A stretch of 64,000 nt of DNA from Argopecten irradians (lineage: Eukaryota > Mollusca > Bivalvia > Pectinida > Pectinidae). The stretch covers positions 8,985,340 to 9,049,339 of the forward strand of contig NC_091142.1 of NCBI RefSeq assembly GCF_041381155.1. The letters run 5' to 3'. The first letter of the stretch is position 1, and every line of letters starts with the position of its first letter. The notes beneath the pieces were generated by a model, which saw nothing but the letters and a program-made list of their open reading frames with translations, was not told the origin of the DNA and did not search any database. A program made the position numbers and the translations under genes. Positions 1 to 64,000 of this stretch are shown here, piece after piece.

Positions 1-429
1 TATGTCAGATTTTGCTTCTTAGTTATGTAACAGAAATTGCCTCACTGAATTGTCCCTTTAACAGCTTGATGGAGGAAAGCCACCAACCAGCAGTCAGTAC
101 CAGGAAATTGCCCACCATGGGATTCAAACTCATTTTAACCACTTGGCCACTGCAGACTGGGTCTGATATGATTCCGTCTTCTAGAATGAGTAACTTTACA
201 CAGTTGTGAGATGTCCTAGGGCATTGCCATTATCGAAGTACATAAGTATACACAGGGACCTGACACAAGTTTCTATCCAACAGTATAATATAAATACGGT
301 TGGTAAGAAATTCATGCCAGGTCCCTGTGCATGTATAAAACCTTGCACATCTATTAATACTTTATTGTGTTTACTAACTTTGAAAAATGTGACTGCTGTT
401 CAAATACTCCTAAAACATTCTAAAATATT
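1..429. other. No gene seen
   Basis: Two short open frames (12-209 and 206-433) have no recognisable domain, no signal peptide and no supporting splice sites. I see nothing else here. Confidence 0.5.
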
Positions 430-2778
430 CTGATGACACAAATCAAAATGTTAACATTGCATAATGTGGGATGAACTTCCGGTTAGGACGTCATTAAGAT
501 GGCCGCCATCTCGAATTTCACTAAAAAAAATAGTCATAACATTTACATTTTTCAACTGCAATAGACAAATGAGGTATCAAAATCGTTTTTTTGTACCACT
601 TCTAAATCATTTTAAACATCAGTAATAACAAAAGCCAATGTTAACATTGTGTAAGTTCCGGTTATGACGTCATCAAAATGGCCGCCATCTCAAATTTCAC
701 TAAAAATGAAAAATAGTCATAACATTGACAATTTTCAATTGAAGTAGACAATTAAGGTATCAAAATGACCACAATAGAACAACAAATACATAACAGGACC
801 AAATAATCCAAGATATGTAGTGATTTGTACGCAAGAAATGAAAAAAATAATATTTAAGCTCAAAATTGTAATTTTTCAGCAAATTTTTCATATATGGCTT
901 GACGCAGCAAAAATGTTTCCCAACAGTTATTATTCGTAATCAGTTATTTGATCTCCTGTCAATCATAAAAAACAACAACAAAAAATATATAGAAATGCAA
1001 AAGAGAATTTTTGTTATACCATCATTTGGTTTACAATACATCACCGAGTGCTTCTACAGGACATAATTGTTATTTTTTTTCCAAACCGCGGACACTATAT
1101 AATTTCCTGAATATAACATTGGCTATTGACGATTTAGATCTGAACAAATTTGAATTTAATGTTGGCTGAATATCTAAGGGGGACTTCAAAATAATTCATT
1201 TTCATGTTCGAAATTTTGTAGACTAGTAGCGTCTCAAACTGAATTATTGCAGCAAAACGCCAACTCATAGATATATATGGCATAAAATTAAAACTAAGGT
1301 AAGCCTGTCATTCCGTAAATACCACGACACTTTCCAAAACAATGTCAGATATTTCTTTCACTAGTTCTTTGTCTTCGATGGCGATGAGCTAATGGGCTGA
1401 TTTGACATAACATTGCCTGGTTACCATCGTGGTTCTAACTTGTCAACCGTCCATGGCCAGAGTTAACATATACTTCCCCGACATAATGGAAAAGACACCA
1501 GTTCCACATTCTGCGAAGGGTTGAGCTGGTTCGCCTTAATTCGTACGAACCCACAGTGACCATAGATAGCACAGGTGGATTCTTTGAGGTCATAAATGAG
1601 GTCTGCAGTGAAGTTCTACTATTTGCTAAGTCTGGGAAGCACTGCAAAGAACTTTTTTCTGAGAGTCTTCAATGGTCTCCTTACGTATACACCAGATGTG
1701 ACACAACCACTCCAGCACCTTCAAGGGAGTGGGAAAAGTCAGACCAATGGAAAATATTTAACATTTATGTCCTCATTAATGACCTCGATAATATCACGTG
1801 TGCCATTTATGGTCGTACGAGGGTCCGCAAGATTGATGAATGGTACTTCGTACAAATTATGGAGCTACATTTTTTGTATGTGTTAAGAAGAACCAATTCT
1901 GCTATTCGAAGAATGTGGATCTGGTGTAATTTCCATTATGTCAGAAAAGTATGAAACAGCAAATGTTAGAATCTGAGTGAGATCCCACATCTTTGAACCT
2001 GTTAATTGTTCCTGATACATTGTATATGAACTCTGGCCATGGATGGGTCATGAAAGATGAAACGCTAGAACAACGCTGGTAATGTAAAAATGTAGAGTCA
2101 AATCAGCTCATCGACATTGAAAAAGACGCTCTGGCTTTCGACGAATTTGATACTGATATCTGGATTACTCTGATTTGGACTACCAGCTATCAGACATGCC
2201 GAGTTTCTTCAGTGGATGAAGCAGTGAGGCGAGAAAGCACGTACAATGATAATGAATATCATTAAGAACCAGTGAAAGAAATATGTGACACTGTAGTAAA
2301 ACTATGTGAAACTGTTACTTGTTCAACCTAGATATTCTGTCAACTTTACATTATTTTTTTTCTACGTATAAATCGTCAATGTTCTATTTAAAGAAATAAT
2401 GATACACCCGTCGATGTTTTGTAAACCAAATGATGGTATAACAATAATTGTCTTTTGCATTTCTATATATTTTTGTTGTTGTTTTTACTGATTGACATGA
2501 GATCAAATAACTAATTACGAATAACATTTTTTTCTTGGGAAACATTTTTGCTGCGTCAAGCCAAAGATGAAAAATTTGCTGAAAAACTACCATTTTTGAG
2601 CTTAAAATATCATTTTTCATTTTATTGCGTACATATCATTACATATATTGGATAATTTGGTCCTGCTATTGACTATTTTTCATTTTTTAGTGAAATTCGA
2701 GATGTCGGCCATCCTGATGACGTCATAACCGGAAGTTCATCCCAACTTATACAATGTTAACATTTTGATTTGTGATCA
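430..2778. mobile_element. Fold-back DNA element with long inverted arms
   Basis: The two ends are inverted copies: CACAAATCAAAATGTTAACA reads inward from about 437 and again on the minus strand from 2774, followed on both arms by a GGATGAACTTCCGGTTA block. Matching arm segments continue inward (about 830-1080 with 2390-2640, and 1440-1560 with about 1850-2050), so most of the element would fold into one imperfect hairpin centred near 1.7 kb. The left arm carries a second copy of the terminal block at about 650-780, which displaces the symmetry. The interior open frames (1556-1954 plus, 1435-1647 minus) are partly inverted copies of one another and show no transposase motif. It is therefore a non-autonomous fold-back element. 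No clear target-site duplication was found. Confidence 0.7.
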
Positions 2779-3650
2779 GTGGGTCATAAGGGTAAGAAAA
2801 ATATTGGTTCGGAGGTTTGGGGGGATGCATGTGGGACCCTCCTAGCCCATGGCCTAATTCACTATCGTCTATGGAGCGCTGTTGAATACTTCTTGTATCC
2901 ACCTTGGATTCCTCCACGGAACTTCAGGACATTGTATATTCCTAAAACATTGTTAACATTTAATTGATATACGTTTATTAATATATACAAAGAATTTCCC
3001 TGATTGTCTGTCCTTATGTGATTTTGTTGACTCTATTTTACTCCGTTAATGTAACAATTTGTACAATTATTTTGATGTACTAGAATAATCCCCTTTGTTT
3101 CCTCCTTGGCAGCTTGGCATGTATTATGTATCGTAAGATTAATTAGATTTGCGAACGATTTAAGTTGGTATCTTTTTATTCGTAAAACAAATAACCGTTT
3201 TGGTAACTGAGTGCAATAGTACCTTTGATTTTAAATCGTGAAATTATATTGAAAGGTGTCGTCTGGCATGGAAACATCAAATAGCATGTAAGTTGCCATT
3301 AGAATTGATTGTATCACATCTGCGTCACCTTGTCACTGTAATTCTTCCCTTCTCATATTCAAAAACATCTCAAAGTACACTAGAACATAAATGCCATTTT
3401 ATAGAAGTTTATTTATCAAAGTGCATAGTCGAAAAGGAATTGACAGTGTCTGTTTAATATGATGAATGTTTAATATTGTCAATGAATAGGTAGGCGATGA
3501 ATGGTGACTTGAAGAATGAAGATATATTCTGAAGGAATGGACTGGGGACTGAGGCAACATCTCACTGTTTTGTTGATTTGTCATCAGGAGACTCTGAAAA
3601 CATAACAATACCAACATAATTTAGACTTAAAAATTAATTTAGAGAAAGAA
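2779..3650. other. No gene seen
   Basis: AT-rich sequence with short open frames only (for example 2779-2967 and 3399-3617) that lack domain, codon or splice support. Confidence 0.4.
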
Positions 3651-3651
3651 G

Positions 3652-3856
3652 TTTATTCGCGTGCGATTTACTTTCAGGAATATCGCGATCCAAGTAAATT
3701 CATGAAAGTTTCTATACGCGAATTAGTATCTAAATCATCTATAATGATAGGAAAGATCATTTAATTGTTAAACCCCGAATAATTATTTTTCGCTAAATTG
3801 TTTTGAAACGGAAATCACGAAATTTAATATCCGCTAAAGACAGTTGGTTTACAGTA
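3652..3856 (+). repeat. Dispersed CGCGAA-rich repeat, copy 1
   Basis: Contains spaced CGCGAA/CGCGAT words and ends GTTGGTTTACAGTAAT. A second copy with the same order of words and the same end lies at 21583-21777, and looser relatives at about 21945-22020 and 49646-49790. The class is unknown; no terminal repeats are clear. Confidence 0.55.
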
Positions 3857-3923
3857 ATTATTTCATATATATGAACGTTATAACGTGTTGTATTTATATT
3901 TCACTTATAATTTGGAAATAGAA

Positions 3924-4958
3924 TGACATTGACAGTCATTGACAGTCATATACCAACATTTACAAGACATTTAGAAGACATTGACAGACTTCGACAGACT
4001 TAGACATTTACAAGACATTAACAGACTTCGACAGACTTAGACATTTACAAGACATTTAGAAGACATTGACAGACTTAGACAGACTTAGACAGACATAAAC
4101 AGACATTGACAAGACATTTACAGACATCTAAAAGACATTGACAAACATTGACAAACACTGTCAAGACATTGACAGTCATTGACAGACATTTACAAGACAC
4201 TGGCAAGACATTAAGAAGATATTGACGAGACATTAACAAACGTTGACAGACAGTGGCAGTCATTGACAGTCATTGACAAGACACTGACAAGACATTAAGA
4301 AGACATTGACAAACATTGACTGTTATTGACAAACATTGACAAACATTGACAGACTTAGACAGACACAAACAAACATTGACATGACATTGACAAGACATTG
4401 ACAGACATTGAAAAACATTGACAAGACATTGACAAACACGTACATTGACAAGACATCGCCAAACATTGACAAGACATTGACAGACATTGACAAACCTTGA
4501 CAAACATTGACAGACATCAACAGACATTGACAAGACATTTATATATATTGGTAAATATTGACAAGACTTTGACAGACATTGACAAACATTGTCAAGACAT
4601 CGACACTCATTTACAGAAATTGACAGTTATTGACAGTCATTTACAAGACACTGACAAGACATTAAGAAGACATTGACAAACATTGACTGTTATTTACAAA
4701 CATTGACAAACATTGACAGACTTAGACAGACATAAACAGACGTTGACATGACATTGACAAGATAATGACAGACATTGACAAACATTAACATGACATTGGC
4801 AATATATTGACATACACGTACATTGACAAGACATCGCCAAACATTGACAAGGCATTGACAGACATTGACAAACATTGACAGACATCGACAGACATTGACA
4901 AGACATTTATATATATATTGGTAAATATTTCAAGACTTTGATAGACATTGACAAACAT
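3924..4958. repeat. Degenerate tandem array built on ACATTGACAAG
   Basis: About 1 kb made almost entirely of short words such as ACATTGACAAG, ACATTGACAGA and CTTAGACAGA in irregular order, with a larger duplication visible (roughly 4260-4560 resembles 4620-4930). Overlapping minus-strand open frames rich in Cys, Val, Asn and Ser are by-products of the repeat. Confidence 0.85.
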
Positions 4959-5070
4959 TCATCGGACCAATGTACTAAGATAAGCTGCTGATGTTAAAAA
5001 GATCTATTCATTTAGTTACCCCTAAACTCTCATATAAATTCTTCTAGAACTAAAGCTAGAACAGTCCATT

Positions 5071-8000
5071 TTTAGGTCATCTGACCCGAAGGGTCAGGAT
5101 GACCTATAGTCATCATGTTTCGTCCGTCGTCGTCCGCCGTGCGCCGTGCGCCGTGCGCCGTGCGCCGTCCGCCGTGCGCCGTGCGTTAACTTTTCACATT
5201 TTGAACTTCTTCTCAAGTTCTACCAGTGCGATTAGGCTGAAACTTGCGTGAAATGATCCTGACATGGTCCCGACAAAGTGTTGTTATTTTTCGGGTCGAT
5301 CCGAAATCCAAGATGGCCGCCACAGCCGCCATCTTGAAAACACATTTTGAACTTCTTCTCAAGTTCTACCGGTGCGATTTGGCTGAAACTTGCATGAAAT
5401 GATCCTGACATGGTCCCGACAAAGTGTTGTTATTTTTTCGGGTCGATCCGAAATCCAAGATGGCCGCCACAGCCGCCATCTTGAAAACACATTTTGAACT
5501 TCTTCTCAAGTTCTACCGGTGCGATTTGGCTGAAACTTGCGTGAAATGATCCTGACATGGTCCCGACAAAGTGTTGTTATTTTTCGGGTCGATCCGAGAT
5601 CCAAGATGGCCGCCACAGCCGCCATCTTGAAAACACATTTTGAACTTCTTCTCAAGTTCTACCAGTGCGATTTGGCTGAAACTTGCATGAAATGATCCTG
5701 ACATGGTCCCGACAAAGTGTTGTTATTTTTCGGGTCGATCCGAAATCCAAGATGGCCGCCACAGCCGCCATCTTGAAAACACATTTTGAACTTCTTCTCA
5801 AGTTCTACCAGTGCGATTTGGCTGAAACTTGCATGAAATGATCCTGACATGGTCCCGACAAAGTGTTGTTATTTTTCGGGTCGATCCGAAATCCAAGATG
5901 GCCGCCACAGCCGCCATCTTGAAAACACATTTTGAACTTCTTCTCAAGTTCTACTGGTGCGATTTGGCTGAAACTTGCGTGAAATGATCCTGACATGGTC
6001 CCGACAAAGTGTTGTTATTTTTCGGGTCGATCCGAAATCCAAGATGGCCGCCACAGCCGCCATCTTGAAAACACATTTTGAACTTCTTCTCAAGTTCTAC
6101 CGGTGCGATTTGGCTGAAACTTGCATGAAATGATCCTGACATGGTCCCGACAAAGTGTTGTTATTTTTTCGGGTCGATCCGAAATCCAAGATGGCCGCCA
6201 CAGCCGCCATCTTGAAAACACATTTTGAACTTCTTCTCAAGTTCTACCGGTGCGATTTGGCTGAAACTTGCGTGAAATGATCCTGACATGGTCCCGACAA
6301 AGTGTTGTTATTTTTCGGGTCGATCCGAAATCCAAGATGGCCGCCACAGCCGCCATCTTGAAAACACATTTTGAACTTCTTCTCAAGTTCTACCAGTGCG
6401 ATTTGGCTGAAACTTGCATGAAATGATCCTGACATGGTCCCAACAAAGTGTTGTTATTTTTCGGGTCGATCCGAAATCCAAGATGGCCGCCACAGCCGCC
6501 ATCTTGAAAACACATTTTGAACTTCTTCTCAAGTTCTACCGGTGCGATTTGGCTGAAACTTGCATGAAATGATCCTGACATGGTCCCGACAAAGTGTTGG
6601 TATTTTTCGGGTCGATCCGAAATCCAAGATGGCCGCCACAGCCGCCATCTTGAAAACACATTTTGAACTTCTTCTCAAGTTCTACCGGTGCGATTTGGCT
6701 GAAACTTGCATGAAATGATCCTGACATGGTCCCGACAAAGTGTTGTTATTTTTCGGGTCGATCCGAAATCCAAGATGGCCGCCACAGCCGCCATCTTGAA
6801 AACACATTTTGAACTTCTTCTCAAGTTCTACCGGTGCGATTTGGCTGAAACTTGCATGAAATGATCCTGACATGGTCCCGACAAAGTGTTGTTATTTTTT
6901 CGGGTCGATCCGAAATCCAAGATGGCCGCCACAGCCGCCATCTTGAAAACACATTTTGAACTTCTTCTCAAGTTCTACCGGTGCGATTTGGCTGAAACTT
7001 GCGTGAAATGATCCTGACATGGTCCCGACAAAGTGTTGTTATTTTTTCGGGTCGATCCGAGATCCAAGATGGCCGCCACAGCCGCCATCTTGAAAACACA
7101 TTTTGAACTTCTTCTCAAGTTCTACCAGTGCGATTTGGCTGAAACTTGCATGAAATGATCCTGACATGGTCCCGACAAAGTGTTGTTATTTTTCGGGTCG
7201 ATCCGAAATCCAAGATGGCCGCCACAGCCGCCATCTTGAAAACACATTTTGAACTTCTTCTCAAGTTCTACCAGTGCGATTTGGCTGAAACTTGCATGAA
7301 ATGATCCTGACATGGTCCCGACAAAGTGTTGTTATTTTTCGGGTCGATCCGAAATCCAAGATGGCCGCCACAGCCGCCATCTTGAAAACACATTTTGAAC
7401 TTCTTCTCAAGTTCTACTGGTGCGATTTGGCTGAAACTTGCGTGAAATGATCCTGACATGGTCCCGACAAAGTGTTGTTATTTTTCGGGTCGATCCGAAA
7501 TCCAAGATGGCCGCCACAGCCGCCATCTTGAAAACACATTTTGAACTTCTTCTCAAGTTCTACCGGTGCGATTTGGCTGAAACTTGCATGAAATGATCCT
7601 GACATGGTCCCGACAAAGTGTTGTTATTTTTTCGGGTCGATCCGAAATCCAAGATGGCCGCCACAGCCGCCATCTTGAAAACACATTTTGAACTTCTTCT
7701 CAAGTTCTACCGGTGCGATTTGGCTGAAACTTGCGTGAAATGATCCTGACATGGTCCCGACAAAGTGTTGTTATTTTTCGGGTCGATCCGAAATCCAAGA
7801 TGGCCGCCACAGCCGCCATCTTGAAAACACATTTTGAACTTCTTCTCAAGTTCTACCAGTGCGATTTGGCTGAAACTTGCATGAAATGATCCTGACATGG
7901 TCCCAACAAAGTGTTGTTATTTTTCGGGTCGATCCGAAATCCAAGATGGCCGCCACAGCCGCCATCTTGAAAACACATTTTGAACTTCTTCTCAAGTTCT

Positions 8001-9314
8001 ACCGGTGCGATTTGGCTGAAACTTGCATGAAATGATCCTGACATGGTCCCGACAAAGTGTTGGTATTTTTCGGGTCGATCCGAAATCCAAGATGGCCGCC
8101 ACAGCCGCCATCTTGAAAACACATTTTGAACTTCTTCTCAAGTTCTACCGGTGCGATTTGGCTGAAACTTGCATGAAATGATCCTGACATGGTCCCGACA
8201 AAGTGTTGTTATTTTTTCGGGTCGATCCGAAATCCAAGATGGCCGCCACAGCCGCCATCTTGAAAACACATTTTGAACTTCTTCTCAAGTTCTACCGGTG
8301 CGATTTGGCTGAAACTTGCGTGAAATGATCCTGACATGGTCCCGACAAAGTGTTGTTATTTTTCGGGTCGATCCGAGATCCAAGATGGCCGCCACAGCCG
8401 CCATCTTGAAAACACATTTTGAACTTCTTCTCAAGTTCTACCAGTGCGATTTGGCTGAAACTTGCATGAAATGATCCTGACATGGTCCCGACAAAGTGTT
8501 GTTATTTTTCGGGTCGATCCGAAATCCAAGATGGCCGCCACAGCCGCCATCTTGAAAACACATTTTGAACTTCTTCTCAAGTTCTACCAGTGCGATTTGG
8601 CTGAAACTTGCATGAAATGATCCTGACATGGTCCCGACAAAGTGTTGTTATTTTTCGGGTCGATCCGAAATCCAAGATGGCCGCCACAGCCGCCATCTTG
8701 AAAACACATTTTGAACTTCTTCTCAAGTTCTACTGGTGCGATTTGGCTGAAACTTGCGTGAAATGATCCTGACATGGTCCCGACAAAGTGTTGTTATTTT
8801 TCGGGTCGATCCGAAATCCAAGATGGCCGCCACAGCCGCCATCTTGAAAACACATTTTGAACTTCTTCTCAAGTTCTACCGGTGCGATTTGGCTGAAACT
8901 TGAGTGAAATGATCCTGACATGGTCCCGACAAAGTGTTGTTATTTTTCGGGTTGATCCAAAATCCAAGATGGCCGCCACAGCCGCCATCTTGAAAACACA
9001 TTTTGAACTTCTTCTCAAGTTCTGCCGGTGCGATTTGGCTGAAACTTGCATGAAATGATCCTGATATGGTCCAGACAAAGTATTGTTACATCTAGATCTG
9101 GTTGATCCCAAATCGAAGATGACTACCATGACACTATATATATCTAATTAATTTCCTATATGTTAAGGTCCTTGGGCCTCTTGTTTGAAATAAAATTTGT
9201 TGAAAGAAATTGAAAATGATCCTGACATGGTCCTGACAAAGGGACACCATATATAATTAATTTTACTATGGCCAAGGTAGTCAGATGACCGTTAAGGCCC
9301 TTTGGGCCTCTTGT
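5071..9314 (+). mobile_element. Mollusc-type dispersed element expanded by an internal satellite
   Basis: The left end reads AGGTCATCTGACCCGAAGG and is followed by a CGTGCGCC-rich stretch. The right end reads GTCAGATGACC then GGCCCTTTGGGCCTCTTGT, with a similar shorter end at about 9165-9183. A fragment with the same left end lies at 34313-34410, showing that the family is dispersed. Nearly all of the inside is the 146-bp satellite. I know this end structure as common in bivalve genomes, from memory only. Confidence 0.6.
5199..9100 (+). repeat. 146-bp satellite, about 26 copies, with higher-order structure
   Basis: Monomers repeat every 146-147 bp with very few differences. Each holds an inverted repeat, CAAGATGGC with GCCATCTTG about 10 bases apart. 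Marker variants (extra T in the T-run, GAGATCC for GAAATCC, CCCAACAAAG, TGTTGGTATT) recur in the same order after 10 monomers (about 1,462 bp: 5367 to 6828) and then after 9 monomers (about 1,317 bp: 6828 to 8145). The minus-strand 63-residue open frames in each monomer overlap out of frame, since 146 is not a multiple of three, and are not genes. Confidence 0.93.
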
Positions 9315-9341
9315 AAAATCTAAGATGAATAATCTATACCT

Positions 9342-12300
9342 TTACGGCTCCAGGTCGTCCACGGCGTCCACAACGTCCATATTTCCTCCCAGAACTTGGT
9401 ATTCCCTGGGTATTTCACGGCCGGGAAAGAAACGACGGAAAGACACTGAGAAATAAGTTATATTTGGAGTTTAGAATCGCATCGGGTTTATAGAAATCTT
9501 AAGTTAATATAGTGTAGTCATTACTTTATAAATTATTCATTATTTCTTGATGAATCATTGGGCCCAGTTTCATGAACATTCCTTTACTTGAAGGAATTCC
9601 TTAACTTAAAGTTCCCCATAGTAAAGCACAACAGAAGTTAAGGGAAAATCTTAAGTTAATCATAAGGAACTCCCTTAACATTTGTAATGCTTCCCTATGG
9701 AGAATTTAAATTAAGGAATTCCTTAAAGTTAAGGAATGTTCATGAAATTGGGTCCAGTTATATTTCATCGTGTGGGATGAAAAATAAAGAGATTTTCAAC
9801 TCACGAGATGAAAATACAACTATTAGTCATAAAAAAACAGGGAATATTCTAATTTTTTTAACATTTTTACGTCTCTGTCCTAGGGATATATTATAGTATA
9901 CATGTATTTCAATCAGTCTTGATACATTGTAACTATTTACTCCAACTTTATTTATTTCCCGCTTACTTATTGATTTCCACACATGGGAAATTAGTATAAA
10001 ATAACCAAATGCACGTAAAAAAATGGAAAATTGCACATACTATTTTATTTCTTGGTTTGATATTTACTTAAAAGACAAGTCCCCCCCCCCTCCCCCGTCA
10101 AAATGATATTTTCAGTGTAAATACTGTGTTCTGATTGGTCAATATTCAGTGAAAATATCAAAACTGACGACTCTCTCCGATGAAAAATACCACAATTTTT
10201 CACCATAAAAAGCGTTAACATTATTTACATTAAGTTCTATTTTAATGAGACTTCTAGGTCTTGGTTTTAAGATTTTACTATTTGCCATTTGTTTTGAGCA
10301 ATTAAACAGCGAGTTTATTACATTGTGTTATCAACAAAGCCTCAAACTCAGTTTTAAATCGAACATAAACAATCAATTACAGTCTTAGCTTACCTCTGAC
10401 GCCCTCAGGACCTCTCGGGTCTGAAACTGGAATTGGAGGAGATACCATTAGATACGTTATGAAAACAACTAAATCCAAAGATGGATATAATAATAAGTAA
10501 GTAATATAAGGTAAGATTTTATCCTTGCCAAACATGAAAGAAAGAAAACAATCATATCACTTTTAGTCTTTATACTCTCTTTAATCATTGCATATTTTAA
10601 ACATACAAATTTTAGCACAATTGCGGAAATCGAAAAAATGGAAATTACGACATGTATAATTAATTATGTATTCGTGCGAATAATAATTAGCACATTTCCG
10701 CGGTTCAAGACCAAACATACCCTTTTATAAAAATAGTGCTGTACATGAATTTGCGTTTCAAAGACGATGCGAAACGCGCTAAAATAAAACTACCACTAAA
10801 ATAGATAAGCGATAATATAGAACTATCACCAAAATATGTAACTGATAAATTATGATACGTATAAATAATTATGTATAAGTGCGAATAATAATTAGTGCAG
10901 TTCCGTGGTTCCAGACCAGACATATCCTTATACAAAAAATAGTGCTAGGCATGAATTTGCGTTTCAAAGACATGCGAAATGAGCTAAAATAGAACTACCC
11001 CTAAAATAATATTAGTAACCGATAAAATAGAACTACCACTAAAATCAGTAAGCGATAAAATAGAACTACAACTAACATAAACTAAGCGTTAAAATGGAAC
11101 TACCACTAAAATAAGTAACCGATAAAATAAAAATACCATTTAAAATAAGTAAGCGATGAAATAGAACTACCACTAAAATTAGTAAGCGATAAAATAGAAC
11201 TACCGCTAAAATAAATAAGCGATAAAATAGAACTACCACTAAAATAAGTAAGCGATAAAACTGAACTACCACTAAAATAAGTAATCGCTAAAATGAGTAC
11301 ATTTACAGTATCTAAGAACTCACATGTGTGGTGCTCGGGTCCTGCATTAATCAACTGTTGAGCTGCAAACACAGAAACAGATATTCTATCATACATTCTT
11401 TCAAATTTGCCATTACTTGTAATAAAACATTGTTAGATATGTATTATGATTATCTAACATATATATTAATTCAAGTGCAATGGCTACTTATCAAAATATA
11501 ATTTATATACAATTGCCAACATTTCATTAATCCAATCGATACATAGAGCATCTATTGGAGGGTATTCAATATTTAGGATTTTATATAATTCATTTCTCAT
11601 AAGCCATACATACAGGTATATCATGTCTGAGACTGCATTACATGGGCCCAGTTTCATGAACATTCCTTCATTTTCAGGAATTCCTTAATTTAAGATTCTC
11701 CATACGAAAGCCTTACAGATTTTAAAGAAGGTCCCTTAACTTAAGTTTGTTTCCATAACCTCTGTAGTGCTTATGTTCATGAAACTGGGCCATGGTAACC
11801 CATGCTATACAGGTCATGGCATCTACAAAACTTCTTCCTGGGCTGTAACGACAGCGCAATGTTTATATATGGTTTTCGATTCCCAGTCCCGATGTTATAG
11901 AACTTATGGGTTATTTTTTTACTAAAATGCTAGGGTATATGTAAATAATAACGTCGAGGTGTGAAAAGAAAATCCTCTTTTATATGTGAATATTCATTCT
12001 GCTTTTGGGATCACACAAAATGTAAAACCTCGGGCAAGTCTCGGGTATTTATGAGACCCTCAGGCACAGAACATCAACATCTTTTTATGTTTACATTTTC
12101 ATTTCCATTATGTAACTTTACCAAGCACAGTTGGCATACATCAGTTTATGAACCGCAATCCGCTTATTATGACATCATTATCACTGTGATGTCACACTTG
12201 TCGTGCCAGCGATCACCGAAAATGGCTGTTCTGTCTTTGACGATAATGAATCGTTTCTTCGTTATAGATGCAAAATATCCTGGGATGTCATCATAATATC

Positions 12301-15300
12301 GTTATCAAATGTAAATATAAGAATTGAACGTCTTTCAGTTGGCATTCATAGCCAATATGAATGCCAACTGAAAGACGTTCAATGCTTGAATGAAAGAAAA
12401 ACATGTGTAGTCTCCTTCCTTAAACTAGCTTAGGAATACATTCAAGATCGACTATATTAGATTATAAAAGAAAACTTACGGTCATCTGGATTAATGGGGG
12501 CACCTTCCACAAACGCTGCCAAATACAAAAAAAAGTTTTACAAAATTGTTTTCCCTTTACAAAAAAAAGTTTTACAAAATTGTTTTCCCTTTAACACAAT
12601 TATCTTGCCATCCTTATACAATGAGAAATCAGTAGTAAAAGAAAACAAAAAATTACAAAATCTAATAACATTTTGGTCTAGTATTCAAAAGTCTACGAAT
12701 CTACTAAAATTTAAGTCACCATATTGAATATCAGTCTGAAAACAGTGAAAATTTCGGAGCAGGTGACACCATGGTAAACTAATAACAGGACCCATGTTGC
12801 GGTACCAATAAACGGATAATTACCATTTAAAGGCACGTCTGGATAAATCAGGAGCTCCTCGGGAATTTGGTGTCCAGGAGCAGCCGCTTCCGACATTCCT
12901 GGGAACTTCGGAACTGACATAGGAAAGAAAGGTTACCATGAATCGTATGTCTATACAGACGATCGCTTTAATGCGTACTACCTACGCTTTCACTTTGCAC
13001 TTAACCTTTACACGTCGTGACCAACCAACGGTCAATATTATCGAAATGTAAATAACAGTATCATCCCTGGTAGCTTCGGAACTGACATACAAAAGAAATT
13101 GGTTACTATACAGACGATCATTTCAATACGTGCTACCTACGCTATCTCCATGCACTTAACCTTCACATGTCGATTTTTCAACAGTCAATATATCGAAATG
13201 TAAATATATTCTAATAGTATCATCCCTGGTAGCTTTGGAACTATACAGACGAGGTTAAGTGTGAAGAACAACAGATTGTGTTTTTATAAACAACGGATTG
13301 TGTTTTTATAAACAGCAGATTATGTTTTATAAACAACAATTTGTTTTTTATAAACTACAATTTTTTTTATAAACAACATATTTTGTTTTATAAACAACAG
13401 ATTGTGTTTTATAAATAAAAGATTGTGTTTTTATAAACAACAGTTGTGTTTTATAAACAACATATTTTTAAACAAAAGATTTTTTTATATTATTGTCACT
13501 ATTGCTCCTTTTAACTAACTACGAATGTTTCTATATGAAAATCTATATCAAAGCCCCAATCCATGAAAGAAAGTACACCCTACCAGACTCCTTGCCTGAT
13601 TTGCTTGGTCTCACCCTCTAACCTTAAATCCTTAATCCGCCCCTGTACACACGAACGTTACTTACATCGACTGTTGTCATATCCGGGAGGTCCAGGAGGG
13701 CCCTGCTGAGCATTACCTAAGTAAAAAAACGTTTAGTGTTGACAATTTGAAACAGCAGAGAGGCGAATGTCTTTTGATATCATGGTATTCGAAGGTGCAA
13801 TTTGGTATGCGACATGGCGACATTCAGTCATTCAAATCCGCGTACTTTGAACACCGAGGTGGTGTTTTCTGCCTGAAAATCTCGTGGTGTTTCTGAAGTA
13901 GTTTTTGTTAACTAAATGAAAACAGTAACAGTAAACATTTCCTGTATTTTAGAAGTTTTAGAATCTGCAATAATCTGTCACCGAAACCCAATACTTAGTT
14001 TTGCGTAAAGAATAAACTAGACATCATGGACTTTTCACTCACGATTGGTTCTTGAAGCAGAGTTTCGAAGCCATATTTGCATCGCACACACCTTCGCATT
14101 CCAAAACACGTTCGACCCTGAACAAGAATAGTCATGAAACATATCCGAACTCGCATTGCTCGAAAAGTCTTTTTATTTCGATGTAAGTCTATTATTTCGA
14201 CAGGATATTCAAATCTAAACCTTCGGATTAACAACACATAGTGCATATGAATACATTATGGTTTAATAATTAGATAATTTCTCAGAAACACAAGTGACAA
14301 AGGATGGCAGTTTTATGACTCGTTTCCTATCCGGGTCTCGAACTCGTGATCTAAGGCACCCGATCGCCCAGCCACGACGGTAACATCTACATGTAAATAC
14401 AAATAATCATCCCAACGTGCACTTATGTACATTACAAAAACTTGGAGACATTCCAGCAAATTATTGACGGTGATTAATTACGTCATTGATAAAACGTTCA
14501 TTTTTCACTAAATGTACAAATTCCATTAAGTGTTCTCTATCAATATCGGGACTTAAAAATCATGTTTGTACACGTGATTCATCTTCGAAAATAATAAGTG
14601 TGGTTCCTCGGACCAATTAAGATTTTTCTCATCATCACATAAAATATGGCTCTCGTGACGAATCTCGACTGTCCTCTTAAGCTATCATGTATTTCATAAA
14701 TCATCTCTGACTAAGTAAATGAGTAAATTTTACATTTTTTTCTTTTATATCATAGATATTAGCATACTCAATGGGAATAGACAAGTATTGGCACACAAAA
14801 TGCTTAGATATTGTTTATATAACTCATTTTATCCTTGTCACAAACTATGCTGTTAATTATTTACGTTACCAACAAATAAAATCATGTACACAATTGATAT
14901 ATTATCAAATGTCCACGGTTTTTTTTCGTGATAATGAACTTCAATATGTATACTAACTTTTACCTTTATGACATGGACACATCCATTAACAATTAAATGG
15001 ACAGGTGCGATCTAATCTTTTAAATATACATGTTAATCAACGATATCAACAGATACGTTACTACTATGTACTTGATTATATAAGATGCCACTTCCCCACA
15101 GAGATAAATTCACATCACAGTTTAAAAATTATATAATACTAAGTGTAACAATGTTTGTGGTTTGGTCGACAAGTCACACTGTGTCATTTAAATGATGAGA
15201 GGGGTTAGTGTTGGTCAGTACGATATCGACAGATACGTTATGGAAAAATACCCATATCGACAGAAATTCTCACGCTTGTCATAAAACATTCGAAATTAGA

Positions 15301-18300
15301 GAAGTGAAACCGCTGAAAAGTACATTTTCTTTGATGCATTTTGACGAATTTATGAAACAGAAAAACATAATAACCCTGTCAGATTTCTACAGTCATATAT
15401 TAAGTATGTTGTAACATATACGTTACTGTTTAAAGCAGGATTTTAATGTCCTATACAGTAATATGTGACATGTACTTATGCAGATATAAGTATGGTTTGA
15501 TAATAAGGAAAAATATAGAAACAAAATACTTTGGTACTATTTTTATATGAAACTATTTGAACACACTTATGAATCATACAAACCAATATTCACAAATGAA
15601 CTTTTCATAACTGCAATTGATAAAGACAAGTTGCTTTCGAGACGGACAAATGGTTTGAATGGAAAGAAAAGTCCAAAACCAAAGCAAAAATTCAGTTAGA
15701 GTGTATATTTTGTGGCATTTCTAATGAAAAACCTCAATTTAGTTCATTTCAACAAAGTCACGTATCTGTTATTTACCAAAATATGATGGTTGACTGTAAC
15801 AATTATAACTTTTATATGAGTAAAGATAGGAGCCAGCACTTTTGGATCAAAAAAGTAGAGATATTTGCCAAACAAATGACAATACATAAGAACTTTGTTT
15901 TCAATTTTTATATTTTATGTTTTTATTTCAGAAAACATGCAAATTAGTGGAGAATGAACGAAAAACGAAGTTATTTCCTAATATCATTAAAACAAAATAG
16001 GAAATTTGTGATTTGTTACTATGGATAACACCTGGAGCATATTAATTAGAAACACCTAACAGTCTAATAGATTGGATAGCCACGATTGACTGATTAACAA
16101 TTAATGTCCACACATTTCTTCCAAATAAGAATAAAAATAGTAAAATATTCAAATCTGAATCCCATATACCATTATTTCGCCCAGATAATATTTAACATCG
16201 GAATCCCAATAAATTTGCCTCATATCCAATCATTTCGCCAAGATTTTTTTTTTACATCGGAATCGCAATTAATCTGCCTAATATCCAATTATTTCGCCCA
16301 AATAAATACAATTTTTACACCGCAATCCCAATTAATCTGCATGATAAAAAATATGCTATTGATCCGCCTAGTTACTATGTTTTGCATATATGACTGGCGG
16401 AACATCCATTTAAGATCTAGCCTAACCAAATACAGAATATTGCCGATATTGCGGATTGTGAAAGAAAATTTGAATGCTTGAGACACGCAGACTGGCATTC
16501 GGATTTTTAGATCTCGAATATCGACAGATAAACGTTTCTACTAAATATTTTCCTACTGTTTTATTATAGAAAACGAAGGATGCCGCAACCACTTGACCGT
16601 GTGCCCATACAAAAATATGCATGACGGTAGCAATTGAACGACAGCAACAATATAAAACAGATTAGGTCGAGACTGAGGATGATCTAAAATATTTATATAT
16701 TAATGGGACCAGTCTCTGGAGCTTGTACCAAATGGACAGTCTAAATACTAAGATAATTACTATGCTATAACGGGCCCCATCAGACATGAAGAGACATCAG
16801 GAAAGCATCTTCTAAGGGATATTTATGCGAGAGACGCCAGTGAATATCTGACCCACGCGAAAGTTCTGCACGAAATGACTGATGCAGTCGATTGTCTTGC
16901 TAGTTTAAATGAATGGTCGGTATTTTATTATCCAACATCATACAAAGCTCTTACGAATATTCTTCTCAAACGAGAAATCAGCACGAAGCAAGCGACCGAA
17001 AGCATTCTTCTAAAAAAAAAATGAAAAAAAATATATAAAAAAATGAAAGAGCTATCGCAACTTATCCAGAATTATTTGAAAGGGGTTTGGAAATTGTATT
17101 GACAGAAAATGATGAAAACTTCGGAAGCTCGGTCCCAGCCAAGGTTTTTAAAATTTATCGTTTACGTCAGTCGATTTATTTACGTTTGGCATCACATTAC
17201 ATTTTTTAAAACACGTGAACGATTTTCAAGCTCATTCATATACACAATACGGTGGCATATATCTGTCATCACATAGCGAGGTAATAAGTCGACTTAGCGA
17301 GGTTATAAGTCGACTTAGCGAGGTTATAAGTCGACTTAGCGAGATAATAAGTCGACCTAACGAGGTAATAGTTGACTTAGCGAAATAATAATCGACATAA
17401 CAAGATTTTTTTAATCAAAACATTTCTCTCTCCCCTTTTCTCCGTTTAGTTTCCCCTGAACTTTTTTGATGTACGGATCAAACACAGAACTAAAAATCTT
17501 TAATACTTGATGTAAAGACCCAGGCTTTGCAGTAGTATAGAGAAAATATACAACAAAAGTGGAACGTGCACTTAATAGTGAAGTCGCTGCGTACAAACAT
17601 TTTGATCTACATTTTATAACGTATATGTAATGCGTAAAGTACTTGACCGCAGACCGCAGACTTCGACCTAGTTATAAACCGGTGGGTTAAAAACGAATGT
17701 TTATACATTCTCTACTACGTGTTCTGACAATAAGTTTAAATTGAGGGTGAAATGCAGAAAATTTTGCCGACATCTGCAGGTAGAATAAAAATTCCGTTTG
17801 GTTTTTAACTAATGTCTATCAACTCTTGTCTAGTTCGTAGTGTTATATTGCTAGAACATACTGCCAAGAACATATTCCGTCTTTGTATATTATAGAGTTA
17901 TCTGCCCTTGTGGGTAGGTATTATTTGTGCCGTCATGTGTTTGTGAGTGTAATGGCATATTTTTTATGAAAAAAAGACGTGAATTTCGCTCACAAAATAA
18001 TGACATCACAATGGAGGCCTACCTGCAAGGAAGGTAACTCTGTAATACGCAAAGACTGAATACAGATAACAGGGGAACCAAACGTTCCTGAGTGTTGAGC
18101 GCGAAATAACATTGCAATGGCTGGGCTAGTGAATCAGAATACAGAGGATTATTTTACAGGAATGAATATTCTCCCTTGACCCCACCTCACTTTTGACTTT
18201 TTGTTGAGCGCTCGCCTCTGTGAGGGAGGTTTGAGTTCTGTCCCCTAGCCAAGACACACCATAATCTATAAATGTGGTAGTTTCTGCTCCTGCTTAGCGC

Positions 18301-21300
18301 TCAGCACTAAGCAGAGTGGGACGACTGGTTCGCCCGTTGTCAGTATAATGTGACCGGGTGGGGTGTGCTGCTTGGTATCTTCGGCGGCATGCTTCAGTGA
18401 TATAGTACTTGTAAAAGGGCAACAGTTTCACTATACAAGACACAACACGAATATACCACAGTCTCCCAAAACACACACCGGCACTTCATACACGCTACAC
18501 ACTACATACATGGGAGGCCGTCCGCACATGACCCTGGCTGTTAATAGGACGTTAATTTAATCAAACAAACGAATAAAGATTAACTTAACACGCCAGTCGT
18601 TTTCAAGATGGACAAAGTATTTTTATGTTAATGATAAAAGGGCTGTAACCGATACAATATATATCCCGATATCATGAATTATGAATAAAGGTATATGGTT
18701 TGAACAATGCTTTTAATTGTGGGCATTTGATACCGACACATTCAATGTTAGCTACAATTGAAATCAAAGTAACTTCGGGAAATGTGAATTGTGTATAAAG
18801 CCTTATCTTTATTTAGATTAGATCATGACGGAACATCTTCGCGAAGCGTGAACTGAATTAGAAGTAATGGGGTCTTGCACTGGTTTGTATTCATACACCA
18901 TTGCGTTTACGCTAATTTATATGCAATATTGACAATAGAGGGGCGAATAAAATATAACTCGATGATGGTAAGGCATCACGATAGATTTTCTCCGCACGAA
19001 TTAAAAGAACCGAAACTGTTCTTTAATTGACAATGTGTGTTTGAGTGCGGTATTATATTTCTAAGTTACGAGAATTTGAAAGTATGACCAATATTCATTG
19101 TTTCAAACGCAGGAAAGTGTTACAATTACCGCAGGAATACGAGTGACGATAACTAGAACTATTCAATTAAAGTATTCTCGCTAATTATATAAGTTATGCG
19201 AGAATGAATAGCAATAAATCTTCTGCGTCTGGTTTTTTCTAATGCAGGGTCATCAACGAGATTCGATGTTTCACAAATTCGCTCCGTTACATTCCGAAAT
19301 TTACACCACACATACTTTGGGAGACCAATCTAATTAAAATTAGACTTGTAATTCTGCTCCACTACGATACTCTACGTTACGCATGTATCGGAGCTGCGTA
19401 ACGTATAGAGTATCGTACAAGTCTAATTTTAATTAGATTGTGTCGTAGACGTATTAAACATAGTGTGTGCCAAAGTTTATCAACATTTTGAGAATTTTAA
19501 GACATTTAACATCTTTTTTATCAATAATACTAAAGTATATAAGGAAATCAATATTAAACCTGTTTAAAATAACAACTTTTTCGTGTTTTACATTTGCAAC
19601 AACAAATAATAACTAAAACTAAATTTTGGCAGAATTGCCAAAACCAAATGATGCATAACCATTGTGATTACACAATTTCCAATAACTAAAACAGGTCTAC
19701 AGCCTCATTTCACAGGATGCACCTATCAGTATAAATAATTACAGTGACTTTTAGACACATTCCACCTAGACCCATACTAAATATCAAAAGCAATGAGTTA
19801 CATTTCGTGTAAGGTTTGCATTGTCACTAATGTTTACGTTTTGAATAGCTTCACTCAATCAAAAGGAGTATGAAGCAAACCCCACGGACCGAATTTTTAG
19901 ACTAGTTATCGTATATGTATTTGCACAAAGGAATGGTGACCTTAAATATACTCACCGACAGCAATTAACGTCTGAAAAATAATAATGTAAGTAAAAAATT
20001 TAAATGAAACAAGAAAATCAATTACTAGTTTGTATAGAAATATAGCAATAAATGGAAATAGGTCATAGTTACTCATAAACATTACATTGCTAACCAGCAA
20101 TCATTAATTGCGAACTGTCATATAATTAAATTACCGCTGCATAGAAGATTAAAGTACAGGAGTTTGACGTTCTGTCAATAATATATAGTATACATATATA
20201 AAAAATACTCCTATATACTATATAAAAACGTGTTTTTATATATTATATAGGGGTATTTTTTTTATATATTTGTACTATATATTATTGACAGAACGTCAAA
20301 CTCCTATGATTAAAGGTATATGTGCCATGATTTTCGCACTCACGAATCAAGAAGAGGTTTTAATATGCTATTCACCATAAATGTTACCAACATTTTAAGA
20401 ATTACAATACTTACAATGCATAGGTTTTAACTAAACAAACACAAATAAGAGCTAAAAATGATTTTTTTTGCGGTACTACCAAAAATCATTATATAACATC
20501 TACAGTGCAGTGAAATGAAATGAGTACATATGGTCAGACAATGAAGCCAGGTTGCGGTCTACAATTCTATTTCCATTTTTACAGTCTTATTAGTAATTGT
20601 AAAGTGATTTCTGCAGGTATGTTTACAACTAAACATACATAAAGCATACAAAGTAAGATTTTACAGTGTATATATTCAGTGTTGTAAATAAGATTTATAA
20701 GGTATGATTTTTACAGCTTAATTCATCATTATGGTTTTAAATAGATTACTGAAGAAAGCTAACGTGTGAAAATTTCTCCCAGTTAAAGCACATATAACTT
20801 TAATGTTATTAATATGCTCAATGTAAGATCAGCTCTTTGCAGTATTTGCACTGGCAGTTAACCTATGACAATCAATGCTTATACCAAAGACGTCCCCATA
20901 CAAAACATTGAATATTTGGGACAGAGTTTGTTTTCCAATCACAAATATCTAAGGTTTTGTTATACATATATTAGGAAAAGAATAAAATGTTTAAAATAAA
21001 GGGAGAGTTCAAAAGATCTTGCTTTGAAACGTATTTGCAAACATATAATTTCTATAAAAATGTTACGCATTTAAGCTTACAGAGAAATATGTTTGCTGTG
21101 TTTGTTATTTTGATTTTGTTTGGTTATGATTTGGACGTTAGTTGGGCTTTTTGGTCAGTATTGCTAATATAGTATTGACAGTTGATAGGGTCGGTGATAG
21201 CTGTATTATGTATCTAATCTGGGCCCAGTTTCACGAACATTGTTGACCTTAAAGGAATTCCTTAACATAAATGTCCCCATAGAAAAGCATTTCAAAAGTT

Positions 21301-22300
21301 GGACAAAATCTTAAATTAAGGAGCGTCCTTTAAAATTTATGATTTCCTATTGATAATTTTAAGTTAAGGGATTCCTTAAACTAAGGAATAATCGTGAAAC
21401 TGGGCCCAGATAAAAATCTAGGCCATTATTCATTATGACAAAATTCAACATGGAAACGTTCGGATGATCTTAAAATATCTGTCAGAATCATTATTTATCA
21501 ATTATTTTACTGAAAGAACATACAAAAATATGTAGTTTTATTTATTACACCATGCTGTGACAAAATGTTTTTTTCAGCAACTTTTTTTCGCGGGAGATCC
21601 AATTTCGCGATCCAATAAAATTTGCGAAAGTACATGATCGTCTCCGCGAATTACGATTTAATTATTTTTATTTCATTGATTATTTTTTTATCTGCGAATT
21701 TTAATCTTCGCGAACTTGTTTTGAAATGAAAATCGCGAAATTTAATAGCCACAAAAGAAAGTTGGTTTACAGTAATCATAACATGACCCCGAATGAGATG
21801 TTGTCCGATCCTCTATGAATCAAATGCTGCAAGTTTCACGTCTGCGCAGAAGACAGGCAATGACATTTTCCTTCCAGACCTAATAGCAATAGCATTTTCT
21901 ATATTTTTGTAATAGAGACTTAGGTGCAATTGAGTGTTAATCAGCTTTCTTTCGCAGCTATTGGATATGTCGCGATTTCCCTTTCAAAACATGTTTGCGA
22001 AGATAAACATTGTCGGCTTTAAAAACTGAATGGAAATTCCTATTAATATAAGTGATATTACTTGGATCTCGAAATGCCCGGGAGATAAAGTTGACAGTAT
22101 CATCCCGCAACGTAAATATGACTTTTAAAACGTTATTATTATAATTAGCAAAGAGGACTCGATATCAGTAACTTAAAACATTATTCAATCTGGACAAAAC
22201 ACCACACAGAAAATATGGAACAAATAATTAGTCCGACACAACAATGTAAAAATAGCCTACTCACCACCACTACAGCTAAACACCCAAAGTTCAGCAACAT
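9342..22300 (-). CDS. Secreted 134-aa Gly/Pro-containing protein, eight exons, unrecognised
   Basis: Coding exons, 5' to 3': 22265-22300, 19956-19971, 13666-13716, 12824-12913, 12480-12515, 11324-11362, 10394-10426, 9342-9445. Every junction has GT/AG ends and compatible phase, and the sum is 405 nt ending in TAA. The first intron is phase 0 and the second to seventh are phase 1, so exons 3-7 (51, 90, 36, 39, 33 nt) are symmetric. Residues 1-20 form a signal peptide (MLLNFGCLAVVVTLIAVGNA, likely cleaved before Gln21), so the product is probably secreted. A short collagen-like run, GPPGPPG, sits at 23-29; further Gly-Pro pairs lie at 84-85 and 95-96. A dibasic RR at 104-105 precedes FFPGREIPREY, and the tail is acidic (DVVDAVDDLEP). 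The mature chain has no cysteine and no transmembrane segment. I do not recognise the family; a shell-matrix, adhesive or peptide-precursor role is a guess. The phase chain makes the model strong, but extra symmetric exons could have been missed. Confidence 0.75.
9560..9755. mobile_element. Palindromic MITE, GGGCCCAGTTTCATGAAC family, copy 1
   Basis: The ends are inverted copies (GGGCCCAGTTTCATGAACAT at left, its complement at right), with further pairing of GGAATTCCTTAA words inside. It lies in or beyond the 3' end of the secreted-protein gene. Two other copies are at 11644-11791 and 21221-21408. Confidence 0.85.
10600..11005. repeat. Local direct duplication, about 220-bp unit
   Basis: A block holding TAATTATGTATTCGTGCG, a CATACCCTTTTATA word and GAATTTGCGTTTCAAAGAC is repeated: 10650-10790 matches 10867-10995. 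It lies in the intron upstream of exon 7 of the secreted-protein gene. Confidence 0.7.
10975..11290. repeat. About 32-bp tandem repeat (AGAACTACCACTAAAATAAG)
   Basis: About nine copies of a unit containing AAAATAGAACTACCACTAAA and AGTAAGCGAT. On the minus strand it begins about 35 bases after the splice donor of exon 6 (11324-11362). Confidence 0.85.
11644..11791. mobile_element. Palindromic MITE, GGGCCCAGTTTCATGAAC family, copy 2
   Basis: Same inverted ends as the copy at 9560 (GGGCCCAGTTTCATGAACAT and TTCATGAAACTGGGCC). It is shorter, with a diverged centre, and sits in an intron. Confidence 0.85.
12323..12383. repeat. Perfect 28-bp hairpin
   Basis: ATTGAACGTCTTTCAGTTGG and on to ATTCATA is followed by the five-base loop GCCAA and then the exact reverse complement. 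It lies about 100 bp downstream, in intron 5, of the 36-nt exon 5 (minus strand). No flanking duplication is evident. Confidence 0.85.
13061..13267 (-). repeat. Tandem partial duplication of exon 4's 3' splice site
   Basis: The segment from the first 20 bases of exon 4 through its acceptor and about 145 bp of upstream intron (about 12895-13060) is repeated at 13061-13222 and, shortened, at 13223-13267. The copy at 13061 keeps the acceptor (GTATGTCAG on the minus strand) and an exon start resembling TTCCGAAG. The copies lack the rest of the exon. Confidence 0.7.
13268..13490. repeat. About 22-bp tandem repeat (ATAAACAACAGATTGTGTTT)
   Basis: Roughly ten imperfect copies of TTTTATAAACAACAGATTGT with variable T-runs, ending before exon 3 of the secreted-protein gene. 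Confidence 0.85.
14328..14392 (-). mobile_element. tRNA-derived SINE head fragment
   Basis: On the minus strand a box A-like TGGCTGGGCGATCGG is followed by a box B-like GAGTTCGAGACCC, with tRNA-like spacing. No cloverleaf of a functional tRNA can be closed and no poly-A tail follows clearly, so I read it as a SINE fragment. Confidence 0.5.
14400..16125. other. Intron 2 of the secreted-protein gene; nothing coding seen
   Basis: Very AT-rich sequence. Open frames (14771-14956, 15208-15414) lack splice context and any recognisable domain. Confidence 0.4.
16130..16350. repeat. About 70-bp tandem repeat, three copies
   Basis: Blocks with ATTTCGCCCAGA, ACATCGGAATCCCAAT and TCTGCCTAATATCC recur three times. 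The plus-strand open frame at 16104-16481 follows from this repeat and is not taken as a gene. Confidence 0.7.
17275..17402. repeat. 21-bp tandem repeat with a TAAGTCGACTTA palindrome
   Basis: About six copies of TTATAAGTCGACTTAGCGAGG, the first four nearly identical. Each unit holds the 12-bp palindrome TAAGTCGACTTA. Confidence 0.85.
17879..18056. mobile_element. MITE, GTCTTTGCATATTACAGAG family, copy 1
   Basis: The ends are inverted: GTCTTTGTATATTATAGAGT at left and the complement of GTCTTTGCGTATTACAGAGT at right. Other copies are at 25679-25846 and 59442-59586. Confidence 0.75.
18205..18570 (+). mobile_element. tRNA-derived SINE, copy 1
   Basis: A tRNA-like head (GAGCGCTCGCCTCTGTGAGG then TTTGAGTTCTGTCCCC, box B-like) is followed by a body with GGTTCGCCCGTTGTCAG and a tail ending TGTTAATAGGACGTTAA. 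The body recurs at 33826-33990 and, inverted, at 59929-60200. The open frames at 18294-18560 fall inside it. Confidence 0.65.
19326..19440. mobile_element. Palindromic MITE-like hairpin
   Basis: CAATCTAATTAAAATTAGAC plus TTG at the left is exactly mirrored at the right end, and an inner arm pair (TACGATACTCTACGTTACGC with its near complement) continues the stem. It lies in intron 2. Confidence 0.8.
19956..19971 (-). CDS. 16-nt coding microexon of the secreted-protein gene
   Basis: The exon is ACGTTAATTGCTGTCG, preceded by the acceptor ATTATTTTTCAG and followed by the donor GTGAGTAT. It enters in phase 0 and leaves in phase 1, adding TLIAV and the first base of Gly18. That completes the hydrophobic core of the signal peptide between exon 1 (MLLNFGCLAVVV) and exon 3 (NAQQGPPG). 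Skipping it would shift the frame. The call rests on splice signals and on the sense of the joined peptide. Confidence 0.65.
20155..20308. mobile_element. Palindromic MITE with 7-bp target duplication, copy 1
   Basis: Near-perfect inverted arms (ACAGGAGTTTGACGTTCTGT and complement) enclose AT-rich sequence. It is flanked by the direct repeat ATTAAAG (20148-20154 and 20309-20315). A second copy is at 32408-32554. Confidence 0.9.
21221..21408. mobile_element. Palindromic MITE, GGGCCCAGTTTCATGAAC family, copy 3
   Basis: Starts GGGCCCAGTTTCACGAAC and ends TCGTGAAACTGGGCCC, with GGAATTCCTTAA pairing inside. It lies in intron 1 of the secreted-protein gene. Confidence 0.85.
21583..21777 (+). repeat. 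Dispersed CGCGAA-rich repeat, copy 2
   Basis: Same order of words as 3652-3856 (CGCGATCCAA, TCCGCGAATTA, TTGTTTTGAAA, CGCGAAATTTAATA, GTTGGTTTACAGTAAT). Confidence 0.6.
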
Positions 22301-22420
22301 TTTAGACGCTGTCCCGTTGATTCGCGTTGCACACTTTTATCCGCCAAATCCCAACAACAACTGCCAGAATGTTCCACTATTATACAACTAAGCTGGCTAT
22401 TTAACCTTTTCCGATGAAAG
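22301..22420 (-). promoter_or_regulatory. Probable 5' UTR and promoter of the secreted-protein gene
   Basis: The 120 bp upstream of the ATG at 22300 hold a TTAAATA word near 22392-22399 and a GGATAAAAG word near 22335-22343. Either could serve as a TATA-like element. No transcript data, so the start site is unplaced. Confidence 0.25.
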
Positions 22421-24207
22421 TATATACTGTAAGTAGGTTTAACACTTCCGTCAGTGTAAGTGACCTGTCTACAAGGGTAATAACTTCCTAATGGAGTTAG
22501 AAAACAATGTGCGTCTGTGGTAGTCGTTTAATAACAGGACGCTGGCCCACTTGATGTCAGTATCACATGATAGCACGCAAGATGAGTCGGAAAAATATAT
22601 CTGTTATAAATCCTCTGTTTTACATAAAAATGTATGGAGACGTTGCCATGACAACGAAATATTGTTTGTATATGACTGTTAGTCTATAACTTTGCAATAT
22701 TTTGTAGGGTAAAAAAATATTGAGTTTACTTATACTGATAGAGTTATTCACCTAACGAAGATATCATCTAATTGGAAAATACGATAGTTAATCAGGCTTG
22801 CAATACCTGGGAAATCACGAGCTAGTATGGCACATTCTGCATATATATTCATAGCTTTCTTAATTTTACAAAAAAATAATTACAAAAAAATAAAACTTGA
22901 CTTTATTTTTACAGAGATTTTCGAAACCGATAATATTAAAACACTTAATAATATATATAAACCCTTCACAAATTATCAGCTTAGATTCGCCGTGTGGAAA
23001 TTGAAAGAAAACAACACATGACAGGTTATATAACTTACTCTTTATGTCTGTTTCTATATTTAGCAAACAAGCAATTTTGCACATGACTTACAAATGCACA
23101 CATCACGCGCCCGTTTCAGAGGCATCTGAGGGGTTTTTCTAAACTTATAGATATTTCTCTATTTTGTATTTAACATACAAGTGCATGTTTACAGTCGCCA
23201 CATCCTCGATATTCCAGGGGTTCCGATCACTTACGATCTCTCGTAAGTGATCGGAGCCCCTGGAATATCGAGGACGCAGTCGCCACAATGGAGTAAACAG
23301 TTCGGTTACGGTGCGGGGACGCCACAGTTTCGTAGGATATTTTTAGACAAGCACAGTAACGTGTACCTTATTTATCTATTTAATTTTGTCGAAACTTTTT
23401 ATGCATTATTAACCCCACTGGAATTATTGATGTTTATTTGTTATTTTTGTCTCTAGTCGCACTTTTACTTCTTGAATTTGGTGAGGTCGACAAATATTAC
23501 AAATGTGTCATGTACATGTATGAGTTTTGTATGGTGTGCAGAGTTATCCATAGACCACCAGTTTAACGCCAAAATGTGCTGGATCCAGCGGTGGCACCAA
23601 TTTTGCCCCCTATCCTTAAATTCTGACGTCACATCAATTTTTATGGTGAGCAGTCAATATTAGATTTCATAATTACAAGAATTATTGGTATTTTGTTCAG
23701 GAAAATTATCTGATTATCTAACCAACACGACATACAAAACTATGATTCACGCATTTGTCAGACGTCATCAGGGTTTTGATCTTATATGCTTAGATCATAT
23801 TTTATTATCTACATAACAGACTATGACCTGTAATTACACATTATTTGTTTAGATTGTGACGTGAACACCAATCCCCTGTGTTACACGGGCATAGAATCAC
23901 ATTTAAATTCATTAAACAGTATAGATGATTTTTTTCCAGATCAAGAGGCAGACTCAAAGTGTTGAGTGCATTTGACTCTGGGAATGAATTATTCGGCTGT
24001 GTAAAGTCTGATTGCTATACATAAGTTGGAATATTTAGTCGACAAAGCAGGAAAGAAGAGAGGTTTGACAACTTTTTATATCAACATGCTAATAAATACA
24101 CCAGAGAAAGGAAGGAACCGAACCCACCATCTTAGATCTTTTTATAACTAACAAAGACGAAATGATAAGAAATATTGTTCATGAAAATTCCTTTGGGACC
24201 AGCGATC
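22421..24207. other. No gene seen apart from a hairpin at 23203
   Basis: Open frames at 22827-23021, 23247-23456 and 23472-23663 have no domain or splice support. One of them runs through the hairpin. Confidence 0.4.
23203..23276. mobile_element. Small hairpin insertion with 11-bp direct repeat
   Basis: CCTCGATATTCCAGGGG pairs with CCCCTGGAATATCGAGG and CCGATCACTTACGA with TCGTAAGTGATCGG. The same 11 bases, CAGTCGCCACA, stand on both sides (23192-23202 and 23277-23287), as expected of a target duplication. The arm word GAATATCGAGG also occurs near 31730, 36590, 37970 and 38030. Confidence 0.75.
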
Positions 24208-24210
24208 ATT

Positions 24211-24574
24211 AAAGATGCTCCATCGCTGACAAATGGTATTTTTTCACTATCAAAAACAGGAGCAGACGATATAGCATTTTTCTTCAGTTGCAAAAGTTAC
24301 TTACTTTACACCATTACCACTATTGAAAAGTTTGAGCTTCTTATTTTACTTCAAGTCAAAAATATGAAAAAATAATTAATTGCATCCCGAAAAAATTCTG
24401 TGGCACTATATCCTATATGGAATGAAGTGCTGATTGCACATGCACCAAAGACAAAATAAATTATTTTATAATATTTTTTTGTGTTAATTAGACATATATA
24501 TATACACGATTGAACACCAATTATTGTTCAAATGATGAATATTATTTATGCTCTGTCAGCGGTGGAGCATCTTT
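24211..24574. mobile_element. 360-bp MITE, AAAGATGCTCCACCGC family, copy 1
   Basis: Short inverted ends AAAGATGCTCCA and TGGAGCATCTTT. Inside are GACAAATGGTATTTTTTCAC and GCATGCACCAAAG-like words shared with four other copies in this window. An open frame across it is conserved only because the repeat is conserved. Confidence 0.85.
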
Positions 24575-25678
24575 AATTACTCGTTATCATTTCATTTTTA
24601 ACACATTTGAACTCTTCTAGTTCCAAGTCAGGAACAGTCCTTTGCTCATGTTTATGGGTGAATTAACTGATACTCCAGTGCACCCTGTCAAAACTAGTCC
24701 ATGTCTAACCCGGATCCTTGTCTATTTCGGCTTAGTTGCATGGGATTTTCCTTCTTAACGCTTATGAAAATGTGTATACAAAAAAATCGTCTGATTTTGG
24801 TTTTCGTCCACGTATAAGTCGCACTGGTGTATATGTCGCACTCCCGATTTTCAGGGGAAAAAGTCGCGACTTATACTCCGAAAAATACGGTAATTGGAAA
24901 CCTGCCTACACTGGTCAAATATTATGGTCTCGATGACATTCAGTTTAAACAAGTTATACTACATCCTTGATATTCATTATATCCACCTCTGGACTATCTC
25001 ATAGTAAAACTGGAGGCAGCTCAGGAGAAACGCTGACCAATCACTAGCTGCAATATTGTAGCTCAAAAGACTTTTTGACAGAAAATGGTGTCGGCCGAAA
25101 GGTATAGTAGGCCGGGTACGTATATTCGTTCAAACCAATCACAGGCCTGCGAAGACTTTATTAGAAGATTATAGAGAGTGACGCCCGACATCAAACTCAT
25201 GCATTCAACCACAGTGTAACATTATATGGTTATTTTGGTGTACATCAAAGGACTAAATCACATGTTCTGTTGCCTGTAGTTTTACTATGAAATAGTCCAG
25301 GTGTGTCGCGTGTATGTTGGACATAACGTTAGTTACAGTAACCCCTGTAGTATCGAGGATGGTTATACTAATGTATTGTCAAACATAAAAGATAAATAAA
25401 TCCCAAAAACATAAGAAGGCAGTTACTGAAAATCTACATATTTATTTTCCATTTTCATTACACGTACTAATCTTTCCTCTTAATCTAATAAGACAGTATG
25501 TCCTTGCACTTGTTGGGGGATTGAGTCATGCACTTAAGATTGAAATATGTCTTTTTACAATATGCAACCAATATACATGTATATATACATATCATTATGT
25601 AAATGATAGAAAACAACTCAGGTACACACTCTTGCAAAAATTGAAAATGCGTAAACAGCTAGTTGAAATAAATATCCT

Positions 25679-25846
25679 GTCTTTGCATATTACAGACCAT
25701 AGGTATTCATTCTACCGTCATTATTTTGTGAGCCCAATTCAAGTCGTTTTCTCCAACAAGTAAGACCTTTTACGCTCGCAAACACATGACGTCATGATTA
25801 ATAGTTACTCGCAAGGGCAGGTACCTCTGTAATATGTAAATACAGA
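25679..25846. mobile_element. MITE, GTCTTTGCATATTACAGAG family, copy 2
   Basis: Starts GTCTTTGCATATTACAGA and ends CTCTGTAATATGTAAATAC. The interior shares CGTCATTATTTTGTGAGC and CTCGCAAACACATGACGTCA with the copy at 59442. Confidence 0.7.
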
Positions 25847-26532
25847 ATTAAAAGTTTCTATCAATTTTTTTCCCTTAGATTTTATTGACTTTTCCATGCA
25901 TCGGAAGTTATTTAAAAAGTTGCTAAGAAATATGTTTTATATTTGATATTTTAAGTATAATTTTATTTTATTTTCAAAAGAAGATTTGAGAAATTGTTCC
26001 ACCATCGCCTCACTACCCTTGCAAAACTTAAATTATTACAACAATGTACTTCAAAATGAAGCATACCAACAACATTTCAGAATGCACTTTCAAATCCAAT
26101 CTTAGTCAGCCATCTTCAGAAATAAATATTAATAAGCTTCAGGACTCAACAAAAAACAAATGCTAACAATAACAAGCTTAAGGTGAATGTATGTTTATAT
26201 CAGTTAGTATTGTGATTGCTAACGAATGAAACAGATTGTTAAACTATTAATAGAAATATACTCTGTCAACAATATAAACACATTAATCAAAAATAGATAA
26301 ATATTTAATAATTAGATATAGATAATTATTTATTTAATAGATATTAATTCTTATGAATAGAGACACACATAATAGAAATAGAATTTGTTAAATAATTAAA
26401 AATAGATATTTTTATATATTAAAGACTAGGTTAACAAAACAAGAAAAATGTGATTGAGGTCAAAGTTACTGTAAACAGACACAAACATTTGTGTGATTAA
26501 ATATTGTAGGTGATGAGAAATTGTAAAAGTAA

Positions 26533-26614
26533 ACTATTTCACCCCTGAAATTTCATAATGGACTGGTCTAAACTTTGATTTAGAATAGTCTAAATGTACC
26601 TTCAGGGGTGAAAG
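26533..26614. repeat. About 80-bp hairpin
   Basis: CTATTTCACCCCTGAA is answered by TTCAGGGGTGAAAGAG, and TGGTCTAAA by a TAGTCTAAA word inside it. Probably a small MITE. Confidence 0.55.
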
Positions 26615-27764
26615 AGTTAATACCCATTAAACAGGGACAGGTACAGTGGTATAGAAATATAAAATCCAAAATCAAATCACAGCTAGTAAACAATTGTAAG
26701 CGATCAAAATGTAAAATTATCTCACCAAGAAAATCAGTTAATTTACAGTAGTGCAAATCAAACAATATGAAGTGAACATTGTAAGTAGATTACTTACGAT
26801 TTTAAAGATATATAATTATTAAACACCACATTGAATTTCAAAATTAATTTGTTGTGTGTACTTAAGTATAGGTAATTCCAAGATTTAGATAGACAAGAAG
26901 AAAATCATATAAAAGTAAATTATCAAAGCAAAAAATATCCCAAATTAAGCTATCTGTAACCAATGAAATTATTAGAGCTATTTTTAAACCAGGAAATCCC
27001 CAAATGGGAAAACTACCCTTTCATTAATTATGGCTTTTTTTTTATTATGTGCTGGTTTTGAGATACCAAATGAATGTTGGACAGGTATGAACACTGTTGA
27101 TGACACATGTAGTTCCACCTTCCAGTGTTTGTGACGTCATATTTTGTATCGGTTGATATTTTTATGTCGCACAAGTAAGTAAGACCAACATTGATTTTTT
27201 CAAAGCCCACATATCCTAGCCAAATTGTCTTTCTTTTTTTACTCCGGAAAAATCCCAAAATATATCATTGCTTTTGTAATCTCCCTTCCATGTATTGCCC
27301 TAATTCATCCAAGTAAGCAAGAGACCCAGAGGGCCTGTATTGTTCATCTGGTTAATTCAGTGGAATTTGAGTGGCCCATCCCATAATGATGCTACCAATC
27401 AAATTTGGTTCATTTTGAGCTGCAGTTATGATGAAGTTTATTGTTGACAAACAGATACGAGACGTCATAAAAATGAAAAAACTATCATGTACGACTCCAA
27501 AACTTGACTTGTAAACATCACTTGATAAGTTATTACATGAAGAATTCAACAGATTGGCAAGTACAACGTTACACAGCTATGTAGAATGTAATCCAAAATA
27601 TGCAAGAAATGCATCTAAAATTGAGGAATAAGATATAACGATATAATTTTGTATCATTTCTAAAAATTCTACATATTATGGGTAGGTAAAAATTGAGGGT
27701 TTTTCAAATGACAATGTTATCTAGTCAAACATTGACCAAAAAATATATTCACTGTAAATATTGA

Positions 27765-28150
27765 AATTTACATAGAGGGGATAAGCTCAAATTTACTCAA
27801 GAGGGATAATCCAAAATTTACATAAGGGGGATAACCTAAAATTTACACAAGGGGGATAATCCAAAATTGACACAAGGAGGATAACCTCAAATTTACACAA
27901 GGGGGATAATCCAAAATTTACACAAGGGGGATAACCTCAAATTTTTACATGGGGGATAATCTAAAATTTACACAAGGGGGAAAGCCTCAAATTTACACAA
28001 GGGGGATAATCCAAAATTTACACAAGGGGGTTACCCTAAATTTACACATGAGTGATAACCCAAAGTTTACAAAAAGGGGCATAACTCAAAATTTACACAT
28101 GAGTGATTGCCCAAAGTTTACAAAAAGGGGCATAACCCAAAATATACACT
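27765..28150. repeat. About 24-bp tandem repeat (ACACAAGGGGGATAAT)
   Basis: About 15 copies of CCAAAATTTACACAAGGGGG followed by ATAA, changing to ACACATGAGTGAT variants at the right. It lies just past the 3' end of the minus-strand gene that ends at 28480. Confidence 0.9.
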
Positions 28151-28479
28151 CGTTATTACTTGAAGGCCTTTAAACACTAAAAATGTTCTCCATGCGTAAA
28201 ATTTGGTGTACATTATATTAGCAAGTGAATGTACAAAAAACAATACCCTCAAATGGTTACACATGCAAATCACGAAAAATAAATGGCTGTGAATATTTTA
28301 AATTTACAGTACTTATTTTCTTTTATCAACTTTTTAGTGCTTAAAATGAATTAAAAACAAACATGTAATAGTTATGAATTAAAACACTAACATTTAACAT
28401 AACCTTTAAATGTATTAAAATCAAGTGTCATTTGTTAACAGACCACAAACATGCAGGTTTTTCCTAACGCAGTCATCCG

Positions 28480-31400
28480 TCACTTGTATCCGTCGTATTT
28501 GATTGGAGGAAAATGATCCACTCTGACCGGTTCCTCATAGTGAGGCGGATTATACAGACCCCACTTTGGCATGGGAATCTCCATTGGGTAGGGCTGTTTG
28601 AAGGTGAAGCGTCCCTGGTAGGATTTGTTATGGGACATGGGACGAAGGACATCCTTCTGCATCACTTCGTTTGTGTAAGATATGAAATCGTCATGCGTCC
28701 GGCTCGTTGGCTTGGATGGACGTTCATAGTGCCAGTTCACTTTCTTGTAGTCGGCTGTGAAACAAGTTGATAAGAACATTATATATATCGACAATCATTA
28801 AACATTTTTGATTTGATAGTATTGTAATTTACAAGATATATCATACATTGTTGTGGCTCTAACCGGGGGGCCACCTCAGTTAAAACTAACCTAGGCAAAA
28901 TATTCTACCGATTAAGCTACCTGGTAGAAATGATCGACCCGATCCCTCATGGTCTGATCCACTCTCCTTATTTGCTTATTTGCTCCAAAGACCCAATTCC
29001 TTCTTTGCATAATTGGTGGGGAAGAATTGGGTTTGAACCTTAATCTAATTACACTTCCAATCAAGCTACCTGGTCACTTATGTTTTATCAAGCCCTGCTA
29101 CTACACTTTGAGGAACAGAATCTAAAACTCTTTCTATTATGTGATGAACAGGATCTAAAACTCCTTAATGTTTTATGATCAATAGAATCTAAGACTGCCC
29201 TGTATATATCTTACAATCAATAAAAGACTGCCCCCTCCCCCACCTACCCCCACCCGAACCCCATGTCGATTAACTGACTTACATCTCCTGATAGTGTTGA
29301 TGTTCCTGTTGAACCAGTCTGGGTGCTGTGATGACGATTTCCTGGCGTACCAGTCAGGATGTGGTCCCCCCCATTTCTGCCAGCCATTCTGTCAACAGGA
29401 CAAACAGGGTACATATTAATACCAATCAAAACACCTCAACTTATATTAGTTTGGACCTTGTCAGAATCATTTCAGGCCAGTTTCAGCTAAATCTCACTGA
29501 TAGAAGTTGGAGAAAAAGTTCAAAATAAGTTTTCAAGATGGCAGCTGTGGCGGCCATCTTTGAATTCAGATTGACCTGTAAAAATTAACAATTGTGAACA
29601 CTAGGTCAAGACCAATTTTTATCAGGTAAGTTCCCCTTAAATCCAACTGTTTGAACTTGAAAAGACGTAAAATAATTTATGCCCTGCAGACAACAACGAA
29701 CAATTTAAGCATGATGGCTATATATGTGCCGTTTCATCCCTAAACAAGAGATCCCAGAGTGGAATTGGCGCCACCAAAGAATGATCTATGTCTGGACAAC
29801 AGAAAGAGGGATCTTTCCCAGCATTCAAACTGTTTACTACATACTATATACTTATAAACTGAGAAAGATCCTTTCAGATTACTTATCTGGCAGAAACAAA
29901 CTTCAATTATCAAAATCCAAGAGTTGCATTACCTGTCAATCTCATCTGCGTGACCAGATAAGTCCAAAATGCACTAGACCCCGTTCAGGAACCTGCACAT
30001 GAAATATCGAGAAAAAAACCTTCATTATCACCACTTTCTGAGAAATAAGCGGTAACAAACTTTAACTATCAACATCCAAGATGCCCGCCTACGTGCCAAC
30101 ATGTGGACCGATCTGTCCCCAAAAACAATATGCACAACTAGGGTCCTAGGGGAACCGACATATGAAATTCAAGTACTTATACATGGAAAATCGCGTTAAT
30201 CAAACTTTAACTATCAAAATCCAGATGGCCGCCGGTGGACTATCATAGACAGATTGATACCCAAAATGCAATATGCACAACTATGGCCCTAGGAGAACCT
30301 ACATATGAAATTTTTGAAAGATCCCTTCACAACTTTCTAGAGAATAGCGGGTAACAATACTGTAAACTATCTAAATCCAAGAATGGCCGCTCAGTCGGCC
30401 ATCTTGTTGACAGATAGGTCCCCAAAATGCAATATGCACAACTAGGGGCCTCTAGTGGAACCTACATTGTGAAATTTGAGAAAGATCCCTTTCAACAGCT
30501 TTCCTGAGAAATAGCGGTAAAACAAACTTTAACTATCAAAATCCAAGATGGCCGCCAGTCGCCCATCATGTTGACGCGATTGGACCAAAATGTCAATGCC
30601 CACAACTAGGGCCCTAGGGGAACCTACATGTGAAATTTGAGAAGATCCTTTCAAAGTACTTCCTGGTGAAATAGCGGTAACAAAACTTTAAGCTATCCAA
30701 AATCCAAGATGGGCCCGCCCAGTCGGCCATCTTGTTGACCGATTGGTCCCCAAAATGCAATATGCACAATAGGCCCTAGGGGACACCTACATGTGAAAAT
30801 TTTGATGAAAGAACCCTTCAGTACATTCTGGGAATAATAGCGGTAACAAACTTTAACTATCAAAAAGATCCACGAAGGCCTGCCAGTCGGCCCATCTTTG
30901 TTGGGCCGCGAAGTAGGTCCCAAAATGGCACTCTGCACAACTAAGGCCCTAGGGGTAACCTACATGGTGAAAATTTGAGAAAAGATCCCTTCAACAGACT
31001 TCTTGAAAATAGCGGTAACAAAACTTTAACTATCAAAATCCAAGATGGGCCGCGCATCGGCATCTTTGTTGACCGAGCTTGGTTCCCAAAAATGCAATAA
31101 TGCACATCTGAGGGCCCGTAGGGGAACCTACATGAGTGAAATTTTGAGAACGATCTCCGTCACAGCTTTCTGAGAAATAGCGGTAAACAAACTTTAACTA
31201 TCTAAAATCCAAGATGGCCGCCAGTCCGGCCCTCTTTTTGACCGACTGTGGTCCCAAAAATGCCATTATGCACAACTAGGCCCTAGGGGAACCTACAAGT
31301 GAAATTTGAAAGAAACCCTTCACAGCTTTCCTGAGAAATAGCAAAAAAGTCAACTTACATGTGCTATATCAGGGCTACTGGAGTGGTACCTTTTCAGGAG

Positions 31401-32696
31401 TAGAGGTCGGCCTGCCTAAAAACAAAATATCATCACATTATCACTCAATTATTTACAGTCAATGAGTCAAATCATCCTAGACATTTTGGCATAGCAAAAG
31501 TGAAGGCTTTGTCTTCAACAGCAGATGAGCAGTTCATTTGGTCCTTTCATGTACATCAAAATAATTAAATAACGGTACATTGTGGTTAACTTTGTTGGTA
31601 GTCACTCTTCAAAAGAAGTTAATGCTGGCCTGTGATTGGTCAGTTTTTCTCACCTGAACTGCATTCAGTTTTCCTATGAGATGCTATGTATAGGATATAG
31701 TGCTGGGGTGGATATATCAACAGTGAAAGTAACCTCTGGAGTATCGAGATGCACCAAAATGTACATACAGTGTATGCTGTGTTTACATATTACAGAGTTT
31801 TAAAAATTATCTGCTGTTTCGGATGTCGGTATATAATTAAGTTATCAATTGTGTCATATTATGTGTTTACGCATATCGGCGCATGACAATGGACAAAAGA
31901 CAATTGCAAAAAAAAGTGTGTCAAATTTTTTTCATTAAACCATTACTAACATAACTTTGTGCATTAATCATAACTCATAAGGAGAAAACTTCAATTATTG
32001 TCACAATTTACATGAACCTGCATTAAATTTTACTATTAAAGAAGCAACATGTAAAATATATAAAATGTAGAATACTGTCATAGGTAAAACTCTCTCAGCC
32101 ATGCTAAATGTTTCTGATGTACATGAACAGACAGTTATATAAATTGTCATCCATAAAAAATATGCTTATAACTTTTAGACATGCAATCAAGCAGTCTTAA
32201 ATTCGATTTCAGTTGTAATTAAGGCAATCTTAAAATTGTGACGTCCTGTTTTATAAATATGTTTAAAACAACTTTTAACTATTTTCGTTTCACAGAATTC
32301 TGTATTTGGCAAACTAAATTATAATTCTAATTGATAACCGTTACTCAAATGCATGCCAGTGTTACAAATACATATATTGTACATGTAAGCATACACATAC
32401 ATTGTATCACAGGAGTTTGACGTTCTGTCAATAATATATAGCATACATATATTAAAAAATACCCCTATATACTATATGTTTTTTATATTGTATATAGGGG
32501 TATTTTTTAATATATGTATGCTATATATTATTGACAGAACGTCAAACTCCTGTGATTGTATACACAACTGTACATTTAGCTGAGAGGCTTTCCAGAAGAT
32601 TTATATTGCCCTTTATTTATATAAGGAACATAAAACTCTATCTCAGAAATAAAATGAGTATTTTAACGAGGTATTTAAAGCCGTCATGCTTACCAT
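28480..32696 (-). CDS. 146-aa Trp/Tyr/Pro-rich probable axonemal protein, four exons
   Basis: Coding segments, 5' to 3': 32694-32696 (the ATG itself), 31359-31415, 29283-29388, 28480-28754. All junctions are GT/AG (donors GTAAGC, GTAAGTTG, GTAAGTCA) and the total is 441 nt ending in TGA. The start chosen is the ATG formed by the last three bases of exon 1, followed after splicing by GCAGGC. The upstream ATG at 32746 is out of frame and stops in exon 2. The product begins MAGRPLLLKRYHSSSPDIAH. It is rich in Trp, Tyr, His and Pro, has no signal peptide or membrane segment, and ends with WGLYNPPHYEEP and KYDGYK. Motifs such as SYQGRF and PKWGLYNPP faintly recall sperm microtubule inner proteins, but I could not assign a family. 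Its head-to-head neighbour, the shared X-box and its composition lead me to infer a cilium or flagellum microtubule-associated role. Confidence 0.75.
28855..29075 (-). repeat. Two tRNA-like promoter units (SINE heads)
   Basis: On the minus strand, GGTAGCTTGATTGGAAG then GGTTCAAACCC (about 29075-29013), and GGTAGCTTAATCGGTAGA then a weak GGTTAGAGCC (about 28945-28860), look like box A and box B pairs of tRNA genes. Neither folds into a convincing cloverleaf. They lie in the last intron of the gene ending at 28480. Confidence 0.45.
29440..29600 (-). repeat. Diverged relative of the 146-bp satellite monomer
   Basis: The order of words (CCTTGTCAGAATCATTTCAG, GTTTCAGCTAAATC, AAAAGTTCAAAATAAG, TTTTCAAGATGGCAGC, GCGGCCATCTT) mirrors the satellite read on the minus strand. 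A second relative is at 62740-62900. Both are single copies, so the satellite probably grew from such a dispersed element. Confidence 0.6.
29735..31345. repeat. About 160-bp tandem repeat, about nine copies, noisy
   Basis: Copies contain CCAAGATGGCCGCCAGTCGG, CCCAAAATGCAATATGCACA, GCCCTAGGGGAACCTACATG and ATAGCGGTAACAAACTTTAA in that order. They differ chiefly by single-base gains and losses, often in short runs. The array fills most of the intron between coding exons 31359-31415 and 29283-29388. Confidence 0.85.
31785..31900. repeat. Diverged fragment of the GTCTTTGCATATTACAGAG MITE
   Basis: TGTTTACATATTACAGAGTT and TTATGTGTTTACGCATATC resemble the MITE at 17879; the centre is badly diverged. 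It lies in the first intron of the gene starting at 32696. Confidence 0.35.
32408..32554. mobile_element. Palindromic MITE with 7-bp target duplication, copy 2
   Basis: Same arms as 20155-20308 (CAGGAGTTTGACGTTCTGTC and complement), near-perfect hairpin, flanked by ATTGTAT on both sides (32401-32407 and 32555-32561). It lies in the first intron of the minus-strand gene, about 140 bp from exon 1. Confidence 0.92.
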
Positions 32697-32953
32697 AACT
32701 TAGGCTGGCTGGCAGGAATAGATAGAAACTGGGCGGTGGAAGCCATGACGGACGTACGCACTCGGGCCGCTTACGCTCTCAACACAATAACATTTAACTT
32801 TATCGATCAATATTAAAATACCTCAAAATTATCCACAAATCTCTGATATTTCTGCGTTTTATTCTTTATTTTTTTCTTCGTTTTGTTTGTTCAGTTGTCG
32901 CTGACATCGCAGCCTTGCAGAAATATTAACGAAAATCGGATACCGATGTTTCA

Positions 32954-32968
32954 GTTTCCCTTAGCAAC
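32954..32968 (-). promoter_or_regulatory. RFX X-box
   Basis: Minus strand GTTGCTAAGGGAAAC fits the X-box pattern RYYNYY, 1-3 spacer bases, RRNRAC (here GTTGCT, AAG, GGAAAC). RFX factors use such sites to switch on ciliary genes in many animals. It stands about 260 bp from the minus-strand start codon and 270 bp from the plus-strand one. Confidence 0.6.
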
Positions 32969-33032
32969 GTTTGTAAACTGATCCTTAGTTACCACATTAA
33001 TAAATGAAGATCGCGATTGATTTTTTTTCTCA

Positions 33033-33047
33033 TTTTCCATTAGCAAC
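33033..33047 (-). promoter_or_regulatory. Second, weaker X-box-like site
   Basis: Minus strand GTTGCTAATGGAAAA matches the 5' half of the X-box and most of the 3' half, but ends AA instead of AC. Confidence 0.35.
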
Positions 33048-33239
33048 ACCTAGATAATTTCATTCCATCAAGAGTGAATCCAAATTTATCAACATTTTGT
33101 GTTGTTAATAGCTAATTACCTACGATACCCGTCAAACTAGCTAACAACTAAGCGGGCACCTGCTGTTTGTAATGATATAAGCGACGTGAACAGGGGTGGC
33201 AACTACAGTGGACTGACAGAAGAAATAATATCGGGTAAA

Positions 33240-36200
33240 ATGGGGGATACTTTGTTTTTTAATGGCCATCAGGCGAAGGCTCCATACCATGTTAACTATC
33301 CACCCACCGTTCCGAGATACCCAAGCTCACAGGAAATGTTCAGGTCAGTAAAAACACCAATACACTATGAATTAATTGCACAATGTACAAATGTACATAC
33401 AACGTACATTGTATGTATATCAATGTATACAAATGTATAACACATAAATACACGTAAAATGTATGTGTGTATATGTATACTTGAGCTACATGTACATTTT
33501 GGTGACATTCACTGTATATTTTACATTGAAATATTTCGTAAATTACTTTTATTCTTAATTATGATTCACTCTCCACACTCTGAGTCTCAACGTCATACTC
33601 CCATCATCATCATCATCATCATCACCATCATCATTCATCATCTTCAATATCATTATCAATTCACTATCATCTCATCATTATCATCATCTCATCATTGTAC
33701 TATCACTTAAATTTAATATCATACTGTACTTCATGCTCTCAACTTTCATTCCTAAACAATCTCATAATTCCATTTAAATATAAAATCATACTTATATAAA
33801 TGTATACTCTTCTCTCATACTTTCATAAAAGGACAATAGTTCCACTATACAAGAAGACACAGCATGAATATACCGCAGTCTCCCAAAACACTCACCTCGC
33901 ACAACATACACGCAACACACAACATACATGGGAGGCCGCCCTTACATGGCCATAGCTGTTGATAGGACGTTAATTAATCAAACAAACAATCCATAAAGGC
34001 GGTTAATTGGGATATTTGTAAATTAGATTTGCGCTAAGGTGTATTAGTACGTGTACATATAGATAGAGCTGCAGGTATTCATTGCATGTCCTGATAATGA
34101 TATTATATGACCAGGGTTGGAAACTCGGTCACGTGATTGACTTCATTACAACAGTCTCTTTAAGAGACTAAAAAGCACGTGTAAAATTCCAAATATTTTT
34201 TGAACAGACAGAAACATACACACTTTTTCTCTATTAGAGTAATTGGCAACATAACTCTTCCATTTTTATGATCGGCAGATGCAGATATACCCCGGTATAT
34301 GTGCTTAAAGGTTTTTAGGTCATCTGACCCAAAGGGTCAGGGTGACCTATATTGTCATCATGCATCGTCCGTTCTTATGAGTCATGCGCAAACTTTTCAT
34401 TCAAATGACTTTTCGATAACTTGCCATGTTGACTTGCCATTATTGGCATATACTTTTCAATTGAAAAAATCTTCATATTTATATGTGGAAAAAAATAATG
34501 TCTCACCGTGAATTTGATATTTTATAGGGTTCTTTTTGATTGTTTAGTAGGTACATGTAAGTGATATAAAACAAGTACGATAAAATGCATACAAACGTTT
34601 TAATAATGGTTTGCATATTCATTACTTTGTTCCATTAGCAGTAATAGGCACCAATTGTAGCTCTAAAGTCGACACCATTATCTGCTTTTTAGCTACAATA
34701 TTGCTGCTAATAAAGCAATGTCAAGATGAATTTTGTTATTGTCTACACATAAAGCAATGAAAAGATGAATTTTGTGATCGTGTTCACTAGTCCGCTAAAC
34801 CTGCCTAGATTATTAGGTTTGGTTTTTTTTTAAATTTTATTTTGCCTAATATATATTAGGCAATTTTTTTTTTATAAAAGCCTAATAATATAGGCAGGTT
34901 TAGCGGACTACGTGTTAACATAATGCAATGAAAAGATGAATTTTGTGATCGTCTACACATAATGCAATGACAAGGTGAATTTTGTGATCGTCTACACATA
35001 AAACAATGACAAGATGAATTTTGTGATCGTCTACACATAATGCAATGACAAAATGAATTTTGTGATCGTCTAAACATAAAGCAATGACAAGATGAATTTT
35101 GTGATCGTCTACACATAAAACAATGACAAGATGAATTTTTTTGATCGTCTACACATTGCAATTACAAGATGAATTTTGTGATCGTCTACACATAATGCAA
35201 TGACAAGATGAATTTTGTGATCGTCTTCACATAAAACAATGACAAGATGAATTTTGTGATCGTCTACACATAAAGCATTGACAAGATGAATTTTGTGATC
35301 GTCTACACATAATGCAATGACAAGATGAATTTTGTGATCGTCTACACATAATGCAATGACAAGATGAATTTTGTGATCGTCTACATATAAAGCAATGACA
35401 AGATAAATTTTGTGATCGTCTACACATAACTCAATGACAAGATGCCTTTTCTGTTACAGAAGGGAAAGTCCTGATAAATACACAACGTTGAAGAGGGAGC
35501 GAGTGTCATACCAGGTATGTATCGTGCATGTATTTCAAAAATTTAAGTGAATAGTCGAGCAAATGAATGCTAAATTCGATAAAAATGGTGTTGAAACATC
35601 CAGTATATTTCTTATGATAGAGAAAACTAAAATTTCACATCCAAATTGCTCTGGATTAAAATAAATTAATTTATATTATAGGAATCCTAAAATGTCCTTC
35701 CGGCTGGCTATGTCCGTGTTGATATTAATTTCCATGCATCTCGCTTTTAAAGAATTTATTTTTAAAACTGTGCTAAAACACAAGTCTTTTCCATAATTTC
35801 AATGGTCAAAAGTGTACAACGTAAGCAGAACATGACCATTGTTTTGATATGTAAGACTTTTGGAAGGCCAATGAATGCATTTATACTAGTTCTCATTGCC
35901 TGACTATTCACTTTAATAGTTTGTTTAATACAGAACGTAAAGAACTGTGATTTAATTTGCAAAAGCCTGCAATCAGAAGTTTTGTTTTCTTCATTAAATA
36001 GTTTAACAATATAATATCTATGTAATTTTAGCAGCGGTTGCGTTTGTTAAAAGACACACTTTATGCAATTCGGCCAAAAGGACGTTATCCACGGCATTTG
36101 AGAAACTTAAGAAACACTAGTATCGAAGATTTAGTCTTATCTTCTATTGCCTAAATTGATGAATTGGACAGAGTTTTCTGGTGTTGGTGAACAATTCCTG

Positions 36201-38521
36201 TAATTCTTGTAATATTTACACAGAAATGAATTGATTTGTTGAGAAATGAGATATTAGAAAAACAAAATCACCATGGCTTAAAAAGTATGGAACATTTCTC
36301 ATTTCATGTATAATGTCCTCTTGACGTACCAATATCCTAAAAGTGGTTACGTCATTATTACATCAATGCTTTTTAGCAGAATCAACTATTCTTTTACATT
36401 ATTCATACATCAATAGTTTTGATTGCATACCTTCATATACCAACATATTTTTTGTTGCTCTTGTAGACTCTATGTCAAAAGCTATAACACTTTGAACGTT
36501 TAACATGAGTTATGTATTAACCCCGGTAATATGTTAGAAGGATATTACTTATAACGGTAAAATTCCGATAGAAAACGAAACTATCCTCGATATTCCAGAG
36601 GTTACTATCACTGTTGTTATTTCCACCATTGAACTGTGTCATTGCAAAACTGAAGGCCCTTTGTGCGACAAAATATGAGACAGGTAGTTTGGTCTTTTGA
36701 TGTACACCAAATAATGGAATAAAGATACACTGTATACTTTGAAGCAGGACACTCTTCAAAGAAAGTCTGTGTAGGCCTGTGATTTATTCGTTTTTCGCTC
36801 TCCTGCAATGCCTTCATTTTCACTGCAGAGGCAATATATCCTAACCTGAATTTCAGGTCAAGAAATCCTTAATTGAATTTCAATTATGGTCAATTTCAGG
36901 TCAATTTCTGAGTCAGTTCAAGATTTCTTGACCTGAAATTCAGGTCAGATATCATGTGAAATTCTGGCCAATTTCAAGTCAAGAAATCTTGGCCTGAATT
37001 TCAGGTTAAGATTTCCTCATGCGACCTTCATGTCAAATTTTCTTTGGGTCATTTACCGGATACTGTTATGGCTGTTAATTTCATTAACTTCATTCATTTT
37101 AATTAAAAACGATTTGTAAAATTGTCTATTAAAATAATTCCTCCGGTATACGACGGTCTGAAGAAAGACGAAAAGACTTTGTTGAAGTTCTTAGAAGAAG
37201 AGAAAGAAAAAAGGGTTGAAGAATGTGAACCTACTTGAAAGTAGATCATTCCAAGCTATCATTATTAAATTGCAAAACAATATTTGATTGCTATTTCCTT
37301 CTTTCAAAAGTTACTAGTACTGACACATTTACATGTACATGTAAAAGTTCATCAGTATGCTATGGCGAAGAATACTTGTTAAAATGTGGCTTTTCGTCAG
37401 ACGATTATACTTCGCTAGGTTGTCTCCTGATTGGTACCCGACTGTACGTGTTGAAGGAGGTTATAAACATGTGCGGATGCTGCAACCTAGTAGCCTCGTG
37501 ACCTGATCATTTGGAATGTTTAGGGCCATAAGCTCCTTGCTATGAACTGGGTGCGGTGTTTTATATCCACAAAGTTCATGGTTTAGAAGTAGTTAAGCCG
37601 CCTCTGCCACTTTTGGGTGGCCACATTCATTCCATATGTTCCGTAAAGTTAAAACTATTAAGAAAAAAAGTCAATTGCAGGTTAAAATTCAGGTTAAAAT
37701 TATAATATATTTAAAATTTAACCTAAAATTTACCATAATTTCATATGAATTTGACCAGAATTTTACCTCAGCGAATTTTCATGTGAAAGTTAGGTTAACT
37801 TAGTTTCTTTTATCCTGAAATTGACTTTTCAGTTTGTTTCAGGTCAATTTCGGGTCAGAACATTTTAACCAAAAATTCTGGTTAATTTCTTGTCAATTAC
37901 AGGCTTGGAAATTTTGTTTGTGTATATATGTCATAGTATAGGGGTGGATATAACGACAGTGAAAGTAACCCTATGAATATCGAGGATGGTCCAGAGGTGG
38001 ATATAACGACAGTGATATTAACCCCAGGAATATCGAGGGTGTGGATTGCTGTCCACAAAGACATCGTTGTATATTGCTGAATAAAACATATACATTATTA
38101 ACATGTTATATATTTTTCTCCCCAGCACTGGACCGACAAATGGTATGACAATGGCTACCCAACTCTCCAGCGCCGGGAGCTTCCGAAACGTTCAGACAGA
38201 CACGAGCCATGTAGTCAGCCATGGCAGTATAATGTAGGCACATCGGCAATCAGTCGGTGGACCAAGGACGCCAAAGACTGGCCTGTCTCACCAAAATACC
38301 TTACCCAAGGGAGACCCCCAACCGAGGCCACGCGCGCACGTGGTATCAACCGTCTCTCTCTTCCGCGTGAGGAAAACCTGTATCCATTTTCCAACTTCAT
38401 GACGTCGCAATATAGAAAGCCAGTATACTCCGTATTTGGTCATCTACAGAAAGACAAGGTATATGGAGTCACTCACCAACACAACAGACACGGAAACATG
38501 CCGTTCGAGGATTATTACTAA
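33240..38521 (+). CDS. 184-aa Trp/Tyr/Arg-rich probable axonemal protein, three exons
   Basis: Coding exons 33240-33343, 35460-35514 and 38126-38521; the junctions are GT/AG in phases 2 and 0, giving 555 nt to TAA. The start is AAAATGGGGG, a good initiation context; an upstream in-frame ATG at 33186 exists but is less likely. The protein starts MGDTLFFNGHQAKAPYHVNY. The first 53 residues are Pro/Arg/Tyr-rich, and the last exon holds HWTDKWYDNGYP, SRWTKDAKDWPVSPKYL and a C-terminal HNRHGNMPFEDYY. There is no signal peptide, membrane segment or coiled coil. Scattered Trp, Tyr, Arg and Pro with short turn-like motifs resemble small proteins that line axonemal microtubules, but I cannot name the family. 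It shares an X-box promoter with the minus-strand gene starting at 32696. A 39-bp minisatellite fills intron 1 up to the exon 2 acceptor. Confidence 0.78.
33601..33710 (+). repeat. (ATC)n microsatellite
   Basis: An imperfect run of CATCAT/ATCATC words, about 110 bp, in intron 1 of the plus-strand gene. Confidence 0.9.
33826..33990 (+). mobile_element. tRNA-derived SINE, copy 2 (3' part)
   Basis: Begins TCATAAAAGGACAATAGTTC and ends GTTGATAGGACGTTAATTAA, matching the 3' half of 18205-18570. The tRNA-like head is missing. Confidence 0.6.
34313..34410 (+). mobile_element. Left-end fragment of the AGGTCATCTGACC element
   Basis: AGGTCATCTGACCCAAAGGG, CAGGGTGACCTATATTGTCA and a TCATGC word match the left end at 5071. 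No satellite follows. Confidence 0.65.
34710..35445 (+). repeat. 39-bp tandem repeat next to a 3' splice site
   Basis: About 17 copies of a 39-bp unit containing GCAATGACAAGATGAATTTT and GTGATCGTCTACACATAAA. The last copy stops at CAATGACAAGATG, directly followed by the CCTTTTCTGTTACAG acceptor of exon 2 at 35460. Minus-strand open frames rich in CRRSQNSSCHC are products of the repeat. Confidence 0.92.
34789..34911. mobile_element. Palindromic MITE inserted in the 39-bp array
   Basis: TAGTCCGCTAAACCTGCCTA is mirrored by TAGGCAGGTTTAGCGGACTA; the centre is T/A-rich. Flanks CGTGTTCAC and CGTGTTAAC look like a 9-bp target duplication with one change. The repeat resumes in step on the other side. 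Confidence 0.8.
36032..36154 (+). CDS. Possible alternative last exon of the plus-strand gene
   Basis: An acceptor (TATGTAATTTTAG) is followed by 40 open codons and TAA. The exon would join exon 2 (ends in phase 0 at 35514) in frame and give a shorter product with a basic tail containing AIRPKGRYPRHLRN, in place of the 131-residue last exon. The peptide looks coding-like but has no family I know, and no AATAAA follows closely. It may equally be a stray open frame in the intron. Confidence 0.3.
   Translation, partial: QRLRLLKDTLYAIRPKGRYPRHLRNLRNTSIEDLVLSSIA
36845..37030. repeat. Interspersed TGACCTGAAATTCAGGTCA palindromic words
   Basis: Words such as GAATTTCAGGTCAAGAAATC and their complements recur about six times, and again at 37670-37915, as two separated halves of a low-order repeat. 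Confidence 0.6.
37670..37915. repeat. Second block of CAGGTTAAAATTC / CAGGTCAATTTC words
   Basis: Same vocabulary as 36845-37030, more diverged. Two copies of the GTGGATATAACGACAGTGA word (37945-38040) follow it. Confidence 0.5.
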
Positions 38522-40560
38522 GCATGATTGGACGTTGCGATAAAACAATACATGTGAAATGTAGAAATGAAATTGGGATTTTATACATATACCTTTTCCA
38601 CTTGTCTAAGGCCAAGAGTTTGTTGCTCAAAATTCAACGTAATGACTTAAACTGACTCTTTCTAATGCAAACATTCTCATATGTGAGCTTCATAGGTGAT
38701 CTGGGTCACAGTTTTAGACCAAAACAGATGAAGCTTTATAAGTCTTGCCTGTCGCTAAAGAAAGAAGGGAATTTATATATTTTGGTATGATGTAACATAT
38801 CTACAAACATGGTGTGGTTTTCCACCTATCTAATACAAATCGTCGTTTGATTTGGAACACTCACTAACATCTGAATGCTTTCTCAAATATTTTTTGATTA
38901 AAGAACTTTAACAGTCCAGATTAAAATACAGATTCTATTAATTCCATAATGCTACTTCCCTCCCCGCATATGAGGTTTCAACACCATTCGGTCACGGACA
39001 CCGTTCTGGTGAAGTTGCGCTTTTGCTAATGAATTAACTTGGTGTCGTGACCTGGTAGTGTTTGGTGGTGATGAAAAAGGTTATTTTTTTCTGTTGGATT
39101 TTAATAGTAATATTTTTCAAGGAAAACAACGTATTTTACTCACTATAAATGATAACGTCACAATTAATATCTACCCACAAGGACAGACAACTATATTGTT
39201 TATAGTATCCAAAGACGAAATTCTTTATGTGATGGAGTGAAAGTAATAATCTGGATTTAAAGCAGATACTTTTCATTGGCCTTATTTGTATCGAGAGGGC
39301 ATCGGTTTCGGGGTTTTTATATGTTTGGAAAAGGGGTTTTGTACTTTGTGATGCTATTGTGTATTCCATATGTCAATTCCTTAAATCATTTTCCTGTTAG
39401 AAGTATTGGTTTTTGACAATATTTGTCATTTAAATATATTTAAACGTAATTGATACATATTTCATTATGTATTTTTATAATGAAATGCTGTTAATTAACA
39501 TAAATGGACGTCTCAAGTACATGTACCAGTACAATAGGTTTTTGTTAGTATATATATATTTGCGTGTGATTGTGCTAAGATGTGTTAACAGTATATCAAT
39601 TGGAGAATATTTATTTTCTATTATGATTATATAGTTTATATTTCTACGTAATTCTAAGTTTTATCCTATATTTCTCAATAGTCATTCTGAACTCGTCGGG
39701 TTTGTTTTTTGTAATTTCTCAAAAGATTTCCCGAAGACTTCCGAATGATTGTTCAGTCTGTTAGACTGGATTGCCTGTCGTAGTTTTTCTATTCCCCGGT
39801 AGGCTTCGCTCCGAAAAAAAATATTTATGAGCGCAGCCTAGCGGAGAGATTTGACACTAAGGCAGGTAATCCAGTCTGTTTGTTTCTCCCACTAGTCTGT
39901 GCTTAATTGCTCACCATTGTTGATTTTATTTATAATTTTATTCACATCTTTATTCTCACACAGAGTTTCTTTATAATCTTTAATCAGAATTTTAATTTTA
40001 CTAATACATACTGTTATTTTTGTAAATCATTTCTGTTGCGAATGAACATTCATTATTTCGAATGAACACGAACAGTCATGTGCATCTATTATTTATTGTT
40101 GATGACATTAAAACCTTGTCTTTTCGTGGTGAATTTTATCCGCGATTTATAATAAATGTGGATATCCGGGGGCAATATTCTTTTAAGATAAAACATGTTT
40201 TGCAAATATTAATTTTAAGTCATGAAAATTCACAAATACTTAAAATTCATTGCAAGTTACTAAATATATCACTGACCTGTCGCTCACTTCTCTACCTTTT
40301 TGAATACCATAATCGGCATTTTTACATGACGCCCTCAGAACGTGGACATTGTCATTTAGGAATATTTCCCCTTGACGTTATTCCCGAAAGAAAATAATTT
40401 GTTTTAGTCAATTTCTCATTGTTTGAAAAAAGTAAATCTTATGGTTCAGAATTGTTCAGTGTCTTACTGGAAACTACTTAGTATATTACACTGTATTCCC
40501 TATAGTTCAGTAGTGGAATTGCCACATTTAGAAGTTATATCAATGTGTCATCATAAAATA
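38522..40560 (+). other. 3' UTR or intergenic sequence after the plus-strand gene
   Basis: No coding exon seen. Open frames at 39058-39240 and 40062-40397 lack domains. A hairpin MITE lies at 39763-39882. The first good AATAAA with GT-rich sequence behind it is at 40557, which would imply a 2-kb 3' UTR. Confidence 0.35.
39763..39882. mobile_element. Hairpin MITE
   Basis: AGACTGGATTGCCTG pairs with CAGGTAATCCAGTCT, and GGCTTCGCTCCG with a near complement in CGGAG. Confidence 0.55.
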
Positions 40561-40562
40561 AA
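40557..40562 (+). terminator. Candidate poly(A) signal AATAAA
   Basis: AATAAA followed within 30-50 bp by TTGTGTTTTTTCTGTG, a GU-rich downstream element. It could end the plus-strand gene (stop at 38521). Confidence 0.3.
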
Positions 40563-41250
40563 GCTAAATTAATATTTCGATTTATCTATTGTCTTGTGTT
40601 TTTTCTGTGATAAAATACATTGATTCTTTCTTCAGATAGACTATTGAAAACAGCTATATTAACAAAATGAACAAACACCATTCAAACAGCTCAATATTTC
40701 GCATACAATGGGACTATTTTCATATAATTCTAAATTTTCAGGACTTGAAAACTACTTTTCTAAAGTCACAGCTTTAATAACACATACGGAATTCTGCTTG
40801 TAATCTACGTAGATGCACAAAATAAAATAATGAAAAGATAGGTCAATCATAACACTACTGAATTGGTTGTATTTTTTTAACTTTAGCATATTCAAGTGTC
40901 TAGACATCGGAACAGGGATGTAAGGTGTAGTAAAATGATGAATCTTCATGTTATTTAAGTCGTGTCATTCTGTCATAATAATCACCATTGATGATATGGT
41001 GAAATTCATCTAAAGACAAAATTAAGTAGAGGAAAAAGTAGGTTTTATTTACAAACTGAACATTCAAAATAACTTTAAAGTTTCGAGCATTATTTGGTGT
41101 TAAAATAAATCCGAAACAATCGTACGTATATTTCTGATAACCTGGCTTTAATCATCCTTTGCTGCAAAAACGTCAGTGATCGACAATGATCCCTTTTATT
41201 TCGCGTTATATTGATTTTTCTGCCAGAATATTTACGTTGTTTTTTTAAAT

Positions 41251-41475
41251 CTTTTTTTTTTTTTTTTTTTTTTACTTCTGTTTGTTTTCGTATGTTTACA
41301 TGAATAGTCAGGTTATTAAGGCCTTTCAGGTTAAGGAAAACCAGATTACCCAGAGAAAAAATACCGTCCAACGGTCAGTGCCAGACAACTTTCCCACATT
41401 GGACTCGAACTCGCGACTTATGGCCAGAGGTGAATATGTAGGGTCATTATAACGAGCATAAGAAAAAATAACTAA
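41251..41475 (-). mobile_element. Bivalve-type tRNA-derived SINE with poly-A tail
   Basis: On the minus strand a box B-like CGAGTTCGAGTCC is followed by AATGTGGGAAAGTTGTCTGG and CTGACCGTTGGACGG, a body I know from bivalve SINEs. A run of about 22 A ends it (T run at 41251-41272 on the plus strand). Box A is only weakly visible. Confidence 0.7.
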
Positions 41476-42239
41476 AAACACATACATGAACTTGCTTTTT
41501 ACCAGAAACATTTTTTAACGTGACCGCCAGTGATATCCGAGATTTTCATATCTTTCTTTGTTTAAAAATCTATTGATGTCATAATGTGCATTTCCAAACA
41601 ACAGGAGTTTGAATAAGAAAGTTTAACTAAAATTATGTTCAGTTGATAGAGTTCAAAGAGGAAAGGATGACAAAACCTTCAGCACAAATACATGTCAGAC
41701 AATATCATCGCATCAGGACGTAACATGGTCTGTACTACGTCCACCCTCAGCGGACATGTCTCTACCAAGAATGACTTGGATGCATGGTGGGGTTTTGTTC
41801 ACAATGATAAAAGATTGGAGGCCTTTCAAGATTTGCAGAAACAAACTAAATGGAATGTCACAGTTTCAGAATTCCTTAGAAATCTTCCCAATGGTAAGCG
41901 AGACACATTAACCGAAATAAAAATACATTTGAAATTGAATTGTATTGACAAATGTAAAAATAACATTTGTTCTTTACTCTATTTACTTCATGGACTCTTT
42001 GAGTCGTAGTTCTCGTTATGTAAGAATGACTCTATTCGATCTTCTAAACACATCCCAAAATAACAAAAATGCATATTTTACAGAAACTAAGTGGGTAGAC
42101 AATAATTAAGTAAATCATGATGATGTGGAGAGATTATTGAAAAAAAAAGTTTTGTATAAATGTCAACAAAAACAGCAAATGTGTTCAACGACCTGGCTAT
42201 GTAACTTCATTACACTTTTCGATCACACATGTAGTAAAC

Positions 42240-42320
42240 AGAAATATGGTCGAGTGGTATATTTCAAAATCTCTATCCAGGCGGTCAGGGTTCAATTCTC
42301 ACTGATTTTTTTTCATTTTT
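42240..42320 (+). repeat. tRNA-like fragment followed by T-runs
   Basis: GGTCGAGTGGTATA (box A-like) and GGGTTCAATTCTCAC (box B-like) sit about 30 bases apart, then TTTTTTTTC runs. Probably a SINE head or tRNA relic. Confidence 0.35.
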
Positions 42321-42377
42321 TTTTTTTCATTTTTCGTTTTATTTTCAAACTTATTCACCCTTAAGAGCATATATTGT

Positions 42378-43270
42378 GACATAACGCACAATGTTCGGTC
42401 ACTTTTACGTCACGCCGGAATTTCATTGGAAAAAGCGTTGAACAGTAAAATAATGTAAGCGCAACACAGTATGTACTATTTTTTTAATTAAAATACAGAA
42501 AGGATATATTTATTCAATTACGGGAGGACTTTTATCAAAATATTTGTAATATTTATTTTTCTATTGATGTGTTTTTGTTGAGAAAATGACGTTTTTTGGC
42601 GCGACAGATGTAACACGCACCTGTATGCGGTTTCAGTTAAAGTGTCACTGTGGTCATACTGAACACCACATGGCGGTAAAATTTGACAAAGAGACTCCCC
42701 AAAACGAACTATCATGATGTCATTTCGTTATAATGAATTGTAACGTCATACTTCAAAATGGTGGACTTTGTTTGTAGACTTGCCGATCGACAGATCCGAA
42801 GAGAAAAGATAAAAAAGTAAAAAAACGGTACTAATACATGAGATAGAGACATGAATTGTTAATATAAAAATACGTTTTTCTTCTATTTTAATAACATGTC
42901 GGAAAATATAGACTGCGACGTCGTTCTACTTTTTTATCGAACAAAACCTTTGTCTTGCAGAAATGACACAAAATGAAATTTTTAGATTGACTGTTCTGTC
43001 ACGCAAGTTCACGACGTTGAAAAATGACTTTATATTAGGAATTATGTTTTCTATTCAGAATAAAAAAAAATACGTTTTGCTCAAATATACGTGTGCGAAA
43101 TCTCTACTGAAAATTTTAAAAAGTATTCGAAAAATTGCGTTTTTTCTTTGTCTTGCAGGTTTGCCGAATGTCGGAAATGATATTAATTGCGCTCGTCATG
43201 TTATAAGATAATGACGTCTTTTACATTCAATAACGTTACATAAAAGTGACCGAACATTGTGCGCGACGTC
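42378..43270. mobile_element. 893-bp non-autonomous DNA transposon with TIRs
   Basis: Ends GACATAACGCACAATGTTCG at left and, inverted, GACGTCGCGCACAATGTTCG at right; the match continues through GGTCACTTTTA. TGT stands on both sides. The duplicated host repeat at about 44262 carries the uninterrupted site (ATATTGTACCAAAC), confirming an insertion with a 3-bp target duplication. The inner open frame 42963-43211 has no transposase signature. Confidence 0.8.
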
Positions 43271-45307
43271 TGTACGAAACATATATATTTTTATTAATCT
43301 TTTCATTGCAATAAAACATGGATCAGTTATACAGCTTCGATGGCCTGTTTTAAGTCATTTTAACCTCGTATCTAAATACAGTCGAAGTATTGCTTATACA
43401 TTTACATCATCAGCAGTGTTCATCAGTCGGTACACGTTTCAACAATTGTCCCTTAACGTCCTCCTTCTGGTGGGTCGACAGTGGCGGTCAACTTACTATC
43501 TGTCCATGGATGGCTTCCAGTCCTTTCCACGGAATGCACGTTATGCAGCCACTGCTAGTCTGCGTACTGCCGTCTTCCTTGTCGTCCAGACCACTCTCAA
43601 AGCCTTATGTGTTATCGACACTGAGCGTGACGGTAATCCACTGCAGCCTACCTCCACCGGGAACAGCCAAGTGCCTCGCCTCCGCTCACTGCACTGTTCC
43701 ATAGGGTATATATATATGTTTTGCTCATTTCCCTTATTGGCCTGCTCAAATCGCTCTTCCCAGGGAACAGTCATTTCGAAGGCAATGATCTGCCTGGATC
43801 AGATAGACCATATCACCGCTTCAGGACGTAAGGTGGTCTGTAGTACAAAAATGCACTCGGTGCCTATTGGGCTCTTGGTCACGCTTTTACCCTTGTTTAC
43901 AAACCTGATTAAAGATGACTTACCTTTTTAGAATTGCAGCGACAAACTTAAGCCAATTACACAGTTTTAAAATCACATCTTTATTTGGATTTCGCACTGA
44001 TAAGCGAAATCCATAAACCGAAATACAAATGCTTCTGAATTTGAATTGTATTGACAAATATGAACAAACATTTGTTCTTTACTCTATTTACTTCATGGAC
44101 TCTTGGAGTCGTAGTTCTCGTATGTAAGAATAACTCAATCCGTACTTCTAAACACCTCCCAAAATAGCAAAAATGCATCTTTTACAGAATCTATGTGGGT
44201 AGACAATAATTCAGTAAATCATAATGATGTGAGGAGATTAATAACTTTGTTACCTTTAAGAACATATTGTACCAAACATACATGATTTTATTAAGCTTTT
44301 TATTGCAATAAAACGTGGATCAGTTATACACCTTCGATGGGCTGTTTAAAGTCATTTTAACCTCATTTCTAAAAACAGTCGAAGATTTGCTTATACATTT
44401 ATATCATCAGCCGTGTTCATCAGTCGGTCCACGTTTCATCAAATGTCCTTTAACGTTTTTCTGCTGATGGGTCAACAGTGGCAGTCAACTCACTATCTGT
44501 CCATGGCCAGGAACAGCTAATTATGTCACCTTTGCTCACTGCAATGTTCCATGGGGTGTTCATCAGTCGGTAGACGTTTTATCAATTGTCCCTGAACGTT
44601 CTACTGCTGATGGGTCAACAGTGGCAGTCAACTCACTATCTGTCAATGGATAGCTTCCAGTCCTTCTCATGCCTGTTCCACAGCCAGCAGAATGCACGTT
44701 CTGCAGCCTCTGCTAGTCTGCGTACTGCCGTCTTCCTTGCCGTCCAGACCACTCTCAAAGCATATAGTGTTATCGAGACTGAGCGTGACGGTAATCCACT
44801 GCAGCCTACCTCCACCAGTAATAGCGAAGTGTGTCACCTTCGCTCACTGCACTGTTCCATAGGGTGTATATATATGTTTACTATCTTCCCATATTGGCCT
44901 GCTCAAATCGATCCTCCCAGGGAACAGTTATTTCGATGGCAATGATCTGCCTTGATTTTTTTATAATGAAAGGTTAAAATGACATTGTTTCGAAAAGTCT
45001 ATTTCACGACATTATTGCAAGAGAACATCCGGATATGCTCGATACTGACAATTTCATTTTTGTCAAAAGTTTTGTCGAATCTTCAATCATTTTATTTTTA
45101 GAGCCTTTCCATCCATTCTTTATGTCATATCTGTTTCAACCATATGGAATTTTGTCAAATCAAAGTACGGGAGACTTGCTGCTGATATCACAAAGTTAAA
45201 ACAGAAGCCTTGGTAATATATTAATGTGTCTTTTGTTAACCCATTTTCAGGATCTATGCATATTCTATGAAAAAGACAAATCAAACATACTTCAATAGAA
45301 ATAAAAG

Positions 45308-45313
45308 TTTATT
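45308..45313 (-). terminator. Poly(A) signal of the Gly-rich gene
   Basis: Minus-strand AATAAA about 80 bp past the stop codon of the proposed last exon. Confidence 0.5.
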
Positions 45314-45388
45314 TTGACAAAAAAGATATAATAAAACCTGATGTAGATCTACGTTTACTAAAGTCATCTATGTCACACCATCGCCAGC

Positions 45389-48300
45389 TTAATATGTACC
45401 TGCAACAACAAAAGATACACTGATGATGGTTTGTTTACCTGATCAGAAACAACCAAAGATACACAGATGATGGTTTTTACATGATCAGAAACAACATAAG
45501 ATACATATATGATGGTTTGTTTACCTGATCAGAAACAACATAAGATACACGTACATGTATGCTGATTCTTTACCTGATCAGAAACAACATACAGATGATG
45601 GTTTAAACAAGTTATCCTACAAGTGTATTTTTCACATTTTGATCCAACTCAAGTTACTTAATTTTAAAATATTGAAAAGTCACGAGCTTCAGTGAGTTTT
45701 TATTTTAACAAATTTGGAATCAGGTAAAATTTTTGGGCGCTCTTATTGAAGGAAAGGTCCTCCACCTTACACATAGTTACTTTACCGCACTCCGCAGTAC
45801 AACTATTGTCAGGATTTTTTTATTTCATATTTTCTATAGGCACACCAACTTCGTTAGCCAAATGTATGCATTACGATACTCACTCCGAAGGGACAGTATC
45901 GTACTGAATACCATTGGATAGCGAAGATGCACTAGCTTTCCTCCTTTTCCAAAATCTGACACGTGCTTGAATGTTTCTGTCTGTTATTGTAAGGCGCAAG
46001 ATAAACTTTCCCGATATATTTATAACATTTCATGCCAACTCTGAAATAGGCACGTTTACCATACAATGTTATCTACTTACGTCCGCCCTTGCTACCTCCT
46101 ATTCCAGAGTGTCCTCTCATTCCTCCCATTCCTCCGATTCTATTGATGATGCCACCCATTCCGCCGATGCCACCTATTCCGCCTCCGATGCCACTGTGCC
46201 AACCTGGCATCCCACCGTACGTTGGATAATATCCTCCCATTCCACCGTGTCCACCGCTCATTCCACCGTATTTACCGCCCATTCCACCATATATGCCGCC
46301 CATTCCACCATGTATACCGCCCATTCCACCATATCTTGGGTAATATCCTCCCATTCCACCGTATATCCCGCCCATTCCACCGTATATTCCACCCATTCCA
46401 CCGTATATGCCGCCCATTCCACCGTATATACCGCCCATTCCACCGTATATGCCGCCCATTCCACCATGTATACCGCCCATTCCACCATTCCTTGGGTAAT
46501 ATCCGCCCATTCCACCGTATATACCGGCCATTCCACCATTCCTTGGGTAATATCCGCCCATTCCACCTGACATTCCAACATAGTATGGGGAATTGTTTCC
46601 CCAGCCGCCTCTCATTCCACCACGTGAATAATAGTCTCCGTTGTTTCGACCATAGTCATCCCAGCTACCCGAATATCCGTTCATACCACTTGGATATCCC
46701 ATTGGATACCCCCTCATTCCACTTGGATACCCCGTTGGGTACCCCCAGTTTCCATGTCCCCCACTATGACCTCCACCCTTTCCATCTGGACACAGAAAGA
46801 TCACAAATATATTACAAAACAAACACTGTTATAATAACTGGCATAACGATTATTAATTGTATTCTAATATCTATTGTGAAATTAGTTTAGTAATTTTCTC
46901 AGGTGTAAGCGTCTGCACATGTAATCGAACTCTAAGCTAGGTGAAAGGTGAATGACTTGACCATTATACGCCACCCGATCACCTATATCAAACGACACAC
47001 AATATAAATGACTATGGTTTGGACCCTTTTTGGTTCCCTACTTCATCAAATGATCAAACCTTTCAAATACCCAGTTTATCCCTTATACAATTAGTATGAT
47101 AATTATGCATCATTGCATCATATTTGGCATAGCTTTTCTTTTAGAAATCACAAATCGCACTCAAAAATAACTTAGTTTACGATTATTACATAGAGAAGTG
47201 ATTTACGAAAGCTTTTTGCACTTTGTAAATATACTATATTGTCTTTATATGAAAATATATTATATTATGTTGAAACTGAAGCATGCCTACACAGTGGCGT
47301 AGGAAGATGAAACGTCATGGGGGGGGGGGGCAAAGGTCCTCAATATTTTGTAAAAAAAAAAAAAAAAAAAAAAACCCGCCACACCTACAGGAGGAGATTA
47401 ATTCAACTCCCAACCATATAATATATGCTTTATGTACATTTTTCATATATCACTAAATTTAATCCTTGTTCACATTTATAGACAGTGGGGTCGCTAAAAG
47501 GAAATTAACAAATACGCAAATTGGCCGAATTAGCGTGTGAGCGTCGAAGGCGCGAGATTTTGGTGTTTTATTAGGGATCTGAGGGTGACCCCCGGGATGA
47601 GTTTTATGTATTTTGATGATTTTGCGATAGCCCGACAGCGCAAGATTTTGGTGTTTGGGGGTCCGGGGGTCTCCCCCGGGGAAAAAATACGATTTAGAAT
47701 GGCTGAGATGATTTTTACGATGCATTTTGATGAATTTGCGATCGCCCAAAGGCGTGAGAATTTGGTGTTAGGGGGTTCGGGGGTCTCCCCCGGGAAAAAA
47801 ATTACGATTTAGAATGGCTGAGATGAGTTTTACGATAAAGTTTAATGAGTATAAAACGTTCTTAACATGGTATTTTTTCGATTTAAAGCTACCTGCATTT
47901 AGAAATGATAATTGTGTCGTCATAACATTATGCAACCCTACTCGATCTGAATATACCGTCTTCACACCATCGGCACATTGTTGTGTAACATAAAAAAATG
48001 AATTAATTGTCTCGCTATGACATATAAACAAATTGATCTTTTAAGAGACATTTTTTTAAATAGCACATAGAATCCCTTGATGGACATTTTTAGTCAAGTT
48101 TGTGTGTATTGAATTTTCACTATTTAAGGTTTGATATTATGTGCTTGAACGTTTTAGGAAATGCGCCGCGCAGCGGAAAATTTTCTAGAATGAACTACGA
48201 AAAATGTGTAGGAGGACCCTTTTTTCTTTCAAATAAGCATTTTTAGAAAATTTCAGTCGGCGAAAATGGGGGGGCAAAAAGACATGTTTGCCCCCCCCCG

Positions 48301-49600
48301 TCCTGGGGAACGGGGGGCAGTTGCCCCCCTGCCCCCCCCCCCCCGCTTCCTACGCCCCTGCTACATTTATATAACTTACTATACAATCAACAAGACACAG
48401 CTGACGGAAAATGTTTTGGTCTTTAGTGACATAAACTTACATTAAGTAAGGTAGCGCAATCGTGTGGGAATACATAGGGATTGAATGTATTTTTAATTTT
48501 CATAGCGGCTATGAATAGCAGAAGCAGTCTACATACATTTATCCCATCCTCGGAAGATATGTAGATAGCTTTTGCTATTCATAGCCGCTATGAAAATTAA
48601 AAAAAAAAAATACATTCAGTTCATATATTTACATTAGAATAATTCATGAAACTAAAAATTATTGAAAGGCTATTATATTATATTCAAAATTATGACGCCT
48701 ATATACGACGAGAAACGCGATTAATGGAACAGCTGGATGACAAAGTCGTTCCACAACGTCGCGTTTTCAAGCTTCCGCCTTCCGTTCGACTTTTTTTGCA
48801 AATGACAAACGGTAAACAAGAAATATAGTTAAAATAAGATTTGATTGACTTATTACAGTAAACCTTAGTTGATTCTACATTTAGAAACAACACATTAGAT
48901 ATATATCATACATTAAAATATTGTGAGGGACTATTTTTATTGATATGAAACTGGCGCATTGTTTGAAATCAGCTGATCGATGCACGAGAATCGTTGAATT
49001 CATAGTGTATTCATAATGTTTTAATAGGCAAATGTTTGTTTTTGTCAGTTGGTTGATTCACATAGTGACGAAACACTCAGAATGTTAATATAAATATATA
49101 AGTTAAAGATGCTCCACCGCTGACAAATGGTATTTTTTCACTATAAAAAACAGGAGCAGACGATTTCGTATTTTTCTTCAGTTACAAAAGTTACTTACTT
49201 TACACCATTACCACCATTGAAAAGTTTGAGCTTCTAATTTTACTTCAAGTTAAAAATATGAAAAATAATTAATTGCATCCCGAAAAAAATCCGTGTCACT
49301 ATATCCTATATGAAAGGAAGTACTGATTGTGCATGCACCAAAGGCGAAGGGAATTGTTTTATATTATTTTTGTGTTAATTAGACATATATATACACGATC
49401 AAACACCAATTATTGTTCAACTGAGGAATATCATTAATGCTTTGTCGGCGGTGGAGCATCTTTAATATTAGTACAATAAACCTGGACATTAAGTAACCAT
49501 GCTGTGTGTGATGTCATGTTACCATGACGACATGTGACATACCTGCGTGGACGAGAGTAGCTAACAGGATCGTTGCGATACAGGTATATAAAGAAACCAT
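45389..49600 (-). CDS. Secreted Gly/Met/Tyr-rich repeat protein (shell-matrix or adhesive candidate)
   Basis: Coding exons 49543-49600, 46081-46785 and 45389-45399. Exon 2 of the transcript begins at the ATG right after a TTTCATTTCAG acceptor. It encodes a signal peptide, MVSLYTCIATILLATLVHA, and joins in phase 1 to DGKGGGHSGGHG. The large exon encodes a Tyr/Pro/Gly part (YPTGYPSGM, YPMGYPSGM), then about 15 tandem copies or variants of the seven-residue unit GGMGGIY with GYYPRNGGM interruptions, then a Gly/Ile/Met tail. The exon ends GGAC before GTAAGT; splicing to 45399 gives 257 residues ending GSKGGRTY, while reading on stops 3 codons later (256 residues, GSKGGRK). Such proteins, like shematrins, are typically secreted by mollusc mantle into shell, or used in adhesives. 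That role is inferred from composition only. An AATAAA lies at 45308. Confidence 0.8.
45400..45606 (-). repeat. About 45-bp tandem repeat at a 3' splice site
   Basis: Four to five copies of a unit with AACAACATAAGATACA, GATGATGGTTTGTTTACCTG and ATCAGAAA. On the minus strand the copy nearest the exon supplies the CTTTTGTTGTTGCAG acceptor of the last exon of the Gly-rich gene. Confidence 0.8.
46265..46560 (-). repeat. 21-bp coding minisatellite of the Gly-rich protein
   Basis: On the minus strand, near-identical units of 21 bp, such as ATTCCACCGTATATGCCGCC read in complement, encode GGMGGIY. The near identity of units points to recent expansion or gene conversion. The opposite strand is open as well, through the repeat alone. 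Confidence 0.9.
47290..48362. mobile_element. 1.07-kb element with GGCGTAGGAAG ends and inner tandem repeat
   Basis: Starts AGTGGCGTAGGAAG and ends CTTCCTACGCCCCTGCT, an inverted pair. It has G-runs and C-runs near the ends, and about three 110-bp copies inside (47530-47870) with CGATTTAGAATGGCTGAGAT and GGGGGTCTCCCCCGGG. No transposase seen. It lies in the large intron of the Gly-rich gene. Confidence 0.7.
48478..48626. mobile_element. Hairpin MITE
   Basis: TTTCATAGCGGCTATGAATA and flanking TGAATGTATTTTTAATT are mirrored at the right side by TATTCATAGCCGCTATGAAA and A-rich sequence. Intronic in the Gly-rich gene. Confidence 0.8.
48646..48828 (+). other. Orphan coding-like open frame, 60 codons
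   Basis: Encodes a charged peptide with YDAYIRRETRLMEQLDDKVV and FKLPPSVRLFLQMTN, then GTAAAC, a possible donor. It looks more protein-like than its surroundings but has no acceptor, partner exon or known family. It lies antisense in the intron of the Gly-rich gene and could be a relic. Confidence 0.2.
49105..49463. mobile_element. 360-bp MITE, AAAGATGCTCCACCGC family, copy 2
   Basis: Same orientation as the copy at 24211; ends AAAGATGCTCCACCGC and GCGGTGGAGCATCTTT. Intronic, 80 bp from the signal-peptide exon of the Gly-rich gene. Confidence 0.88.
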
Positions 49601-50206
49601 CTGAAATGAAATATTGTATTGGATACAGAATAATCTGTAATGTTTGCGAGGGTGGTATTATTCGCGATATCGTATGACATTACTGCTGTCGCGAAATTGT
49701 AATCAGCGAAAAATTGATTAATTCATTTGTTCTCTTATAATTTTTTATCAAGACGAAATCCCAAAAACATTTAACCGCAAAAATATCCAGTTGTGCTGTA
49801 TTTCTGATGAATAATGATATTTAATATTTCTACTAAACCGTTGCATATAATATTTCTTCTGATAAACCTTTGAAATTATTGTTTCTGATAAACCGTTGTA
49901 TTTATTACTGCTGATAATAAACTATTGTTTTTATAATTTATTAAATTTATCAAGCAACAAAGTTTCAAAGCATAAATCCTTAAGAGATAAACGTTTTTTT
50001 CCCCGAATTATTTTAAAGCTATAATAGATTCAAAGTAGCTAAAAGTAGTAAATATACTATAAGTTATTTAATAAATTTGGTATTAAAGAAAAGCCCATTT
50101 CTTACTTCTCATGCAACCAACCAAAATGGAAAAGGTCTACATAGAAAGATAAGACATGCGAGAATCCATCATCAATAGATGAGAAAATGTAGGGTGACCG
50201 ACATAC

Positions 50207-50255
50207 CTTGAAAAGACAGGTGAGGACTGCGAAGCTCGACCCTTGGCGGAGAAGT
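50207..50255 (-). other. Probable 5' UTR exon of the Gly-rich gene
   Basis: A strong donor, TTTTCAAG then GTATGTCGG, ends at 50207, and a TATA-like TATTTAA lies about 30 bp before the inferred start. The exon would splice to the acceptor directly before the ATG at 49600, so all of the 5' UTR comes from this exon. Confidence 0.5.
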
Positions 50256-50277
50256 GATGACCAGCACAGAGACTGGA

Positions 50278-50287
50278 CATTAAATAC
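50278..50287 (-). promoter_or_regulatory. TATA-like element of the Gly-rich gene
   Basis: Minus-strand GTATTTAATG, placed about 30 bp upstream of the inferred start of the 5' UTR exon. Confidence 0.35.
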
Positions 50288-50666
50288 ACCAGTGGTCAGT
50301 TGGTCAAAGGTGAGGAACATGCCCGTGATCAGAGTAACGTTGTACCATGACAATTATAGAAGTTTTAAACATACTGAAAACTAATATACATCGAGTCAAC
50401 ACAGACGCATCACACAATGTCCTTTCCTATAGTAATTTATTGTCTAACCCTACATGTAATTTAAACAACAAAGTCCAACTGTCTTTAGCAATATTAGATA
50501 AATATGATGTTAACAAGTAGAAATGGACACCGAATAGCACTTGGTCGGATGTTTTATATCATTAATATGTCTTCAAAACAAGTAATTAAAGTGTAGTAAA
50601 AACCTCATTTTTTCTGTTTTGGTAATAAAGAAACCTTGTGTGAACTCATCTAAACTACAATTATAT

Positions 50667-51028
50667 TAAGATTCCCCACTGCCGACAAAGCATAGACGAT
50701 ACTCATAATTTGAATAATAATTGGTGTTTAATCGTGTATATATACGTCGAATTAACACAAAAATAATATAAAATAATTTGTTTTGCTTTTGGTGCATGCG
50801 CACTTAGTACTTCATTTCATATTGGACATAATGCCGCGAATTTTTTTCGCAATTAATTATTTTTCTTTTTTTATTTTCTTCTTGAAGTAAAATTAGACGC
50901 TCAAGTCTTTGAAATGATGATAATGATGTAAAGTGAGTAACTTTTGTAACTGAAGAAAAAGAGTAAATCATCTGCTCGTGTTTTTGATGAGGATAATACC
51001 GTTTGTCAGCGGTGGAGGCGCATCTTAA
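50667..51028. mobile_element. 360-bp MITE, AAAGATGCTCCACCGC family, copy 3
   Basis: Opposite orientation to copies 1 and 2. The left end is diverged (AAGATTCCCCACTGCCGAC) and the right end reads CAGCGGTGGAGGCGCATCTT. Confidence 0.75.
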
Positions 51029-51211
51029 AGTAAATATCACGGTAATTCAAAACCACGCTCTGTTAAAAATGACATCCTCCTCCCATGTCATATATACACT
51101 TATGTTAATATCAATATGAAATATTCCCTAATATGAAAAAGACATATGGACATATCCATCCCAAATTTTGTATATAATTTTATCAACAATAAGAGGTATT
51201 AATATTACCTC

Positions 51212-51572
51212 AAAGATGCTCCACCGCCGACAGAGCATAAATGATATTCGTCATTTGAACAAGAATTGGTGTTTAATTATGTATATATATGTCTAATTAA
51301 CAAAAAAAATAATATAAGATAATTTATTTTGCCTTTGGTGCATGTGCAATCAGTACTTCATTCCATATAGGATATAGTGACACGGATTTTTTTCGGGATG
51401 CAATTAATTATTTATCATACTTTTAATTTGAAATTAAAATTAGCAGCTCAAACTTTTCAATGGCGGTAATGGTGTAAAGTAAGTAACTTTTGTAACTGAA
51501 GAAAAATACTAAATCATCTGCTCCTGTTTTAGATAGTGGAAAAATACAATTTGTCAGCAGTGGAGCATCTTT
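51212..51572. mobile_element. 360-bp MITE, AAAGATGCTCCACCGC family, copy 4
   Basis: Ends AAAGATGCTCCACCGCCGAC and CAGTGGAGCATCTTTA; same orientation as copy 3, 180 bp away. Confidence 0.85.
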
Positions 51573-52137
51573 AAAAATAATGAAATAAAAAATCGGAACA
51601 GACGTAGAATACTAGATACTAATATTGGCCTCATGTCAGATCTTATGGTTCTACAAAAACGTTTGTCTTAATTAGACTTCTCTGTGAAACTATGGAATAT
51701 TTCATTACATAGTAATTATGAATTAATTGTATAATAATAAAGATAATTTGACAAATATTTTCAAGGAAAATATAATCACAAACTATTTGACAATCGTCAT
51801 ATATAAAACATACTGTAATAAGCATTGTAAATGACCTACATTTATGTAAAATTAAAATCTATGTTTTTTACGCATTGTAATTCTCCTCAAAATGTGGTAA
51901 TTGTTTGTGATGAATAGAATATGAATAGCTCTTCTTGATTCGTGAGTCTGGAAATTACGGCACATATAACTTTAAAAAAGATAGATGGCATTCATTCAGC
52001 CACTTCATAGCAAAGAGACATAAATATTGTTTTCAGAAATATCTATCCATATCCTGATTAGGCTATTCGAATAACCAAAGATAACCCGTATACATCCATC
52101 CGTATAGAAAACGTAGTTACTTCGGCAGCCCCGGGAA

Positions 52138-52437
52138 TATGGCTGGTAGTGTTGAGAAATGGCTGGAGGAATGCTAAGTGTCTCTTTATGATGTAACATG
52201 GCTGGTAGTGTTGAGAAATGGCTGGAGGAATGCTAGGTGTCTCTTAATGATGTAACATGGCTGGTAGTGTTGAGAAATGGCTGGAGGAATGCTAGGTGCC
52301 TCTTTATGATGTAACATGGCTGGTAGTGTTGAGAAATGGCTGGAGGAATGCTATGTGCCTCTTTATGATGTAACATGGCTGGTAGTGTTGAGAATTGGCT
52401 GGAGGAATGCTAGGTGTCTCTTAATGATGTCAGAGAT
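52138..52437 (+). repeat. 59-bp tandem repeat, five copies
   Basis: Unit with ATGGCTGGTAGTGTTGAGAA and ATGGCTGGAGGAATGCTAGG. The right copy of the segmental duplication has one unit only (54158-54190), so the number changed after the duplication. Confidence 0.9.
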
Positions 52438-52975
52438 TGCTTTCAAGGAACCATTGGTTAATAATATTGTCAGCACTCAGCCTAAATATTCGGTATGCAT
52501 GAATTTCTTAAAACTGAAAACTTTCAAAAGTGTATTTCAAAATGTCTTTGTAATAACCGACCACTTTACGCGGTACGACAAAGCACAACTCATAGCCATT
52601 CTGCTAAATGGACTGTTGTGGCGCTGGAAGGATTCATCGAGGTTTATGGAATTCCGCGGGGGTTGTATTCCGACCAAAGCGTTAATGTTGAGGGGAATGT
52701 AATATGATAGAGAGGTGAAAATGGAATGTGTGATAAGTTAGTCGAGAAGCTGTTTTGGAACCGGAAGACCAAGTTCTTGTCAAAGTACTTTGAAGGACGT
52801 CATAAGCTGGCGGCTCGGTGAGAACCTGATGTCTATATATATATATAGCACACAGAGTCAACAAAATGAATACTTTCCAGTCTATACTATACAGCGGGAA
52901 GACGGGAAGGGGAAGTATAGAGCCCTTCATCGGAATCATTTGCTTGGTCAAAACTGTGGAAATAGATGTAAATGT
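52438..52975 (+). mobile_element. Broken Ty3/Gypsy pol fossil (integrase part), left copy
   Basis: Pieces resemble the integrase core and the region after it in Gypsy-type LTR retrotransposons (TDHFTRY, then further on YGIP-like and LHRNHL-like words). Only this 3' piece of pol is seen; no gag, reverse transcriptase or LTR was found. It is broken, with several interruptions, and looks old. It was present before the segmental duplication, since both copies carry it. Confidence 0.7.
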
Positions 52976-53918
52976 CATGTATTTTTTTATACTTTTTACC
53001 ATATTCGAAGTACTAGTATGCATATATTATGGAAACTCTTTGGAAGATGAGGGCATCTTCATTTCAAATTACAACACTTGGGAAAACAAGTCTGTTTTAG
53101 GAATTGTTTAATGCTTGTAATCATGTAACAAGGGATAAGATATTTATACATTGTATTTAATTGTAAGTAATTAATAAATGTTTATAAGCTGAAGGTTATA
53201 ATGAAAATTCACACAATTTTATTCTACGGAAAAAGCTCAATTATCAAGCTTTTCTATGTTTCTATAGAAACAACTCAACAAAACTGTTAAAGACGGTTTT
53301 TCTTTTACGCCCATTAGGGTTGGTTTATAATACATTGTATTTCAAAATCAAATACAAAAAAATAATTTCCGATATATTACTTTCAAAATGTACAACGAAA
53401 ATACAACAATGAATTGATAAAGTCATGCTCTGCAATTAAAAAAATAAGGAAGAAAATGTATTTACACTTTATCCTGCAACTAGCATTGTCATTGTCGAAT
53501 TATACACCAGTTACCGCTTACAATTTGCTGCATTAAGCACAGATTGTTGCAGGATAAAAAGTATACATTGTCATGTATGAAACAAGAAGCCCCATGGGTC
53601 CTGATACAGAATCAAACAAAGACTGTGAATACTATATCAGAACTCATCAGGTTTTGAAGTTGGTCAGGACTAATGGGATCATATCAGTTTCATATCATGC
53701 AAAAAATGGTCCCAATGTGACAGAATATCTAAACCATCGGTAAAAATAAAAATAGAAAATTTGATCGACGAAATAATGAGAAATGGTTGAACGATATCTA
53801 CCCTTAAATCCATATCGCGAATATTTAAAACAGCTAAAATTGGATTTTCTCGTTTTAGATCAAATCTTAACGATTTTTAGAGTACTGTCAAAAATGATTT
53901 TCAGCTTTTATTTGTACT

Positions 53919-55497
53919 TGTAAAATTAAACCTATGTTTTTTACGAATTGTCATTCTCAAAATGTGGTAATTGTTTGTGATGAATAGAATATGAAAAGCT
54001 CTTCTTGATTCGTGAGTATGGAAATTACGGCACATATAACTTAAAAAAGATAGATGGCATTCATTCAGCCACTTCATAGCACAGATACATAAATATTGTT
54101 TTCAGAAATATCTATCCATATTCTGATAAGGCTATTTGGAATGGGCAGCCTCGGGAACATGGCTGGTAGTGTTGAGAAATGGTTGGAGGCAGAGACTACT
54201 ATCAAGGAACCATTGGTTGATATCGTCAGCACTCAGCCTAAATATTCGGTATGCATGAATTTCTTAAAACTGAAAACTTTCAAAAGTGGATTTCAAAATG
54301 TCTTTGTAATAACCGACCACTTTACGCGGTACGACAAAGCACAACACATAGCCATTCTGTTAAATGGACTGTTGTGGCGCTGGAAGGATTCATCGAGGTT
54401 TATGGAATTCCGCGGGGGTTGTATTCCGACCAAAGCGTTAATGTTGAGGGGAATGTAAAATGATAGAGAGGTGAAAATGGAATGTGTGATAAGTTAGTCG
54501 AGAAGCTGTTTTGGAACCGGAAGACCAAGTTCTTGTCAAAGTACTTTGAAGGACGTCATAAGCTGGCGGCTCGGTGAGAACCTGATGTCTATAGCACACA
54601 GAGTCAACAAAATGAATACTTTCCAGTCTATACGATACAGCGGGAAGACGGCAAGGGGAAGTATAGAGCCCTTCATCGGAATCATTTGCTTGGTCAAAAC
54701 TGTGGAAATAGATGTAAATGTCATGTATTTTTTTTATATACTTTTTACCATATTCGAAGTACTAGTATGCATATATTATGGAAACCCTTTTGGAAGATGA
54801 GGGCGTCTTCATTTCAAATTACAACACTTGGGAAAAATAAGTCTGTTTTTTGAATTGTTTAATGCTTGTAATCATGTAACAAGGGATAAGATATTTATAC
54901 ATTGTATTTAATTGTAAGTAATTAATAAATGTTTATAAGCTGAAGGTTATAATGAAAATTCACACAATTTCATTCTAAGGAAAAAGCTCAATTATCAAGC
55001 TTTTCTATGTTGCTATAGAAACAACTCAACAAAACTGTTAAAGACGGTTTTTCTTTTACGCTCATTAGGGTTGGTTTATAATACATTGTATTTCAAAATC
55101 AAATACAAAAAAATAATTTCCGATATATTACTTTCAAAATGTACAACGAAAATACAACAATGAATTGATAAAGTCATGCTCTGCAATAAAAAAAATAACG
55201 AAGAAAATGTATTTACACTTTATCCTGCAACTAGCATTGTCATTGTCGAATTATACACCAGTTAGCGCTTACAATATGCTACATTAAGCACAGATTGTTG
55301 CAGGATAAAAAGTATGCATGGCCATGTATGAAACAAGAAGCCCCATGGGTCCTGATACAGAATGAAACAAAGACTGTAAATACTATATCAGGACTCATCA
55401 GGTTTTGAAGTTGGTCAGGACTAATGGGATCATATCAGTTTCATATCATGCAAAAAATGGTCCCAATGTGACAGAATATCTAAACCATTGGTAAAAA
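53919..55497 (+). repeat. Segmental duplication, right copy
   Basis: Lies 168 bp after the left copy in the same orientation. The copies differ by scattered substitutions and small indels (a few per cent by eye), so the event is fairly recent. Confidence 0.9.
54195..54715 (+). mobile_element. Broken Ty3/Gypsy pol fossil (integrase part), right copy
   Basis: Same piece as at 52438-52975, carried along in the duplicated block. Also broken, with several interruptions, and without LTRs or other parts of the element. Confidence 0.7.
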
Positions 55498-55654
55498 TAA
55501 TTTGGAAACTTATATAAAGGAAGTGGTTTTTTTTTAATCTATTTGACCTCTTTAATCAAAGGTCAACACAAATGTCAATAGCTTGAAAACGAAAGAAAAT
55601 TTTTTTTGGTCATTTTTCTGAACTCACACCAAAATGCAATTTACTTTTCAGACA

Positions 55655-57335
55655 ATGATCACTTATTCTGTTTCATGACTCCTTATTCTCTGTCAAAATC
55701 CCTTATTTTATATGTCACAATCACTTAATCTGTGTCATGATCCCTTATTCCTATGTAATGATCACTTCTTATTCTGTGTCATGATCACTTATTCCTATGT
55801 CATGATCACTTCTTATTCTGTGTCATGATCACTTATTCTGTGTCACTTATTCTGTGTCATAATCACTTATTCTGTGTCATGATCACTTATTCTGTGTCAT
55901 GATCACTTATTCTGTGTCATGATCACTTATTCTGTGTCATGATCACTTATTCTGTGTCATGATCACTTATTCCTTTGTCATGATCACTTATTCTCTACAT
56001 CGTGATCACTTATTCCTACATCATGATCACTTATTCCTACATCATGATCACTTATTCTGTGTCATGATCACTTATTCTCTACATCATAATCACTTATTCT
56101 GTGTGTCATGATCACTTATTCTGTGTCATGATCACTTATTCTGTGTCATGATCACTTATTCTGTGTCATGATCACTTATTCTGTGTCATGATAACTTATT
56201 CCTATGTCATGATCCTTTATTCTGTGTCATGATCACTTATTCTCTACATCATGATCACTTATTCTGTGTCATGATCACTTATTCTCTACATCATGATCAC
56301 TTATTCTCTACATCATGATCACTTATTCCTTTGTCATGATCACTTATTCTGTGTCATGATCACTTATTCTGTGTCATGATCACTTATTCTCTACATCATG
56401 ATCACTTATTCCTTTGTCATGATCACTTATTCTGTGTCATGATCACTTATTCTCTACATCATGATCACTTATTCTGTGTCATGATCACTTATTCTGTGTC
56501 ATGATCACTTATTCTGTGTCATGATCACTTATTCTCTACATCATGATCACTTATTCTGTGTCATGATCACTTATTCTGTGTCATGATCACTTATTCTCTA
56601 CATCATGATCACTTATTCCTTTGTCATGATCACTTATTCTGTGTCATGATCACTTATTCTGTGTCATGATCACTTATTCTCTACATCATGATCACTTATT
56701 CTCTACGTCATGATCACTTATTCCTTTGTCATGATCACTTATTCTGTGTCATGATCACTTATTCTCTACATCATGATCACTTATTCCTTTGTCATGATCA
56801 CTTATTCTGTGTCATGATCACTTATTCTCTGTGTCATGATCACTTATTCTCTACATCATGATCACTTATTCTGTGTCATGATCACTTATTCTGTGTCATG
56901 ATCACTTATTCTGTGTCATGATCACTTATTCTGTGTCATGATCACTTATTCTCTACATCATGATCACTTATTCCTTTGTCATGATCACTTATTCTGTGTC
57001 ATGATAACTTATTCCTATGTCATGATCACTTATTCTGTGTCATGATAACTTATTCTGTGTCATGATCACTTATTCTCTACATCATGATCACTTATTCTCT
57101 GTCATGATCACTTATTCTCTACATCATGATCACTTATTCTGTGTCATGATCACTTATTCTGTGTCATGATAACTTATTCTGTGTCATGATCACTTATTCT
57201 CTACATCATGATCACTTATTCTCTACGTCATGATCACTTATTCTCTACATCATGATCACTTATTCTGTGTCATGATCACTTATTCTCTACATCATGATCA
57301 CTTATTCTGTGTGTCATGATCACTTATTCCACTAT
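55655..57335. repeat. 1.65-kb tandem array of ATGATCACTTATTC units
   Basis: About 80 units of 20-22 bp. All share ATGATCACTTATTCT; the variable half is mainly GTGTC, CTACATC or CTTTGTC. The variants alternate irregularly with some repeated blocks. Every unit holds the palindrome TGATCA. Confidence 0.95.
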
Positions 57336-57339
57336 AATT

Positions 57340-57889
57340 AATTGCACATTTAAGGACAAACAATACAGACATATATACATTATACATGTAAATTTCAAGA
57401 TATAAATATTAAACTATAAACGGGGAATAAAAATAGAAATCACATCAAAATGGATTTAAATATAAAAGTAACGCTGCACCACATCATATATCTTTGGCAA
57501 ATATTGAAGTATTACAATTAATGTATGAAAAACATATATTTAATATGTAGATATAGAATAGATATATACAATGTATAGATATTAATATATTAAGATCAAT
57601 TAGTACACAGAAATCTGTAGACCGTATTCTCCATAATTAGCGCCCTCCACCTATAAAGCACCCCTCCACTCTTCAGGAGAGGTTGATGTTATATCAATGC
57701 CCCCACATCCCATGGATTTAACAAGTGATGCTTACAACATCTGGATTGTATCTCATATCACAGTTACATGAATTTGTGCTAATGTTAGCAACGTATACCA
57801 GGTAATGTTTATCTAAGAAAAGAACTTAGAAGGCATATATGCATGTTTACTACAACAGATTAATGTACCATATAAGTACTGAAAGAGTT
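57340..57889. other. No gene seen
   Basis: AT-rich sequence without supported exons. Confidence 0.4.
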
Positions 57890-58249
57890 AAAGATGCTCC
57901 ACCGCCAACAGAGCATAAATGATATTCTTCATTTGAACAATAATTGGTGTTTAATCCTGTATATATATGCCTGATTAAAACAAAAAATAATATAAAATAA
58001 TTTATTTCGCCTTTGGTGCATGTGCAATCAGTGCTTCATTCCATATAGGATATAGTGCCATGGAATTTTTCCGGGATGCATTTAATTACTTTTCATATTT
58101 TTAACTTGAATCAAAATTAGAAGCTCAAACTTTTTAACGGTGGTAATGGTGTAAAGTGAGTAACTTTTGTAACTAAAGAAAAATACTAAATCATCTCCTC
58201 CTGTTTTTGATAGTGAAAAAATACCATTTGTCAGCGGTGGAGCATCTTT
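57890..58249. mobile_element. 360-bp MITE, AAAGATGCTCCACCGC family, copy 5
   Basis: Ends AAAGATGCTCCACCGCC and GCGGTGGAGCATCTTTA; orientation as copies 3 and 4. The minus-strand open frame 58082-58285 runs inside it and is not a gene. Confidence 0.88.
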
Positions 58250-58486
58250 AAAATATGGGTGATTTTTTACAGGTTTTTCATCCACAACTTAAATTTTCAT
58301 TACTTCAGATGCGCCTCACTTTGTTAAAATTTTTGAAGAGGGTGTTAATTTCAGCGAATACAGTACCAGATTTAACAACAAACAAAAAATAATAGATATG
58401 ACGAAAAAAGGAATTTCAGAGATCATACAACATAGTTCCATATAGTCAGTCATTTTTGTGAAGATAATGCAAAAATTCTTCATGAA

Positions 58487-59150
58487 ACAAGAGGCCCATG
58501 GGACCTTAACGGTCACCCGTATTCTGATGTCACAGAAATACAAGTATGCTACCACTATTTGGCCCCACTTACCCACCATCCTCTTGATGTCAATGAGGAC
58601 GAATGTAAGCACGTATATAATGTAGTATCTTGAATATTTGCTAAAATAACAAATTAGAAAAATTTTTGAAAACTTTTAAAAAGAGTATGTAATTTTGTAA
58701 ATTTGAAATTTCAATCTATGAAGATTATTTCTATCACATCTATATCATCTAGTTGAGAATTTTTTTTTGTACTTTTTGCCATTTTGGTCCTTTTTGGCCC
58801 TGCCCCTCAGGACCCTTGAGGTCAGTAAGCCAATTTAGTTATACCCTGGTAATGTTAAAATGATATCTCTCTGATAGTTCTAACAATTTTGATTCATTTC
58901 CTATAGAGACTGAATGAATAATACAAAAAATGTGTGAACTACAGTGGAATTCATTTAATTTGAAATTGAATATTTTGAAATATTATTTAATTTGAAACAT
59001 ATATATCTATTGACAGAATAATCTGAAAATGTAATATGCATAACTAACAGACAGAAGAATGGATGGATAGATGGACAGAAAGATGGATGACGAATGAAAG
59101 GCAATTTGAATAGCCCTCAATCTGGTGATGATGGGCTAAAAATGACAGAT
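58487..59150 (+). mobile_element. Element starting ACAAGAGGCCCATGGGACC
   Basis: The left end ACAAGAGGCCCATGGGACCT and the later CAGGACCCTTGAGGTCAG word belong to the same broad family of bivalve elements as those at 9300 and 62365. The right end is unclear. No coding content was supported. Confidence 0.4.
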
Positions 59151-59441
59151 AAGCTAAATGAAAAAGTCATGGTAAAAAAATTTGTAAAACAATAAAAGTA
59201 ACTAAAATCAACCATTAATATATAAGTACATAATTGTGTGAGTAGAAATCCTGAATTTGAGCAAGATTTGCCATGAAAAATTTCTCTTCTGATATTTTCA
59301 CCTGACCTTTATGCTTTAAAAGATTCTAATTTCACATCAAAATGTTTATTAACAAAAGCAATCAGAATAAATTTAATCTCCAAGCTATAGAAATTATGTA
59401 TCACATTTTGCATTACACCAATAAGTATATCGTTTTATTCC

Positions 59442-59586
59442 GTCTTTGCATATTACAGAGTTAGATCCCTTGCGGGTAGGTATCGATTGTTACGTCATTA
59501 TTTTGTGAGCGCAATTCACGTCGTTTTCTCCGAAAAGTATGACGTTACGCTCGCAAACACATGACGTCACAATATGCAAATTCGGA
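59442..59586. mobile_element. MITE, GTCTTTGCATATTACAGAG family, copy 3
   Basis: Starts CGTCTTTGCATATTACAGAG and shares CGTCATTATTTTGTGAGCGC and CGCAAACACATGACGTCA with the other copies. The right inverted end is shortened. Confidence 0.7.
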
Positions 59587-59813
59587 ATAGGGCTAACAGG
59601 ATATGTCTGACTGTCATAGGAAAAAATCCAGAAAATATATTATATATATACCTTAATTTCCACATCTATAGTTAGTAAAATATTATCAATGCTAAAAAAT
59701 TAAAGTATATATTGGTCATTGAGGATTAAAATAAACATTGAAGTTTTTCATGGGTATCAAGTCCACAGTTATTAGGCACTTTGTGGTTCTACTGTTCTTC
59801 ATAACATCATCTC

Positions 59814-62800
59814 TCACGGCAAAATCTGTAAAATTAGAATAATTCATGAAAAGTATCTATTAATAAGCTTCATGTTTATGGTTAATAAGAATGTCTGTCC
59901 CGTTTTTGTCTATAACTTCTTACTTTTGATTGTTTGTTTGATTAATTAACGTCCTATTAACAGCCAGGGTCATGTAAGGACGGCCTCCCATTTATGCAGT
60001 GTGTATGGGGTGAATGGTGTGTGTTTTGGGAGACTGCGGTATATTAGTGTTGTATCTTCTTGTATAGTGGAACTGTTGCCCTTTTTATAGTGTTATATCA
60101 CTGAATCATGCAGCCGAAGACACCAAGCAACATACCCCACCTGTTCACATTATACTGACAACGGGCGAACCAGTAGTGCTACCCTGATCACTTCTAACCT
60201 ATAGAAATGAATGTAACTGATATACAATTGAATTGTTTGAAAATTAATCTTGTCATTTATCAATGGCTGGTACTACTGTTTCACAAGTTTTACATTTTAT
60301 ATATATATAAGCTCACCATTAATATTTAAACAAACTTTAGAATGAAATGGCTTCCCAATAACTGTAGACCAATTTTTTAGACAATAACTATATAATGTAC
60401 ATGTATACCCAAATTCATGTATTTATAATTTCATATGTTACACTCATTTCTATTGGTTTTATTTTTGAGGTTATTTTTTTCATAGAAAGGAAGTATTGTC
60501 CGTCAAGTATTATGTATTATGACATCATATATATACAAAATGTTTTCCAGGAAAAAAATTAAAAGCAGCACAGTCATTGGCCAATCTGAACTATTGGAAA
60601 AGATATCAATGCGCCACAACTGAATTAGTTTTATTGTAAAAGTAAGTGAAAGCACGGAATCAATGCCTAATGAGTACCTCATTAAGTTATTCAAAGTAAA
60701 TTATAAGCATTATAAGCAAAAAGGACGGACAATCTTTTTCATAGACTAAGTATCTATGAAGAATGTCCTTCCACTTTTTCTCTATGCCTTCATAAACCCA
60801 AAAGATATAGAGAATAATGCTTAAAAGTACCACACTCATGTATCACTGCAAGAAAACACAAGAACCACAACTGTTACAACAAAATTTCTAATATTTTCCC
60901 TTCAGTTTTCTATTTTTTTCGAAATTTGGTGTGAATTGATACTTTTTAACCTAAATTGTTTATATTTCAATTACTTTGAGGTGGAACGTAGGGTGACTAG
61001 TCTAAAAAAATTTTTTTAAACAAAACATCACTTTACCTCAAACTCACTGCTCATTCCCATCAATGTGTCCTTGACCTTGCTGATGTAACACAGTACATAT
61101 TTTCCCGCCTTTTCTGGTAAGTCCTTCTGTTTCCAGGTTACTACAACATTTGGCTTGTCACGTCCCTCTACATTACTCACCGCGTATTTATAACTGAGGT
61201 AGTTGTTTACAGTTGAGAAGTCAGTCTGTAAGGCAAGTAAATGAAAAGAAAACATTAACATTCAGCAATCTCTCTTACTTCGGACATCAAGGATATCCAT
61301 AGTTTCAATGGTGTGAGAATTTGCTTTCTCCCATACTTCAAAGGGATATCCCTTGGTTGCTAGGTAAAAGATATCTCTATCTTACACAGGGGGGTGTCAG
61401 ACAGCTCACACGCACTAGACAATAACGTGACGTCATCAAAACATGCGGCGTAACTGTGGCGCACATTGTAGATGACGTCATCAATTTTGACGCATAACAA
61501 CATTCCTGCGATAATGGCGCGATGAAAAAGCTAGAAACCAAGTGAAATTTCATCACTTTTTCTACTAAGTATGGGAGAAAAAGAATCAAACATGGATCTG
61601 TGAAGTGGACAGGGATATATCAACCCTCGGCAAGCCTCGGGTTGACCGGCCAAAATCTTTTACTCGGGTTGAGATATCCCTGTCCACTTCACAGACCTAT
61701 GTAAGATTCTATTAATTTCACCTAAAGGTAAAGACAAGCTACTCAAGATCTTTGCACATTCTCTACAATGATGTCGTGGCAACAGTATCATGATATTGCA
61801 GTAGACATTATGGCAACAATGTAATGAAGTCACAACCACGTCATTCCTGCATGATTTACTGTTACGTCATTTTAGAGACACAAAGTAGTGCACAGGGTTT
61901 AAAAGAGAGATAGGATCATTCATCCCCTTTGGGGTGAGACAGGAGATCTCAACTCTCAGGATAAGATTCTTAAGCTGTCAAAGACTCGACAAAGTCTCAT
62001 GTTTGACAACTTTAGAATGTTACCCCTGAGTCGAGATTCTCCGGTCTCATCTGAAAGGGGATTAAAGATGCTATTGATCTTTACCTTATAAAGACCTATC
62101 CAATCCCAGGAAGATGAGGACAGTTCAGGGTTAGTCCGGTATGTGTATCGGATGTCCATGTCGTGTTTGAGTCTACAGGACGAGGGAACCTGGAACGTCA
62201 CCACAGGTGGGTTGGGGGGATGAGGAAACACCTGGAAATATACAAACTTCACTGATAAAACACAGTCACACTAAACATCTCTGTAATTTAACAAGGTGCA
62301 ACGAAGCATTGCAATATCCCACCCCCACCCACCCCAACCGCAGTCTGATATATACAAAACAAGAGGCCCAGAGGGCCTGTATTACTCACCTGGTTAGCTC
62401 AGTAAATATCACAAATGTTTGACGAAACCTAAGGCTTATGACTTTAATCTCCCATCACATAAGTACTGACAGGGAGGCTAGCATTCAAACATGAGTGATA
62501 TCCATTGCTTACATGATAGTTCCAGAGACAAATCATTTATACTAAACATTAGCCTCATCATTTGTACAATCTTTACTTCACAAATTTAGTTAAATTCCGA
62601 ACAACGATTATAAACATGTCACAGTACATACAGTATAAGTTCACCTTGGATCTTCGTACCATGTGAGCTGAAGTTTTATGATCTAAGTTGAAGATTTGTT
62701 TTTGTTCTAGGTATAGCCCAGAAACAAAAGGAAACTGATATTTGATGTTTTGACACTGGTAGAATTTTAAAAGTTCAAAATGTGTTTTCAAGAGAAAGGT

Positions 62801-63183
62801 TATGGCAGCCATTTTGGATTCTGATTTGAACTAAAAATCAAGACTTGGTCAGGACCATGCCATGATCATTTTAGGCAAGCTTCAGCTCAATCATGTTGGT
62901 AGAACTTAAGAAGATGGTGAACATGGCGCATGGCAGATTCTGCACAGTGGACGATGACAGCGTGTTCATTATTTTTGTATTGCATACTCTCATATTTTCA
63001 AGTTTGTGTTGTGTACCTACCGGGAATTGGAATTCTGTTACAACAGGTTTGTGGTCACTGACAGTGAATGATGGCAGAGATTTGTAGTACAGTTGTTTAA
63101 CACTGAGGTCAAGGTTCTGAAAAGAGTCTTCGTGGACCATCCATAAGACACGATCACACCAGGCCGGAACTCTCTGCTTCTCA
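59814..63183 (-). CDS. Inositol polyphosphate 5-phosphatase with SKICH domain, 3' part
   Basis: Exons in the window, 5' to 3': 63021-63183, 62085-62231, 61037-61225, 59814-59825; junctions are GT/AG and, between these exons, phase 0. The first exon carries the end of the 5-phosphatase catalytic domain: VPAWCDRVLW and, about 30 residues on, SDHKPVVTEF, both hallmarks of the family that removes the 5-phosphate from phosphoinositides such as PI(4,5)P2 and PI(3,4,5)P3. The next two exons give a SKICH domain (SSWDWIGLYK, then YVLCYISKVKDTLMGMSSEF), as in INPP5J and INPP5K, which directs the enzyme to membranes. The 12-nt last coding segment adds ILP and stops, which suits the end of a SKICH domain but is the weakest exon. 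The 5' exons lie beyond 64000. Which of the two vertebrate paralogues it matches cannot be told from this part. Confidence 0.88.
59929..60200 (-). mobile_element. tRNA-derived SINE, copy 3 (body and tail)
   Basis: On the minus strand it matches the body of 18205-18570, including CGTTGTCAGTATAATGTGAA and the tail word AATAGGACGTTAATTAATCA. The head is missing. It lies in the last intron of the 5-phosphatase gene. Confidence 0.7.
61325..61580. repeat. Inverted-repeat element in the 5-phosphatase intron
   Basis: TTCTCCCATACTT at the left and AAGTATGGGAGAA at the right, with ATGACGTCATC and TGACGTCATCA words symmetrically inside. Probably a MITE. Confidence 0.6.
61595..61696. repeat. 32-bp-arm hairpin
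   Basis: TCTGTGAAGTGGACAGGGAT continuing to TCAACCC pairs with GGGTTGAGATATCCCTGTCC continuing to CAGA. It lies 15 bp after the element at 61325 and may be part of the same one. Confidence 0.75.
61915..62072. repeat. Inverted-repeat MITE-like element
   Basis: ATCCCCTTTGGGGTGAGAC at the left is answered by GTCTCATCTGAAAGGGGAT at the right, with GACTCGACAAAGTCT-like pairing at the centre. It ends 13 bp before the donor of exon 62085-62231. Confidence 0.7.
62360..62900. mobile_element. Dispersed element with a diverged satellite monomer
   Basis: Starts ACAAGAGGCCCAGAGGGCCT and runs through CACCTGGTTAGCTCAG. A stretch at 62740-62900 (AAAATGTGTTTTCAAG, TTATGGCAGCCATTTTGGAT, GCAAGCTTCAGCTCAATC) is related to the 146-bp satellite. 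It sits in the 5-phosphatase intron between exons 63021-63183 and 62085-62231. Confidence 0.55.
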
Positions 63184-63885
63184 CTAAACATAAATCATAA
63201 ACAAATAGGATATGATCTCTAACTAAACATAAATCATAAATAAATAGGACATGATCTCTCACTAAACATAAATCATAAATAAATAGGACATGATCTCTCA
63301 CTAAACATAAATCATAAATAAATAGGACATGATCTCTCACTAAACATAAATCATAAATAGATAAATAGGACATGATCTCTCACTAAACATAAATCATAAA
63401 TAGATAAATAGGACATGATCTCTCACTAAACATAAATCATAAATAAATAGGACATGATCTCTCACTAAACATAAATCATAAATAAATAGGACATGATCTC
63501 TCACTAAACATAAATCATAAATAAATAGGACATGATCTCTCTCTAAACATAAATCATAAATAAATAGGACATGATCTCTCACTAAACATAAATCATAAAT
63601 AAATAGGACATGATCTCTCACTAAACATAAATCATAAATAAATAGGACATGATCTCTCACTAAACATAAATCATAAATAGATAAATAGGACATGATCTCT
63701 CACTAAACATAAATCATAAATAGATAAATAGGACATGATCTCTCACTAAACATAAATCATAAATAGATAAATAGGACATGATCTCTCACTAAACATAAAT
63801 CATAAATAGATAAATAGGACATGATCTCTAACTAAACATAAATCATAAATAAATAGGACATGATCTCTCACTAAACATAAATAAA
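63184..63885 (-). repeat. 39/43-bp minisatellite that repeats a 3' splice site
   Basis: About 17 copies of TCTCTCACTAAACATAAATC plus ATAAATAAATAGGACATGA; 43-bp variants have an extra GATA. On the minus strand each unit carries TTTATGTTTAG then TGAGAG, the same as the acceptor and first bases (TGAGAA) of the 5-phosphatase exon at 63183. The open frames of IYDLCLVRDHVLF repeats are by-products. Confidence 0.93.
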
Positions 63886-64000
63886 TGTAAGTAGTTGAAT
63901 ATGTATGTACAGGGTCTATATACTTACATACATTTTGTAGCTAACGTGTGTATTTTGTACATGTACCTTATATATACACCTCTACATGTTGAACTTAAAA
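63886..64000. other. Intron of the 5-phosphatase gene; nothing seen
   Basis: AT-rich sequence at the right edge without splice sites that I could pair. Confidence 0.4.

Follow-up and report, generated by a model that had tools for sequence, protein, structure and literature searches.

Two divergent orphan genes with a candidate RFX-type shared promoter in Argopecten irradians

The 64,000-nucleotide stretch of Argopecten irradians DNA analysed here (the window, located on contig C9 of an 846-Mb assembly) contains, judging from its sequence, two real orphan genes with a plausible RFX-type shared promoter. The genes are spliced, lie head-to-head about 0.5 kb apart, and encode predicted proteins of 184 aa (plus strand) and 146 aa (minus strand). 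As the best explanation, we tentatively favor an RFX-controlled pair with a ciliary role, to which we give slightly less than an even chance. So far, the locus offers a pair of orphan genes with a promoter that can be put to the test, and no new mechanism. The features of the locus are listed in Table 1.

Table 1. Exons, start codons, and X-box-like sites of the gene pair (window coordinates)
Feature	Position	Strand	Remarks
Shared upstream region between outermost start codons	32747..33239	.	presumed bidirectional promoter, from its position between the genes
X-box-like 15-mer GTTGCTAAGGGAAAC	32954..32968	-	half-sites 3 bp apart
Weaker X-box-like copy GTTGCTAATGGAAAA	33033..33047	-	13/15 letters in common with GTTGCTAAGGGAAAC
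Third half-site GTTGCCA	33197..33203	-	37 bp from plus-strand start codon
Plus-strand gene, exon 1, coding part	33240..33343	+	ATG, starts MGDTLFF; donor GTCAGT
Plus-strand gene, exon 2	35460..35514	+	acceptor TTACAG, donor GTATGT; modelled frame is the only stop-free one
Plus-strand gene, exon 3, including stop codon	38126..38521	+	131 residues; top coding score outside masked arrays
Minus-strand gene, modelled ATG (final 3 bases of exon 1)	32694..32696	-	uncertain
Minus-strand gene, exon 2	31359..31415	-	19 codons; re-found as its own match in the assembly search
Minus-strand gene, exon 3	29283..29388	-	short internal repeat HPDWYAR / HPDWFNR
Minus-strand gene, exon 4, including stop codon	28480..28754	-	codon-score rank 9
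Upstream reading frame of minus-strand gene, first part	32694..32746	-	24 codons; overlaps modelled start out of frame

Gene models and coding evidence

An earlier note on this DNA had described two small multi-exon genes diverging from about 0.5 kb. Both models were rebuilt at the same lengths: three exons of the plus-strand gene joined into an open frame of 184 aa and four exons of the minus-strand gene into an open frame of 146 aa, and the head-to-head arrangement held. All five introns across both genes were of the GT..AG type (10/10 ends were GT or AG). The GC content of the exons was 0.45–0.53 vs. 0.31–0.42 in the introns and the intergenic stretch.

To score coding potential, a codon model was built from exons of tektin, CFAP20-domain, RIB43A, and BBS5 genes in this assembly, a small and ciliary training set, and segments were ranked over the window minus eight masked tandem arrays. 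The two largest exons showed coding bias: exon 3 of the plus-strand gene took the first rank, followed at some distance by exon 4 of the minus-strand gene (Table 1). Exon 3 of the minus-strand gene was among the best 45 segments listed, but in the wrong frame, and none of the remaining coding exons appeared among these 45 in its own frame. The modelled frame outscored the other two sense frames in five of the six coding exons, the exception being exon 1 of the plus-strand gene. Per-codon scores of the coding exons were modest (-0.13 to 0.47), against a background of 0.09–0.46 for the top 10 of 278 stop-free stretches. Since these scores are mostly not above the best background, the case for the small exons depends on their splice sites, frame, and GC content. 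The start of the minus-strand gene is uncertain because an upstream ATG at 32746 (minus strand), a point absent from the earlier note, opens an overlapping frame; this ATG has G at both -3 and +4.

The assembly was searched with both proteins at E up to 0.001 and then up to 10, and the best candidates alone were scored. At E up to 10, each protein matched solely its own gene, and no second copy of either gene was found in the 846-Mb assembly. One or both gene models could be wrong or untranscribed, being composed of chance exons or representing decayed genes, and the awkward start of the minus-strand gene and the unexceptional codon scores of the small exons are consistent with this; however, every one of the five introns has consensus splice sites, and this, the GC contrast of the exons, and the codon bias in the largest exons argue against it; we regard such an error as highly improbable. 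From their sequences, the two models look like real, divergently oriented protein-coding genes, each found once in the assembly.

The introns of the pair carried tandem repeats. Intron 2 of the minus-strand gene, between exons 2 and 3, contained about seven copies of a 164–168-bp unit with 12–13% indels between copies (30188–31342), and a 39-bp array of 13.5 copies occupied the end of intron 1 of the plus-strand gene (34918–35444), stopping 15 bp before exon 2. A short coding-like stretch (DGLKKDEKTLLKFLEEEKEKRVEECE; 37140–37238) without a Pfam match was located within intron 2 of the plus-strand gene. Elsewhere in the window, there was a long satellite array with a 146-bp unit (5195–9088; about 27 copies, 98% matches). 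A 251-codon open frame with GGM/GGY repeats (46073–46828, minus strand) had no Pfam match, and we take it to resemble a glycine-rich structural or shell-matrix protein. An exon-like stretch on the same strand (61031–61234) contained a SKICH domain (Pfam E 6.9e-10), presumably as in CALCOCO/TAX1BP1-type proteins.

X-box-like sites in the shared upstream region

RFX-type (X-box) motifs switch on cilia genes. The X-box-like site and the weaker copy reported previously were both present between the two genes, along with a third half-site (Table 1). The exact sequence GTTGCTAAGGGAAAC occurred once in the window, 272 bp from the plus-strand ATG and 258 bp from the minus-strand ATG.

The site had been put forward because it matches the X-box pattern in full, and as evidence in itself this match did not hold up. 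The lax consensus RYYNYY N1-3 RRNRAC was found at one place on both strands (counted as 2), with 0.8–0.9 expected in 546 bp, and is thus at chance level. According to the available text of a Drosophila study (PMC2375033), RFX dependence is not predicted by a lax match upstream of the ATG, and between-species conservation of the site does help prediction. A lax match in this position is weak evidence and uninformative for RFX control. The restricted form GYTRYY N1-3 RRHRAC was observed once vs. 0.13 expected (P 0.13). No match in the shared region was obtained with the strict form GTNRCC N0-3 RGYAAC or with RTNRCC N1-3 RGYAAC, the least degenerate form quoted in the available text of PMC2375033. 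The form GTHNYYATRRNAAC was absent from the shared region even at one mismatch; the whole window held 18 such matches vs. 18.6 expected.

Graded scoring and half-site counts were compared with 169 chunks of 546 bp, drawn from six 5-kb stretches and from the remainder of the window. The graded X-box score of the GTTGCTAAGGGAAAC site was 15.3, reached in 1 of the 169 genomic chunks and in 0 of 300 simulated sequences with the dinucleotide content of the region; the matrix was entered by hand, and both matrix and half-site were picked after the site was seen. Three GTTGCYA half-sites lay on the same strand in 546 bp, where 0.076 were expected from the genomic background and 0.11 from simulated sequence. 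At least one half-site was present in 12 of the chunks, at least two in one chunk, and at least three in none. Once half-sites are counted, the RFX-like sites exceed chance, which gives the RFX reading better support, for a motif chosen after seeing the site. Two observations count against this reading: the spacer of GTTGCTAAGGGAAAC is 3 bp vs. 2 bp in all four best background sites, and no forkhead site RTAAAYA was found in the shared region. A near-palindromic X-box-like 14-mer at 22642–22655 (GTTGCCATGACAAC) scored 15.7, above GTTGCTAAGGGAAAC; no gene was placed adjoining it.

The same measures were applied to upstream flanks of other genes of this genome. The ciliary set comprised the 546 bp before the ATG of eight genes with a placed start (four tektins, CFAP20, RIB43A, CFAP68, and IFT20). 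PIERCE, BBS5, and a fifth tektin (C8), with first coding exons unplaced, were omitted, and a weak tektin-like match on C4 was left outside the set. The non-ciliary set consisted of ten upstream flanks of actin, actin-related, and ubiquitin-conjugating matches; some of them contain a few coding bases because flanks were cut by position, and in L069, L070, and L071 no start codon was visible. Within the ciliary set, the half-site was present upstream of three genes (CFAP20, RIB43A, and a single tektin), each time at most 180 bp from the ATG, and was lacking in the other five (three tektins, CFAP68, and IFT20). This frequency was higher than that in the chunks (12/169; Fisher P 0.02); the comparison with the non-ciliary flanks (1/10) was not significant (P 0.21). 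The 95% level of the chunks, a graded score of 12.6, was exceeded by a single tektin flank in the ciliary set (14.2; 1/8) and by a single flank in the non-ciliary set (13.3; 1/10). The latter, an actin-family upstream flank (L068, on C5), was the sole non-ciliary case combining the half-site with such a score. RTAAAYA, a common AT-rich word, occurred in six of the eight ciliary flanks. The score of the GTTGCTAAGGGAAAC site exceeded that of all eight. Given this mixed calibration, such sites do not clearly single out the ciliary genes of this genome.

The genes may be real and non-ciliary, with X-box-like sites that arose by chance or belong to another factor. The chance level of the lax consensus, its lack of predictive value in the available text of the Drosophila study (PMC2375033), the absence of a forkhead site from the shared region, and the failure to find a homologue with a ciliary role all agree with this, whereas three half-sites on the same strand in 546 bp do not; we consider it a serious possibility, short of probable.

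Protein composition and search for relatives

Both proteins were rich in Trp, Tyr, Pro, and Arg, as had been claimed (plus-/minus-strand protein: W 2.7/4.1%, Y 8.2/7.5%, P 9.8/11.6%, R 9.2/7.5%), and were also basic, with a net charge of +10 (184 aa) and +9 (146 aa). Hydrophobic runs longer than 3 were found in neither. The claim that they lack known domains was borne out as well: searches of Pfam and NCBIfam at E up to 10 gave no match with either protein. PDB searches by phmmer with both full proteins, also at E up to 10, were equally negative, as was the search with exon 3 of the plus-strand gene alone. Exon 4 of the minus-strand gene alone gave three weak PDB matches (E 0.36–1.2), to a phage-like-element protein and two hypothetical proteins. 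Because most weak matches are removed by the filters of HMMER, a distant relation is still conceivable. Homology to any ciliary protein was not detected in Pfam, NCBIfam, or PDB, which counts against the ciliary reading.

Viral contigs contained no credible relative of either protein. Two stretches fitting a sequence pattern were rejected, since tblastn showed no relative encoded there. The two proteins were likewise rejected as relatives of each other, their local alignment score being reached by 61 of 200 shuffles. Single-sequence structure prediction for the largest exon of each gene resulted in mean pLDDT values of 52.6 and 62.7, i.e., low confidence, and we take these models to carry no information on fold.

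The N-terminal sequence of the modelled minus-strand protein, MAGRPLLLKRYHSSS, is basic and acid-free, like a targeting sequence, so that this gene might encode a mitochondrial protein. That sequence alone points in this direction; the start codon is uncertain, given the upstream ATG, and the protein matches no family, and we consider a mitochondrial product very unlikely.

The composition had led to a comparison with microtubule inner proteins (MIPs) of the axoneme. A search for MIP relatives had been proposed in the earlier note; Pfam, NCBIfam, and PDB (by phmmer) returned no match for either protein, and the resemblance did not extend beyond composition, which is a weak argument for a MIP. 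Fragments of PIERCE (67 aa) and CFAP68 (73 aa) from this genome served as positive controls in the PDB search; they matched orthologues from sea urchin, mouse, human, and cattle, the best matches being sea urchin Pierce1 (E 1.2e-20) and sea urchin CFAP68 (E 1.1e-27), respectively. In view of these easy control matches and the lack of a PDB match for the pair, the two genes do not encode recognisable orthologues of solved MIPs. Neither protein contained any of the Mn, NWE, SNYG, PYG, GFG, and ELLEn signatures, and the DM10 domain was absent, with no Pfam match of any kind. The Mn, SNYG, and ELLEn patterns were used as printed in the available text of PMC10973386, NWE was loosened, and PYG and GFG were made by ourselves. 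The CFAP68 fragment gave NWE only and the PIERCE fragment only a relaxed SNYG; some of what is expected in these fragments escapes the patterns, and the absence of signatures therefore counts little.

Both products could be doublet MIPs that are lineage-restricted or too diverged, which would be a special case within the best explanation. Their composition is in line with this, and so are their small size and lack of named domains, features shared by many known MIPs. Against it stand the missing PDB sequence match of the full proteins and of exon 3 of the plus-strand gene (exon 4 of the minus-strand gene giving weak matches only), the ease with which the same search found the PIERCE and CFAP68 fragments, and the absence of all six module signatures, although the patterns are insensitive. 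We consider it unlikely that the two proteins are doublet MIPs.

Proposed control of the pair and comparison with known systems

In the RFX-controlled, ciliary explanation that we tentatively favor, the stretch of about 0.5 kb would act as a promoter common to both divergent genes. An RFX-family factor would most likely bind the clustered GTTGCYA half-sites, one of which has a recognisable second half, and would drive the joint expression of the two genes in cells that bear cilia or flagella. Their products, small, basic, Tyr/Pro/Trp-rich, and of no known family, might have an accessory structural function in the axoneme of cilia or sperm. What we infer for the pair is thus an active promoter to which RFX binds, co-expression of the genes, and an axonemal place of their products. 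A narrower version, in which one RFX-controlled bidirectional promoter co-regulates the two genes as a module and both products are lineage-specific axonemal proteins outside the known MIP modules, seems to us decidedly improbable. Axoneme cryo-EM so far covers few animal groups. If both proteins were axonemal, this promoter architecture would offer a way to lineage-specific axoneme parts missed by homology search.

Among the literature matches listed, with subscription journals thinly covered, no title or abstract opening concerned X-boxes in bivalve genes or MIPs in bivalves. The pair differs from the MIPs PIERCE1/2, CFAP68, CFAP107, and the SPMIP group in having no sequence match and no scanned module signature, and resembles them in that the proteins are small, Tyr/Pro/Trp-rich, and without long hydrophobic runs. 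Compared with the Drosophila X-box targets of RFX, as presented in the available text of PMC2375033, the region lacks RTNRCC N1-3 RGYAAC, and it was studied in one genome, whereas between-species conservation made the Drosophila predictions useful. Similarly to those targets, GTTGCTAAGGGAAAC lies less than 1 kb from both start codons, and it agrees with the lax consensus given in that text as well as with the restricted one.
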